Positions 1-47,660 of a DNA stretch of 47,660 bases are shown here, in pieces. Made by a program: the position numbers and the translations under genes. Every line of letters starts with the position of its first letter. The first letter of the stretch is position 1. This DNA comes from Acidobacteriota bacterium (GTDB taxonomy: Bacteria > Acidobacteriota > Blastocatellia > Pyrinomonadales > Pyrinomonadaceae): the NCBI GenBank assembly GCA_021323895.1, contig JAJPKD010000139.1, forward strand, positions 1 through 47,660. Direction: 5' to 3'. The notes beneath the pieces are model-generated. The model made no database searches. It was not told the DNA's origin and saw nothing but the letters and a program-made list of their open reading frames with translations.

Positions 1-128
1 AGTTGCGCCGCTCTTCAAATCGGTTGCGGAGATTTACCTGCAATTGAATCAAGTTTTACCCGGCGAGACTTGCCAGCTTGATCAAGCCCCAGGATCGATT
101 TCCAAAACAAATTTCGTTCGGAGGATAA

Positions 129-758
129 ATGAAAAGACTTGTATTTTTCCTGAGCCTGGTTGCGCTGGTCGCTGCTGGTTGCTCGCAGAAACCGGCCGCT
201 AACCCGGCTTCGTCATCGCCGACTCCAAAGCCCGCAGCCTCAGAGGCGGCAAAGAAGACTGAAAAGAAACCACCTTCATCGAATCCTGTCCCCTCAGACT
301 GGATCCGCATGCATGACGATGTTAAGGGTTATGAGTTCATGGTCCCGCAGGGAACCAAGGACGCCCAGGACACCAAAGATGGCGTTAATGTTTACATGGC
401 CAATGTGCCCGCGCCTTACGAGATTGGCGTGATGGTCGTGGCGTTCAAGGACAAGACGCTCAGCAAAGAGGACTTGATCAAGAAGGCGGAAGATATTCTC
501 AAGGCCTTCGAAGAGAAAGACATCAAGATGGAGCCGGCCAAAGAGTTGAGCGACGACTATAGCCTGGTGACCTTCACCTCAACCGGCAAAGACGGCAAAC
601 CCGGTAAAGGCAAAATCCTGGTGGCTACTGACGTGACCGACAACTACATCATGTTCGTGGGTGGCGATGCCGACAAGTTCGCGGCTAACGAAAAGACCAT
701 CGACGAAATCTGGGGCAGCTTCGGCATGTACAGCGGCGGCTTCAGCGGCAACAGCTAA
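129..758 (+). CDS. Putative lipoprotein of unknown function
   Basis: A 209-residue exported protein. The N-terminus is a classic lipoprotein signal: basic MKR, a hydrophobic run, and a lipobox VAAGC with the lipidated cysteine at residue 18. A Pro/Ala/Ser/Lys-rich linker (about 19-55) follows, typical of a tether between membrane and folded domain. The remaining ~150 residues form a mixed alpha/beta domain I do not recognise. The start is supported by GGAGG about 6 bases upstream of the ATG. A stem-loop lies just downstream, so it may be monocistronic. Function unknown; it should sit on the periplasmic side of a membrane. Confidence 0.8.
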   Translation: MKRLVFFLSLVALVAAGCSQKPAANPASSSPTPKPAASEAAKKTEKKPPSSNPVPSDWIRMHDDVKGYEFMVPQGTKDAQDTKDGVNVYMANVPAPYEIGVMVVAFKDKTLSKEDLIKKAEDILKAFEEKDIKMEPAKELSDDYSLVTFTSTGKDGKPGKGKILVATDVTDNYIMFVGGDADKFAANEKTIDEIWGSFGMYSGGFSGNS

Positions 759-783
759 GAGATTTTCGTTCGATAATCCTAGC

Positions 784-818
784 AAGCTCCTCGAACCCGC
801 CGTTCGGGGAGCTTCTTT
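784..818 (+). terminator. Stem-loop terminator after the lipoprotein gene
   Basis: AAGCTCCTCGAA pairs with TTCGGGGAGCTT (12 pairs including one G-T wobble) around a 7-base loop, followed by CTTTACTG. The T tract is short, so termination may be inefficient. Position directly after the stop codon of the lipoprotein gene fits. Confidence 0.55.
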
Positions 819-847
819 ACTGTGATCATCGAAAGCAGCGGGACGCT

Positions 848-1330
848 ATGAAGAACTTCAAGACATTTGGATTTATCGCATTGCTGATTCTTTGCGCGAC
901 GACCATCGCGAGCGCACAAGCAGCTAAACCTAAATCACCAGATGCGCTGGTCGCCGATCTTTACAAAGCGCACAACGCCAAACGGAGTCCGTTTTTTCAG
1001 ACACGCAGCAAGGCGCGGCTGTATCAATACTTCGTCAAAGATTTCGCAGACATGATTTGGAAGGATGCTGTGACGTCGAAAGGCGAAGTCGGCGTGATTG
1101 ACGGCGATCCGCTTTATGACGCGCAGGACATGGAAATCAAAAAGTTCGCGATCGGCAAATCGCGGATGGAGGAAGGCCGCGCGCTGGTCGATGTGACGTT
1201 TGAAAATCTTGGCGAAAAGAAAACCATCACGTTCATCCTCGTCAAAGGAGCGTCTGGTTGGCGTATCTTCGACATTGTTTATTCCGAGGGCCGCACGTTG
1301 CGCTCTGAATTCGCAATGCAAGCTCACTAA
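848..1330 (+). CDS. Secreted DUF3828-like protein
   Basis: 160 residues with a cleavable signal peptide (MKNFKTFGFIALLILCATTIASA, cleavage near residue 23). The mature part has the look of small DUF3828/NTF2-like periplasmic proteins: an early helix 'DALVADLYKAHN', a central acidic 'GDPLYDAQD' segment, and a C-terminal strand pattern ending 'GWRIFDIVY'. That family has no firmly known function. The gene converges on the Rieske oxygenase gene; their 3' ends overlap by 4 bases. No strong Shine-Dalgarno is seen (only GCGGGA upstream). Family assignment is by pattern only. Confidence 0.7.
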   Translation: MKNFKTFGFIALLILCATTIASAQAAKPKSPDALVADLYKAHNAKRSPFFQTRSKARLYQYFVKDFADMIWKDAVTSKGEVGVIDGDPLYDAQDMEIKKFAIGKSRMEEGRALVDVTFENLGEKKTITFILVKGASGWRIFDIVYSEGRTLRSEFAMQAH

Positions 1331-2454
1331 CAACCTGTTGTTAGATCAGCATGCAGAAGCCGGTGGAACAGATGTTCGCCGGCTTCTCGTCTTACTGACA
1401 ATCGTCCCGCATCGTATGCTCGCGAATTCAACCCGCGCTGCACCGACTCGCAGATGTCCAGATCTTCTTGCTGGATGCGATCGCCGACGTTGACGCTAGC
1501 AAGATTTCGTTCACGCGCGTTCTCGGAAACGTCGGTGAAGTAAAAATCAAACACGACTTCGGTTCTTTCGATCGTGATGGGGCGCACCAGGTTGGTATCC
1601 AACACCCCTTCATAAAAATTCATCATGAAGTTCGGATACAGCCAGTAATAAAGCGCGCGTTCGCCTTTACGCGATGTGTTCACTTCTACTCGATCACCAG
1701 TGACCATTGGGCTTGATTGCAAGCAGAAACGCTCGCCATTTTCGATTGTGTATTGGCTGTAATCGAGTACGCTGTCCAGCCCCTTGTGCAGATGCGGCAC
1801 GTGATATCCGCCATCGAGATAATTATCGACGAAAACTTTCCAGTTGCAGTTGAGCACGTAGCTGCGCCGCTCGAACCAGTGAAGGTTTGCGAGTTCAAGT
1901 TTCTGAAATTGTTCGATGCAATCGTTGCCGAGAAACGACACGAGTTCAACATTGGAATCGTTTAGAGAGCGGTCTTGTCCGCTCAAACTTGCCAGCACCC
2001 ACTTCTCCCAGACGCCAATTTGGATCGGCAGCAATCCGTTTTCAGCGCGGTCGAAACCGCACACCTCGCTGAATTCCGGCGTGCCTTTCAATTCGCCTTC
2101 GAGCGAATAAGTCCAGCCGTGATACGGACAGCGCATTTGATTCGCATGTCCTTCGCGTTCAGTCATGACCGCGGCGGCGTGATGGCGGCAGACGTTGAAA
2201 AAGCCGCGCAGCGTGTCGTCGCTTCCGCGCACGATCACCACCGGTTCATCAGCGATCTCGGTGGTCACGTAGTTGCCGGGGTTGGTTAATTGATCAAGCC
2301 GCGCCGCAACCTGCCAACTGTTTGCGAAAACAGTTTGCTGTTCGAGATCGAAGATGCGTTTGTCGGTGTACCACGAAGAAGGAATCGTCGAGGCTTCCGC
2401 GAGCGGTGCAGTCGGATTGTAAGCGTCGAGCAAGTCTTTTACTGAAGCACTCAC
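1327..2454 (-). CDS. Rieske-type aromatic ring-hydroxylating / N-demethylating oxygenase, alpha subunit
   Basis: 375 residues. The Rieske [2Fe-2S] ligands are visible as C89-R-H91 and C109-PY-H112. The C-terminal catalytic domain carries the mononuclear iron site: H218 and H223 in 'YHVPHLH', with the Asp/Glu-rich 'QQEDLDICESVQ' segment later. The C-terminal 'GRLSVRREAGEHLFHRLL' is typical of the choline monooxygenase/GbcA-like branch. It starts with GTG and overlaps the stop of the upstream aminomethyltransferase gene (GTGA), so the two are translationally coupled. This pairing suggests oxidative removal of N-methyl groups from a betaine-like compound, with the one-carbon unit passed to folate. 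The substrate is inferred, and no reductase partner is seen nearby. An inverted repeat at 1351-1375 lies inside its 3' end. Confidence 0.85.
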   Translation of the reverse strand: MSASVKDLLDAYNPTAPLAEASTIPSSWYTDKRIFDLEQQTVFANSWQVAARLDQLTNPGNYVTTEIADEPVVIVRGSDDTLRGFFNVCRHHAAAVMTEREGHANQMRCPYHGWTYSLEGELKGTPEFSEVCGFDRAENGLLPIQIGVWEKWVLASLSGQDRSLNDSNVELVSFLGNDCIEQFQKLELANLHWFERRSYVLNCNWKVFVDNYLDGGYHVPHLHKGLDSVLDYSQYTIENGERFCLQSSPMVTGDRVEVNTSRKGERALYYWLYPNFMMNFYEGVLDTNLVRPITIERTEVVFDFYFTDVSENARERNLASVNVGDRIQQEDLDICESVQRGLNSRAYDAGRLSVRREAGEHLFHRLLHADLTTGC

Positions 2455-3650
2455 ACCGGCACCGCCGTCTTGTGTTTCGGGCTGTAGAAAGGCGTCTTCA
2501 CCACGGTTGCCGGCACGCGATGGCGAACGGCTTCGATGGTAATTTCAATCTCTATTTTCGATCCCGGCTTGGCGAATTCGCGCTGCACAGTTGCCAGCGC
2601 AATCATCTTTTTCAAAACGGGAGACCATGTCGTCGAAGTTGCTTTGCCAACCTGTTTCCCGGCAGCGAACACGGGGACAGCAACGCGCGAAGCGACTGGT
2701 GAAACGGCTGGCGGTAAGCCGACAGCTTCGTAGCGCCGCTCGACCTCCGTCCAGTCGATCTCTAGTCCCACAATCTGTTTTGCGGAACCGCGTTTAGCTT
2801 CTTCTTGCAAGGCTCGCTGACCGACAAAACGATCCTTGTCGAGGCTCACCAGCCGTCCCAGTCCCATTTCAAATGGCGAGTATAGCCGGTCCGCGATCAG
2901 CGCCTTCTTACTGCTGTTGAAATCGATATCGATCAGCAGCAACCCGGCTTCGATGCGCGCCACGTCGAGCGCCAGCATTCCCGCTGGCTTGATTTCGAAA
3001 GGCCGGCCGCGATCGATCAGCAAATCCCAGAGATGCAAAGCCTGATCTGCATCAACCCAAATTTCGTAGCCGAGATCGCCCGTGTATCCAGTGCGCGAAA
3101 TCTCAACGGGCAACCCGTCAATCGTAGCTCTCGTTACGCGAAAGTACTTCAGGTTGGTGATGTCGGCGTCATGCACGATCGATTTCAAAAGCCGCCCGGA
3201 AGTCGGACCTTGCAGAGCGAGCGCCGCGATCGATTCCGAGATGTCTTCGATCGCAACGTCGAGACCGACTGCATTCTGCGTGAACCAGCGCAAGCTCGGA
3301 TCGGCCGCAGTCCATCGGTAAACATTCTCGTCGAGCCGCGAAACAGTTCCATCGTCGATTACCTTGCCGTGCTCGTCGCACCAGGGCGTGTAGATAACCT
3401 GGCCCACCGCAACCTTGCGCACATCGCGCGTGATGACGCGATCGACCAAGCGCTTCGCGTCTTTTCCAGTCAAGCGATACTTGAACAAAGGCGAGATGTC
3501 GATGAGCGCGGCTGCATTACGAATCGCGTTGTATTCATGATCGTGATGCGTCTCGTAAGCGCTGACGGTGTAGTAACCGGACCACTCGCGATAATTAAGG
3601 CTCTCGCAGAGCGCGAATGTTCTTTCATGAAATGGAGTTCCGATGGGCAT
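2451..3650 (-). CDS. GcvT-like folate-dependent aminomethyltransferase
   Basis: 399 residues, full length for the glycine-cleavage T-protein family (GcvT_N then GcvT_C). The folate-binding core is recognisable: 'ALIDISPLFKYRLTGKDA', 'YTPWCDEHGKVIDDG', 'ALQGPTSGRLL', 'SRTGYTGDLGYEIWV'. The C-terminal barrel ends with 'KTPFYSPKHK'. T-protein relatives transfer a methylene or methyl group from an amine to tetrahydrofolate. No gcvH or gcvP is adjacent. It is coupled to the Rieske oxygenase through a GTGA overlap, so a role in demethylating a quaternary or tertiary amine is more likely than glycine cleavage (inference). It is divergent from the SYLF gene, with a palindromic repeat between. Confidence 0.85.
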   Translation of the reverse strand: MPIGTPFHERTFALCESLNYREWSGYYTVSAYETHHDHEYNAIRNAAALIDISPLFKYRLTGKDAKRLVDRVITRDVRKVAVGQVIYTPWCDEHGKVIDDGTVSRLDENVYRWTAADPSLRWFTQNAVGLDVAIEDISESIAALALQGPTSGRLLKSIVHDADITNLKYFRVTRATIDGLPVEISRTGYTGDLGYEIWVDADQALHLWDLLIDRGRPFEIKPAGMLALDVARIEAGLLLIDIDFNSSKKALIADRLYSPFEMGLGRLVSLDKDRFVGQRALQEEAKRGSAKQIVGLEIDWTEVERRYEAVGLPPAVSPVASRVAVPVFAAGKQVGKATSTTWSPVLKKMIALATVQREFAKPGSKIEIEITIEAVRHRVPATVVKTPFYSPKHKTAVPV

Positions 3651-3660
3651 GTTAGCTTAG

Positions 3661-3726
3661 TAACATAGACTTCAGTCCGTGCTCAGTAGTCGATTCACTA
3701 CGCCTCGCAGACTAAAGTCTATGCTA
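3661..3726. repeat. Intergenic inverted repeat (TAGACTT..AGTC type)
   Basis: TAACATAGACTTCAGTC (3661-3677) and GACTAAAGTCTATGCTA (3710-3726) pair at 15 of 17 positions, with a smaller AGTAG/CACTA stem in between. It fills the gap between two divergent genes. The structure is REP-like; no coding potential seen. Confidence 0.6.
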
Positions 3727-3823
3727 CGTTGTCAGGGCGAGCGATTATAGTTATGCTGACAACGAGCGAGCAAGAAACAATTTGTCCGCGTCCCCCGCGT
3801 TTCAAATTCAAGGAGGGACGAAT

Positions 3824-4555
3824 ATGCATAGTAGAGTGAAGAAGGCGAATAGATTATGGCTGATTTTGATCGCGGTGCTGATGATTTGCGGCACTGCGAG
3901 TTTCGCGCGCAGTCAGAACCGCGACGCGAAAAAGTTGAATGAAGCCGCGAAGGAAGCACAAAAAGCCGCAGACGCTTTCACTGAAATCATGAACGTGCCC
4001 GAGAAGGCGATTCCGCAAGGACTGCTGGATAAAGCAGAAGCAATTGCAGTTTTTCCCGACGTTATCAAGGCCGGATTCATTATCGGCGGCCGCGGCGGTC
4101 ATGGCGTGATCAGCCGCAGGGTCAAAGGCGGTTGGAGCGCGCCTGCGGCTTTCGATCTGGGAGGTGGCAGCGTCGGATTGCAAATTGGCGCCAACAAGAC
4201 TGACTTCATACTGTTGTTTATGAACGATGACGCGCTGAGCGGTTTGCTGAAAGACAAATTTGAGATCGGCGGAGAGGGAAGTGCGGTTGCTGGCCCAGTT
4301 GGAAGGACAGCCTCGGCTTCGACTGATGCGCTTCTGAGAGCACAGATCATTTCGTATTCGCGCAGCAAGGGGCTGTTTGCCGGACTCGAATTGAAGGGTG
4401 TTGTGATTAAGCCCGACGACGACGAAAACATGGCCGTGTATCGGACGAAGGCGCGCGAACTTTTGTTGCCAGGCTCAGCGATGCCCATCGCTAAGATGCC
4501 GGCGGGTGTCAGAATTTTTCCGCGAACGTTGGGAAGATATTCGACGAGAAGGTAG
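3824..4555 (+). CDS. SYLF (Ysc84-type) lipid-binding domain protein, copy 1
   Basis: 243 residues from the ATG at 3824, which has AAGGAGGGA about 5 bases upstream; the ORF-track TTG start lacks this. A signal peptide (RLWLILIAVLMICGTASFARS) precedes a SYLF domain: 'IPQGLLDKAEAIAVFPDVIKAGFIIGGRGGHGVISRR', 'FDLGGGSVGLQIGANKTDFILLFMN', 'GPVGRTASASTDA', 'ISYSRSKGLFAGLELKGVVI'. The SYLF/Ysc84 family binds phospholipids or phosphoinositides; bacterial members are exported and their roles are poorly defined. It is followed after a palindromic repeat by a paralogue in the same direction, so this is a tandem duplication. Confidence 0.9.
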   Translation: MHSRVKKANRLWLILIAVLMICGTASFARSQNRDAKKLNEAAKEAQKAADAFTEIMNVPEKAIPQGLLDKAEAIAVFPDVIKAGFIIGGRGGHGVISRRVKGGWSAPAAFDLGGGSVGLQIGANKTDFILLFMNDDALSGLLKDKFEIGGEGSAVAGPVGRTASASTDALLRAQIISYSRSKGLFAGLELKGVVIKPDDDENMAVYRTKARELLLPGSAMPIAKMPAGVRIFPRTLGRYSTRR

Positions 4556-4600
4556 GAGCGCACGCATCCTGCGTGCGGGACACCGGCATCCGTGCCGGTT
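4556..4600. repeat. REP-like double hairpin, GGAGCGC family copy 1
   Basis: Begins at the stop codon of the first SYLF gene. Two adjacent hairpins: GCACGC-atcct-GCGTGC and ACCGGC-atcc-GTGCCGGT. The same layout (GGAGCGC.CGCATCCT...GCATC.TGCC) recurs at 26630-26673 and, inverted, at 28427-28471. Confidence 0.7.
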
Positions 4601-4626
4601 AATTTGAAATGACTCAAAGGAGTTCA

Positions 4627-5346
4627 ATGAGAAAGCAGCTATCTCTGGCATTCAGTTTCGCATTCATCCTGTTGTTGGTTTCTTCGGCCTTCGCCCAAAC
4701 GACTCGCGAACGCAGCACCAAAAAGGCTCGTGCCGCGGCCGATCAGTCAGCCAAGGCGGCGCGCGTCTTCAATCAAATCATGGAGACGCACGAGCGATCG
4801 ATTCCGAAGGACTTACTCGATCGCGCGGAAGCCGTTGCCGTCTTCCCGGGAGTTTTGAAAGGCGGCTTCATCGTTGGCGGCCGCGGTGGCAGCGGCGTGA
4901 TCAGCCGTCGCGTCGCCGGCGGTTGGAGCGCCCCGGCGTTTGTCGATCTCGGCGGCGGCAGTATCGGTTTGCAGATCGGGGTGGCCTCGACCGATTACAT
5001 CCTGTTGTTCATGAACGAGCGAGCAGTGGGATCGCTGCTGAATGACAAGTTTGAAATCGGCGGCGAGGGAAGTGCAGCCGCAGGGCCTGTCGGTAGATCG
5101 GCGAGCGCCTCGACCGACGTGAAGCTCAACGCGCAAATTATTTCTTACTCGCGAAGCAGGGGAGCATTCGCCGGCCTCGAGTTGAAGGGCGTCGTGATCA
5201 AGCCGGACAACGAAGACAACCTGCAGGTTTATGGGATGAGCGCGCGCGACATTCTCACCGGCTCAAACCAGATTTCGATGGAGAAAATGCCCGAAGGCGT
5301 GCGCGTGTTTCCTGAGACGTTGGCGAAGTATTCGACGCGACACTAA
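4627..5346 (+). CDS. SYLF (Ysc84-type) lipid-binding domain protein, copy 2
   Basis: 239 residues from the ATG at 4627, preceded by AAAGGAG; an in-frame ATG at 4609 has no such site. Signal peptide MRKQLSLAFSFAFILLLVSSAFA. The SYLF domain is closely similar to the preceding gene product: 'IPKDLLDRAEAVAVFPGVLKGGFIVGGRGGSGVISRR', 'VDLGGGSIGLQIGVASTDYILLFMN', 'GPVGRSASASTDV', 'ISYSRSRGAFAGLELKGVVI'. Both copies keep the same length and conserved glycines, so neither looks decayed. Likely a periplasmic or membrane-associated lipid-binding protein. Confidence 0.9.
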   Translation: MRKQLSLAFSFAFILLLVSSAFAQTTRERSTKKARAAADQSAKAARVFNQIMETHERSIPKDLLDRAEAVAVFPGVLKGGFIVGGRGGSGVISRRVAGGWSAPAFVDLGGGSIGLQIGVASTDYILLFMNERAVGSLLNDKFEIGGEGSAAAGPVGRSASASTDVKLNAQIISYSRSRGAFAGLELKGVVIKPDNEDNLQVYGMSARDILTGSNQISMEKMPEGVRVFPETLAKYSTRH

Positions 5347-5356
5347 GCGCTAATCA

Positions 5357-6142
5357 CTACGAGCCGATCGCCTTTTCTTTCAATCGTGCGACGATCGACT
5401 CGTCGATAGTGTTATTCACAGGCAGTCCGTTTTGGTGCTGAAACTCATTCAGCGCGCTGAATGTCCGCCGCCCGGCTTGACCATCGACGGGTCCAGGATT
5501 CAACCCCAGATAAGTCAGGTAAACCTGCGCCGTGCGAACCGTGAGGTCAGGCAGTCCTCCATTCGCATACTTCTGATAAGCAGCCGCGAGTCGAGTGTCG
5601 TACTGATTCTCGGCGTATTTCGGCCCATTGTAACCGCGGGCGAAGTCTCGCCAACGGTGATCGCGAAGCGCTCGATGCAAACCATTGTGGACGATCTCAC
5701 CGGTCATCCCGCGCAACTGATCGTTCTCTGATTCCATCATCGCTTTGACCATGGTTTCGACGTCGGGGTAGCCGGCGATTTCCGAATTGAATCCCATTAG
5801 CTGGCCGATGCCCCACGAGACGGCGTCCAGCGCCGCTTTCCGATCTAGCGCGATAGCTTTCGCCAACCGATCGTATTGATGCGCGCCATCACCGCCGTAT
5901 CCTCCTTGATTGCGATTGCTGATATCGGGATGCGCAGAGTCGAACTTGTGGTTCGTTTCCTTACTAAAGATGTGGCGCTCGTACAAGATTGCGGGGCGCT
6001 TATCCGGCAAGAAACCGCAACCGCGCGTTTCGACGTTCAGCACCGCCCACAACTCCGGCGCGTGAATCCCCATGCGCCCGACAACTTCATTCACTCCGGC
6101 TTCGTCGAGAGGAAGCGCAGTTCCGACAAACTCTGTTGGCAT
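5357..6142 (-). CDS. N-acetylmuramidase with C-terminal peptidoglycan-binding domain
   Basis: 261 residues from the ATG at 6142 (AAAGGAG 7 bases upstream). The N-terminal ~175 residues match the N-acetylmuramidase family (DUF3380) found in phage endolysins: 'ALNVETRG'-type catalytic region read here as 'AVLNVETRGCGF', 'ILYERHIFS', 'SWGIGQLMGFN', 'WRDFARGYNGP'. The C-terminal ~65 residues are a PG_binding_1 domain ('YLTYLGLNPGPVDGQAGRRTFSALNEFQ'). It should cut the glycan strand between MurNAc and GlcNAc. No signal peptide is visible, so export must be by another route or through lysis. It is the last gene of a four-gene operon, 27 bases after the endopeptidase gene. Confidence 0.88.
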   Translation of the reverse strand: MPTEFVGTALPLDEAGVNEVVGRMGIHAPELWAVLNVETRGCGFLPDKRPAILYERHIFSKETNHKFDSAHPDISNRNQGGYGGDGAHQYDRLAKAIALDRKAALDAVSWGIGQLMGFNSEIAGYPDVETMVKAMMESENDQLRGMTGEIVHNGLHRALRDHRWRDFARGYNGPKYAENQYDTRLAAAYQKYANGGLPDLTVRTAQVYLTYLGLNPGPVDGQAGRRTFSALNEFQHQNGLPVNNTIDESIVARLKEKAIGS

Positions 6143-6169
6143 GATCGAACTCCTTTTGTGATTGTGCAC

Positions 6170-6802
6170 CTAGAAGCCGAGCGCGGCCCAGGTCTTTGGC
6201 CCAACCAAGCCGCTCGGCGTGATGTTGTGCGCGGCCTGAAAATTTTCGACTGCGTGCAACGTGTCGTTGCCAAACCGCCCATCGACATGAATGCCAAGCT
6301 TCGTCTGGACCAGCTTTACATCTGAGCCGCGATCTCCGAATTTGACGGGCGCGTTCTTCATGCGCAGTCGCACGTGAAAATGATTGTCGTGGCCGTCGTA
6401 GTGTTGGCTCAGGTGCTTTTCGATAACTTTGGGGTCGTTGAAAAGAACGAGCTGGACCGGAGCTTCTTCCCACCACAGATTAATCAATTCTGTCGTCGTG
6501 GCTCGATCGTATCCAGCTTCCAAGTAAGTAACCGGAGCGTTTTGTCCGTCGAGTCGCATCGGCCGGACGTCGATGTCCACACCGAGTCGATGCGACTTAT
6601 GCGGCGGTATCGGCCCTCCGCCCTGCTTGGAAATTTGTCCGATCGAAAAGGGATGGTTCTGGTGCAGTGCCTGCCAGGCTGCGGCTACGCGCAGCGCCGC
6701 TTCGATCGACGATTTCTGGGCAAACTGGAATTCCCCGTGCGCGCCGCGATTGTTGGTGACGAAGCCTGCGCCGCTCTCAGGGAGTTGCGTATTGATTTCC
6801 AT
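6170..6802 (-). CDS. MepA-like (M74) murein endopeptidase with C-terminal peptidoglycan-binding domain
   Basis: 210 residues; ATG at 6802 with GAGGAG upstream. The N-terminal ~135 residues carry the zinc motifs of penicillin-insensitive murein endopeptidases: 'HKSHRLGVDIDVRP' (cf. HxxGxDxD) and 'HDNHFHVRLRM' (HxHxR). The C-terminal ~65 residues are a PG_binding_1 domain ('VQTKLGIHVDGRFGNDTLHAVENFQ'). MepA enzymes hydrolyse peptide cross-links. This member lacks a signal peptide, unlike E. coli MepA, and its fusion to a binding domain is endolysin-like. Together with the muramidase next door it would attack both the glycan and peptide parts of the wall. Confidence 0.85.
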   Translation of the reverse strand: MEINTQLPESGAGFVTNNRGAHGEFQFAQKSSIEAALRVAAAWQALHQNHPFSIGQISKQGGGPIPPHKSHRLGVDIDVRPMRLDGQNAPVTYLEAGYDRATTTELINLWWEEAPVQLVLFNDPKVIEKHLSQHYDGHDNHFHVRLRMKNAPVKFGDRGSDVKLVQTKLGIHVDGRFGNDTLHAVENFQAAHNITPSGLVGPKTWAALGF

Positions 6803-6826
6803 TGGTTTCTCCTCAAAGTTCGATGA

Positions 6827-7078
6827 CTATCGTTGGATTGCGACTTTCTTCAACTGGCCTGAAACCCAAACATCATTACCATCGTCCGATTCGACCAGCG
6901 TGAGTGGCGGCAGCGGCGTGGTGATGTCGCGGTCTTCGAATGACGCATTGTTGGTGTGCGAGGCATCGTCAGCGTCGCCCGAATAAGAGGTCAACTTGAG
7001 CGAGCCCTGCGACTCGGTGTGATTCAGCGTGTTCTGCTGGTCTTGCAGCGATGAGTTTCCATCCACAGTAAAATCCAT
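6827..7078 (-). CDS. Small acidic protein of unknown function in the hydrolase operon
   Basis: 83 residues from the ATG at 7078; GAGGAGG lies 8 bases upstream, whereas the ATG at 7084 is only 2 bases from it. The sequence is rich in Asp, Ser, Thr and Asn ('SGDADDASHTNNASFEDRD') with one 'NDVWVSGQLKKVAIQR' end. No signal peptide or transmembrane segment. I recognise no family. It sits between a secreted protein and two wall hydrolases, with 18- and 24-base gaps. Partner, chaperone or inhibitor roles are possible but unsupported. Confidence 0.7.
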   Translation of the reverse strand: MDFTVDGNSSLQDQQNTLNHTESQGSLKLTSYSGDADDASHTNNASFEDRDITTPLPPLTLVESDDGNDVWVSGQLKKVAIQR

Positions 7079-7096
7079 TGTCATTGCCTCCTCGAT

Positions 7097-8046
7097 TCAT
7101 TTCAGGGCGTCACAAAGCCTTTGCACCTTGTCCGGTTGGTTCAGGAAGCGTCGGGCGACTTCCTTGTACAGAGTCTCCAGGCCTTTAACATCGAGCGCGT
7201 CGATGTCCCCGGCAGTCTTGTCTGGAATTAGATCAAGATTGTCTTTCAGTGCTTGCTTGAGCTTTTTGATCGCGGGAGCTGCCTTCGTAGCATCCTGATC
7301 CCTGGCTTGCGAAAAGACCGTGGCTCGATCTTTATCACAGTCTTGTGCCTGTACCAGTTCTCTTGGCGTACTGATTCTGAGCTGCTGTGCCTTTCGTCTT
7401 TTGCCTTAACCGCGTCGTTCGCTTCTGCGCCGGTATCGACGTTCAGGCTGCTCAACGCATCGTCCATCGTTCCGGCGAAAAAGTAGTTCCGCAAATCGGT
7501 TCGCGCTTTCTCCCAGGGGTAGGTGCGGACGTCGTCATTCAACTTCTCATAGATTGCGCCGAGCACTTTTGCGCGGTTCGCCACCATCTTGTTGAAGAGG
7601 ATTTGCGCCTCGAGCAGCCGAAAGTCTTTGTTCGCGGCGGTGTGAGTTCCTTTAAAGCCCGTTAGCACCTCGTTCAGCACAGTCTTTGCCCGTTCGCCGT
7701 TGACAACGGCGGCCACGCTTGACATGCCAATCTCCAGAAAGTCAAAAAGAAACTGAAGCAGGTCGTTTCTCTTTCTTGAGTTCTTGCGATAGTTGTTGAA
7801 GACAATGTCGATCTGCTCGACTCCGGTGTAAATCAACTTGTTGCGAATTAGCTTCGCCTGATCGGGGGTGTTTGTCTCATAGGTCTTATACTTGTCGAGC
7901 AAGTCGTTGACGTAAACCTTTTCGGCGTCGGCCTCACTCTTGAGCAGCGGAGGCTGCTTCTGCGCTTGGACCACGGTGCTGGTTAGCACTATTGCGCAAA
8001 GAACTCCGGAAGCAACGATCTGCATAAACAGCTTTGATAGACTCAT
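7097..8046 (-). pseudogene. Secreted protein of unknown function, interrupted by a frameshift
   Basis: ATG at 8046 with GGAGGA upstream. The protein begins with a signal peptide (MSLSKLFMQIVASGVLCAIVLTSTVVQAQ) followed by a mostly helical region up to 'GAEANDAVKAK'. The original frame then runs into a basic, unconvincing tail ending at 7246. The -1 frame instead opens just after a stop near 7406 and continues as 'VFSQARDQDATKAAPAIKKLKQALKDNLDLIPD...RFLNQPDKVQRLCDALK' to a TGA at 7097, right before the next gene's Shine-Dalgarno. The simplest reading is one gene of ~316 codons with a single-base loss, perhaps at the A4 run (7399-7402). It could be a real mutation or a sequencing error. First gene of the hydrolase operon. 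Confidence 0.75.
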
Positions 8047-8359
8047 TTCATCCTCCGGCTCGGACGTGGGGCCCGGCTTTCGTGGCAAGCCAAAGCGTCC
8101 TTTTTGATTCGACTGCGAAGGCGGCACCGTTACCGATTCGCAAATTGGGACGGGCGATGTCGCTTTCGAGTGTGAGAACGCGCCGCACTGGCGCAGTATC
8201 AATGACTAAACAGAAAGACGAAAGACTTTTGGGACACGCGGCTTATACTCTGCGAGGTTGGGCGTGTCAAGATTTATTTTGCGCTAAGTGGTTGATCCAT
8301 TCGACAAATCTGCTCTTGCGCGATTTGAAACAAACGCTTTCATGAGCTAACGAACCGAA

Positions 8360-8941
8360 GTGAACGCAAAACTATCAATCTGGACAATTGGGCATTCGAC
8401 TCTGTCGATTGAAGGATTCATAGAACGGCTCAAGTCGTTCGATATTCAGGCTCTGGTTGACGTTCGCAGTTTCCCCGGCTCGCGTCGTTATCCGCAATTC
8501 AACAAAAAGGATCTTGCGGAATCCTTGACTCGTGCGGGAATCGAATATCTGCACTTCAAAGACTTGGGCGGGCGACGGCGCGCGCAGCCTGACTCGCACA
8601 ACGTTGCGTGGCGGAATGAATCGTTTCGGGGTTACGCGGATTACATGGAAACCGCCGATTTCGCACAGGGAATTGCGCGTTTGCTCGACGTCGCGCGGGC
8701 GCGACGGACCGCGATCATGTGTTCGGAAGCGGTCTGGTGGCGCTGTCATCGCAGCCTGATTTCTGATTACTTGAAAGTAAATGGCGTCGGAGTGATCCAC
8801 ATCATGGCACCAGGAAAATCAGAGGCGCATCCTTTCACTTCGGCCGCGCAGATTGTGAACGGACAGCTTTCGTATCGCGGCGTGTTGGAAAGTCGCGACC
8901 GATTTATCGATAATAAGGCTGCTTCTTCTGAGCATGATTAA
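8360..8941 (+). CDS. DUF488 family protein
   Basis: 193 residues with a GTG start and no clear Shine-Dalgarno. The DUF488 signature is complete: 'WTIGHSTLSIEGFIERLKSFDIQALVDVRSFPGSRRYPQFNKKDL', 'YLHFKDLGGRR', 'GYADYM', 'RTAIMCSEAVWWRCHRSLISDYL'. The conserved cysteines around 'MCSEAVWWRCHR' are present. The family is widespread but without a settled biochemical role. The 57-residue ORF that follows starts 13 bases after its stop, so the two are probably cotranscribed. Confidence 0.9.
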   Translation: MNAKLSIWTIGHSTLSIEGFIERLKSFDIQALVDVRSFPGSRRYPQFNKKDLAESLTRAGIEYLHFKDLGGRRRAQPDSHNVAWRNESFRGYADYMETADFAQGIARLLDVARARRTAIMCSEAVWWRCHRSLISDYLKVNGVGVIHIMAPGKSEAHPFTSAAQIVNGQLSYRGVLESRDRFIDNKAASSEHD

Positions 8942-8954
8942 GAGGACAAATCCG

Positions 8955-9128
8955 ATGAACGTGGAAATCACTGATGACGAACGTGACTTTCTCAAAGAGG
9001 TGTTCGAAGAAAAGCAGAAGCACATGATTCAGGAAATCAATCACACCGACACGATCGATTTCGAGCGTATGCTGAAACAGAAGTTAGACGTGCTTGAAGG
9101 ATTGATGAGAAAGATTGGCGTAGCGTAG
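8955..9128 (+). CDS. Small charged helical protein of unknown function
   Basis: 57 residues from the ATG at 8955 (AGAGGA 8 bases upstream); the track start at 8934 overlaps the DUF488 gene and has no site. The sequence 'ITDDERDFLKEVFEEKQKHMIQEINHTDTIDFERMLKQKLDVLEGLMRKIG' is two amphipathic, highly charged helices. No membrane segment or known motif. Its 3' end overlaps a hairpin that may act as terminator. Confidence 0.65.
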   Translation: MNVEITDDERDFLKEVFEEKQKHMIQEINHTDTIDFERMLKQKLDVLEGLMRKIGVA

Positions 9129-9168
9129 GCTTTTAGCCTGCGCTCTTTTGGCTTCACAGATTGAAGCC
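9122..9168. repeat. Two adjacent hairpins (AGCGTAGGCT type), possible terminator
   Basis: AGCGTAGGCT-ttt-AGCCTGCGCT (10 pairs with one wobble) followed by CTTTTGG, then GGCTTC-acagatt-GAAGCC. The first could end transcription of the upstream small gene. The two-hairpin arrangement resembles the other REP-like elements in this window. Confidence 0.5.
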
Positions 9169-9181
9169 TAATGGTATAGAG

Positions 9182-9388
9182 ATGAGTTTAATGGATCACA
9201 CAAGCCGCCGATGTGAATCATGCGATCGCGAGACCGATCGCGTGATCGAATATGTTGACGCGAACAGTCAAACACATTACTTGTGTTGGGAATGCGTCGA
9301 GCGGCAGGAGAAGCGCTTCAACACGAAACCTGGTTGGCGTCGATCGCATCGACCGCGACGCTATCAGCGGCTGATCGCGACTTCGTGA
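9182..9388 (+). CDS. Small zinc-ribbon-like protein
   Basis: 68 residues from the ATG at 9182; the track start (TTG 9161) lies inside a hairpin. Two cysteine pairs, 'RRCESCDRE' and 'YLCWECVER', are spaced as in a zinc ribbon that would bind one zinc ion. The C-terminus is very basic ('PGWRRSHRPRRYQR'), compatible with nucleic-acid binding. No specific family recognised. It converges on zwf. Confidence 0.6.
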   Translation: MSLMDHTSRRCESCDRETDRVIEYVDANSQTHYLCWECVERQEKRFNTKPGWRRSHRPRRYQRLIATS

Positions 9389-9394
9389 GACTCG

Positions 9395-10936
9395 TCAGGG
9401 GTGCTTCTTTTCATTGATATCGTGCGTGGCCTCCCACTTCTGATCGTCACAGCCGAGTAAATCATCCGCCGCCTTTGGTCCCCAACTTCCAGCTTCGTAA
9501 TTCGGAAAACTGGGCGCCGGCATGATCTCCCAGGCCTTTTGAATTGGATCAACTACGGCCCAGCCGGCTTCGACTTGATCCGCGCGCTGAAACAAAGTTG
9601 CATCGCCGACCATGCAATCGTGCAACAGCCGTTCGTAACCGGTGCTCGGCGTCTTTCCAAAGTAATCCTCGTAATCAAAATTCATATCTACTGAGCCGAT
9701 GCGCATGACTGAGCCGGGAACCTTTGCGCCAAAGCGCACCGAGATTCCTTCGTCCGGCTGAATGTGGAGCACGAGGCGATTGGTCGTGAGACGATCGACC
9801 GAAGTGTCGCGAAAGAGCACAAACGGCGGCCGCTTGAACTGAATTGCGATTTCGGTGTCGCGCGCCGCGAGGCGTTTTCCCGTGCGCAGATAAAAAGGCA
9901 CGTCGGCCCAGCGCCAGTTGTCGATCAAAAGTTTCAGCGCGATGAAGGTTTCGGTGGTGGAATCAGGCGCGACATTTGGTTCTTCGCGATAGCCCGGAAC
10001 TTTTTCGCCGTCGATGTTGCCGGCGCCGTATTGCCCGCGCGCAACTCGCGTCGCGGTCTCTTCCGGCGAAGGCCGTTGAATCGCGTGCAAAATTTTCGTC
10101 TGCTCGTCGCGGACGGCGTCGGCTTCAAAAGAGATTGGCGGCTCCATCGCTGTCAGCGTTACCAGTTGCAGCAGATGGTTCGGTACCATGTCGCGTAGCG
10201 CGCCGGCTTGTTCGTAATAGCCACCGCGTTGTTCGACGCCAACTTTTTCCGCCGCCGTGATCTGCACGCAATCGATGTAACGGCGGTTCCAGATCGGCTC
10301 GAAAATCGTATTGCCAAAACGGAAAATCAGAATGTTCTGCACCGTCTCTTTCCCGAGATAATGATCGATGCGATAGATCTGATTCTCTTCAAGAACCTGC
10401 TTAATCTCCCGGTTCAGGTTCTTTGCCGATTCCAAATCGCGGCCGAAAGGTTTCTCGATCACGACGCGTCGCCAGTGCGTTTCGTCTTGCTTCGTCAAGC
10501 CGACTTTGCCGAGTCGCTCGACAACCGGCGCAAAGTATTGCGGCGCGGTGGCGAGATAAAAGAAGTAATTCCCATTAGCCTGTCGTTCATTGTCGATCTT
10601 CTCGACCGTTTCCTTAATTCGCGCGAAAGTCTGATCGTCGTTGAAATCACCGGAGAGGTAAAAGAGACGCTCCTCCAGCCAATCCCAGGTTCCCTCTTCG
10701 ATCTCTTCCGTGGCGAATTCATTCATGTCGTCGCGCAACCGGCGACGAAATTCTCCATCGTTCATCTCGGCGCGGGCTACGCCAATCACCGCGAAGTTGT
10801 CTGACAGCAGATTGCTTCTCTTGAGGTTGTAGAGCGCGGGAATGAGTTTGCGTTTCGTGAGGTCGCCGGCAGCGCCGAAGATCACCATGACGCATGGCGG
10901 ATCTTTCTGCATACTTGTGCCGGCTGGTGAAGACAT
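9395..10936 (-). CDS. zwf: Glucose-6-phosphate 1-dehydrogenase
   Basis: 513 residues, full length. It oxidises glucose-6-phosphate to 6-phosphogluconolactone, reducing NAD(P)+, at the entry to the oxidative pentose phosphate pathway. The Rossmann motif '[21 protein letters not shown]' is near residue 20, the substrate and catalytic signature 'RIDHYLGKE' is near residue 195, and '[11 protein letters not shown]' is present. The final gene of the mtnA-pgi-gnd-zwf run, 15 bases after gnd. No strong ribosome binding site is seen before the ATG. Confidence 0.97.
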
Positions 10937-10951
10937 CTTGTGAAACTATCT

Positions 10952-11926
10952 TTACTTCGGTTCGACGTGCCCGCCGAATTTCTTCCGCATCGCGGACAGA
11001 ATCTTTTCCGCGAACGTGTGTTCCTGACGCGAGCGAAAACGCGTGTAAAGAGCCGCGCTCAAAACTTCTGCGGGCACGGCCTCTTCGATTGCCGCTTGAA
11101 TGGTCCAGCGGCCTTCGCCTGAGTCCTGGACGAATCCGCTGTAGCCGGCCAGCTCTGGATCTTCAACGAGAGCCATCGCGGTCAAATCAAGCAACCACGA
11201 TGAGACGACGCTGCCGCGCCGCCAAACTTCGGCGATGTCGGCGACGTTCAAATCGTAGCGAATCTCTTCCGGTAATTGATCCGACTTGGCGTTGCGAAAA
11301 ATGTCGAAGCCTTCCGCATAGGCCTGCATCAAGCCGTACTCGATGCCGTTGTGGATCATCTTCACGAAATGGCCGGCGCCCGACGGCCCGCAGTAAAGAT
11401 AGCCTTCTTCAGAGGTGCCGCTGATGTTTTCGCTCCCCGGTGTGCGGGTGATACTTCCGTGGCCCGGCGCGAGCGTCTTGAAGATCGGATCGAGATGTTC
11501 GAAGGTCTCCTTCGGCCCACCAATCATCATGCAATAGCCTCGCTCCAGGCCCCACACGCCGCCGCTGGTGCCGACATCGACATAGTTGATTTGCCTTTCG
11601 CGAAGTGCCTTTGCTCGGCGCGCGTCGTCTTTGAAATACGAGTTGCCGCCGTCGATGATGATGTCGCCTTTGTTGAGGCGCGCGGCGAGTTCATTGACAG
11701 TTGATTCGGTTGCGTCACCCGCAGGTACCATGATCCAAACTGCGCGTGGCTTGTTCAGCTTCGCGATGAAATCGTCGAGCGAGTTCGATCCAGTTGCGCC
11801 TTCGCCAGCAAGTTGCTTCACATTGTCGGGGCTGAGGTCGAAGACGACGCAATCATGTCCACCGCGCATCAGGCGACGCACCATGTTCGCGCCCATCCGA
11901 CCCAGACCAATCATTCCAAGTTGCAT
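10952..11926 (-). CDS. gnd: 6-phosphogluconate dehydrogenase, short (YqeC-like) type
   Basis: 324 residues, the length of the short, often NAD-preferring 6PGDH class rather than the ~470-residue E. coli Gnd. The nucleotide-binding '[16 protein letters not shown]' is at the N-terminus; '[21 protein letters not shown]', '[22 protein letters not shown]' and '[23 protein letters not shown]' are the catalytic signatures. It oxidatively decarboxylates 6-phosphogluconate to ribulose-5-phosphate. AGAGGAC precedes the ATG. Between it and pgi lies a long inverted repeat; zwf follows 15 bases later. Confidence 0.95.
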
Positions 11927-11947
11927 CTCACGTCCTCTTTAGTCGAA

Positions 11948-12021
11948 CTCTGTGCCTCTGTGGATCTCAGTGCCTCTGTGGTGGAATTGAGGTGCGAAGC
12001 GTTTACCACAGAGGCACAGAG
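11948..12021. repeat. Inverted repeat of the CCACAGAGGCACAGAG type
   Basis: CTCTGTGCCTCTGTGG (11948-11963) is the exact complement of CCACAGAGGCACAGAG (12006-12021). A partial direct copy (GTGCCTCTGTGG) lies between, and 'CACGGAGACACGGAGGA' follows. Located between pgi and gnd in the operon. Sequences like this recur in the spacers of many soil bacteria (general knowledge). Confidence 0.75.
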
Positions 12022-12044
12022 GGTTCACGGAGACACGGAGGAAT

Positions 12045-13769
12045 TCAATCCAGTGCACCTCTAATCGCGTTGGCAATTTTTCTCAAATCATCTTCAAGAT
12101 CTGCACCCAAATGCACACGCAAAGCTCTCCGCCCACGTTCTGCGAGCACTTCAAAATCACCACGAGCCTGGGCGGCCTTCACGGTGCCGAATGTATATTT
12201 CTGATCGGGAACTTGCAGGTCGTTCGCATCGTCGCAAGTGATTTGCAGAAACACGCCGCTGTTCGGCCCGCCTTTATACGCCTGTCCGGTTGAATGCAAG
12301 AAGCGCGGGCCGAAACCGAGACAAGTTGCTACTCGTTTCCCATCGCGAATTGATTCGCGAATGATTTGCAGCGTGCTTTCGTGCCCTTCGTTCATTTCCA
12401 GATAAGCGAGTAGCGCAAAGTAATCGCCCTTGTTCAATCGATTCAGGTGCGCGCGAAGATAGCCTGCCAAAGTTTGATCCTCGGCTGATTGCTTCAGCTC
12501 ATCCGAATTACGCTGATCGGCGAACAACTTGATGCCGTCGGATTCGAAGAACGGAGTTTCAGCGGGCAACGCGCCGGTCTGTTCGTATTCCTGAGTCAGC
12601 TTTTTGGTTGCAACTTTGCTGACCTCGACATCAGGTTGATCGAATGGATTGATTCCGATGATCGATCCGGCCACAGCCGTGGCAATCTCCCAACGGAAAA
12701 ACTCCTGTCCAAGATCGTAAACGTCGCTCAAGGAAATGCGAACGAGTGGATGCCCGGCGCGCTCAATTGCCGCCAGTTTGTCGGCGTCAGCATCGCCATC
12801 GCGATCGAGTTTCAGGTGAATGAAGACTCGGTCATTACCGTAAATTTCCGGCGAAGCTATTGGCTCGCGATCGACTGGAATCAATCCTTTCCCATTCTTG
12901 CCGGTTGATTCTGCGATCAATTGTTCAAGCCATGCGCCGAGATCGTAAATGCCGGGCGACGCAACGATCGTTATTTTGTCGCGTCCATGATTGTGCGCGA
13001 CGCCAAGAATTGCGCCAAGAATCACACCCGGATTATTTTTCGAGGAAGCATCTCCGCATGCGCGCACCATCGGGATCGTGCGACTCAAGAACTGTTCGAT
13101 GTCGATGCCCATCGCGGCCGCCGGCGCCAGGCCGAAATCCGAGAGCGCGGAATATCGGCCGCCGATCGATGGTACGCCCAGAAAAATTTTGCGGAAATTT
13201 TCACTCGTTGCTTCGTCGCGCAACTTCGAACCCGGATCGGTGATCGCGACGAAGCGATTGCCTACTTCGTCAGCGCCCACCGCGTCTTTCGCGCGGTCGT
13301 AAAAATATTGCTTGAAAATATTCGGTTCGAGCGTCGTTCCTGACTTGCTCGAGATGAAGAACAACGTATTCGCCAAATTAATTCGATTCTCGAACGATTT
13401 GATTTGTGCAGGATCGGTTGAATCGAGCACATGTAGCTCGGGAAAACCCTTGACCTTCCCGAATGACTTGCGCAAGACTTCCGGGCAGAGACTCGACCCG
13501 CCCATTCCCATCAGCAAAACGTGGCTGAATCCCGCGTCCTTAACTTCCGCCGCGAAGTTCGTAAATCGTTTGACAGTCTTAAGTTGCTCATCGGCGATGT
13601 GTAGCCAGCCCAGCCACTTGTCTTCGTCCTGATCGGTCCACAGCGACGCGTCGCGCGCCCAAAGCCTCGCCACTTTTCGATGCGCAGTCCAATCATTCAG
13701 GGCGGCGTCAACCGCGCTCAGCAATTCGGAAGGTAACGAAAGATCGAGCTGATTTATTTTGTATTGAAT
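12045..13769 (-). CDS. pgi: Phosphoglucose isomerase of the bifunctional Tal-Pgi type, isomerase half only
   Basis: About 559-574 residues. It resembles the isomerase part of transaldolase/glucose-6-phosphate isomerase fusions: 'HVLLMGMGGSSLCPEVLR', 'LFFISSKSGTTLEPN', 'GGRYSALSDFGLAPAAAMG', and the C-terminal 'QITCDDANDLQVPDQKYTFGTVKAAQARGDF'. The transaldolase half is absent; mtnA is directly upstream. It interconverts glucose-6-phosphate and fructose-6-phosphate. Start: AGGAGG at 13775-13780 is followed 5 bases later by an in-frame ATT (13769), with no ATG nearby; the track's TTG at 13724 has no ribosome binding site. I list the ATT start, with TTG as alternative. Confidence 0.88.
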   Translation of the reverse strand: MQYKINQLDLSLPSELLSAVDAALNDWTAHRKVARLWARDASLWTDQDEDKWLGWLHIADEQLKTVKRFTNFAAEVKDAGFSHVLLMGMGGSSLCPEVLRKSFGKVKGFPELHVLDSTDPAQIKSFENRINLANTLFFISSKSGTTLEPNIFKQYFYDRAKDAVGADEVGNRFVAITDPGSKLRDEATSENFRKIFLGVPSIGGRYSALSDFGLAPAAAMGIDIEQFLSRTIPMVRACGDASSKNNPGVILGAILGVAHNHGRDKITIVASPGIYDLGAWLEQLIAESTGKNGKGLIPVDREPIASPEIYGNDRVFIHLKLDRDGDADADKLAAIERAGHPLVRISLSDVYDLGQEFFRWEIATAVAGSIIGINPFDQPDVEVSKVATKKLTQEYEQTGALPAETPFFESDGIKLFADQRNSDELKQSAEDQTLAGYLRAHLNRLNKGDYFALLAYLEMNEGHESTLQIIRESIRDGKRVATCLGFGPRFLHSTGQAYKGGPNSGVFLQITCDDANDLQVPDQKYTFGTVKAAQARGDFEVLAERGRRALRVHLGADLEDDLRKIANAIRGALD

Positions 13770-13783
13770 TGCGGCCTCCTGAA

Positions 13784-14851
13784 TTAGGGCGCGTGTGCTG
13801 AACGCGCGTTGACCAAAGTTCGGAGGCTTTCAGTGTAAGGCGCGCGCGCGACTCCGCGGTCCGTGATGATCGCTTCGATCAATTCGTGGGGAGTCACATC
13901 GAACGCGAAGTTGTGAACATCGACGCCTTCGGGGGTTAGTTGATGATCGCGCACATGGGTGACTTCTTTCGAGTCGCGCTCTTCAATGGGGATTCCTTCG
14001 CCGGTCGGAGTTGCAAGATCGACAGTCGAAATCGGCGCGGCCACATAAAAAGGGATGTTGTGTTGCTTTGCGAGCACGGCCACCATGTAGGTGCCGATCT
14101 TGTTCGCCGCATCGCCGTTGGCCGCAATGCGATCCGCGCCGACGACGACACAATCGACCTTGCCTTGCTTCATCACGTGACCAGCCATGTTGTCCGTGAT
14201 CACGGTGACCGGAATGTTGTCTTTCGCGAGTTCCCAGGCGGTCAGTCGCGCGCCCTGCAAAAACGGTCGCGTTTCATCGGCAATCACGGCGACTTTCTTG
14301 CCAGCATCGATCGCGCCGCGGATTACGCCCAGCGCCGTGCCGTAATCCCCGGCAGTTGCCAGCGCGCCCGCATTGCAGTGCGTCAGGACAGTGGCGCCGT
14401 CGCGAATTAATTCGCCGCCGAATTTTCCCAGCGCGCGGTTCGCTTCGATGTCTTCGTTGTAAATTAGCAACGCTTCCTCGACAAGAAGCTTCTTTATTTC
14501 TTCCTCGTCGCGAATATTCTGAGCTTTGGCTTTCGCAAAAACACCGCGCATGCGCTCGATGGCCCAGAACAGATTCACGGCCGTCGGCCGCGTCGCTTCC
14601 ATGACCTTGCACATGAATTTGAAATCGTATTCAAGGTCAGCGACCGAGGTTCCCACCGATTGACTTGCGCCCAGCGCCAGTCCCATCGCGGCCGAGACGC
14701 CGATCGCGGGCGCGCCGCGCACGACCATGTTCTTGATTGCGTCCGCGACTTCTTCGTACGAACGCAGCATCAGATATTTTTCTTCATTCGGCAGCAGGCG
14801 CTGATCCAGCATCCGGACGCCTTCGCTGGTCCACTCGACGGTTTTGATCAT
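13784..14851 (-). CDS. mtnA: S-methyl-5-thioribose-1-phosphate isomerase
   Basis: 355 residues, full length. It converts methylthioribose-1-phosphate to methylthioribulose-1-phosphate in methionine salvage. Family signatures: '[20 protein letters not shown]', '[23 protein letters not shown]' with the catalytic Cys, '[18 protein letters not shown]', '[21 protein letters not shown]'. eIF2B-related fold. First gene of the minus-strand operon; it diverges from the riboswitch-controlled B12 uptake operon. No other mtn gene is visible in the window. Confidence 0.95.
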
Positions 14852-14895
14852 GTGTGATGAATATTACTTGACACGGTACGGCTTCGCAAAAGGCT

Positions 14896-14924
14896 TTGAC
14901 TTTTTTTCCGTCGAGAGATAGTCT
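14896..14924 (+). promoter_or_regulatory. Candidate sigma-70-like promoter for the B12 uptake operon
   Basis: TTGACT, 17 bases, TAGTCT, ending about 47 bases before the riboswitch aptamer. The -35 box is good and the -10 box fair. Another TTGACA at 14868 has no matching -10 box. Confidence 0.35.
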
Positions 14925-14970
14925 CAGCCCACGTCGTAGGAACTTTTTGTTCTGCAGTTCTTTTCATCGC

Positions 14971-15093
14971 GTTCAGGTGCCCTGCATAAAAGCAGGGAGA
15001 ATAGGGAAGCGGGTGAGAATCCCGCGCGGTCGCGCCACTGTGAAGTTCGTCGCAAGTCTCGAGCGATGAACAAGCCAGGAGACCTGCCTGAAT
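14971..15093 (+). ncRNA. Cobalamin (adenosylcobalamin) riboswitch aptamer
   Basis: The conserved core is complete: TTCAGGTGCC at the 5' side, GGGAAGCGGGTGAGAATCCC, GGTCGCGCCACTGTGA, and the B12 box AGCCAGGAGACCTGCC (15073-15088). The closing helix P1 pairs TTCAGG (14972-14977) with CCTGAA (15087-15092). Aptamers of this class bind B12 coenzymes and switch off uptake or synthesis genes when B12 is plentiful. Downstream genes btuF, btuC, btuD and a TonB receptor match this regulon. Confidence 0.96.
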
Positions 15094-15122
15094 GTCAAAG
15101 CAGCTTTTGAATGCCCGCGAAA

Positions 15123-15150
15123 AGGTGGTCAGGCCGCCTGGGAATTTTTT
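15123..15150 (+). terminator. Hairpin with T6 tract just after the riboswitch
   Basis: AGGTGG (15123-15128) can pair with CCGCCT (15134-15139), with one G-T wobble, followed by GGGAATTTTTT. The stem is short, but the T6 tract and its position 30 bases after the aptamer make it a candidate expression-platform terminator. Confidence 0.4.
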
Positions 15151-15162
15151 CTCCGAAAATTG

Positions 15163-15212
15163 ATCCCGTCGCCAGCCTGTCATCGATCGCAGGCAAAAGG
15201 TGACGGGATTTT
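15163..15212 (+). promoter_or_regulatory. Long hairpin sequestering the btuF ribosome binding site (terminator-like)
   Basis: ATCCCGTCGCC (15163-15173) pairs with GGTGACGGGAT (15199-15209) over 11 positions with one wobble; an inner stem GCCTG/CAGGC extends it. TTTT follows. The 3' arm contains AAAGGTG, the only ribosome-binding-like sequence before the likely TTG start at 15211. The hairpin could therefore block translation, end transcription, or do both, as the OFF state of the cobalamin riboswitch. Confidence 0.65.
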
Positions 15213-16173
15213 GATTGTTAGGAAGCAAAATATTACGAGTCCGCGGAACGGACGATCGAGAATATCCCAGCGATTCATCGCTGGGATCCTCTTTTCGTTT
15301 GCGCTAATTGCAACGACATCATGCACTAAACCCGAAAAGAACCTTTCAAAAGCGCAGACGCGCCAAGTCACCGATGAGGCCGGCCGCCGCGTCATTCTTC
15401 CCACGAAAGTCGATCGCATCGTTTCGCTCGCGCCGAACCTAACGGAGATTGTTTACGCAATGGGGGCCGGGGAACGACTCGTTGGCGACACGACTTATTG
15501 CGATTATCCCGAAGCCGCGAAGAGCGTCGCCAAGGTCGGCGACACGATGCATCCCAGCGTCGAGCGCATCATCGCGCTCAAGCCGCAGATCGTTTTGGTT
15601 TCGACGGCGTCGCAGCTGGAAGCGTTTACGAAGCAACTCGATGAGCAGCACATCGCGGTTTACGTGACGAATCCGCGCAATCTTGATGAGGTGTTTCGAT
15701 CGATCGAGACGCTTGGCGATTTGTTTGGCAGCCACGATCGCGCGGCAAGTCTGGTAGCGGATTTGCGCCGGCGAGCGGCGGCGGTAGCGGCGGCCACCAA
15801 GCCGACGCCACCGGTAAGAATCTTCTATCAAGTTTCAGATTCACCCCTCTACACGATCGGACGCGAGGCTTATCTGACGGATCTCATCCGGCGCGCCGGC
15901 GGAGTTTCAGTGACCGCCGATGTGCCCGGCGCATTTCCACGATTCAGCGACGAAGCCGCGCTTGCATCGAACCCTGACGCGATCATTCTGCCCACGGGTG
16001 GATCGATGGGTAACGCGAATTCAACGGTTGCGCCGGCCTTCAAAGGTTCGCCCGCGGTTCTGAACAATCGCATTTACAAAATCAACGAAGATCATCTGCA
16101 ACGGCCGGGCCCACGTTTGGTCGATGGCCTGGAAGAAATGGCGCGCGCGCTGCATCCGGAGGCGTTCAAATGA
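15211..16173 (+). CDS. btuF: Vitamin B12 ABC transporter substrate-binding lipoprotein
   Basis: About 320 residues from the TTG at 15211; the track start at 15160 lies inside the regulatory hairpin. The N-terminus gives a lipoprotein signal, 'RFIAGILFSFALIATTSC'. The PF01497 domain follows: 'DRIVSLAPNLTEIVYAMGAGERLVGDTTYCDYPEAAK', 'PSVERIIALKPQIVLV', 'SDSPLYTIGREAYLTDLIRRAGG'. It would bind cobalamin in the periplasm and hand it to BtuCD. The family also includes iron and haem binders; the riboswitch makes B12 the confident call. The downstream permease overlaps by ATGA. A perfect 10-bp hairpin lies inside the signal-peptide codons. Confidence 0.9.
   Translation: MIVRKQNITSPRNGRSRISQRFIAGILFSFALIATTSCTKPEKNLSKAQTRQVTDEAGRRVILPTKVDRIVSLAPNLTEIVYAMGAGERLVGDTTYCDYPEAAKSVAKVGDTMHPSVERIIALKPQIVLVSTASQLEAFTKQLDEQHIAVYVTNPRNLDEVFRSIETLGDLFGSHDRAASLVADLRRRAAAVAAATKPTPPVRIFYQVSDSPLYTIGREAYLTDLIRRAGGVSVTADVPGAFPRFSDEAALASNPDAIILPTGGSMGNANSTVAPAFKGSPAVLNNRIYKINEDHLQRPGPRLVDGLEEMARALHPEAFK
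15264..15287 (+). other. Perfect 10-bp hairpin inside the btuF signal-peptide codons
   Basis: ATCCCAGCGA-ttca-TCGCTGGGAT followed by CCTCTTTTCG. The stem is perfect with a tetraloop. It overlaps the codons for SQRFIAGI of the signal peptide. It looks like a second intragenic attenuator or a fortuitous stem; the T tract is interrupted. Confidence 0.5.
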
Positions 16174-17183
16174 TTTCCGGATCGGCACGTACGACTTTGA
16201 TGCGGACTGCGTCCATCTGTGGACTGCTCTTGCTAACGCTTGTCGTCGTAATCGTAATCGCCGCCGTAATCGGAAGTCAGCGACTACCTTTTGGGAGCTC
16301 ACTCTGCGCGCTCTCCGGCAAGTCAAACTGCGGATTGAGTTCCGAAGAGCACGCGATCCTTTTCGATCTTCGCTTGCCGCGCATCTTGCTAGCTGGAGCC
16401 GTCGGCGTTTGTTTAGCGACGGCAGGGGCCGGTTATCAAGCACTGCTGCGCAACCCGCTCGCCGAACCCTACTTGCTCGGCGTTTCGAATGGCGCTGCCG
16501 TCGGCACGATGATCGCGCTCGTTTTCTTTGGCGCAGCGGAATGGAGCCGGCCGGTGATGGCGTTCGCCGGGGCGCTGATTGCTTCGTTCATCGTTTACCA
16601 GCTCGCGCGCGGCCGCGCTGGCGCGACGCCGGAGCGACTGATTCTGGCGGGCGTAATTGTGACTACTTTTCTTTCGTCCGCGATCGTTTTCATAACCACG
16701 CTGATGGACGCGACGCGGATTCGTTCATTCACGTTTTGGTTGTTGGGCGATCTGTCGGGAACCACGACGAGCCTGCTGACGATCACATTCATCGCCGTTT
16801 TGATAGGCGTAATCGTGCTGGCTGCAAACGCGCGCTCGTTGAATCTGATGATGCTGGGCGAACGAGATGCGTTCGACCTGGGGGTTGAGGTTTCACGCGT
16901 GCGAGTCATCGTGTTCATAGCCGCGAGTCTGCTGGTCGGAGCGTCGGTCGCGTCCAGCGGATCGGTCGGCTACGTCGGATTGGTTGTGCCGCATCTCGTC
17001 AGACTTTCGTTTGGCAGCGACAACCGTCTGGTGATCGTCGCGTCGGCGCTGGGGGGCGCCGTGTTTGTGATTTTCGCGGACACAATCGCGCGGACGATTA
17101 TCGCGCCGCGCGAGTTGCCGGTGGGCGCTATCACGGCGCTGATTGGTGCGCCGCTGTTTATTTATTTGTTGAGAAGGGGGTAG
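16170..17183 (+). CDS. btuC: Vitamin B12 ABC transporter permease (FecCD family)
   Basis: 337 residues with about ten hydrophobic segments. FecCD signatures: 'LFDLRLPRILLAGAVGVCLATAGAGYQALLRNPLAEPYLLGVSNGAAVG', 'FWLLGDLSG', 'SVASSGSVGYVGLVVPHLVRLSFGSDNR', 'IAPRELPVGAITALIGAPLFIYLLRR'. It forms the transmembrane channel of the importer as a dimer. It starts in an ATGA overlap with btuF, so the two are translationally coupled. Its TAG stop is the first part of a palindromic repeat that separates it from btuD. B12 specificity comes from the operon context. Confidence 0.92.
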   Translation: MISGSARTTLMRTASICGLLLLTLVVVIVIAAVIGSQRLPFGSSLCALSGKSNCGLSSEEHAILFDLRLPRILLAGAVGVCLATAGAGYQALLRNPLAEPYLLGVSNGAAVGTMIALVFFGAAEWSRPVMAFAGALIASFIVYQLARGRAGATPERLILAGVIVTTFLSSAIVFITTLMDATRIRSFTFWLLGDLSGTTTSLLTITFIAVLIGVIVLAANARSLNLMMLGERDAFDLGVEVSRVRVIVFIAASLLVGASVASSGSVGYVGLVVPHLVRLSFGSDNRLVIVASALGGAVFVIFADTIARTIIAPRELPVGAITALIGAPLFIYLLRRG

Positions 17184-17244
17184 CGCAAATTGTTAATTTG
17201 CGAAGCGCCGCAAATCAACGAACGCAAATTATCAATTTGCGCTA
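17181..17244. repeat. Nested palindromic repeat between btuC and btuD
   Basis: TAGCGCAAATTGTTAATTTGCG (17181-17202) and CGCAAATTATCAATTTGCGCTA (17223-17244) are inverted copies matching at 21 of 22 positions. Each arm is itself near-palindromic (GCAAATT/AATTTGC). The btuC stop codon forms its first three bases and the btuD ATG follows 1 base after it. Confidence 0.8.
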
Positions 17245-17245
17245 C

Positions 17246-18028
17246 ATGATGCTCGAAGCACGAAACATCACGATCAATTACGGCTCGCGTGCAGCGGTCG
17301 CGGACGTGTCGTTGACCGCGGAGCCGAAAGATGTCATCGCGATCATCGGACCGAACGGCGCAGGCAAATCGACGTTGTTGCGCGCGCTCAACGGCAGCGT
17401 GCCCCTCGCGTCAGGTGAAGTCATGCTCGACGATCGCGCAATCAATTCATATTCGCGTCGCGCGGTTGCGCAAAGAATCGCCGTCGTGGCTCAGGAAGCT
17501 GAACTTCGTTTTCCGGTGACAGTGACGGAGTTCGTGCTCGGCGGTAGGTTCGCCTGGTCGAACGCGTGGGGCTGGGAAACCGAACGCGATGTGGAGATTG
17601 TGCGCACGACGCTGCGCGAAACCGAACTTGATGGCTTTGCGGATCGGTTGATGAATGAGTTGTCGGGCGGCGAACGGCAACGCGCGGTGCTCGCGCGGGC
17701 GCTGGCAACTGAAGCAAAAATTCTGCTGCTTGACGAGCCCACGGCGAACCTCGATCTGGCGCATCAGGCGATGATGCTGCGGCTCGTGCGCGAGCGCTGC
17801 GATCGATCAGAAACCGCCGCCGTCGTTGTGACGCACGACATAAATCTCGCGGCTGAGTTCGCGACGCGCGTGATGCTCTTGAAAAACTCGCGACTGATCG
17901 CCGTGGGTTCGCCGCGCGACGTTTTGACGGTCGATTTGCTCAAGGAAATTTTTGGTTTGCAGGTGCTCGTGGATGCGCATCCGATCAGCGGCGCGCCGCG
18001 AGTCACACCGATTCACACGCAACGATGA
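17246..18028 (+). CDS. btuD: Vitamin B12 ABC transporter ATP-binding protein
   Basis: 260 residues from the ATG at 17246 (or 17249); upstream track residues are encoded by the repeat. Walker A 'GPNGAGKST', Q-loop region 'VAQEAELRFPVTVTEFV', ABC signature 'LSGGERQR', Walker B 'ILLLDEPTANLD', and the switch His in 'VVVTHDINLA' are all intact. It powers cobalamin import through BtuC. The stop overlaps the ATG at 18025 of the receptor reading frame. Because a repeat separates it from btuC, its translation is likely independent of btuC. Confidence 0.92.
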   Translation: MMLEARNITINYGSRAAVADVSLTAEPKDVIAIIGPNGAGKSTLLRALNGSVPLASGEVMLDDRAINSYSRRAVAQRIAVVAQEAELRFPVTVTEFVLGGRFAWSNAWGWETERDVEIVRTTLRETELDGFADRLMNELSGGERQRAVLARALATEAKILLLDEPTANLDLAHQAMMLRLVRERCDRSETAAVVVTHDINLAAEFATRVMLLKNSRLIAVGSPRDVLTVDLLKEIFGLQVLVDAHPISGAPRVTPIHTQR

Positions 18029-18045
18029 AGGAAGAGGGACGAAGG

Positions 18046-20385
18046 ATGAAAAAAGTTCTGCAAAGCTCAGCGCTGGTTTTGATACTGGCGATTCACTTGG
18101 TTGCGCAAAATTCGACATCGATTCGAGGCCGCGTTACTGATGAACGGAACGCGAATGTGGTCGGAGCCCAAGTATCCCTGCGTTCACGAACGGGTGCGCA
18201 ATTGGTCGCGGTGACTGATAAGGATGGCGCGTACAGTTTCAGCAACATCGCGCCTGGCGACTACGTCGCGGAGATACGGGCCAAAGGCTTCGCGACGTTT
18301 ACCTCGACTACTCTACGAGCAGAACGCGGGCAATCGCTAACGAATGATGTGAAACTTGCGATCGATGCAGTCAATGAAAGCGTGATCGTAACCGCAACTG
18401 GAACAGCGCAACGCATTGATGAGACCTCGAAAGCGATCAGCATGCTCGACGAGCAAACGATCGAAACCAAGCGGTCATTGAGTTTGCCCGAGGCGTTGCG
18501 CGGTATCCCCGGTGTGCGCATTCAACAACAGGGTTCGTATGGCGAACTGACCACAGTTCGCTTGCGGGGCCAACGAAATTTTGACACGGCGATTCTGCTC
18601 GACGGCTTGCGCGTGCGCGACGCGTCGGACATCAACGGCTCAGGGGTGTCATTCATCACTGCTTTACTTCCGGTGGGTTTGGATCGCGTCGAGATTCTGC
18701 GTGGGTCGGGTTCATCAATCTATGGGACGAATGCGATTGGCGGCGTTATCAATCTGGTGACTGAGACAGGCTCGGGCGATCCGCATTTCGAATTTGGATT
18801 TGATGGCGGCAGCCTGTCTCTGTTTCGTGAACGACTGAAAGGTTCCTCCAGTTTGGGCAGACGCAGCGGGATTAGCTTTGGTTTGTCGCGCATCGACGTG
18901 CGCAAAGGCGTGGATCGCAACGACGAATACGGCAATACGGTTGGCGCCGCGCGTGGGAGTTTTAATCCCCGACCGTCGATCACGATCAGCGCGAACTTCT
19001 ACGGCACAATTTCATATGCGCGCCTGAACGACAATCCGTTCGCGCTGCCGGCGGCGTTCACGCGTGGTTTGTATCCGCAAGCGATTTCCGGAGTTACTTT
19101 CCAGCCAGACTTCAACAATCCCGATCAAGGCCGGCGCAATCGCGTGCTGGTCGGTTCGGTGAAGTTCGCGCAACAGGTCAACGACAAGCTCTCGTATTCG
19201 ATTGCGTATCAACATCTCGGCACGCGCCGGCGCAACTACAACGGAGATCGAATCGATCCGAAGTTCGCGGCGTTCTATCCATTTGGCGATTTCGCGTTTC
19301 TGAGCGTCAATAATGGCGGCACGGATACCTTGGACGCCCGCGCGAACTTGCGTCTGGGCCGCCACAATCTAGCGACTGTCGGATTTGAATACGAGAGTGA
19401 ATCAATTTTCCAATCGTCGATCCCGTCTTTCAGCGCGGTAAACAACACGACAGATGGTCAGCGCACGACGGCGCTGTTTGTTCAGGATCAGCTCTTCCTG
19501 CTGAACGATCGTCTGCAAATTTCCGTCGCCGCGCGCGGCCAATTCTTCAGAGTTCGCGCCGCGGATCGGCCGGGGTTCCTCGCGAATATCAGTCCGGAGA
19601 ATTCACTGACTGGCGACGGTTCGATTGCGTACTTCATTCGGTCGAGCAAGACGAAACTGCGCGCGCATATCGGTAACGGATTTCGCGCGCCATCATTGTT
19701 CGAGCGTTTTGGGCAGGGAACATTCGCGACGGCCGGCTTCGTCCGTTTCGGCGATCCAACGTTGCGCGCCGAGCAATCGATCAGCGTTGATGCTGGCTTC
19801 GATCAGCGCCTTGGAAAGGATCGCGCGCGCATCGGCGCGACTTACTTCTACACACGCCTGCAACGCGTGATCGCTTTCAAGAGCTTTGTCCTCGATCCGT
19901 TGGGCGCAGGCCGGTTCAGTGGTTATGTGAATCAACCGGGTGGAATCTCGCGCGGCGTCGAGACATATGCGGAAGCCGCGCCGTGGCGCCATGCGAACCT
20001 GCGGGCGTCGTACACGTACACCAACAGCGATCGATTTGTCCCGGCGGCTGGATTGCAACCCGAGTACGTAATTCCGAAGCAGCTTTTCGGTTTTGATTTC
20101 AGTCAACGCTTTCACGCGTTTCAAATCAACTTCGATCTCAATCGGACCGGCGGTTACATCGCGCCGGTGTTTGAAAGCAATTTTCCGTTTCGCATGGCTG
20201 AGCTGACTTTCGCGGGCTACACCAAAGCCGACCTGTTCGGAAGTTACGAGCGGAATATTTCTGAGCGAATTTCGATGACTGTGTTTGGAGGCGCCGACAA
20301 TCTCTTCAGGCAGCGGTATTACGAGAACGGTTTCCTCGCGCCAGGTTTCGTGGCCCGCGGTGGTATCAACTTTCGGATCAGGTGA
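18046..20385 (+). CDS. TonB-dependent outer-membrane receptor, probably for cobalamin
   Basis: 779 residues from the ATG at 18046 (AAGAGGGA upstream); an ATG at 18025 overlaps the btuD stop. Signal peptide 'MKKVLQSSALVLILAIHLVA', then a carboxypeptidase-regulatory-like domain (about 25-110, 'IRGRVTDERNANVVGAQVSLRSR'), a plug ('LPEALRGIPGVRIQQQGSYGELTTVRLRGQRNFDTAILLDGLRVRD', 'EILRGSGSSIYGTNAIGGVINLVT'), and a beta-barrel ending in 'FVARGGINFRIR'. It should carry B12 across the outer membrane. Location under the cobalamin riboswitch, after btuFCD, supports a BtuB role, although the N-terminal domain is not found in E. coli BtuB. Confidence 0.88.
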   Translation: MKKVLQSSALVLILAIHLVAQNSTSIRGRVTDERNANVVGAQVSLRSRTGAQLVAVTDKDGAYSFSNIAPGDYVAEIRAKGFATFTSTTLRAERGQSLTNDVKLAIDAVNESVIVTATGTAQRIDETSKAISMLDEQTIETKRSLSLPEALRGIPGVRIQQQGSYGELTTVRLRGQRNFDTAILLDGLRVRDASDINGSGVSFITALLPVGLDRVEILRGSGSSIYGTNAIGGVINLVTETGSGDPHFEFGFDGGSLSLFRERLKGSSSLGRRSGISFGLSRIDVRKGVDRNDEYGNTVGAARGSFNPRPSITISANFYGTISYARLNDNPFALPAAFTRGLYPQAISGVTFQPDFNNPDQGRRNRVLVGSVKFAQQVNDKLSYSIAYQHLGTRRRNYNGDRIDPKFAAFYPFGDFAFLSVNNGGTDTLDARANLRLGRHNLATVGFEYESESIFQSSIPSFSAVNNTTDGQRTTALFVQDQLFLLNDRLQISVAARGQFFRVRAADRPGFLANISPENSLTGDGSIAYFIRSSKTKLRAHIGNGFRAPSLFERFGQGTFATAGFVRFGDPTLRAEQSISVDAGFDQRLGKDRARIGATYFYTRLQRVIAFKSFVLDPLGAGRFSGYVNQPGGISRGVETYAEAAPWRHANLRASYTYTNSDRFVPAAGLQPEYVIPKQLFGFDFSQRFHAFQINFDLNRTGGYIAPVFESNFPFRMAELTFAGYTKADLFGSYERNISERISMTVFGGADNLFRQRYYENGFLAPGFVARGGINFRIR

Positions 20386-20401
20386 CAGTCAATCAATCAG
20401 A

Positions 20402-20454
20402 AAGCGCGAGCCCTGCGCCGAAACCCAAATCCCGGCGCGCAGCGACTCGCGCTT
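20402..20454. repeat. Intergenic inverted repeat (AAGCGCGAG type)
   Basis: AAGCGCGAG (20402-20410) and CTCGCGCTT (20446-20454) are exact complements, and the inner CTGCGCCG/CGGCGCGCAG extends the pairing with small bulges. It lies between convergent genes and could also act as a bidirectional termination barrier. Confidence 0.55.
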
Positions 20455-20489
20455 ACTAAAATCAAATCAGGGTTGCGGAAAACTAAGGT

Positions 20490-20852
20490 CTAATCTTTTC
20501 CGCCCAATGCTCCGCCAGCGAGAAAAATCACGCCCAGCAGGACGTGGATGATGTGATCCACTTTGCCAAGCATCAACAAGTTGCCGACGGCAAACATGTG
20601 ATCGGCGCCAGTCCCCATGAACCAGCCGACGATCCCCAGCAGCAGATAGACAATTCCGAAGAGCAGACAAAACCCGCGAGCCGCGCCCGCTGATCCTGCA
20701 AAGCCGAAGTACAGAGCGATCGCGCCTGAAACGATGTGCACCAGGTTGTGCGCAAGATTCAAATGCGCGCCCAGCAGACCCGGCTGCACAAACCCGGCGA
20801 TGCCGACAATCACGAAAATCACGCCGAGCAGCTTACAAACTGTCTTTGCCAT
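20490..20852 (-). CDS. DUF4383-like small membrane protein
   Basis: 120 residues, four hydrophobic segments ('LLGVIFVIVGIAGFV', 'NLVHIVSGAIALYFGFAG', 'FCLLFGIVYLLLGIVGWFMG', 'HIIHVLLGVIFLAGGALGG'). 'HNLVHIVSGAIALYFGF' and 'VDHIIHVLLGVIFL' resemble DUF4383 family motifs. Inner-membrane protein of unknown function. Strong AGGAGGA 9 bases before the ATG. Monocistronic, convergent with the B12 receptor. Confidence 0.8.
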   Translation of the reverse strand: MAKTVCKLLGVIFVIVGIAGFVQPGLLGAHLNLAHNLVHIVSGAIALYFGFAGSAGAARGFCLLFGIVYLLLGIVGWFMGTGADHMFAVGNLLMLGKVDHIIHVLLGVIFLAGGALGGKD

Positions 20853-21083
20853 TTGCCTGGTTCCTCCTGTGAAACGTCAGAGGCCGCGCGGCGCCAGCAG
20901 CAACGCCGCATTACGCGAGGGTTGTTTGAAAACGCGCGGATTGTACATCAAACCCGCAAGACAATGACAAGGTTTCTCGTCTGGTTCGCGGGATTTTTCG
21001 TCCGTTAGTCGTTTGATCTTTGAAACTCCGGGAGTATAATGCGCGGCCAATTCGGGAAAATTTGTGTCAAGGGGGTAGCGACT

Positions 21084-22745
21084 ATGAGGTCTCATGTCGC
21101 TGAGTTGCTCGTCCTCGCCTTTTGCTCGGGCATAATCACTCAGGGTCAAACTCCGCCTCTCTCCGGAAAGAATCCTGCCAACAAATCGCGCAGCAGCGAC
21201 ACGATGAAGATATGTCAGGGTGTGCCGGTTCCTGACGGCTACGTCATTGTCGCGTACATGACGTCTTCAGCTTGTCCGCACGGCGCTTACATTCTGAAGA
21301 AGCAAGATCAATATGAGTCTTCGCTGGGAATAAATGGTGAAGCGCGCCAGCCGAATGATTCGAAGCCATCATCGAACAGTGCTGTCCCGCGTAGTAGTTC
21401 ATCAAGAAACACCGCGACAAGTGCTCTGCCGAACTCGAAGTCCTCCGACCAGACAGGGAGCGCTGCCTCGCAAGCTTCATCGGCAACACGACCGCGCCGA
21501 GTTGGAATCGATCAGAATTCTTCGCCAAGCACAACTCAAGTTGCGCCCGCGGCGCAATCATCCGCACCGGTTCAGCAGCAAATCGCTCAGAACCAGGACG
21601 ACTCCACAAGGCCCGCAGGTCCACCGACTCTGCTTGGCAGCACCACTCCGCGACCTTTGCGCCCACCAACTCTGACCAACGCCGGTAATGGACAAACGGA
21701 ATCTTCAGCGACTAACGACGCGACCCCTTCGACGGCGGCTGCTCAACCAGGCCCGGAAGAAGTTGATGAAAACGATATCGTCCGCGTCGATACGACGCTC
21801 GTCACGGTCCCGGTCAGCGTAGTCGATCGACAGGGCCGCTTCATTCCCAACCTGAAGAAGGAAGACTTTAAGCTTTCGGAAAACGGCGTCGAACAGTCGA
21901 TTGCGTATTTCGAGCCCGCCGAGAAACCGTTCACAGTGGCGCTGCTGCTCGATACGTCGGCCTCAACGCACTTTCATCTCTCAGAGATTCGGGAAGCTGC
22001 GATCGAATTCGCTAAGCAACTGCGACCACAGGATCGAGTTCTCGTCGTCAGCTTCAACGATGAAGTGTTGCTGTTGACCGAAGCCAGCAACGATTTAACT
22101 TTGATCGAAAGCGTGATCGAAGTGAATGCCAACACCGGCAGTTCGACGAGATTGTACGACGCAGTCGATCTGACCATCCGCGAACGGCTGAATAAGATCA
22201 AAGGCCGCAAAGCGATTGTGCTGTTCACCGACGGTGTGGATACGTCCAGCCAGCAAGCCGACTATCTGAGTACGCTGCGTGAAGTCGAAGAACTCGACGC
22301 GCTCATCTATCCGATTCAATACGACACCAGCGATTATCTGCGCGCGATGCAGAACGCCGGCAGTGTGACCGTCGTCACGACTCAGAGCAGCATCTTTGGA
22401 ACTCGCACGTCGCAGCAGACTTATAACGTTCCACTCAACAACGGAGCGCCGCTGCCGGGAAGCACGAAAGCTGATTACGATCGCGCGGATCGCTACCTGC
22501 ACTCGCTCGCGGAAAAAACTGGCGGGCGACTGTATCAGGCGAACGACACGACACAACTGGCGGATGCGTTTAGTCGTATCGCGGAAGAGCTGCGGCGACA
22601 ATACACGCTTGGTTACTATCCGAAGAATTCGAATGCTGCTGATGGCGATCGTCGCCAGATTCGCGTCAAAGTTAATCAACCGAATGTCGCGGTGAAAGCG
22701 CGCGACGGCTACGTGAAGAGTTCGGCTCCGAACTCGATCAAGTGA
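21084..22745 (+). CDS. Secreted VWFA-domain protein of the acidobacterial type
   Basis: 553 residues from the ATG at 21084, with AAGGGGGT 7 bases upstream; the track ATG at 21039 lacks a site. Signal peptide 'MRSHVAELLVLAFCSGIITQGQ', then a long Ser/Thr/Pro/Gln-rich low-complexity region (about 80-230). The C-terminal half is the VWFA-related domain: 'VRVDTTLVTVPVSVVDRQGRFIPNLKKEDFKLSENGVEQ' before MIDAS 'LLLDTSAS', later 'KAIVLFTDGVDTSS' and the closing 'EELRRQYTLGYYPKNS'. Such proteins are abundant in Acidobacteria and probably mediate metal-dependent protein contacts at the cell surface. Function of this one unknown. Confidence 0.88.
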   Translation: MRSHVAELLVLAFCSGIITQGQTPPLSGKNPANKSRSSDTMKICQGVPVPDGYVIVAYMTSSACPHGAYILKKQDQYESSLGINGEARQPNDSKPSSNSAVPRSSSSRNTATSALPNSKSSDQTGSAASQASSATRPRRVGIDQNSSPSTTQVAPAAQSSAPVQQQIAQNQDDSTRPAGPPTLLGSTTPRPLRPPTLTNAGNGQTESSATNDATPSTAAAQPGPEEVDENDIVRVDTTLVTVPVSVVDRQGRFIPNLKKEDFKLSENGVEQSIAYFEPAEKPFTVALLLDTSASTHFHLSEIREAAIEFAKQLRPQDRVLVVSFNDEVLLLTEASNDLTLIESVIEVNANTGSSTRLYDAVDLTIRERLNKIKGRKAIVLFTDGVDTSSQQADYLSTLREVEELDALIYPIQYDTSDYLRAMQNAGSVTVVTTQSSIFGTRTSQQTYNVPLNNGAPLPGSTKADYDRADRYLHSLAEKTGGRLYQANDTTQLADAFSRIAEELRRQYTLGYYPKNSNAADGDRRQIRVKVNQPNVAVKARDGYVKSSAPNSIK

Positions 22746-22819
22746 AGGTTTACTTTGCGTTCAAAGATTCGCGGAGGCTGAGTGCCGATCAGAAGTAATG
22801 CAACGAAACGAGGCTTATC

Positions 22820-23824
22820 ATGTTGAAGAAGCTTTCAATCGCCGGATTGTTGATGATGGTGTTCGCGGTCACCGCGAGCGCTTACACGCTGGTTTTTCGC
22901 GATGGACGGCACGTCGATATTCCTTCGGAATTCACCGTGACAAAGACAACCATCACGTATGAAATTTCGCCAGGCTTCAATCAGACGGTGTTGCTCACGC
23001 TGATCGATATTCCGGCGACTGAGCGTGCCAACCGCGAACCGGCCGGCGGCTTTTTCAATCATCGCCCTGAAGAACAACAACCCCAGCCGGCGCCCGCTCC
23101 GGTGGGCAAGGCGCGCTTGACGCTGACGAATAGCGATCTCGCGGGTATCAGGGCGCGGCGAATTGAAAGTGAAAAACTTTATGAGCAGCGCCGCAAAGAA
23201 TTGGGATTGCCGACCGTGGCGCAGACCCTGCGACAAAGAGAGATGGACAAGGATTCGATGCTGGAACGTGCGCGCGATAAGGCTGATGCCGAAGCGCGCG
23301 ACGAATCTTACTGGCGTGGTCGTGCGCGAGCCTTGCGCAGCGAGATAGCGGCGAATGATGCGCAGATTGGTTACGTGCGCTCGCGGCTCGGCGAGATCAC
23401 GCCGTCAGGCGTCGATGGTCTGGTGCTGGGCGGTTATCCGTACGGCGTCTATGGTCCGCAGCTTCCGCCGAATATTCGCGGCACTGGCGCGGGCGTCATT
23501 GGCGACGGCAGTGGCAATCTTCCGCGCTATCCGAATCGACGCCGCAACCGCGGCATCTATCCAAACATCTATGGCTACCCGAATATTTACGGTTATCCGA
23601 ACGTCTATGGCTATCCGAATATTTACGGCTACCCGAACATCTACGGTTATCCCAACGCGTATCCGAACGATCCCAATCAGCAAATCAACACCGACGAGCG
23701 CACGAGTCTGACGCAGCGGATGGATGATTTGCTGGCAGCGCGCGCAGCCTTGAACGCTCGTTGGCGACAGTTGGAAGACGAAGCCCGTGACGCGCGTGTG
23801 CCTCAGAAGTGGCTGGAGCCGTAA
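22820..23824 (+). CDS. Secreted protein with a YGYPNI hexapeptide repeat
   Basis: 334 residues with a signal peptide (MLKKLSIAGLLMMVFAVTASA). The first 50 mature residues ('YTLVFRDGRHVDIPSEFTVTKTTITYEISPG') look like a short beta domain. A charged helical stretch follows (about 105-180), rich in Arg/Glu, possibly coiled coil. Then a low-complexity segment (about 245-285) with five consecutive YGYPN(I/V) units, and a final charged helix. Function not recognised; an envelope or surface role is likely. The Tyr/Gly/Pro/Asn repeat resembles structural or adhesive proteins, which is speculation. Confidence 0.8.
   Translation: MLKKLSIAGLLMMVFAVTASAYTLVFRDGRHVDIPSEFTVTKTTITYEISPGFNQTVLLTLIDIPATERANREPAGGFFNHRPEEQQPQPAPAPVGKARLTLTNSDLAGIRARRIESEKLYEQRRKELGLPTVAQTLRQREMDKDSMLERARDKADAEARDESYWRGRARALRSEIAANDAQIGYVRSRLGEITPSGVDGLVLGGYPYGVYGPQLPPNIRGTGAGVIGDGSGNLPRYPNRRRNRGIYPNIYGYPNIYGYPNVYGYPNIYGYPNIYGYPNAYPNDPNQQINTDERTSLTQRMDDLLAARAALNARWRQLEDEARDARVPQKWLEP
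23567..23656 (+). repeat. Tandem 18-base repeat encoding YGYPN(I/V) hexapeptides
   Basis: Five head-to-tail 18-base units of the form atc-tat-ggc-tac-ccg-aat, with partial copies on each side. Most differences between units are synonymous (tat/tac, ggc/ggt, aat/aac), so the peptide is conserved while codons have drifted. Confidence 0.9.
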
Positions 23825-23826
23825 CC

Positions 23827-23899
23827 GTCAGTTGTCAGCAGTCCGTGGTCAGTTGTAAAAAGGAAATGCAGCGCGTACAACTGACGACGGACAACTGAC
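23827..23899. repeat. Imperfect inverted repeat of the CAGTTGTC type before gatB
   Basis: GTCAGTTGTC...CGTGGTCAGTTGT (23827-23856) and ACAACTGACGACGGACAACTGAC (23877-23899) are inverted copies, the left arm with a 7-base insertion. It occupies the entire spacer and ends 2 bases before the gatB ATG. Confidence 0.65.
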
Positions 23900-23901
23900 T
23901 A

Positions 23902-25359
23902 ATGACAAACGATTGGGAAACCATCATCGGGCTGGAAGTTCACGCCCAACTCAGCACTGAATCGAAAATCTTCTGCGGGTGCTCGACGCGTTTCGGCGAC
24001 GAGCCGAACGCGAACACATGTCCCACCTGTCTCGGTTTGCCGGGCGCGCTGCCGGTGCTGAATTGGCGCGCGGTGGAATTGGGTGCGCGGGCGGCGCTGG
24101 CGTTGGGCCTGCACATAAACGAGCGATCCATCTTCGCGCGCAAGAATTATTTCTATCCTGATCTGCCAAAGGGTTATCAAATCTCGCAATACGATCAGCC
24201 GTTTTCAACCAACGGCACACTGGAAATCATGACCGCGGATCGCGATGAAGCCGGTCACGCGCACGAGTGGAAACCCATGACAATTCAGATCACTCGGCTG
24301 CACCTGGAGGAAGACGCCGGCAAGAATGTTCACGAAGGACTTCCCGATGTCGATCGCTTTTCGTACATCGATCTGAATCGCGCGGGCACGCCGCTGGCCG
24401 AGATTGTCACTGAGCCTGACTTTCGCTCATCGTGGCAGGCTTACGATTACGTCAATCACGTTCGTCGCGCATTGCAGTGGGTCGGCGCGTCCGACGCGGA
24501 CATGGAAAAGGGAAATCTGCGTTGCGAGGCAAACGTGTCGGTGCGGCGCAAAGGCGATACCAAGTTTGGCACGAAGGTCGAGCTGAAAAATTTGAACTCA
24601 GTTCGTTTCATGCAGAAGGCGATTGAGTTTGAGGTCGAGCGCCACATCAAAACGTTGGAATCGGGTGGCCAGTTGGTACAAGAGACGCTTTTGTGGGACG
24701 AGCGCCTGAATGAAACGCGGCCGATGCGTTCGAAAGAAGAGGCGCACGACTATCGATATTTTCCTGAGCCTGATTTGCCGCCGCTCATCGTCACCAATCA
24801 GTTCGTCGAAGAGGTGCGCGCGTCGCTACCCGAGTTGCCGGGGCCGCGCGCGAAGAGGTTCGCAGAGCAATATGGATTATCTTACGCCGACGCGTCGCAG
24901 TTGACCGGCGATCGCGCGTTGGCTGACTACTATGAATCAGCAGTTGAAGCGAGCGGTAGCAATGCGCGCGCGACGGCGAATTGGATTCGATCGGAATTGC
25001 TTCGCGAATTGGAAAATGCTGGGTTGTCGGCTGGTAAATCACCGATTCCCGCAATGAAGCTGGGCGCGCTGGTTCGCATGATCGACGATGGGAAAATCAG
25101 CGGCAAGCAAGGCAAAGACGTGCTCGTCGAGATGTTCGCGACGGGAAAATCCGCGGCCGTAATCGTAGAAGAGAAAGGCCTCATCCAAGTCAGCGACACC
25201 GGCGAAATCGATCGAGTGATCGATGAAGTGATCGCGGCAAACCCGAATCAACTTGAAGCATATCGCGGCGGCAAAGAAGCTCTGTTCGGTTTCTTTGTCG
25301 GTCAGGTGATGAAGGCTTCGAAAGGAAAAGCCAATCCGAAGGTTGTTATGAGCGCCTGA
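23902..25359 (+). CDS. gatB: Asp/Glu-tRNA amidotransferase subunit B
   Basis: 485 residues, full length. GatB signatures: 'TIIGLEVHAQLSTESKIFCGCSTRFGDEPNANTCPTCLGLPGALPVLN', 'KNYFYPDLPKGYQISQYDQP', 'HLEEDAGKN', 'IDLNRAGTPLAEIVTEPD', and 'LRCEANVSVR'. The C-terminal YqeY-like tail is present. With GatA and GatC it converts misacylated Glu-tRNA(Gln) or Asp-tRNA(Asn) to the correct amide form. gatA and gatC are not in the window, so the subunits are dispersed. A palindromic repeat sits just before the ATG. Confidence 0.97.
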   Translation: MTNDWETIIGLEVHAQLSTESKIFCGCSTRFGDEPNANTCPTCLGLPGALPVLNWRAVELGARAALALGLHINERSIFARKNYFYPDLPKGYQISQYDQPFSTNGTLEIMTADRDEAGHAHEWKPMTIQITRLHLEEDAGKNVHEGLPDVDRFSYIDLNRAGTPLAEIVTEPDFRSSWQAYDYVNHVRRALQWVGASDADMEKGNLRCEANVSVRRKGDTKFGTKVELKNLNSVRFMQKAIEFEVERHIKTLESGGQLVQETLLWDERLNETRPMRSKEEAHDYRYFPEPDLPPLIVTNQFVEEVRASLPELPGPRAKRFAEQYGLSYADASQLTGDRALADYYESAVEASGSNARATANWIRSELLRELENAGLSAGKSPIPAMKLGALVRMIDDGKISGKQGKDVLVEMFATGKSAAVIVEEKGLIQVSDTGEIDRVIDEVIAANPNQLEAYRGGKEALFGFFVGQVMKASKGKANPKVVMSA

Positions 25360-25390
25360 AAGAAAAGCTGAAGTCGTGAATCTCGCACTC

Positions 25391-25440
25391 GTTTAGACGG
25401 CGCACTTGTGCGCCGCGCCGAACAAGGCCGGCGTCTAAAC
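25391..25440. repeat. Intergenic palindromic repeat (GTTTAGACG type)
   Basis: GTTTAGACG (25391-25399) and CGTCTAAAC (25432-25440) are exact complements enclosing GGCGCA-cttg-TGCGCC and a GCGCCG/CGGCG-like segment. REP-like element between gatB and the SDR gene. Confidence 0.65.
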
Positions 25441-25459
25441 GAAATTTTGAGAGTTGCTA

Positions 25460-26178
<719 letters not shown>

Positions 26179-26179
<1 letters not shown>

Positions 26180-26628
26180 TGCGAGCCGTCGTTCAGCGCG
26201 TTACGCGCGCTTCAGTCAAAGTTGACGGGGAAATCATCGGCGAGATCGGGAGCGGTCTCGTCGTTCTTGTGGGTATCGCCCGTGACGACACGAAGGTTGA
26301 AGCGGCCTATCTTGTCGATAAGATCGCGAACCTGCGCATCTTCGATGATGACGATGGCAAGATGAATCGATCAATCAAAGATGTCGGAGGTGCGTTGCTA
26401 ATCGTTTCGCAATTCACTCTGTATGGAGACGTACGACGTGGGTTGCGGCCTTCATGGATTGAAGCAGCGCCGCCGGAAATCGCTGAGCCGCTTTACGATT
26501 TCTTTGTGCGCCAGGCGCAATCGACTGTCGCCGAAGTTGCGACCGGAAAATTTCAGGCTATGATGCAGGTCGAACTGGTCAACGATGGACCAGTGACGAT
26601 TTTGTTGGATAGTGGAAAGCTTTTTTAA
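26179..26628 (+). CDS. dtd: D-aminoacyl-tRNA deacylase
   Basis: 149 residues, full length for DTD. It hydrolyses D-aminoacyl-tRNA and mischarged glycyl-tRNA, protecting translation. Signatures '[33 protein letters not shown]', the catalytic 'SQFTLYGD' and the cross-subunit 'NDGPVT' are present. Coupled to the upstream SDR gene by a 1-base overlap. Its stop is followed immediately by a GGAGCGC-family repeat. Confidence 0.96.
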
Positions 26629-26629
26629 T

Positions 26630-26673
26630 GGAGCGCCCGCATCCTGCAGGCGGGTCGCGGGCATCTTGCCCGC
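26630..26673. repeat. REP-like double hairpin, GGAGCGC family copy 2
   Basis: GGAGCGCCCGCATCCTGCAGGCGGG followed by CGGGCATCTTGCCCG: hairpins CCCGC-atcctgca-GGCGGG and CGGGC-atctt-GCCCG. Same plan as 4556-4600 and the inverted 28427-28471. Fills the dtd-cyclophilin spacer, ending before the AGGAGG of the next gene. Confidence 0.72.
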
Positions 26674-26698
26674 ATTCGTACCTTAGGAGGAAGCCAAG

Positions 26699-27373
26699 TT
26701 GTTAAGAAGATTCCATTTCGCACTCTCAATCTCTGTCTTACTTATTCTCTCGTTCACCGCCTGCAATCAATCAAACTCAAACACAACGACAAGCAAAGAC
26801 TCCGATGCCAACGGGACTGCCGGCAACGTCAAGGCGGGCGTCAAGCCTCAACCTGATTCACAAGTCGCCGTGATCGAAACGGCTGATTACGGCCGCATCG
26901 TGATCGAGCTTTATCCGAACATCGCGCCGCAGCACGTTGAGCGATTCAAGAAACTCATTAACGAAAAGTTCTATGACGGCACGGCCATTCATCGGATTGA
27001 TGCAAGCCTCGGAATCATTCAAGGTGGCGATCCTTTGACCAAGGGAAGCGATCAAGGCGCGTGGGGCACCGGCAACTCGCCTTATCCGAATGTGCCGGCA
27101 GAGTTCAGCGACATTCCTTACGAGCGCGGCACGCTGGGCGCGGCGCGCACCAACGACATTAACGGCGCGAACTGTCAGTGGTTTATCACGCTGAAGAAAC
27201 AGCCGGCGTTTGACAAGAAGTACACCGTGTTCGGCAAGGTGATCGATGGGATCAAGAACGCCGAAGTCATCATGACCGCGCCAACGCAGCAGGGAAGCAC
27301 GAAGCCGGCAGACAAAGTTGTGATTAAGAGCGTGACGCTGCAGCCGCGATCGAGTTTTCCAGCCAGCAACTAA
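26699..27373 (+). CDS. Cyclophilin-type peptidyl-prolyl isomerase lipoprotein
   Basis: 224 residues starting at TTG 26699, with TAGGAGG 8 bases upstream, which fixes this start. A lipoprotein signal ends at 'ILSFTAC' and is followed by a Ser/Asn/Thr-rich linker. The cyclophilin domain (about 50-215) shows 'YGRIVIELYPNIAPQHVERFKKLI', 'FYDGTAIHRIDASLGIIQGGDP', 'ANCQWFITLKKQPAFDKKYTVFGKVIDG'. The usual catalytic 'FHR' is IHR here and the 'QFFI' motif is QWFI. Likely assists protein folding in the periplasm. Convergent with the hydrolase gene, their stops overlapping. Confidence 0.93.
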   Translation: MLRRFHFALSISVLLILSFTACNQSNSNTTTSKDSDANGTAGNVKAGVKPQPDSQVAVIETADYGRIVIELYPNIAPQHVERFKKLINEKFYDGTAIHRIDASLGIIQGGDPLTKGSDQGAWGTGNSPYPNVPAEFSDIPYERGTLGAARTNDINGANCQWFITLKKQPAFDKKYTVFGKVIDGIKNAEVIMTAPTQQGSTKPADKVVIKSVTLQPRSSFPASN

Positions 27374-28374
27374 GCCTTCGGAAACAAAATCGGCAACGCG
27401 ACTTCCGACGTGTACATGCACCGCGCGTTGTGACCACACAAGGGCACAACGACGACGTTGTGCTTCGCGTTGTACTTGGCGTTGACGTACGCGCCGAATG
27501 CTTGCCCGCGCGCGAGGCGCGTAGGTCCCTGGGCCATCGCTGGACACGACGAATCGAATCCTGCGAGCGGCAGGATGTCCAACTCACCAAGCAAATACGT
27601 GGTTGGTCGCGCCGCCAATTGCTTTTTCAATTGATCGTCGGGAATGTTAGCGGTGTAGCCGGTGCGATTCTTCAATCCATAAGGCCAGTTGTTGTAAGTC
27701 GTGCAATTGCGCGCGTCGCCAAAAGCGCGCAGTTCGTTGTTTGCTCCCGAGGGCCGTTCAGGATCGAGATACGAATAACTCGAAGGATTCGAAACGACGT
27801 AAGTGATCGGCACGAGGGTCGTTTCATGAATCTTGTTTCCCATCTCGTAACGCGTGACGAATTGGCCGCCGGCTGAGTGGCCGGTGATGACGATCGCTTT
27901 CAGATTGGGAAAATTATTCTTGTTGGCGAGTTCGCGCACGATCTCATCCATGAAGTCGTAGGAAGTGAGTTTCGCGTTGTTCGTCGCGGTTCCTCCTGAG
28001 CGCCAACTGTCTCCGGAGCACGGCCAGTTCACTTCATTCTCGGCGAGCACGTCACGACAGCCAGTGCCGTTGTTCGATGCGAACCTCGGCGAGATCACGA
28101 TTGCGTCATTGAATGCGCCGGCGAGAAACGTCGCGGCCAGACTGGTTCGAAAGTAATTGTCCGCATCGCGCCCCTGGCCATGCACCACGATGAGCGCGCG
28201 TACGATTTGCTCGTTCTTCTGGGCGAGGGGATACGTGCTGTAAATCAGCGCGCGTGAGCTGCCTTCGAGTCTTACCCAGCGGGTGCAATCAGCAGTTGCT
28301 TTGGTGCAAGGTTCGGCGGCATTCACCGCAGCAGACGCAAACAGAAGCGTTACGAGCAGGAAAAGTATTCGCAT
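27370..28374 (-). CDS. Secreted alpha/beta hydrolase
   Basis: 334 residues from the ATG at 28374; the upstream 14 track residues precede the signal peptide (MRILFLLVTLLFASAAVNA). The nucleophile elbow 'VITGHSAGGQFVTRYE' (GxSxG) and 'RALIVVHGQGRDADNYFR' (oxyanion HG) are clear, and a late 'VPLCGHNARCMY' supplies a plausible catalytic His. Several Cys suggest periplasmic disulfides. The overall plan is like secreted esterases of the PHB-depolymerase/feruloyl-esterase type. Substrate unknown. No convincing ribosome binding site seen. Confidence 0.85.
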   Translation of the reverse strand: MRILFLLVTLLFASAAVNAAEPCTKATADCTRWVRLEGSSRALIYSTYPLAQKNEQIVRALIVVHGQGRDADNYFRTSLAATFLAGAFNDAIVISPRFASNNGTGCRDVLAENEVNWPCSGDSWRSGGTATNNAKLTSYDFMDEIVRELANKNNFPNLKAIVITGHSAGGQFVTRYEMGNKIHETTLVPITYVVSNPSSYSYLDPERPSGANNELRAFGDARNCTTYNNWPYGLKNRTGYTANIPDDQLKKQLAARPTTYLLGELDILPLAGFDSSCPAMAQGPTRLARGQAFGAYVNAKYNAKHNVVVVPLCGHNARCMYTSEVALPILFPKA

Positions 28375-28426
28375 GGCGCGGGAGAATATAACTGCTTCGG
28401 TGCTGTGGCAAGACAAAGTCGAATGC

Positions 28427-28471
28427 GCAGGCAGGATGCCTGCGACCCGCCCGCAAGGATGCGGGCGCTCC
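28427..28471. repeat. REP-like double hairpin, GGAGCGC family copy 3 (inverted)
   Basis: Read on the minus strand it is GGAGCGCCCGCATCCTTGCGGGCGGGTCGCAGGCATCCTGCCTGC, matching copy 2 almost base for base. A truncated extra AGGGCGCTCC follows at 28472-28481. Lies between the hydrolase and DUF6335 genes. Confidence 0.75.
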
Positions 28472-28485
28472 AGGGCGCTCCAAGA

Positions 28486-28884
28486 TCAAATCGTATCGTC
28501 GCGCGTCTTCGATTGTTCTTCCAGTTCGTATCGATCGCGATCGCGCCGTTCCAGCTTGCCGAGAAAATCCAACTCCTCGTTGTCTTCCAAACTCACGCCC
28601 ATGGCTTTCGCGTTCTCTTCTACCATCGACTGATCGGGCGTCGGGTTGTCGCCGGCGAAGGTTTCAGAGCCGCTCTCGTTTACATCTTCCCAGGTTGCGT
28701 CCAGGTCGCCGCCCGCATCCGACGGCGACGCCGCGGTGTTGTTGTGCAACCGCTGGGCGAGTAGATCAGGATCTTTCGGCGCGTGCGAAATCTCTTCTTC
28801 CATGAACTCTTCGATTTCAGGATCGGGCACGTATTCGGGATCGTTGCTCAAGTAGTTGAATGATTCCGGCATCTTCTTTGGCAT
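28486..28884 (-). CDS. DUF6335-like protein
   Basis: 132 residues from the ATG at 28884 (GGAG 8 bases upstream). Very acidic. The pattern 'SDAGGDLDATWEDVNESGSETFAGDNPTPDQSMVEENAKAMGVSLEDNEELDFLGKLERRDRDRYEL' matches the DUF6335 family known from cyanobacteria and other phyla, including GGDxDAxWED and the TPDQ core. No signal or membrane segment, so cytoplasmic. Function unknown. Confidence 0.78.
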   Translation of the reverse strand: MPKKMPESFNYLSNDPEYVPDPEIEEFMEEEISHAPKDPDLLAQRLHNNTAASPSDAGGDLDATWEDVNESGSETFAGDNPTPDQSMVEENAKAMGVSLEDNEELDFLGKLERRDRDRYELEEQSKTRDDTI

Positions 28885-29042
28885 GATTCTCACTCCAAGT
28901 ATCTCCGCCGATGTCCCGCGCACATCATCAATCGCGAAGCTGAATTTTGATTGAACCGTTAACGCGACTATAGCAAATCAACTATCGGACGAACAACGCA
29001 GAGCGACTGTGACTGTAATCACAATTTGGTCACGACAGTGGC

Positions 29043-29071
29043 TTGACGATCCCGTGATGCAAACCTAAACT
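29043..29071 (+). promoter_or_regulatory. Candidate sigma-70-like promoter for acnA
   Basis: TTGACG, 17 bases, TAAACT, placed about 78 bases before the acnA ATG. The 265-base region from 28885 to 29149 holds no other feature that I can support. Confidence 0.4.
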
Positions 29072-29149
29072 TGAATTTGAAACTGACATCAAATCCTGCT
29101 CCGGTCGCGCCGTATTGTCAGATCGTTTCGCGCGATCCATCGAATAACC

Positions 29150-32050
29150 ATGCCACATAACTTATTCAATTCACTGCAAACATTTGAACCCAATTCAGGA
29201 AACACGAGCGAATTCTATTCCCTGCCGCAACTTGAGAAGGAAGGCATCGCCAAAGTTTCCAAGTTGCCGGTTAGCATTCGCATCGTCCTTGAATCCGTGC
29301 TGCGAAATTACGATGGCGAGAAGATTACGGAAGACGACGTGCGCAACATCGCGAGTTGGCAGCCGAACGCTGAGCGCACCGAAGAAGTGCCATTCACAGT
29401 CGCGCGCGTGCTGCTTCAGGACTTCACCGGCGTGCCTTTGCTGGTAGATCTCGCAGCGATGCGATCGGCCGTGGTGCGATTGAATAAGAACCCGGGCGTG
29501 ATTGAGCCGCTGGTGCCGGTCGATCTTGTAATCGATCACTCGGTGCAGGTTGATTTCTCCGCCACCAGCGACGCGTTTCGCAAGAACATGGAGATGGAGT
29601 TCAAGCGAAACAACTCTCGCTATCAGTTCTTGAAGTGGGGCATGCAGGCCTTCGATGGCTTTCGCGTGATTCCGCCGGGCATCGGCATCTGTCATCAGGT
29701 CAACCTCGAATATCTCGCGAAATGTGTTTGGGAGAAGAACGGCCTTTATTACCCTGACAGTTTGGTGGGCACTGATTCGCACACGACGATGGTCAACGGC
29801 TTGAGCGTCGTTGGCTGGGGTGTTGGCGGCATCGAAGCCGAAGCCGCAATGCTGGGGCAACCGGTTTACTTCCTGACGCCGGATGTTGTTGGAGTGCACA
29901 TGAAAGGCCAGCTTCGCGAAGGTGTGACGGCAACCGATCTCGTTTTGGCAGTCACCGAGCTGCTCCGCAAGACGAAAGTCGTCGGCAAGTTTGTCGAGTT
30001 TCACGGCGAAGGCGCGGCGTCGCTCTCAGTCGTCGATCGCGCGACCATCGCAAACATGTCGCCTGAGTATGGCGCGACAATGGGTTACTTCCCGCCCGAT
30101 GAAAAGACTTGTGAGTATCTGAAAGCTACCGGTCGCGAGGACGCGCACGTCGAAGCGGTCCGCAATTACTTCAAAGCCCAAGGCATGTTCGGTATGCCGC
30201 GGAAGGGCGAGATCGAATACAGCACTTTGGTCGAACTCGATCTCGACACGATCGTACCGGCCGTCGCTGGTCCCAAGCGCCCGCAGGATCGAATCGCGCT
30301 ACCGGCCTTGAAAGATGCGTTCATGAATCTCCTGCAGCAGGACGTGAAGAGCGGCGGCTACGGCAAGTCCAGCGAGGACATTCCTCTGCGTTATGCGGCC
30401 GACATTGGCGCGAGCGAACACGCGCTGGCGATGGTCGTCGGCGGCGGCGAGCAGCATCCGACGACTGCGCCGGTGTCGATTTTGGATGGGGCAAAGCAGA
30501 AAGACACGAGCGCCTGGACCGAAACGGAAATGATGAACAACCGTCCCACGCCGGATCGCGTCGTCGAAGTTTCAACTGAAGAATTTCCCAAGGCACACGT
30601 CGATCTGGGTCACGGCGATGTCTTGATCGCCGCAATCACCTCATGCACCAACACTTCGAATCCGAGCGTGATGCTGGCGGCAGGTCTGCTCGCGAAGAAA
30701 GCGGTTGAGCGCGGTTTGAAAGTGCGGCCTACGGTGAAGACTTCGCTGGCGCCCGGTTCGCGTGTGGTTACGGAGTATCTCGAGAAGACAGGATTGCAGC
30801 CTTATCTCAATCAGCTCGGCTTCAATCTTGTCGGTTATGGCTGCACGACGTGCATAGGAAACTCAGGCCCGCTCGATCCGACGATCGAAGACATTGTTAA
30901 CGATCACGATTTGATCGCAGCCAGCGTGCTTTCGGGCAATCGCAACTTTGAAGCGCGGGTCCACCAAAGCATCAAGGCGAACTTTTTGATGAGTCCGCCG
31001 CTGGTTGTCGCATTCGCGCTCGCCGGCACAGTCGAAAAAGATCTATCGAAGGAAGCTTTGGGGCAGGGAAGTAATGGCGAAGACGTCTACCTGCGCGACA
31101 TTTGGCCGACGATGGATGAGATTGGCGCGATGATGGGTGAGGCGCTCGATGCCGAGACGTTCCGTCGGCTGTACGGCAACTTCGCCGAACAGAATCCGAT
31201 GTGGAACTCGATTCCGACCACGGCAGGTCTGACTTACCAGTGGGATACGAACTCAACCTACATTCAGGAGCCGCCATTCTTCGAAGGCTTTGGCGCGGAA
31301 GTGGGCAAGATGCAGGATGTGAAAGCTGCGCGGCCGTTGGCAATCTTCGGCGATTCAGTTACCACCGATCACATCAGTCCCGCCGGCGCAATCAAAGCGA
31401 CTTCGCCCGCCGGAGTTTACTTGCAACAGAAGCGCGTCGACGTCGCGGACTTCAACAGCTATGGCTCGCGCCGCGGCAATCATGAAGTGATGATGCGCGG
31501 CACGTTTGCGAACGTGCGCATCAAGAATCTGATGGTGCCCGGCACGGAAGGCGGCGTCACTCTTCATCAGCCGGACGGCGAACGCATGAGCATTTATGAC
31601 GCGGCAATGAAATATGACGAAGAGAAGACACCTCTGGTCGTGATCGCCGGTCAGGAATACGGAACCGGATCGTCACGAGATTGGGCTGCAAAGGGGACTC
31701 GTCTGTTGGGCGTGAAAGCCGTCATCGCGCAGAGCTTCGAACGCATTCACCGCAGCAACCTCGTCGGGATGGGCGTCCTGCCATGCCAGTTCAAAGAAGG
31801 AACGAACGCCGCGTCGTTGAATCTGGATGGGACTGAGACATTCGACCTAACAGGATTGGAATCTTCGTCAAACGGCGGCGTACGTCCGCGCCAGGACGTC
31901 ACGTTAACGATTCATCGCACCGACGGCTCAACAGAGAAAGTGCCCGTCGTCCTGCGAATCGACACACCCATCGAGATCGATTACTACCTGCACGGCGGCA
32001 TTCTGCCTTACGTGCTGCGGCAGTTGTTAGCGGGGACGACGGGGTTTTGA
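29150..32050 (+). CDS. acnA: Aconitate hydratase A
   Basis: 966 residues. It interconverts citrate and isocitrate in the TCA cycle. [4Fe-4S] ligands appear as the Cys in '[19 protein letters not shown]' and the pair in '[12 protein letters not shown]'. Other signatures: '[32 protein letters not shown]', '[14 protein letters not shown]', '[17 protein letters not shown]'. It is longer than E. coli AcnA (891); the extra length seems to lie in the linker around residues 385-480 ('[24 protein letters not shown]'). AcnA/IRP1-type proteins can bind RNA when the cluster is lost, but nothing here shows that. Monocistronic. Confidence 0.97.
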
Positions 32051-32152
32051 TTTCTATTGCGCAAGCCATCAGAGTTCAGTACAATTGGCTCAACTACTAA
32101 CCAAACCAAACTTAGCAACTAACCTTGCTGCAGCATTGGGAGTAATTGCGCC

Positions 32153-33343
32153 ATGAATGATTCTGCCCCTCCAACTACTAACGAAGAACCGAAAAAAGTT
32201 TCAAAGAAGCGCTCGAAAAAGAAGTCCGGAAAGAAGAGCAATTCAACGAAGAGACGACGCTCTGCATTTCCGGCAAGTTCCTTCGAGGAAGCTCTAACAA
32301 TTCCTGTCGCCATTCAAAAGTACGCGGCGGGCCAAAAGGTTCGGCGTCTTACTTTATTTGATCACTTGGGGAAGTCACCCGATAGCGGTCCAAGTCGTCA
32401 GCTAGTAACGAACGCCTCCAAGTACGGCCTTATCAAGGGCAGTTACAAATCAGAGCATTTGGAACTCACACCTGATGGAAATCTCGCGACTTCGACCGAA
32501 GCTGATTTGCGCCAGAAGAAGCGCGCGCAGTTTCGTTTGGCCATTGAGCAAATAAGCCCATTCAAATTTCTGTTTGACAGGCAGCGCGGAAACAGGCTAC
32601 CAGCAGTTTCTATTCTCGAAGACTGATTACGGGAAACCGATTTAAATGAAGATGAAATAAAGGAATGCGTCGAGAAGTTTATTGTAAACGCAAAGTTCGT
32701 AGGAGTGCTGCAGACTATTGCCGGAGCAGAACGGATACTTCCAATAGAGCAAATATTGGAAGAACTTCCTTCTGTGAAACGCGACTTGCCGGTTGGCATA
32801 TCGAAACCTGAAACGAACGGGGGCGCTGCGCCAGATGCTAACGCCGCCGACTGGGAGAAAATCTGCTTCTACATTTCGCCTATCGGCGATGAAGACTCCG
32901 AAGAGAGACAACATTCCGATTTGTTTCTTGGTTCTATAGTCGAGCCCGCGGTGGAAGAGTTTAATCTAACAGTCGTGCGCGCTGATCAGATTGGCAAGGC
33001 TGGAATGATAGGCCGACAGGTGATTGACTACATACTCAACTCTAAACTGGTAATTGTAGACCTGTCCTATCATAATCCGAACGTCTTTTATGAGTTGTGC
33101 CTTCGCCATGTGAGGCGATTACCTACGGTTCAGATAATCCGAAGACGCGACAAAATCCCGTTTGACCTCGATCAGTTCCGAACCATACAAATTGACACGA
33201 CCGATATTTTTTCGATGGTCCCGAACTTGCAGAGTTACAAGTCTGAGATTGCCACTCAAGTTCGTGCCGCGTTACAGGATCCAGATTCAGTCGATAACCC
33301 CATCAGCACCTATTATCCGAACCTTACAGTGTCGTTCGGTTAA
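32153..33343 (+). pseudogene. Winged-helix-like / nucleoside deoxyribosyltransferase-like protein, split by an in-frame TGA
   Basis: The ORF track shows two pieces (32153-32626 and 32705-33343), but they share one frame and only a TGA at 32624-32626 separates them; codons after it read 'LRETDLNEDEIKECVEKF' without further stops, giving 396 codons. Part 1: a Lys-rich tail, then 'RRLTLFDHLGKSPDSGPSRQLVTNASKYGLI', which looks like a winged-helix domain. Part 2: 'KICFYISPIGDEDSEERQHSD', 'VRADQIGKAGMIGRQVIDYILNSKLVIVDLSYHNPNVFYELCLRH', resembling the Rossmann-like nucleoside deoxyribosyltransferase/TIR-like group. Local GC is about 40-42% in two lines I counted, far below its neighbours, suggesting transfer. 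A GTG at 32705 might let part 2 be made alone. Confidence 0.7.
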
Positions 33344-33349
33344 TGCGGC

Positions 33350-34267
33350 TCATGGTCTTTCTAGAGAGCCACGATCCCACTTCGCCAAATCTGCTCCCGC
33401 TTCGTAGGTACTCTGACAAAAACCCATCAAAGCATCTTCCGGAGAAGGGGATTGGCGGACGGCGTCGTAAGGTAGGAAGAATTCGTGCATCTCTTTCGAA
33501 TAGAAAGCTGCGGCAGGCTTGACCTTTGAATCGCCGAGGCCGGCGGGTTCGGGCGCGGAGTAAGCGTAGAAAGCGGCTTGGGCGCCGTTGCCGCCAGGCC
33601 AGAAGCCGTGACTGATCACTTCGTGCGAATATGCTTCCTGTGTCCACGCGTCCGTGACTTCGCGGGGCGGCGCGGGCCGGCCTGAGAAACGCGTCACTGC
33701 GTGATCAAAGCTGCCCCACCAGAAATGCACGGGGCTGACCTTGCCGATGAAGCGTGCCCGAAACTGCTTGAACACTTCATCGATCGAAACCAGCGCGCGC
33801 CAGAATCGATTGACGTAATCGGCGTCGTAGGACTTGTGCACTTCGTCCTGTTCGAACCGGATTGCTTCGCGCACCGCTGAGGATGGTGAAGGAACTTCGA
33901 CTGGCATCGTCCAGATCTTCACATCGATCCCGAAGTGACGCAGCGTCCCCATCAGTTCGTTGTAAAAGTCAGCCACCGATCGCGGACGCAGCTTGAGGGC
34001 GGTACGAGCGCCGTCGCTACAATCAATCCGCAGCTTGTGATCGATGAAATCGAATTCGATTTCGAAGATGCGCTCGCCGTAAGGCATCGGTGATGTTGTC
34101 AGGCCGCGCGCGGAAACATACAGCGGCACGTTCCACCAGTGATTGACGAGCGGCGTCAGCTCCAGGCGAATCTTGCCGACAATCTGCGTCCACATTTGCA
34201 GCGTCGCGAGCGTGTCTTGCCATTCTTCGAGGATGAGTTCGGGCCAGTTTTCGCTTGTCATGACCAT
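33350..34267 (-). CDS. DUF5996 family protein
   Basis: 305 residues (ATG at 34267; 34261 also possible). Signatures match DUF5996: 'WPELILEEWQDTLATLQMWTQIVGKIRL', 'NHWWNVPLYVSARGLTTSPMPYG', 'EIEFDFIDHKL', 'KVSPVHFWWGSFDHAVTRFSGRPAPP', 'YSHEVISHGFWPGG'. It appears cytoplasmic and rich in Trp, His and aromatic residues. The family has no assigned reaction. Not obviously part of an operon; convergent with the split gene and divergent from the aldehyde dehydrogenase gene. Confidence 0.88.
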   Translation of the reverse strand: MVMTSENWPELILEEWQDTLATLQMWTQIVGKIRLELTPLVNHWWNVPLYVSARGLTTSPMPYGERIFEIEFDFIDHKLRIDCSDGARTALKLRPRSVADFYNELMGTLRHFGIDVKIWTMPVEVPSPSSAVREAIRFEQDEVHKSYDADYVNRFWRALVSIDEVFKQFRARFIGKVSPVHFWWGSFDHAVTRFSGRPAPPREVTDAWTQEAYSHEVISHGFWPGGNGAQAAFYAYSAPEPAGLGDSKVKPAAAFYSKEMHEFFLPYDAVRQSPSPEDALMGFCQSTYEAGADLAKWDRGSLERP

Positions 34268-34285
34268 ACGATACAGAAAAACCAG

Positions 34286-34353
34286 CCACAGATAAACGCG
34301 GATTTACGCAGACATGAAGAAAACTAGCTGTGGGAATCTGTGTTCATCTGTGG
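34286..34353. repeat. Inverted repeat of the CCACAGAT type
   Basis: CCACAGATAAACGCGGATTT (34286-34305) and GAATCTGTGTTCATCTGTGG (34334-34353) pair at 16 of 20 positions. It fills the gap between divergent DUF5996 and aldehyde dehydrogenase genes. Known generally as a sequence type recurring in soil-bacterial spacers. Confidence 0.6.
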
Positions 34354-34393
34354 TCGCTTGGGCTTGGCGTTTGCGGAGTGCTAGATTGTTCTC

Positions 34394-35896
34394 ATGTCAA
34401 CACCACAACCGCAAACGACAGAACGTCGTTATCAACTGTTCATCAATGGTCAGTTCGTCGATGCTGAATCAGGCAAGACTTTCAAGTCGCCGAACCCGGC
34501 AACCGGCGAGACATTCGCTGAAGTCGCCGAAGCCGACAAAGCCGACGTCGATAAAGCTGTCGCCGCTGCGCGCAAAGCGTTCGATGGCAAATGGTCAAAG
34601 ATAAGCGCGCGCGATCGCGGCCGATTGATTCATAAATTGTCGCAATTGATCGAACGCGATGCGGCTCAACTCGCCGAGCTGGAGACGCGCGATAACGGCA
34701 AGCCGATTAAGGAATCGACGTACATCGATTTGCCGGGTGTGGTTGAGAACTTTGAATACTTTGCGGGTTGGGCCACGAAGATCGAAGGCGAGACGATTCC
34801 GGTGCCGGGACAAGTGTTCAACTACACACTGCGCGAGCCGGTCGGCGTTTGCGGTCAAATCATTCCGTGGAATTTTCCTCTGCTGATGGCCGCGTGGAAA
34901 CTTGCGCCCGCGCTGTCGGCAGGGAACACAGTGGTGTTGAAGCCAGCGGAACAAACTCCGGTTACCGCGCTCGAACTAGCGAAGCTGATCCAGGAAGCAG
35001 GTTTTCCCGAAGGCGTCGTCAACATCGTGACGGGTTACGGCGAGACTGCAGGCGCGGCGCTGGCGTCGCACAAAGGCATCGACAAGATTGCGTTCACGGG
35101 ATCAACTGAAGTCGGAAAACTTATCGCGACGGCGGCCGCGGATAATCTCACCAAAGTTTCGCTTGAACTCGGCGGCAAGGCGCCCAATGTGATCTTCGCC
35201 GATGCGGATCTCGATCAAGCGGTCAACGGCGCGATGATGGGAATCTTTTTCAATCAGGGTCAGGTGTGCTGCGCCGGCTCGCGCATCTTCGTTGAAGAGA
35301 AAGCGAAGGATGAATTTCTCGGGCGCTTCAAAGAGAAAGCTGATCGCATCAAAGTTGGCGATCCGATGGACAAGGCGACTTTGATGGGGCCGCAAGTGTC
35401 GGAAGAGCAATTGAATCGAATCAAAAGCTACGTCGACATTGCCCGCAACGAAGGCGCCACGGTGTTTACCGGCGGCGGATCACCTGAACTGGCCGAAGAG
35501 TTCAAGAATGGCTACTTCTTCCAACCGACCATCTTGAGCGACGTGGATAACTCGATGCGCGTCGCACAGGAAGAGATCTTCGGACCTGTCTCCAGCGTCA
35601 TCACTTTCAAAGACGACGACGAACTGATTCAAAAAGCGAACGACACGATCTACGGATTGTCGGCCGGCATCTGGACGCGCGACATCACGCGCGCGCATCG
35701 CTTCGCGAAAGCGATTAAAGCCGGTGTCGTTTGGATCAATACCTACAACATGATGAACGCCGCGTCGCCGTTCGGTGGCTACAAGCAGTCGGGTTATGGC
35801 CGCGAGATGGGCAAGCATGCGCTTGAACTCTACACGCAAGTAAAAAGTGTTTGGGTTGATCTCTCCGGCAAGCCGATCGGTTGGTTTGGGAAGTAA
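34394..35896 (+). CDS. NAD(P)-dependent aldehyde dehydrogenase
   Basis: 500 residues, full length. Catalytic Cys in 'FNQGQVCCAGSRIFVEE', general-base Glu in 'VSLELGGKAPNVIF', and coenzyme-site 'IIPWNFPLLMAAWKLAPAL' and 'KIAFTGSTEVGKL' are intact. It oxidises an aldehyde to the acid using NAD(P)+. The sequence resembles the betaine-aldehyde/ALDH1-2 class, yet substrate cannot be fixed. The DUF4267 gene follows at 9 bases and may be cotranscribed. Confidence 0.95.
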   Translation: MSTPQPQTTERRYQLFINGQFVDAESGKTFKSPNPATGETFAEVAEADKADVDKAVAAARKAFDGKWSKISARDRGRLIHKLSQLIERDAAQLAELETRDNGKPIKESTYIDLPGVVENFEYFAGWATKIEGETIPVPGQVFNYTLREPVGVCGQIIPWNFPLLMAAWKLAPALSAGNTVVLKPAEQTPVTALELAKLIQEAGFPEGVVNIVTGYGETAGAALASHKGIDKIAFTGSTEVGKLIATAAADNLTKVSLELGGKAPNVIFADADLDQAVNGAMMGIFFNQGQVCCAGSRIFVEEKAKDEFLGRFKEKADRIKVGDPMDKATLMGPQVSEEQLNRIKSYVDIARNEGATVFTGGGSPELAEEFKNGYFFQPTILSDVDNSMRVAQEEIFGPVSSVITFKDDDELIQKANDTIYGLSAGIWTRDITRAHRFAKAIKAGVVWINTYNMMNAASPFGGYKQSGYGREMGKHALELYTQVKSVWVDLSGKPIGWFGK

Positions 35897-35905
35897 CGAA
35901 CAATA

Positions 35906-36286
35906 GTGCGCACAAATGAATCGATTGCCTTTGCGATTTTGGTTGTGGTTGGTGTCTCGATCGCGATCACGGGAGTAATTGCGATCGCGGCGCCACAATT
36001 TGCATCGGAGATGTACGGCGTGACGATTGCCACAAACGACGTGCGCGCCTTTGCGTGGGCCGCTGGAGCCCGCGACATTGCCGTTGGTGGGTTGCTCTTG
36101 TTGATTGGATGGCTCGCGCGAAACTCGCGGGCAATCGGAACCACCCTGCTGATTGCGGCCATCATTCCAACGTCCGACGCAGCAATTGTTTGGATGGTCT
36201 CTCAGCCGCGTCCGGCGTTGGCTTTAACCCTTCACCTCTCATCAGCAGTCATCTTTGCCGCCTTAGGAATTTGGCTGCGACGCTAG
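35906..36286 (+). CDS. DUF4267-like small membrane protein
   Basis: 126 residues from a GTG, 9 bases after the aldehyde dehydrogenase stop. Four hydrophobic segments: 'IAFAILVVVGVSIAITGVIAIAAP', 'GLLLLIGWLA', 'TTLLIAAIIPTSDAAIVW', 'LHLSSAVIFAALGIWL'. The 'FAWAAGARDIAVGGLLL' motif matches DUF4267 members. Inner-membrane protein of unknown function. Confidence 0.8.
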   Translation: MRTNESIAFAILVVVGVSIAITGVIAIAAPQFASEMYGVTIATNDVRAFAWAAGARDIAVGGLLLLIGWLARNSRAIGTTLLIAAIIPTSDAAIVWMVSQPRPALALTLHLSSAVIFAALGIWLRR

Positions 36287-36413
36287 TCATGGCTTCCTAA
36301 GAGCTGGAGTTCCGAGTCGTTTTCAGGCTCAACGACGGCTGGTAGTATTTGCCGAGAACACAGTAAATTCCCTATTCCCCTGCTCGTCATCTTCTCTGCT
36401 GAGGACCCAAGAC

Positions 36414-39400
36414 ATGTCGAAGAAGGTTCTGATTCAACTAAGCGTGTGCTGTTCACTAATCGCGATTGCAACTCTAACGACCCTAGCGCAATCCACCAAC
36501 ACCGCCAGCATGATCGTCACGGTCGTCGATCAGGACGGCGCGGTAATCAAAGGCGCGAACATCTCGGTCGTGAACACCGCCACCGGCGCGACGCGCGAAG
36601 CAGTTTCCGGCGACGAAGGCACGGCGACGATTGCCGGACTGCCGTTGACGGGCGAATACAAAGTTCACGTCACGATGACTGGGTTCACGGCCGAGGACGC
36701 GACGGGACTGACTCTGCGCGCGAACGAAACCGCGGCTGTCAAGTTGAAGATGGTCGCCAGCGGTGGCCAGAGCGAAGTCACCGTGTACGGCACGACCGAA
36801 GGTGTGCGCGCCGATCCGCAGATTGGTATTCCGCTCGAGACGAAACAGATCGACGAGACGCCCGTGCTCGGTCGCAAGGTTTCCACCTTGCCCTTGCTCA
36901 ACTCTGCGTTCAGGCAAGGCAAAGGAACCGGCGATCTCTTCGTCAATCAAACTTATTTCATTAGCGGCGTCGGCTCGCGGCGCGCGACGACGTTTATCCT
37001 CGACGGCGCGAGCAACGACGAAAGTTGGGGGCGTCAGACCGCCGTCGCAACCGTGCCGATGGGGGCGGTGCAGGAATTCAACGTGCTGACGAACGCATTT
37101 TCCGCCGAGGTTGGGTGGACGTACGGACCGGCGCTGAACATTGTTACGAAATCAGGCACCAACGAATTTCACGGCGAGGCGCTCTACATGTTGCGCCCCG
37201 GTGGCGCTTGGCAGGCGAAGAGTTTTTCAACGAAAGGCTTTTGTCCGCCGTCGGTTGGCAGTTGCGTGCCGCCGACAAATCTCGTCGCGATCAATCCGGT
37301 CGACATCCCTGACAAGTTGAATCAATTCTCTGGCGCGATTGGTGGGCCGATTGTGAAAGACAAGACTTTCTTCTTCGCGTCGGCCGATCACACGCGACAG
37401 GATCGCACGACGTTTCTTTCCAGCTCGCTGCCTTCGTTTGTGTTGCCGTCAAGCGGGCGTTTGGATTGGACCGGTCATTACCGGCAGACGCTGTTCGACG
37501 GCCGTGTCGATCACAAGTTCACGCCGAACGAGACCTTCATGGTTCGTTTCAACCTCGATCGCATGACGGATGACAATCCGCAGGATGCAGTTGGCGGAAC
37601 GAACGCACCCAGCGTCGCACGTAGATATTCACGCCGCTCTTGGACGGTGCAGGCGAATCTCACGTCGGTGTTGAGTCCGCACGTGCTAAACGAAGCGCGC
37701 TTCGCTTACCTGCATGGCGATCCGGTGACGCTGTGGGAGGCGCAGAATCCTTCGACGGTTTACACCCGTTCGGGCTCCGTGCCGTTCACGATTGGCGAGA
37801 ATCGATTCTCGAATCTCCGCAGCCGCCAGTGGCAGTTCTCAGACACTGTGTCGTGGTCAGTCGGCAAGCATTACCTGCGCATGGGCGGCAGCGTCGTGCA
37901 TCACAACTCGGGCGGCTTCGGCAACGAACCTGGGCAGGTAACACTGGGCACATTCACTTTCAGAAACACCACGACCGCGCCGTTTAATCAGTTGACGCTG
38001 GCGGACGTGCAGAATTATTCGCAGCCGATCAACTTCGGCATCAGCACGTATGATTTGAACCAATGGCTGCTGACTGGATTCGTGCAAGACAGTTTTCGCG
38101 TGACACATGATTTCACGCTCGACTTCGGCTTGCGTTACGACCGCCAGACGCTGACGGATGATAGAAACGATTGGCAGCCGCGCATCGGCTTTGGTTGGCA
38201 TCCCGGCGGCAATTCGCGCATAGCAATTCGCGGTGGTTACGGAATGTATTACGCGCAGATTCGCAGCAACGTCATCGCGCCGTTTCTGGTGAATGGGCTC
38301 GATGGATTGGCAACTTACACGGCCACGTCCGGGCAGACAGGCTTCCCAACTTCCTTGACAGCCGTGCCGGTGAATGTCGATCCAAAGACGATACCCGCGA
38401 GCCAACTGCCGGCGCGTGACATCCAGATTCGGGCCGGCCGCGCCGATTTCTATCGTGCACAGTTTGCGCGATATGGATTGAATTTTGATTTGCTACCGAA
38501 CTATCCGAAGAAGCTGGTCAATCCGCGCAGTCGGGTTTTCACGATTGGCGCTGAGCGAGAGTTCGCCAAAGGATTGTTCTTCGGCGCGGACTATGTGCGC
38601 CAACACCTCAGTGACATTCAACGGACGATCGATTTGAACGCGCCGTCGATATTCGAGCGCAACGCCCCCGGACAAACGCGGACAGTTGCGGCGGCGAATG
38701 CGACCCGGCCGATCATTCCCGTTAATGGTGGCGTGCGTCAGGTGAACGTGATCATGAATCTCGGCGTGGCGGATTACAACGGCCTGCAAACGAACTTCAG
38801 TTATCGCGGCAATCGCAAGATGTACGCATCGCTGAGTTACACTCTGTCGAAAGCGACGAACACCACTGAGCCTGATGGCAATGGCATCAATCCGAATCAG
38901 AGCATCATCACGCGGCTTGGTGAAGAAGAGCGCGGCCCCAGCGTCGTCGATCAACGTCATCGCGCGGTGGTGACTTTTCATTATCGATTCCCGTGGAACT
39001 TCACCGCGGGGACGCTCGCGATGTTCGCTTCTGCGCGTCCGTTCAGCGCGACGACCGGCGTCGATAACAATGGCGATGGCTTGAACAACGATCGGCCGGT
39101 GATCAATGGCGCCGTGGTTACGAAGTCGGCTTTTCGCGGGACGCCAACGTCGGAAGTGGCAATCTTCGTTGAAAACAAAATCAAGATATCCGAACGAATG
39201 AGTCTGCAACTCAGGTTGGAGGGCTTCAATATCTTCAACCACGCGAATATGCTGGGGCGCGGTGTCACGGTTTACGGCGATGCAGCCACGGCGGCATCGA
39301 ACTTCGGTTGGTTCACTCCTGCAAACGCGATTGGCGCTGATGGTCACGCGATTCCGGCATTTGCGAACATCGACCCGCCGCGGATGTTTCAGTTGCAGGC

Positions 39401-39416
39401 GCGGTTTGTGTTCTGA
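36414..39416 (+). CDS. Oar-like TonB-dependent receptor
   Basis: 1000 residues; ATG with GAGGA 8 bases upstream. Signal peptide to about residue 25. An N-terminal carboxypeptidase-regulatory-like domain (about 30-110: 'IVTVVDQDGAVIKGANISVVNTATGATREAVSGDEG') precedes a plug ('FILDGASNDESWGRQTAVATVPMGAVQEFNVLTNAFSAEVGWTYGPALNIVTKSGTNEFHGE') and a long barrel ending in 'MFQLQARFVF'. This form is abundant in Acidobacteria. It lies directly before an HmuTUV-like ABC importer, separated by a palindromic repeat, so it probably supplies that importer's ligand across the outer membrane (inference). Confidence 0.88.
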   Translation: MSKKVLIQLSVCCSLIAIATLTTLAQSTNTASMIVTVVDQDGAVIKGANISVVNTATGATREAVSGDEGTATIAGLPLTGEYKVHVTMTGFTAEDATGLTLRANETAAVKLKMVASGGQSEVTVYGTTEGVRADPQIGIPLETKQIDETPVLGRKVSTLPLLNSAFRQGKGTGDLFVNQTYFISGVGSRRATTFILDGASNDESWGRQTAVATVPMGAVQEFNVLTNAFSAEVGWTYGPALNIVTKSGTNEFHGEALYMLRPGGAWQAKSFSTKGFCPPSVGSCVPPTNLVAINPVDIPDKLNQFSGAIGGPIVKDKTFFFASADHTRQDRTTFLSSSLPSFVLPSSGRLDWTGHYRQTLFDGRVDHKFTPNETFMVRFNLDRMTDDNPQDAVGGTNAPSVARRYSRRSWTVQANLTSVLSPHVLNEARFAYLHGDPVTLWEAQNPSTVYTRSGSVPFTIGENRFSNLRSRQWQFSDTVSWSVGKHYLRMGGSVVHHNSGGFGNEPGQVTLGTFTFRNTTTAPFNQLTLADVQNYSQPINFGISTYDLNQWLLTGFVQDSFRVTHDFTLDFGLRYDRQTLTDDRNDWQPRIGFGWHPGGNSRIAIRGGYGMYYAQIRSNVIAPFLVNGLDGLATYTATSGQTGFPTSLTAVPVNVDPKTIPASQLPARDIQIRAGRADFYRAQFARYGLNFDLLPNYPKKLVNPRSRVFTIGAEREFAKGLFFGADYVRQHLSDIQRTIDLNAPSIFERNAPGQTRTVAAANATRPIIPVNGGVRQVNVIMNLGVADYNGLQTNFSYRGNRKMYASLSYTLSKATNTTEPDGNGINPNQSIITRLGEEERGPSVVDQRHRAVVTFHYRFPWNFTAGTLAMFASARPFSATTGVDNNGDGLNNDRPVINGAVVTKSAFRGTPTSEVAIFVENKIKISERMSLQLRLEGFNIFNHANMLGRGVTVYGDAATAASNFGWFTPANAIGADGHAIPAFANIDPPRMFQLQARFVF

Positions 39417-39429
39417 TGCGAAGAAGTGA

Positions 39430-39483
39430 ATCCGCAGATTACGCCGATTAGAAACCACCGTCTCTTCCGCGTAATCTGCGGAT
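39430..39483. repeat. Inverted repeat of the ATCCGCAGATTACGC type
   Basis: ATCCGCAGATTACGC (39430-39444) and GCGTAATCTGCGGAT (39469-39483) are exact 15-base complements. It fills the spacer between the TonB receptor gene and the substrate-binding protein gene. Confidence 0.75.
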
Positions 39484-39496
39484 AAATTCTGTACTT

Positions 39497-40387
39497 ATGA
39501 AACGAATCTTATTTCTTGTGGCGGTCTCGGTGCTGCTGATGTCGGGGCTCAGTTGTTCGCGTTTTCGCAACGCGCCAACGAACGCCGGAGCCGAACGCTA
39601 CGTCGTCATCTCGCCCATCTACAACGAAATTATTTGGGCGCTCGGTGCGCAGGACAAAGTCGTCGGAGTCGATCTCTCCACAACATATCCGCCTGACGTA
39701 AAGAACAAGCAAACCGTTGGCTATCATCGCGCACTCAGCGCGGAAGGAATTCTCTCCCTGCATCCCACCGCCGTCATTCATGACAACAACATCGGCCCGC
39801 CGCAGGTCGTGCAGCAACTTCAGCAGCTCAACATTCCGATGAAGACTTTCACCGCGAAGAACACTGACTTTGATGGTGCGAAGGCTTTGATTCGCGAGAT
39901 GGGCGCGTACTTTCACAAAGAAGCGCGCGCGGAAGAGCTTTGCAAGACGATGGATGAACAGAAGGCGGCGTCTCTCGAAAAGGTGAAGCAGTACACCGAT
40001 CATCCACGCGTCGCGGTAATTCATTTTGGCCGCGCTTCGAACGTTTATCTGGTCGTTGGCAAAGGGGGCGGCGGGGATGGCGGCGGCGTCAGCAAGATGA
40101 TTGAACTAGCCGGCGGCGAAATGGCGGTCGCCAACCAAGGCATGCAGCGGATGGAATCACCGGAGATTCTGGCGCAGGCAAATCCAGATGTGATTCTCAT
40201 GACCGATTATGGTTACGATCGATTGAACGGTTCGCTCGATCAAATTAGGGCGTTACCCGGTGTTGCCACTTCCAATGCCGCCAAAACCGGCCGCATCTTC
40301 CGAATCGAAGAGAACGTGCTAAATTACTTCGGCCCACGCTCGGGAGAGAACATCGCGAAAGTCGCCGACATCATTCATAAGAAGTGA
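39497..40387 (+). CDS. hmuT: HmuT-like ABC transporter substrate-binding lipoprotein
   Basis: 296 residues. Lipoprotein signal with lipobox 'LMSGLSC'. PF01497-type fold: 'YVVISPIYNEIIWALGAQDKVVGVDLSTTYP', 'TVGYHRALSAEGILSLHPTAVI', 'VILMTDYGYDRL', 'FRIEENVLNYFGPRSGENI'. The 'GYxRxLSAEGILSLxP' pattern is characteristic of haem-binding HmuT proteins. It would bind haem, or possibly an iron chelate, in the periplasm. The permease start overlaps its stop (GTGA), so the two are coupled. Haem is the best guess, siderophore second. Confidence 0.82.
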   Translation: MKRILFLVAVSVLLMSGLSCSRFRNAPTNAGAERYVVISPIYNEIIWALGAQDKVVGVDLSTTYPPDVKNKQTVGYHRALSAEGILSLHPTAVIHDNNIGPPQVVQQLQQLNIPMKTFTAKNTDFDGAKALIREMGAYFHKEARAEELCKTMDEQKAASLEKVKQYTDHPRVAVIHFGRASNVYLVVGKGGGGDGGGVSKMIELAGGEMAVANQGMQRMESPEILAQANPDVILMTDYGYDRLNGSLDQIRALPGVATSNAAKTGRIFRIEENVLNYFGPRSGENIAKVADIIHKK

Positions 40388-41418
40388 CCACACCACGCAG
40401 CAGCCGACGCCTTCTCCTTCTAAGTTTGGCTGTCGTCACACTGCTCGTTCTCGCCGCGTCAATTCGCTACGGCGCGATCGACTTCTCAATCGGTGAAATC
40501 AGTCGCGCGTTCGCTTCAATTTTTCCTGGACAACCTGAACCAACTTTAGATCAGCGCATCTTTCTCGAGTTGCGTTTGCCGCGCGCGATTCTGTGCCTGT
40601 TGGTGGGCGCGAGTCTCGGCGTCGGCGGCACGCTGATGCAGGCGCTGTTTCGCAATCCGATTGTTGAGCCGGGACTGGTTGGTACTTCGAGCGGCGCAGC
40701 TTTCGGCTCGGCGCTTTTCTTCGTGCTCGGCGGCGTGCTTCATATCGGAACGAGCCTGTGGAGTTTGCCGATCGCTGCCTGTGTCGGCGGAATCATTTCA
40801 ACCTATCTGGTATTTCTGCTCGCTCGCTCGCGCGAAGACGGGCGCGCGTCGATCGTGATGCTGCTGCTTACGGGTCTCGCGGTGAACGCACTCTTCATGA
40901 GCGCGATCGGATTTCTGTCTTACATCGCGCGCGATCCGCAGGCACGTTCGATTACATTCTGGAGCCTGGGCACATTGTCCGGCGCGAGTTGGAAAGCGGT
41001 CGAGATTGTTGCCGTCTCCACGATTGGAGGATCGATCATGGCGCTTCGCTATGCGAAGCAGCTTAACGCGCTGACGATTGGTGAAGAGGAAGCGACGTAT
41101 CTCGGCGTGAATGTGAATCGTTTGAAGTGGATCATTTTGTCGGTGAATGTCGTGATCGTCGCGGTGGCCACGGCGTTTACCGGCGTGATCAGTTTCGTTG
41201 GGCTCGTGGTGCCGAACATCCTGCGCATGATTGGCGGAGCGGACAATCGATATCTGATCGTCGGAAGTGCGTTGACGGGCGCGACGCTTTTGACTCTGGC
41301 TGATTTGCTCGCGCGCCTCGTCGTACGACCGGCGGAATTGCCTATTGGGATCGTCACGTCGGCGGTGGGCGTGCCGGTGTTCATATTCTTGTTGAGGCGT
41401 AGGCGATACGTGTTTTGA
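40384..41418 (+). CDS. hmuU: HmuU-like ABC transporter permease (FecCD family)
   Basis: 344 residues, ten or so transmembrane segments. 'RIFLELRLPRAILCLLVGASLGVGGTLMQALFRNPIVEPGLVGTSSGAAFG', 'FWSLGTLSG', 'AVATAFTGVISFVGLVVPNILRMIGGADNRYL', 'RPAELPIGIVTSAVGVPVFIFLLRR'. GTG start overlapping the hmuT stop. Paralogous to BtuC at 16170. It forms the haem or iron-chelate channel. The spacer after it holds a palindromic repeat before the ATPase gene, just as in the btu operon. Confidence 0.88.
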   Translation: MTTPRSSRRLLLLSLAVVTLLVLAASIRYGAIDFSIGEISRAFASIFPGQPEPTLDQRIFLELRLPRAILCLLVGASLGVGGTLMQALFRNPIVEPGLVGTSSGAAFGSALFFVLGGVLHIGTSLWSLPIAACVGGIISTYLVFLLARSREDGRASIVMLLLTGLAVNALFMSAIGFLSYIARDPQARSITFWSLGTLSGASWKAVEIVAVSTIGGSIMALRYAKQLNALTIGEEEATYLGVNVNRLKWIILSVNVVIVAVATAFTGVISFVGLVVPNILRMIGGADNRYLIVGSALTGATLLTLADLLARLVVRPAELPIGIVTSAVGVPVFIFLLRRRRYVF

Positions 41419-41441
41419 TCTTTGGGTTGCTTGGCGGCTTG

Positions 41442-41484
41442 GCGCCTTTGCGTGAGATCGGTTCACGCCAAGACGCAAAGGCGC
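41442..41484. repeat. Inverted repeat of the GCGCCTTTGCGT type between hmuU and hmuV
   Basis: GCGCCTTTGCGT (41442-41453) and ACGCAAAGGCGC (41473-41484) are exact 12-base complements, flanked by related 'CTTGGCG' and 'CGCCAAG' segments and further ACGCAAAG. A sequence type recurring in soil-bacterial spacers. It ends 18 bases before the hmuV ATG. Confidence 0.72.
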
Positions 41485-41502
41485 AAAGGAACGCAAAGTT
41501 TG

Positions 41503-42318
41503 ATGCTCACGGCAACCAACATCACTTATCGTGTCGGTACGAAGGAGCTGATCTCGGACATCTCCGTCTCATTCGCTCCCGGCAAGCTGCACCTAATCAT
41601 CGGGCCGAACGGGGCGGGGAAGTCGACGCTGATCAAAGTCCTCGCTCGCCTCGTTCGACCGCAAACGGGCACTGTCCAATATGATCAGACCGATATACAC
41701 GATGCGAGTGAAGCTGACCTTGCCAGGCACCGGGCGGTGCTCTCACAGGCAATCGAAGTTGCTTTCCCTCTGACTGTTCGTGAAGTCGTGATGATGGGGC
41801 GCTATCCGCATTTTGGCGGGCGGCCCGGACCTCACGACGAACGAATCGTCGATGAAGTAATGGCGCATTTTGATGTCACGGCATTTGGCGATCGGAATTA
41901 TCAAACACTCAGTGGCGGCGAAATGCAGCGCGTGAACTTCGCGCGCGTGCTGGCCCAACTCTGGAAAGACAGCCATGGATCAGCCGAAGCGAATGGTTCG
42001 ACCCGTCAAAGCGGGAAATCGCGCTTCCTGTTTCTCGACGAGCCTTTGACCTTTCTCGACGTTCATCATCAAATCGACTTCATGAAGAAGGTCCGCGCGT
42101 TCTCAATGGCGCCCGAGGTCGTAACTGTTGGCGTGGTCCATGACTTGAACCTCGCCGCGAGGTTTGCGGACCATCTAGTGCTGCTCAACAAGGGACGCGT
42201 TGTCGCTAATGGCACGGCTTCTGAAGTGCTGACAACTGATCGCATTCGCGACGTCTTCGCGGTCGAACCCACTTTCGTTCCCACGTCTCACTCGGGCGTT
42301 CATCTCATCTTCGATTAA
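41503..42318 (+). CDS. hmuV: HmuV-like ABC transporter ATP-binding protein
   Basis: 271 residues from the ATG at 41503; the upstream track residues are repeat-encoded. Walker A 'GPNGAGKST', signature 'LSGGEMQRVNFARVLAQLW', Walker B 'FLFLDEPLTFLD', switch 'VVHDLNLAA'. The extra stretch between signature and Walker B ('KDSHGSAEANGSTRQSGKS') is typical of HmuV. It energises the HmuU permease. AAAGGA lies 12 bases upstream and overlaps the end of the repeat, so translation start may be weak. Confidence 0.88.
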   Translation: MLTATNITYRVGTKELISDISVSFAPGKLHLIIGPNGAGKSTLIKVLARLVRPQTGTVQYDQTDIHDASEADLARHRAVLSQAIEVAFPLTVREVVMMGRYPHFGGRPGPHDERIVDEVMAHFDVTAFGDRNYQTLSGGEMQRVNFARVLAQLWKDSHGSAEANGSTRQSGKSRFLFLDEPLTFLDVHHQIDFMKKVRAFSMAPEVVTVGVVHDLNLAARFADHLVLLNKGRVVANGTASEVLTTDRIRDVFAVEPTFVPTSHSGVHLIFD

Positions 42319-42339
42319 AAAACTGTAAACTGGCCGATA

Positions 42340-43512
42340 GTGAAATCCGCCGCTCGAGCAAAAGCGTTTCGCTTCATCGTGGCCATCGGCTTCGTCAGCC
42401 TGTTTGCTGACATGACCTACGAAGGCGCGCGCAGCGTCGTCGGCCCGTTTCTCAAAGAACTGGGCGCCAGCGCGACTCAAGTTGGGATTATCGCCGGCGC
42501 GGGCGAGATGATTGCCGCGAGTCTGCGTCTGTTCACGGGTCGTTTGGCCGATCGCACACGCGCGTACTGGATTCTCACCGGCTCAGGATATTTCCTGAAT
42601 CTTGCGGCGGTGCCGCTGCTCGCGCTCGCCGGCAATTGGCAGTTAGCGGCGCTGCTGATTATTGCTGAACGCACGGGCAAAGCTCTGCGCGGACCATCGG
42701 TCGATGTTCTGCTTTCTGAATCGACGCAGGTGGTCGGGCACGGTTGGGGATTCGGTCTGCACGCCGCGATGGATCAAGCAGGCGCCGTGCTCGGACCGAT
42801 TCTGGTCACGATCGCAATTGCCCGGGAACATCATTTCAATGCGGCTTTCGTTTGGCTCGCGGTGCCCGCTGTGGCCGCGTTGGCGTGCCTCGTGGTGGCG
42901 CGTTTTGCGCGCGCGCAACAGCCGACGCCACCTCCGGCACTGGTACAGCTTCAGCTTCCGAAAGTTTTTTGGTTTTATGTCGCGGCTGCAGGGTTACTGG
43001 CGCTGGGTTTCATAGATTTTCCCTTGCTCGCTTATCACTTTCAGAAGACTGCTGTGACGAAAGAGGCCACGATTCCGCTGCTCTACGCGATGGCGATGGG
43101 CCTAGGCGGACTGACTGCTCTGGTGTTCGGAAAGCTTTTCGATCGATTCGGCATCGTCGTGATCGTCGGCGGAATAGCAGTTTCTTTGCTGGCTCTTCCG
43201 TTCGGCTTTCTCGGCGGAACGATTTCGGCTTACATCAGCGTGGCCTGTTGGGCCACGGGCGTTGGCGCGCAGGACGCGTTGTTGCGGCCGGGCATCGCGC
43301 AAGTTGTCTCAATGAACAAACGAGGCTCGGCGTTCGGCGCGCTGAATGGAGTCTATGGCGTGCTGTGGTTCATTGGCAGCGCGCTGATGGGAATGCTTTA
43401 CGATCATTCGATCGTGGCGCTGATCGCGTTCGGAATCCTGGCCCAGGTTGCGTCTGCAGTTTTGTTCTTTTGGCTGCGAAAGCGGCTCGCGGCCGCTGCT
43501 CAACAAGCTTAA
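42340..43512 (+). CDS. Major facilitator superfamily transporter
   Basis: 390 residues, GTG start 21 bases after hmuV, about twelve hydrophobic segments. MFS signatures 'GPFLKELGASATQVGIIAGAGEMIAASLRLFTGRLADRTR' (motif A-like) and 'GVYGVLWFIGSALMGMLYD' in the second half. The 'RTGKALRGPSVDVLLSE' loop is found in a group of uncharacterised MFS proteins. The short gap suggests cotranscription with the haem importer. Substrate unknown. Confidence 0.85.
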   Translation: MKSAARAKAFRFIVAIGFVSLFADMTYEGARSVVGPFLKELGASATQVGIIAGAGEMIAASLRLFTGRLADRTRAYWILTGSGYFLNLAAVPLLALAGNWQLAALLIIAERTGKALRGPSVDVLLSESTQVVGHGWGFGLHAAMDQAGAVLGPILVTIAIAREHHFNAAFVWLAVPAVAALACLVVARFARAQQPTPPPALVQLQLPKVFWFYVAAAGLLALGFIDFPLLAYHFQKTAVTKEATIPLLYAMAMGLGGLTALVFGKLFDRFGIVVIVGGIAVSLLALPFGFLGGTISAYISVACWATGVGAQDALLRPGIAQVVSMNKRGSAFGALNGVYGVLWFIGSALMGMLYDHSIVALIAFGILAQVASAVLFFWLRKRLAAAAQQA

Positions 43513-43513
43513 G

Positions 43514-44518
43514 TCAGCACAAAATTGAGACAATGTGCTCAACGATTGAGTGCACGCCCAGGAGGACGGAAGAGTTCAGCGCGAAGGCCGCGCTCGCTGC
43601 AATCAGCAAAGCTACAACAACGAGTGGAAGGGTCCTTTCGACCAAGAGCGTCTTCGATCGCGCTTCAGCATTTGTGGAAGCCAGTTCAAGCAGACGCCGC
43701 ACGCGCGCTTTCACCCCACGCGTTTCATCGCCTACCAAAAAAGCCGCGAGAGGTAATTCCACATGAGTGCCCTTCGGAATCATGCGGGCAATAGTAACCA
43801 GCGCCGAAGCGAGATCGAGCGCCATCGTGGGGCTCGCTTGCGCGACGTATTCGTCGGCAGCGGCCTCAGCGGTTTCTGACCATTCACGATCGAGCGATCG
43901 TCCCGATGGGAAAATCATGAGTGCATCGCGGCATGCCCGCAACAGCACACGCTTGAGGTTATCGTGGGCGATCAGGTGACCACGTTCATGCGCAATCGCC
44001 GCAGCTAATTCCTCTGGGCTGATCGATTGAAGCACCTGATTCGCCACAAACAGGCGCGGCCTCAGCGTGCCAACGACAGCGATGATCGGAAACGAATGAG
44101 GAATTCGGAATGTCGGCACATCTATTCCGGGCAACTGAATCTGAGTAGCAGTCGCAAGCCATTGACGTCGCAACGCCCGCGTCGCCAGGTAAGATCGGCA
44201 GGCGCGATGCAAGGCGAAGCCCGCACCAAACGCCGACAATAGCGCGAGCACGGCGAGTTTGATCCCGACGACTTCTGAAGTTCCGCGCGGTTCGTAGCCG
44301 ACATAAGACGGAAGTAAAAACAGCGCTACGAAAACGAATGCAACCGCAGGCGCCGCGATGCGCAGCGCGAACAACACTTCGGCGCGAGCTTTTGCCGACC
44401 AGCGCTGCGTCCACGGACTGAGTGCGCGCCAGCCGAGCGATGAAGCCATCGACACAATCGCATTGACCGCCAGAAAAGCCGTCAGCGCCAGGCATATTCC
44501 GAGTAGCTCGTATCGCAT
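43514..44518 (-). CDS. M56 family (BlaR1-like) membrane metallopeptidase
   Basis: 334 residues. N-terminal transmembrane segments ('LLGICLALTAFLAVNAIVSMA', 'APAVAFVFVALFLLPSY', 'LAVLALLSAFGAGFALH') and a zinc protease motif HERGH in 'LAAAIAHERGHLIAHDNLKR'. A last hydrophobic helix is near the C-terminus. No penicillin-sensing domain follows, unlike full BlaR1. It probably cleaves or inactivates the partner repressor in response to an unknown cue. The ATG overlaps the stop of the BlaI gene by one base. Confidence 0.85.
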   Translation of the reverse strand: MRYELLGICLALTAFLAVNAIVSMASSLGWRALSPWTQRWSAKARAEVLFALRIAAPAVAFVFVALFLLPSYVGYEPRGTSEVVGIKLAVLALLSAFGAGFALHRACRSYLATRALRRQWLATATQIQLPGIDVPTFRIPHSFPIIAVVGTLRPRLFVANQVLQSISPEELAAAIAHERGHLIAHDNLKRVLLRACRDALMIFPSGRSLDREWSETAEAAADEYVAQASPTMALDLASALVTIARMIPKGTHVELPLAAFLVGDETRGVKARVRRLLELASTNAEARSKTLLVERTLPLVVVALLIAASAAFALNSSVLLGVHSIVEHIVSILC

Positions 44519-44964
44519 CAGGTTTCCTTACGCCGCAACTGGCGCTTCTTTTCCTTGATTAAGCGATCAAGTTCGTCGAGCAGCTCGCGATCGTGTTCGC
44601 TCACGGTTTCGACGATGCAGGCCAGCACCGGGCGCACGCCCTCAGCGCCATCGCCAAGTAACCCGTCGATTACGTCCTCGCGAATGCCGTGTTCCAATTC
44701 TTGTTGAGATACCGACGGCGAATAGAGAAAGGCGCGCCCGTCTTTACGGCGATCGAGCAGACGCTTTTTGTAAAGACGATCGAGCGTCGTCATCAAAGTG
44801 GTGTAAGCGATGCGCTCTTCAAAAGCGAGATAGATATCGCGCACGCTTACCTCGCGACGCTGCCAAGCCTGTTCGAGGACTTCGCGCTCGAGCTTCCCGA
44901 GCGCCAGCGAAGCAACTTCGCTGGGCCGGCGGAACCCACGGAGAAGAAATCGAGGAGTCTTCAT
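44518..44964 (-). CDS. BlaI/MecI-family transcriptional repressor
   Basis: 148 residues. The winged-helix domain reads 'LALGKLEREVLEQAWQRREVSVRDIYLAFEERIAYTTLMTTLDRLYKKRLLDRRKDGRAFLYSPSVS', which is the BlaI/MecI signature. The C-terminal helix would dimerise and hold the cleavage region. It should repress its own operon and the M56 gene until the peptidase inactivates it. No beta-lactamase gene is visible nearby, so the controlled target lies elsewhere. Confidence 0.9.
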   Translation of the reverse strand: MKTPRFLLRGFRRPSEVASLALGKLEREVLEQAWQRREVSVRDIYLAFEERIAYTTLMTTLDRLYKKRLLDRRKDGRAFLYSPSVSQQELEHGIREDVIDGLLGDGAEGVRPVLACIVETVSEHDRELLDELDRLIKEKKRQLRRKET

Positions 44965-45084
44965 TTCAGGCGAGCATTTTCTGGGTCAATTGGTTCGAAG
45001 TCAAACGAAAACTGAGCGCGTGAAGCGGAGCAACTGAATTAGAAGATTCGTCGAGATCGGGACGACGCAAATTAGCAATACGCA

Positions 45085-45489
45085 CTAGGGCTGCATCGGG
45101 CAAGCCTGAATTGCGCACAACTGCCACTTGCCATTTCGTTCGGTGAAGATGCTCATGATCTTGTACTGACCGGCGAGTTCGCGGCCGTTGTAAAGCCACG
45201 TTGCCGAATCGCGCGCCGTCAGCACTGCAGTCGTGCCAAAGACCCGTACGCTGACTTGCTCGCGCGCGATGTGTTCGATCTTCAAATTGCCTGAGGTTAC
45301 GTCTGAGATGAATTGGACCTTGTCGTCTCCCTCGAGTGGATAGGTGAAGAAGAAATCGTCCGCCATGATTCGATCCAACGTGGGCGCATCGCCGCGCACC
45401 ATCGCCTTGACCCAATCGTCGTTGAGTTGACGCACGTGCTGCTCAATTTCAATGGTCGTCTGCGGCGCTCTGTGCGGCGTTGGATCCAT
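45085..45489 (-). CDS. NTF2-like (DUF4440) family protein
   Basis: 134 residues. 'QLNDDWVKAMVRGDAPTLDRIMADDFFFTYPLEG', 'SVRVFGTTAVLTARDSATW', 'YKIMSIFTERNGKWQLCAIQACP' is the cone-shaped NTF2/SnoaL/DUF4440 pattern. No signal peptide. Members range from isomerases to binding proteins; no catalytic set is evident here. Lies 120 bases upstream of the BlaI gene on the same strand. Confidence 0.85.
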   Translation of the reverse strand: MDPTPHRAPQTTIEIEQHVRQLNDDWVKAMVRGDAPTLDRIMADDFFFTYPLEGDDKVQFISDVTSGNLKIEHIAREQVSVRVFGTTAVLTARDSATWLYNGRELAGQYKIMSIFTERNGKWQLCAIQACPMQP

Positions 45490-45802
45490 GAAGATCGATC
45501 ATCCCTGCTGGAAAAATTAGCTCGCTTCTACGTCAAAAGCTCACGTGAGTCAATAGCCAGGCAAACGTCCCCGTGTAGGGAAATCAGGCTGATGTGTTTG
45601 CTAGCTCTTCACCCAGCCTCGCTTCGTGGCGGAGGCAATTCAGAAGCGCATCCCAAATGGCTCCGATGTGGTTTACGGCGACACGATATGGAATACGAAT
45701 AAAGTCGGTTTTCGATCATTTTCATGCAAAGTAGCTAAATACCCGGTGCTTTTCATAAGTGGCATGTTCATTGCCACCATCTTCCGCGGAGGTTAGCGAA
45801 AG
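45490..45802. other. Spacer of 313 bases without a supported gene
   Basis: Between the NTF2-like gene (minus) and the small secreted protein gene (plus). An ORF on the track (45313-45702) is a shadow of the NTF2-like gene. I see only a weak GCCTC...GAGGC hairpin near 45626 and the GGAGG ribosome binding site near 45786. No conserved riboswitch core is recognised. Confidence 0.5.
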
Positions 45803-46354
45803 ATGAAACTCAATAGCATGAAGAATTTTGGAGGCGCAATCCTGGGTCTGATGTTGTTCTTAGGCATCACGTTGGTGTCGAGTACTACAGCCCAGGCACA
45901 ATATCCTTATCAGGATCAAGACTACTATCGACGACAACGCCAAAACGAGCGCGAGCGACGCGAACGAGAGCGCGAGCTTCAGCGCGAGCGCGAACGGCAG
46001 AATCAACAGGGCGGCTGGTACGACCAGTATGGCAACTGGCACGCGAATAGTTCTAACCAGGGTTACTACGACCAGGGTTATTACAACCGCGGTAACCGGC
46101 GCGGACGCAACTGGGATGGCTATGGAAATTATGGCGGGTCGTACGAACTGCGACAGACGGCTCTGAACGCCGGCTACAACGAAGGCTTGAAGGCGGGTAG
46201 AGATGATCGTCGCCGCGGCCGGTACAATCCGACGCGTTATGGAAACACGCTGAAGGACTACAACTCGCGCATGGGTGACCGTGCTGCGTATCAGCAGTAC
46301 TTCATGCAGGCATACCAGAATGGCTATGCCGACGGTTACCGATACGGCTACTAA
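45803..46354 (+). CDS. Small secreted protein rich in Arg, Gln and Tyr
   Basis: 183 residues; GGAGG 11 bases before the ATG. Signal peptide 'KNFGGAILGLMLFLGITLVSSTTAQAQ'. A very charged 'RRQRQNERERRERERELQRERERQNQQ' stretch follows, then Gly/Tyr/Asn-rich sequence. The C-terminal part carries repeated 'AGYNEGLKAGRDDRRRGRYNP' and 'GYADGYRYGY', with a YxxGxxxG spacing. Similar exported proteins appear common in Acidobacteria, function unknown. A strong terminator follows, so it is monocistronic and perhaps well expressed. Confidence 0.82.
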   Translation: MKLNSMKNFGGAILGLMLFLGITLVSSTTAQAQYPYQDQDYYRRQRQNERERRERERELQRERERQNQQGGWYDQYGNWHANSSNQGYYDQGYYNRGNRRGRNWDGYGNYGGSYELRQTALNAGYNEGLKAGRDDRRRGRYNPTRYGNTLKDYNSRMGDRAAYQQYFMQAYQNGYADGYRYGY

Positions 46355-46381
46355 TTAATCAACTCACTCTGGCGCGGGCCC

Positions 46382-46418
46382 AAGGCGGGAGCTGATGTTC
46401 AGCTCTCGCCTTTTTTTG
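46382..46418 (+). terminator. Strong Rho-independent terminator
   Basis: AAGGCGGGAGCTGA pairs with TCAGCTCTCGCCTT (14 pairs, one G-T wobble) with a 3-base loop and a T7 run. The best terminator in the window, placed 28 bases after the secreted protein stop. Confidence 0.92.
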
Positions 46419-46535
46419 TTTGGAACTTCTCAATGCGATCCGTACTTTTCACGGAATCATCACGGCGTTAGGTGTTTATTAAGAGCACACAAGCAGCGCC
46501 CGGTTTGTAGATTCTGAATTTCTTCCGAGAGGACT

Positions 46536-46922
46536 ATGCCTAAGAAGATTCTGGTTATAGAAGACGACGATGAAATGCGCGAGTTGATGCGCATTAGTCT
46601 CTCGAACAATGGATACGAAGTAGTCACTGCGCCTGACGGCGTTAGTGGTTACGACACGGCTTTGTTTCTCAAGCCGGACCTCATCATCACCGACATTCGC
46701 ATGCCTGGCGCGGACGGCATTCACGTGGTGCGCCGGGTTCGCGATACCGACTCGCTAGCCGAGACGCCGATTCTGGTGATGACGGCATTCGGGACGGGCA
46801 GTGCGACATTCTCTCTACAGCTGGGTGCAAACGCATTCGAGCCGAAGCCAATCGATCCGCAGAGGTTGCTTTCGACCGTCAAGCGCTTGCTGAGCGAGCA
46901 CGACAATTTGAAAGCGGCCTGA
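46536..46922 (+). CDS. Receiver-only response regulator
   Basis: 128 residues, a single REC domain: acidic pocket 'VIEDDDEM', phosphoacceptor Asp in 'DLIITDIRMPGADG', Thr in 'ILVMTAFG', and Lys in 'FEPKPIDP'. No output domain, so it acts through protein partners. No histidine kinase is nearby. GAGAGGA lies before the ATG. Its 3' end runs into an imperfect inverted repeat. Confidence 0.92.
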   Translation: MPKKILVIEDDDEMRELMRISLSNNGYEVVTAPDGVSGYDTALFLKPDLIITDIRMPGADGIHVVRRVRDTDSLAETPILVMTAFGTGSATFSLQLGANAFEPKPIDPQRLLSTVKRLLSEHDNLKAA

Positions 46923-46935
46923 GTAGAGAGGCCGG

Positions 46936-47024
46936 AGCCTGGAGACTGGGTGGGAACTTGGTCTCTGACCCCCAGCCCCTGGTCTCAAGCCTGAAGTCCC
47001 AAGTCCCAGCTTCCAGTTTCCCTC
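46936..47024. repeat. Imperfect inverted repeat (GGAGACTGGG... type)
   Basis: GCCTGGAGACTGGGTGGGAACTTGG and the downstream AAGTCCCAAGTCCCAGCTTCCAGTTTCC are related inverted copies with several mismatches. It fills much of the 277-base spacer before the sigma factor; the rest (about 47025-47199) shows no clear feature. Confidence 0.45.
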
Positions 47025-47199
47025 CATTCTTCGGAACTGAGTCCCTTTCCCATCCGTTTAAATTCAGTTCCCCGTCTATTTCTGCAAAAAATCTGAAACC
47101 TTTTACTGCGGGGGCTCACTAACACACCGGAAAATGAAACGGCTGGCGGCACGCGACATAAGCCTGGAAGGCCGGCCCGGTGCGTTTACAGGATCTCTG

Positions 47200-47660
47200 A
47201 TGAATAGTTCAGCAGACCTAGTCACGCGCGCGTGCCAAGGCGACCAAGAAGCTTTTCGGTTGATCTTTGAACGGTACTCGCGCCCGGTGATTAGCTTCAT
47301 CTACTACCAGGTTAGCGACCGAGAGCTGGCAGATGAGCTGACGCAGGAGACTTTCGTGCGCGCCTATCGCGGTCTGAAATCCCTGAGAACAGAGACCAAG
47401 CTTTCGACTTGGCTTTTCGGAATCGCGAAGAACGTCGCGCGCGAATCCTTGCGAGCGCGAATTCGCCAGAACCAGCACATCGATCTCGACGACAAGCAGG
47501 TTTTGGATCTGAGCGATCAAACGCCGGTTCCGTCGAGTCAATTGTTGGATAAGGAACTCAACGAAGTTGTGCAGAGATCGCTGGCGATGCTGGATGAAGA
47601 CAAGCGCACGGTGTTCACGCTGAAAGTTTTTCACCAGTGCAGCTATGAAGAGATTGCGGA
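47200..47660 (+). CDS. ECF-family RNA polymerase sigma factor (3' end outside the window)
   Basis: Not in the ORF track because it runs off the window. From the ATG at 47200 (AGGA 6 bases upstream), or an in-frame ATG at 47134, the frame reads sigma-2 region 'ACQGDQEAFRLIFERYSRPVISFIYYQVSDRELADELTQETFVRAYRGL', then 'LSTWLFGIAKNVARESLRARIRQ', and sigma-4 start 'SLAMLDEDKRTVFTLKVFHQCSYEEIA'. This is the sigma-70 extracytoplasmic-function family, which directs RNA polymerase to stress or envelope genes. An anti-sigma factor would be expected downstream. Confidence 0.93.
   Translation, partial: MNSSADLVTRACQGDQEAFRLIFERYSRPVISFIYYQVSDRELADELTQETFVRAYRGLKSLRTETKLSTWLFGIAKNVARESLRARIRQNQHIDLDDKQVLDLSDQTPVPSSQLLDKELNEVVQRSLAMLDEDKRTVFTLKVFHQCSYEEIA

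Follow-up and report, generated by a model that had tools for sequence, protein, structure and literature searches.

An exported and small acidic protein pair with exchangeable leaderless wall hydrolases: a candidate chromosomal lysis cassette in Acidobacteriota

The conserved unit of the cassette described here is a pair of genes, encoding an exported protein and a small acidic protein, to which hydrolases of exchangeable types are attached. The cassette spans positions 5357-8046 of the window, i.e., the whole 47,660-nucleotide stretch that was analyzed, which is contig 312 of a 95% complete draft genome of a soil bacterium of the Pyrinomonadaceae (designated G000; related genomes compared with it carry other G-codes). 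The best explanation of this arrangement, held tentatively at somewhat less than an even chance, is a chromosomal, non-phage cassette for the regulated lysis of the cell that produces it. The exported helical protein and its small acidic partner would form an envelope "head" that is co-produced with leaderless wall hydrolases, which would wait harmlessly in the cytoplasm until release. Upon a trigger, the inner membrane would be breached and the hydrolases would gain access to the wall, where glycan-cutting and cross-link-cutting enzymes would jointly burst the cell, either for release of its contents or for the abortive death of an infected cell. We infer the target (the producing cell), a part for the pair in breaching or gating the membrane, and the existence of a trigger.

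The cassette consists of four minus-strand genes that run from 8046 to 5357 and form a tight operon. The features of the locus are:

7097-8046, minus strand: exported helical orphan, first gene of the operon, with a signal peptidase I-type leader (...TVVQAQ) and a frame broken near 7400
about 7390-7410, minus strand: one-base frame slip in an A-rich stretch of the exported gene; relatives are intact
6827-7084, minus strand: small acidic orphan, 85 aa, pI 4.15, a divergent member of its family
6170-6802, minus strand: leaderless MepA/M74-type endopeptidase with a C-terminal PG_binding_1 domain; the HxxH..D and HxxHxH metal-site motifs are intact
5357-6142, minus strand: leaderless PF11860 N-acetylmuramidase with a C-terminal PG_binding_1 domain; the conserved Glu residues are intact and the nearest solved relatives are phage endolysins
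8360-8941, plus strand: DUF488 gene flanking the cassette site, kept in the genus and outside the mechanism
4609-5346, plus strand: Ysc84/SYLF gene on the opposite flank, likewise kept in the genus and outside the mechanism

Transcription proceeds from the exported protein through the small acidic protein and the M74 protein to the muramidase, with intergenic gaps of about 12, 24, and 27 bases and a Shine-Dalgarno-like sequence ahead of each start. Gene order, short gaps, and these sequences bear out the four-gene operon that an earlier note had proposed from the DNA alone. The operon is divergent with respect to the DUF488 gene and convergent with respect to the Ysc84/SYLF gene. At 0.65-0.70, the GC3 of its genes is no different from that of zwf, gnd, and gcvT (0.65-0.69), and composition thus gives no hint of a recent foreign origin. 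Elsewhere in the window, judged by sequence only, positions 15160-18028 and 39497-42318 hold two transport clusters that look to be of the BtuF/BtuC/BtuD type, each near a TonB-receptor-like ORF.

The muramidase matches PF11860 with E=8e-60 (202.5 bits against a curated cut-off of 22.3) and PG_binding_1 with E=2e-10, and its catalytic domain aligns with solved endolysins (E=2e-36). Its candidate starts are a GTG at 6169, which abuts the M74 stop, and an ATG at 6142 behind AAAGGAG; the latter is the likely start and yields a protein of 261 aa. The M74 protein, a putative cross-link endopeptidase, matches Peptidase_M74 (E=2e-7, 31.5 bits against a cut-off of 25) over the first third of the profile only, as well as PG_binding_1 (E=7e-11). 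Its two metal-site motifs, HxxHxxGxxxD and HxxHxH, do not vary among eight relatives, including a fusion to nSTAND1, while residues E38 and E55 of the muramidase are invariant across seven. From these intact motifs we infer that both hydrolases are probably catalytically competent. Neither carries a hydrophobic leader, with best 15-residue Kyte-Doolittle means of 0.87 and 0.62 within the first 45 residues. Pfam domains and hydropathy therefore agree with the earlier description of two hydrolases with a C-terminal PG_binding_1 domain and no signal peptide. Leaderless proteins of approximately 470-540 aa with a C-terminal M74 domain also occur away from cassettes (L066, L067, L069, L070, and L071); the scanned member, L069, contains SLT, PG_binding_1, and M74 domains.

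The exported protein has a clear hydrophobic leader (2.35 on the same hydropathy measure), as had been claimed for a secreted orphan, but its gene is not a single intact frame. The frame that starts at 8046 follows its family only to approximately residue 215, and as annotated it stops at 7246 with an unrelated tail; the family-matching C-terminal part lies in a different frame that ends at 7097 (E=3e-11 against the G001 relative). Intact relatives in other genomes measure about 310-410 aa. The break may be an assembly or sequencing error or a real mutation; both fit, and the two are indistinguishable because the genome is a draft of 322 contigs. The window copy may therefore be inactive. The break was left as sequenced, and no base was restored in any analysis.

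Leaders within the exported family are of two types: (i) signal peptidase I-like (the window, G001, G080, G003, and others) and (ii) lipoprotein, with LTGC or ATGC (G113, G117, G116, G089, G028, and others). The protein is modeled as helical with low confidence (mean pLDDT 65), and the model matched no known fold. The family has no Pfam match above cut-off and none in NCBIfam or PADLOC, the last searched via the G113 relative. Weak Pfam matches to a TetR_C_5-like domain and to DUF7769, each in one of 16 members, were discarded.

The small protein starts with the ATG at 7084 and has 85 aa (83 aa if counted from the second ATG), so that the acidic orphan reported earlier stands as to its charge but is two residues longer. 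Other members of its family have 99-122 aa. Across the family, pI values lie mostly at 4.1-5.3, with two at 6.1-6.6 and one at 9.0; acidity is thus not strictly conserved. The AF2 model of the G113 homolog (pLDDT 87) has one helix and six strands and no PDB match at E<=0.001, and the family has no match in Pfam (above cut-off), NCBIfam, or PADLOC. No PHROG match was found for the window copies of either orphan. The small protein directly follows the exported gene on the same strand at 16 of the 17 testable loci of Pyrinomonadaceae/Blastocatellia, the exception being G003, which lacks it; G104 is untestable since its contig ends too early. Several loci (G001, G053, G027, and G028) hold the pair without any hydrolase, so the pair has some role of its own.

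The exported family is present in 18 of the 119 genomes of the order, in nine genera. Extending the search to the rest of the class adds no genomes, and two further clear members, both distant and from other families, come from a 396-genome sample of the phylum. A genome-collection scan with an alignment of the exported subgroup returned six loci, all in Blastocatellia/Acidobacteriota MAGs (named records include Pyrinomonadaceae), while the same kind of scan with the single M74 protein gave no match. Six of the 18 genomes have a PG_binding_1 domain no more than 5 kb from the exported gene, versus 0.16 expected (Poisson P ~2e-8), a value made too strong by relatedness within genera; the per-genus figure (three of nine versus 0.08 expected, P ~9e-5) is safer. 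Rather than the isolated housekeeping homologs and unlinked orphans that the earlier note had set against its own reading, the relatives show orphans linked to hydrolases.

Hydrolases in the cassettes are of the muramidase, M74, GH19, Amidase_2, Amidase_3, CHAP, GH46, and M15 types, and all 19 of the hydrolase-type cassette proteins checked lack a hydrophobic leader, as endolysins do. Genes in relatives were called by longest-ORF heuristics and not with a trained gene finder, and the following layouts may therefore lack minor genes:

Window: the pair, then muramidase and M74
G117: the pair, then GH19 and M74
G113 and G116: the pair, then a membrane protein and GH19
G089: the pair, then a membrane/IPT protein, Amidase_2, a basic protein, and a protein that looks caspase-like by eye (no Pfam match)
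G086: as G089, with Amidase_3 (labeled from sequence inspection, not from a Pfam scan)
G080: the pair, then a CHAP/TIGR02594-SH3 protein and a multi-pass membrane protein
G046: C11 and CHAT upstream; a membrane protein, GH46, and M15_4 downstream
G410 (L131 6918-11060): a distant member of the exported family, whose neighbors are a PF04185 phosphoesterase and a two-helix membrane protein in place of wall hydrolases

In two genera, genes for death-type proteases, C11 clostripain and CHAT-TPR, lie as a pair immediately upstream of the exported gene (L094 4430-9756 in G046 and L085 2580-7366 in G104). Multi-pass membrane proteins (TM_A, TM4, TM2, and TM370) stand beside the hydrolase in sister cassettes. 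Lipid-attacking enzymes, either patatin or the PF04185 phosphoesterase (phospholipase C type), are another addition. In G107, a relative of the window M74 domain that retains every metal-site motif forms the C-terminus of an nSTAND1-TPR protein, where it occupies the position of a self-directed effector, a wall hydrolase serving an NLR-like protein; the gene (L074 6515-9439) adjoins a TIR-DUF4062 gene (L074 4749-6518). Amidases are followed by a conserved pair, made up of a basic protein with no annotation and a protein that may be caspase-like but has no Pfam match (L075 14020-15295, L090 13077-14262, and L062 7494-8852).

Cassettes occupy fixed chromosomal sites. In the window's genus, the site lies between DUF488 and SYLF (G000, G113, G116, and G117). 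On the DUF488 side of this site, G118 holds another head, composed of TM370, a 131-aa protein, and a 573-aa exported protein, after which come TM_A, an SH3-GH19 hydrolase, and patatin (L142 9773-18672), and the start of this second-type head is visible in G114. The second head type (TM370, a small protein, and a large exported protein) is also found in G101 (L062 7494-14486). G086 and G101, which belong to another genus, have a second site in common beside a dapA-like gene, at which the two head types precede an identical kind of tail (the Amidase_3 type, the basic protein, and the caspase-like protein). The window M74 protein is 66-68% identical to those of this second genus (G101, G096, and G093) and 38-42% identical to that of its congener G117, whereas zwf shows the reverse (75% with the congener, 54-56% with the second genus). 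Since the two genes disagree in this way, the M74 gene was probably transferred horizontally between lineages.

The absence of leaders from all checked hydrolases and of any immunity gene that covaries with the enzyme argues for lysis of the producing cell. This reading also rests on the sister cassettes, which add membrane proteins, patatin or phosphoesterase, and C11/CHAT, and on the nSTAND1-M74 fusion of G107. Precedents exist in holin/endolysin lysis outside phages (PMC10847048) and in the lysozyme- and papain-like peptidoglycan effectors of conflict systems (PMC7159879). Against it stand the lack of a multi-pass membrane gene at 5357-8046, which leaves the window cassette with no holin candidate, the lack of a spanin pair there, and the lack of a visible regulator or trigger gene, together with the pair-only loci, the low-confidence model of the exported protein, and the frame break in the window copy. 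Of the tail, holin, and secretion genes that the earlier note advised looking for near homologs, multi-pass membrane proteins that may be holins are present in some sister cassettes only, and neither a tail gene nor a T6SS sheath was found in G000.

The main rival to self-lysis is interbacterial antagonism, in which the hydrolases, though they lack a signal peptide, would leave the cell by some other route and lyse neighbors, while the exported protein would anchor, load, or protect them. The exchange at one locus of horizontally moving lytic enzymes with many chemistries is typical of effector arsenals, the versions with patatin and phosphoesterase also fit, and T6SS sheaths occur in 12 of 21 related genomes. 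However, three genomes with cassettes (G113, G048, and G089) lack both the T6SS sheath and the contractile sheath of the phage type, and the same holds for G000 (VipB and phage-type sheath searched), so that T6SS or contractile injection is not a general route, allowing for the 5% incompleteness of G000; as a necessary route for G000 it was rejected. Pfam scans further detected no VgrG, PAAR, or Rhs marker or delivery domains on cassette proteins, and no immunity gene varies with the enzyme, which leaves antagonism rather unlikely on balance. The "endolysin-type or antagonistic module" of the earlier note thus survives as a set of leaderless, endolysin-like wall-degrading enzymes with no phage genes around them and with antagonism possible, but the sheaths of a delivery route are missing from G000. 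That note had also suggested that one of the orphans confers immunity. In such a toxin-immunity operon, the acidic or the exported orphan would neutralize the hydrolases with which it is co-transcribed, and small acidic proteins are often immunity proteins. One pair family nevertheless accompanies at least six unrelated enzyme types (muramidase, GH19, amidase, CHAP, GH46, and M15), also occurs alone, and includes the small member at pI 9.0. Because the pair stays constant while enzyme chemistry changes, the orphans do not behave as enzyme-specific immunity proteins; this role was rejected and is scarcely credible.

The two remaining explanations place the cassette among ordinary envelope functions or viral relics. 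Wall remodeling for growth or for insertion of envelope complexes, with the pair in a structural or regulatory role and the hydrolases making room, would account for pairs that lack hydrolases and for the ordinary genes nearby (SYLF and zwf/gnd), and MepA-type enzymes are housekeeping proteins in Enterobacteria. It is improbable given the patchy occurrence in the order and given that the exchange of enzyme types at one site, the absence of leaders, and the presence of at least two bond specificities per operon are unlike housekeeping autolysins. Descent from a prophage lysis cassette is suggested by PHROG endolysin matches, by the phage endolysins that are the closest solved relatives of the muramidase, and by the endolysin-like character of the GH19 and TIGR02594-type enzymes. 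For the exported protein, however, searches of IMG/VR contigs and of 50,697 phage records gave no relative; the M74 protein has none in IMG/VR, and its matches in the phage records are partial and cover mostly the PG_binding_1 part. The 37 other proteins of the window yielded a list of their 25 most frequent families, none of which is a phage structural family, and the pair is chromosomal and conserved at fixed sites. A prophage remnant was therefore rejected, for want of a viral homolog of the exported protein and of structural genes, and is very improbable.

Beyond a single self-lysis cassette, the two undescribed families may define a new modular, non-phage class of programmed lysis in Acidobacteriota, a broader proposal that is conceivable yet doubtful. 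The pair would serve as a membrane-gating head for interchangeable leaderless effectors that cut wall or lipid, controlled in some lineages by CHAT proteins, clostripain/caspase-like proteases, or STAND sensors. Literature searches that covered such modules in Blastocatellia, hydrolases fused to STAND proteins, and M74 in defense returned no description of the cassette, and no PADLOC model matched the window proteins tested. Should the pair serve as a shared platform for exchangeable lytic enzymes, it would constitute a phage-independent lysis or attack system in a dominant and little-studied soil phylum, assign a testable role to two new protein families, and help explain why leaderless endolysin-like genes persist outside prophages.

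The cassette shares features with several known systems. Its M74 protein has the HxxH..D and HxxHxH metal-site motifs of MepA/Peptidase_M74. MepA is a periplasmic enzyme with a signal peptide, whereas the window protein is leaderless, carries PG_binding_1, and has one relative fused to an nSTAND1 NTPase. The muramidase resembles the PF11860 phage endolysins (7q4s, 5nm7, and 7rum) in that it is leaderless and combines a catalytic with a peptidoglycan-binding domain; it differs in its lack of phage context and in its C-terminal PG_binding_1 domain, which is N-terminal in 5nm7 and 7rum. A T6SS in the genome, as expected for Tae/Tge-like peptidoglycan effectors, was not found in G000.

Non-phage lysis cassettes of the T10SS include ChiWXYZ of Serratia, YenLC of Yersinia entomophaga, and TtsA of Salmonella Typhi (PMC10847048, PMC10109510). 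Like these, the window cassette is a chromosomal operon outside a phage with leaderless endolysin-like hydrolases, and wall breach would be its working step. It differs in having neither holin nor spanin; its logic resembles that of a T10SS, yet it does not belong to that class. Neither a cargo enzyme nor an i-/o-spanin pair was recognized in the cluster, and the exported family is helical and about 310-410 aa long. Further differences are the two hydrolases of distinct predicted bond specificity, the exchangeable enzyme type, and the exported and small protein pair, which is not described for T10SS. The NTP-dependent conflict systems of Kaur et al. (2020; PMC7159879), some of whose effectors attack peptidoglycan, differ by the NTPase, EAD1, and vWA/MoxR components that the window operon lacks, but they share with the cassettes the exchangeable effectors, which include lysozyme and papain-like peptidoglycan peptidases, and the caspase-superfamily proteins that are found nearby in some loci.
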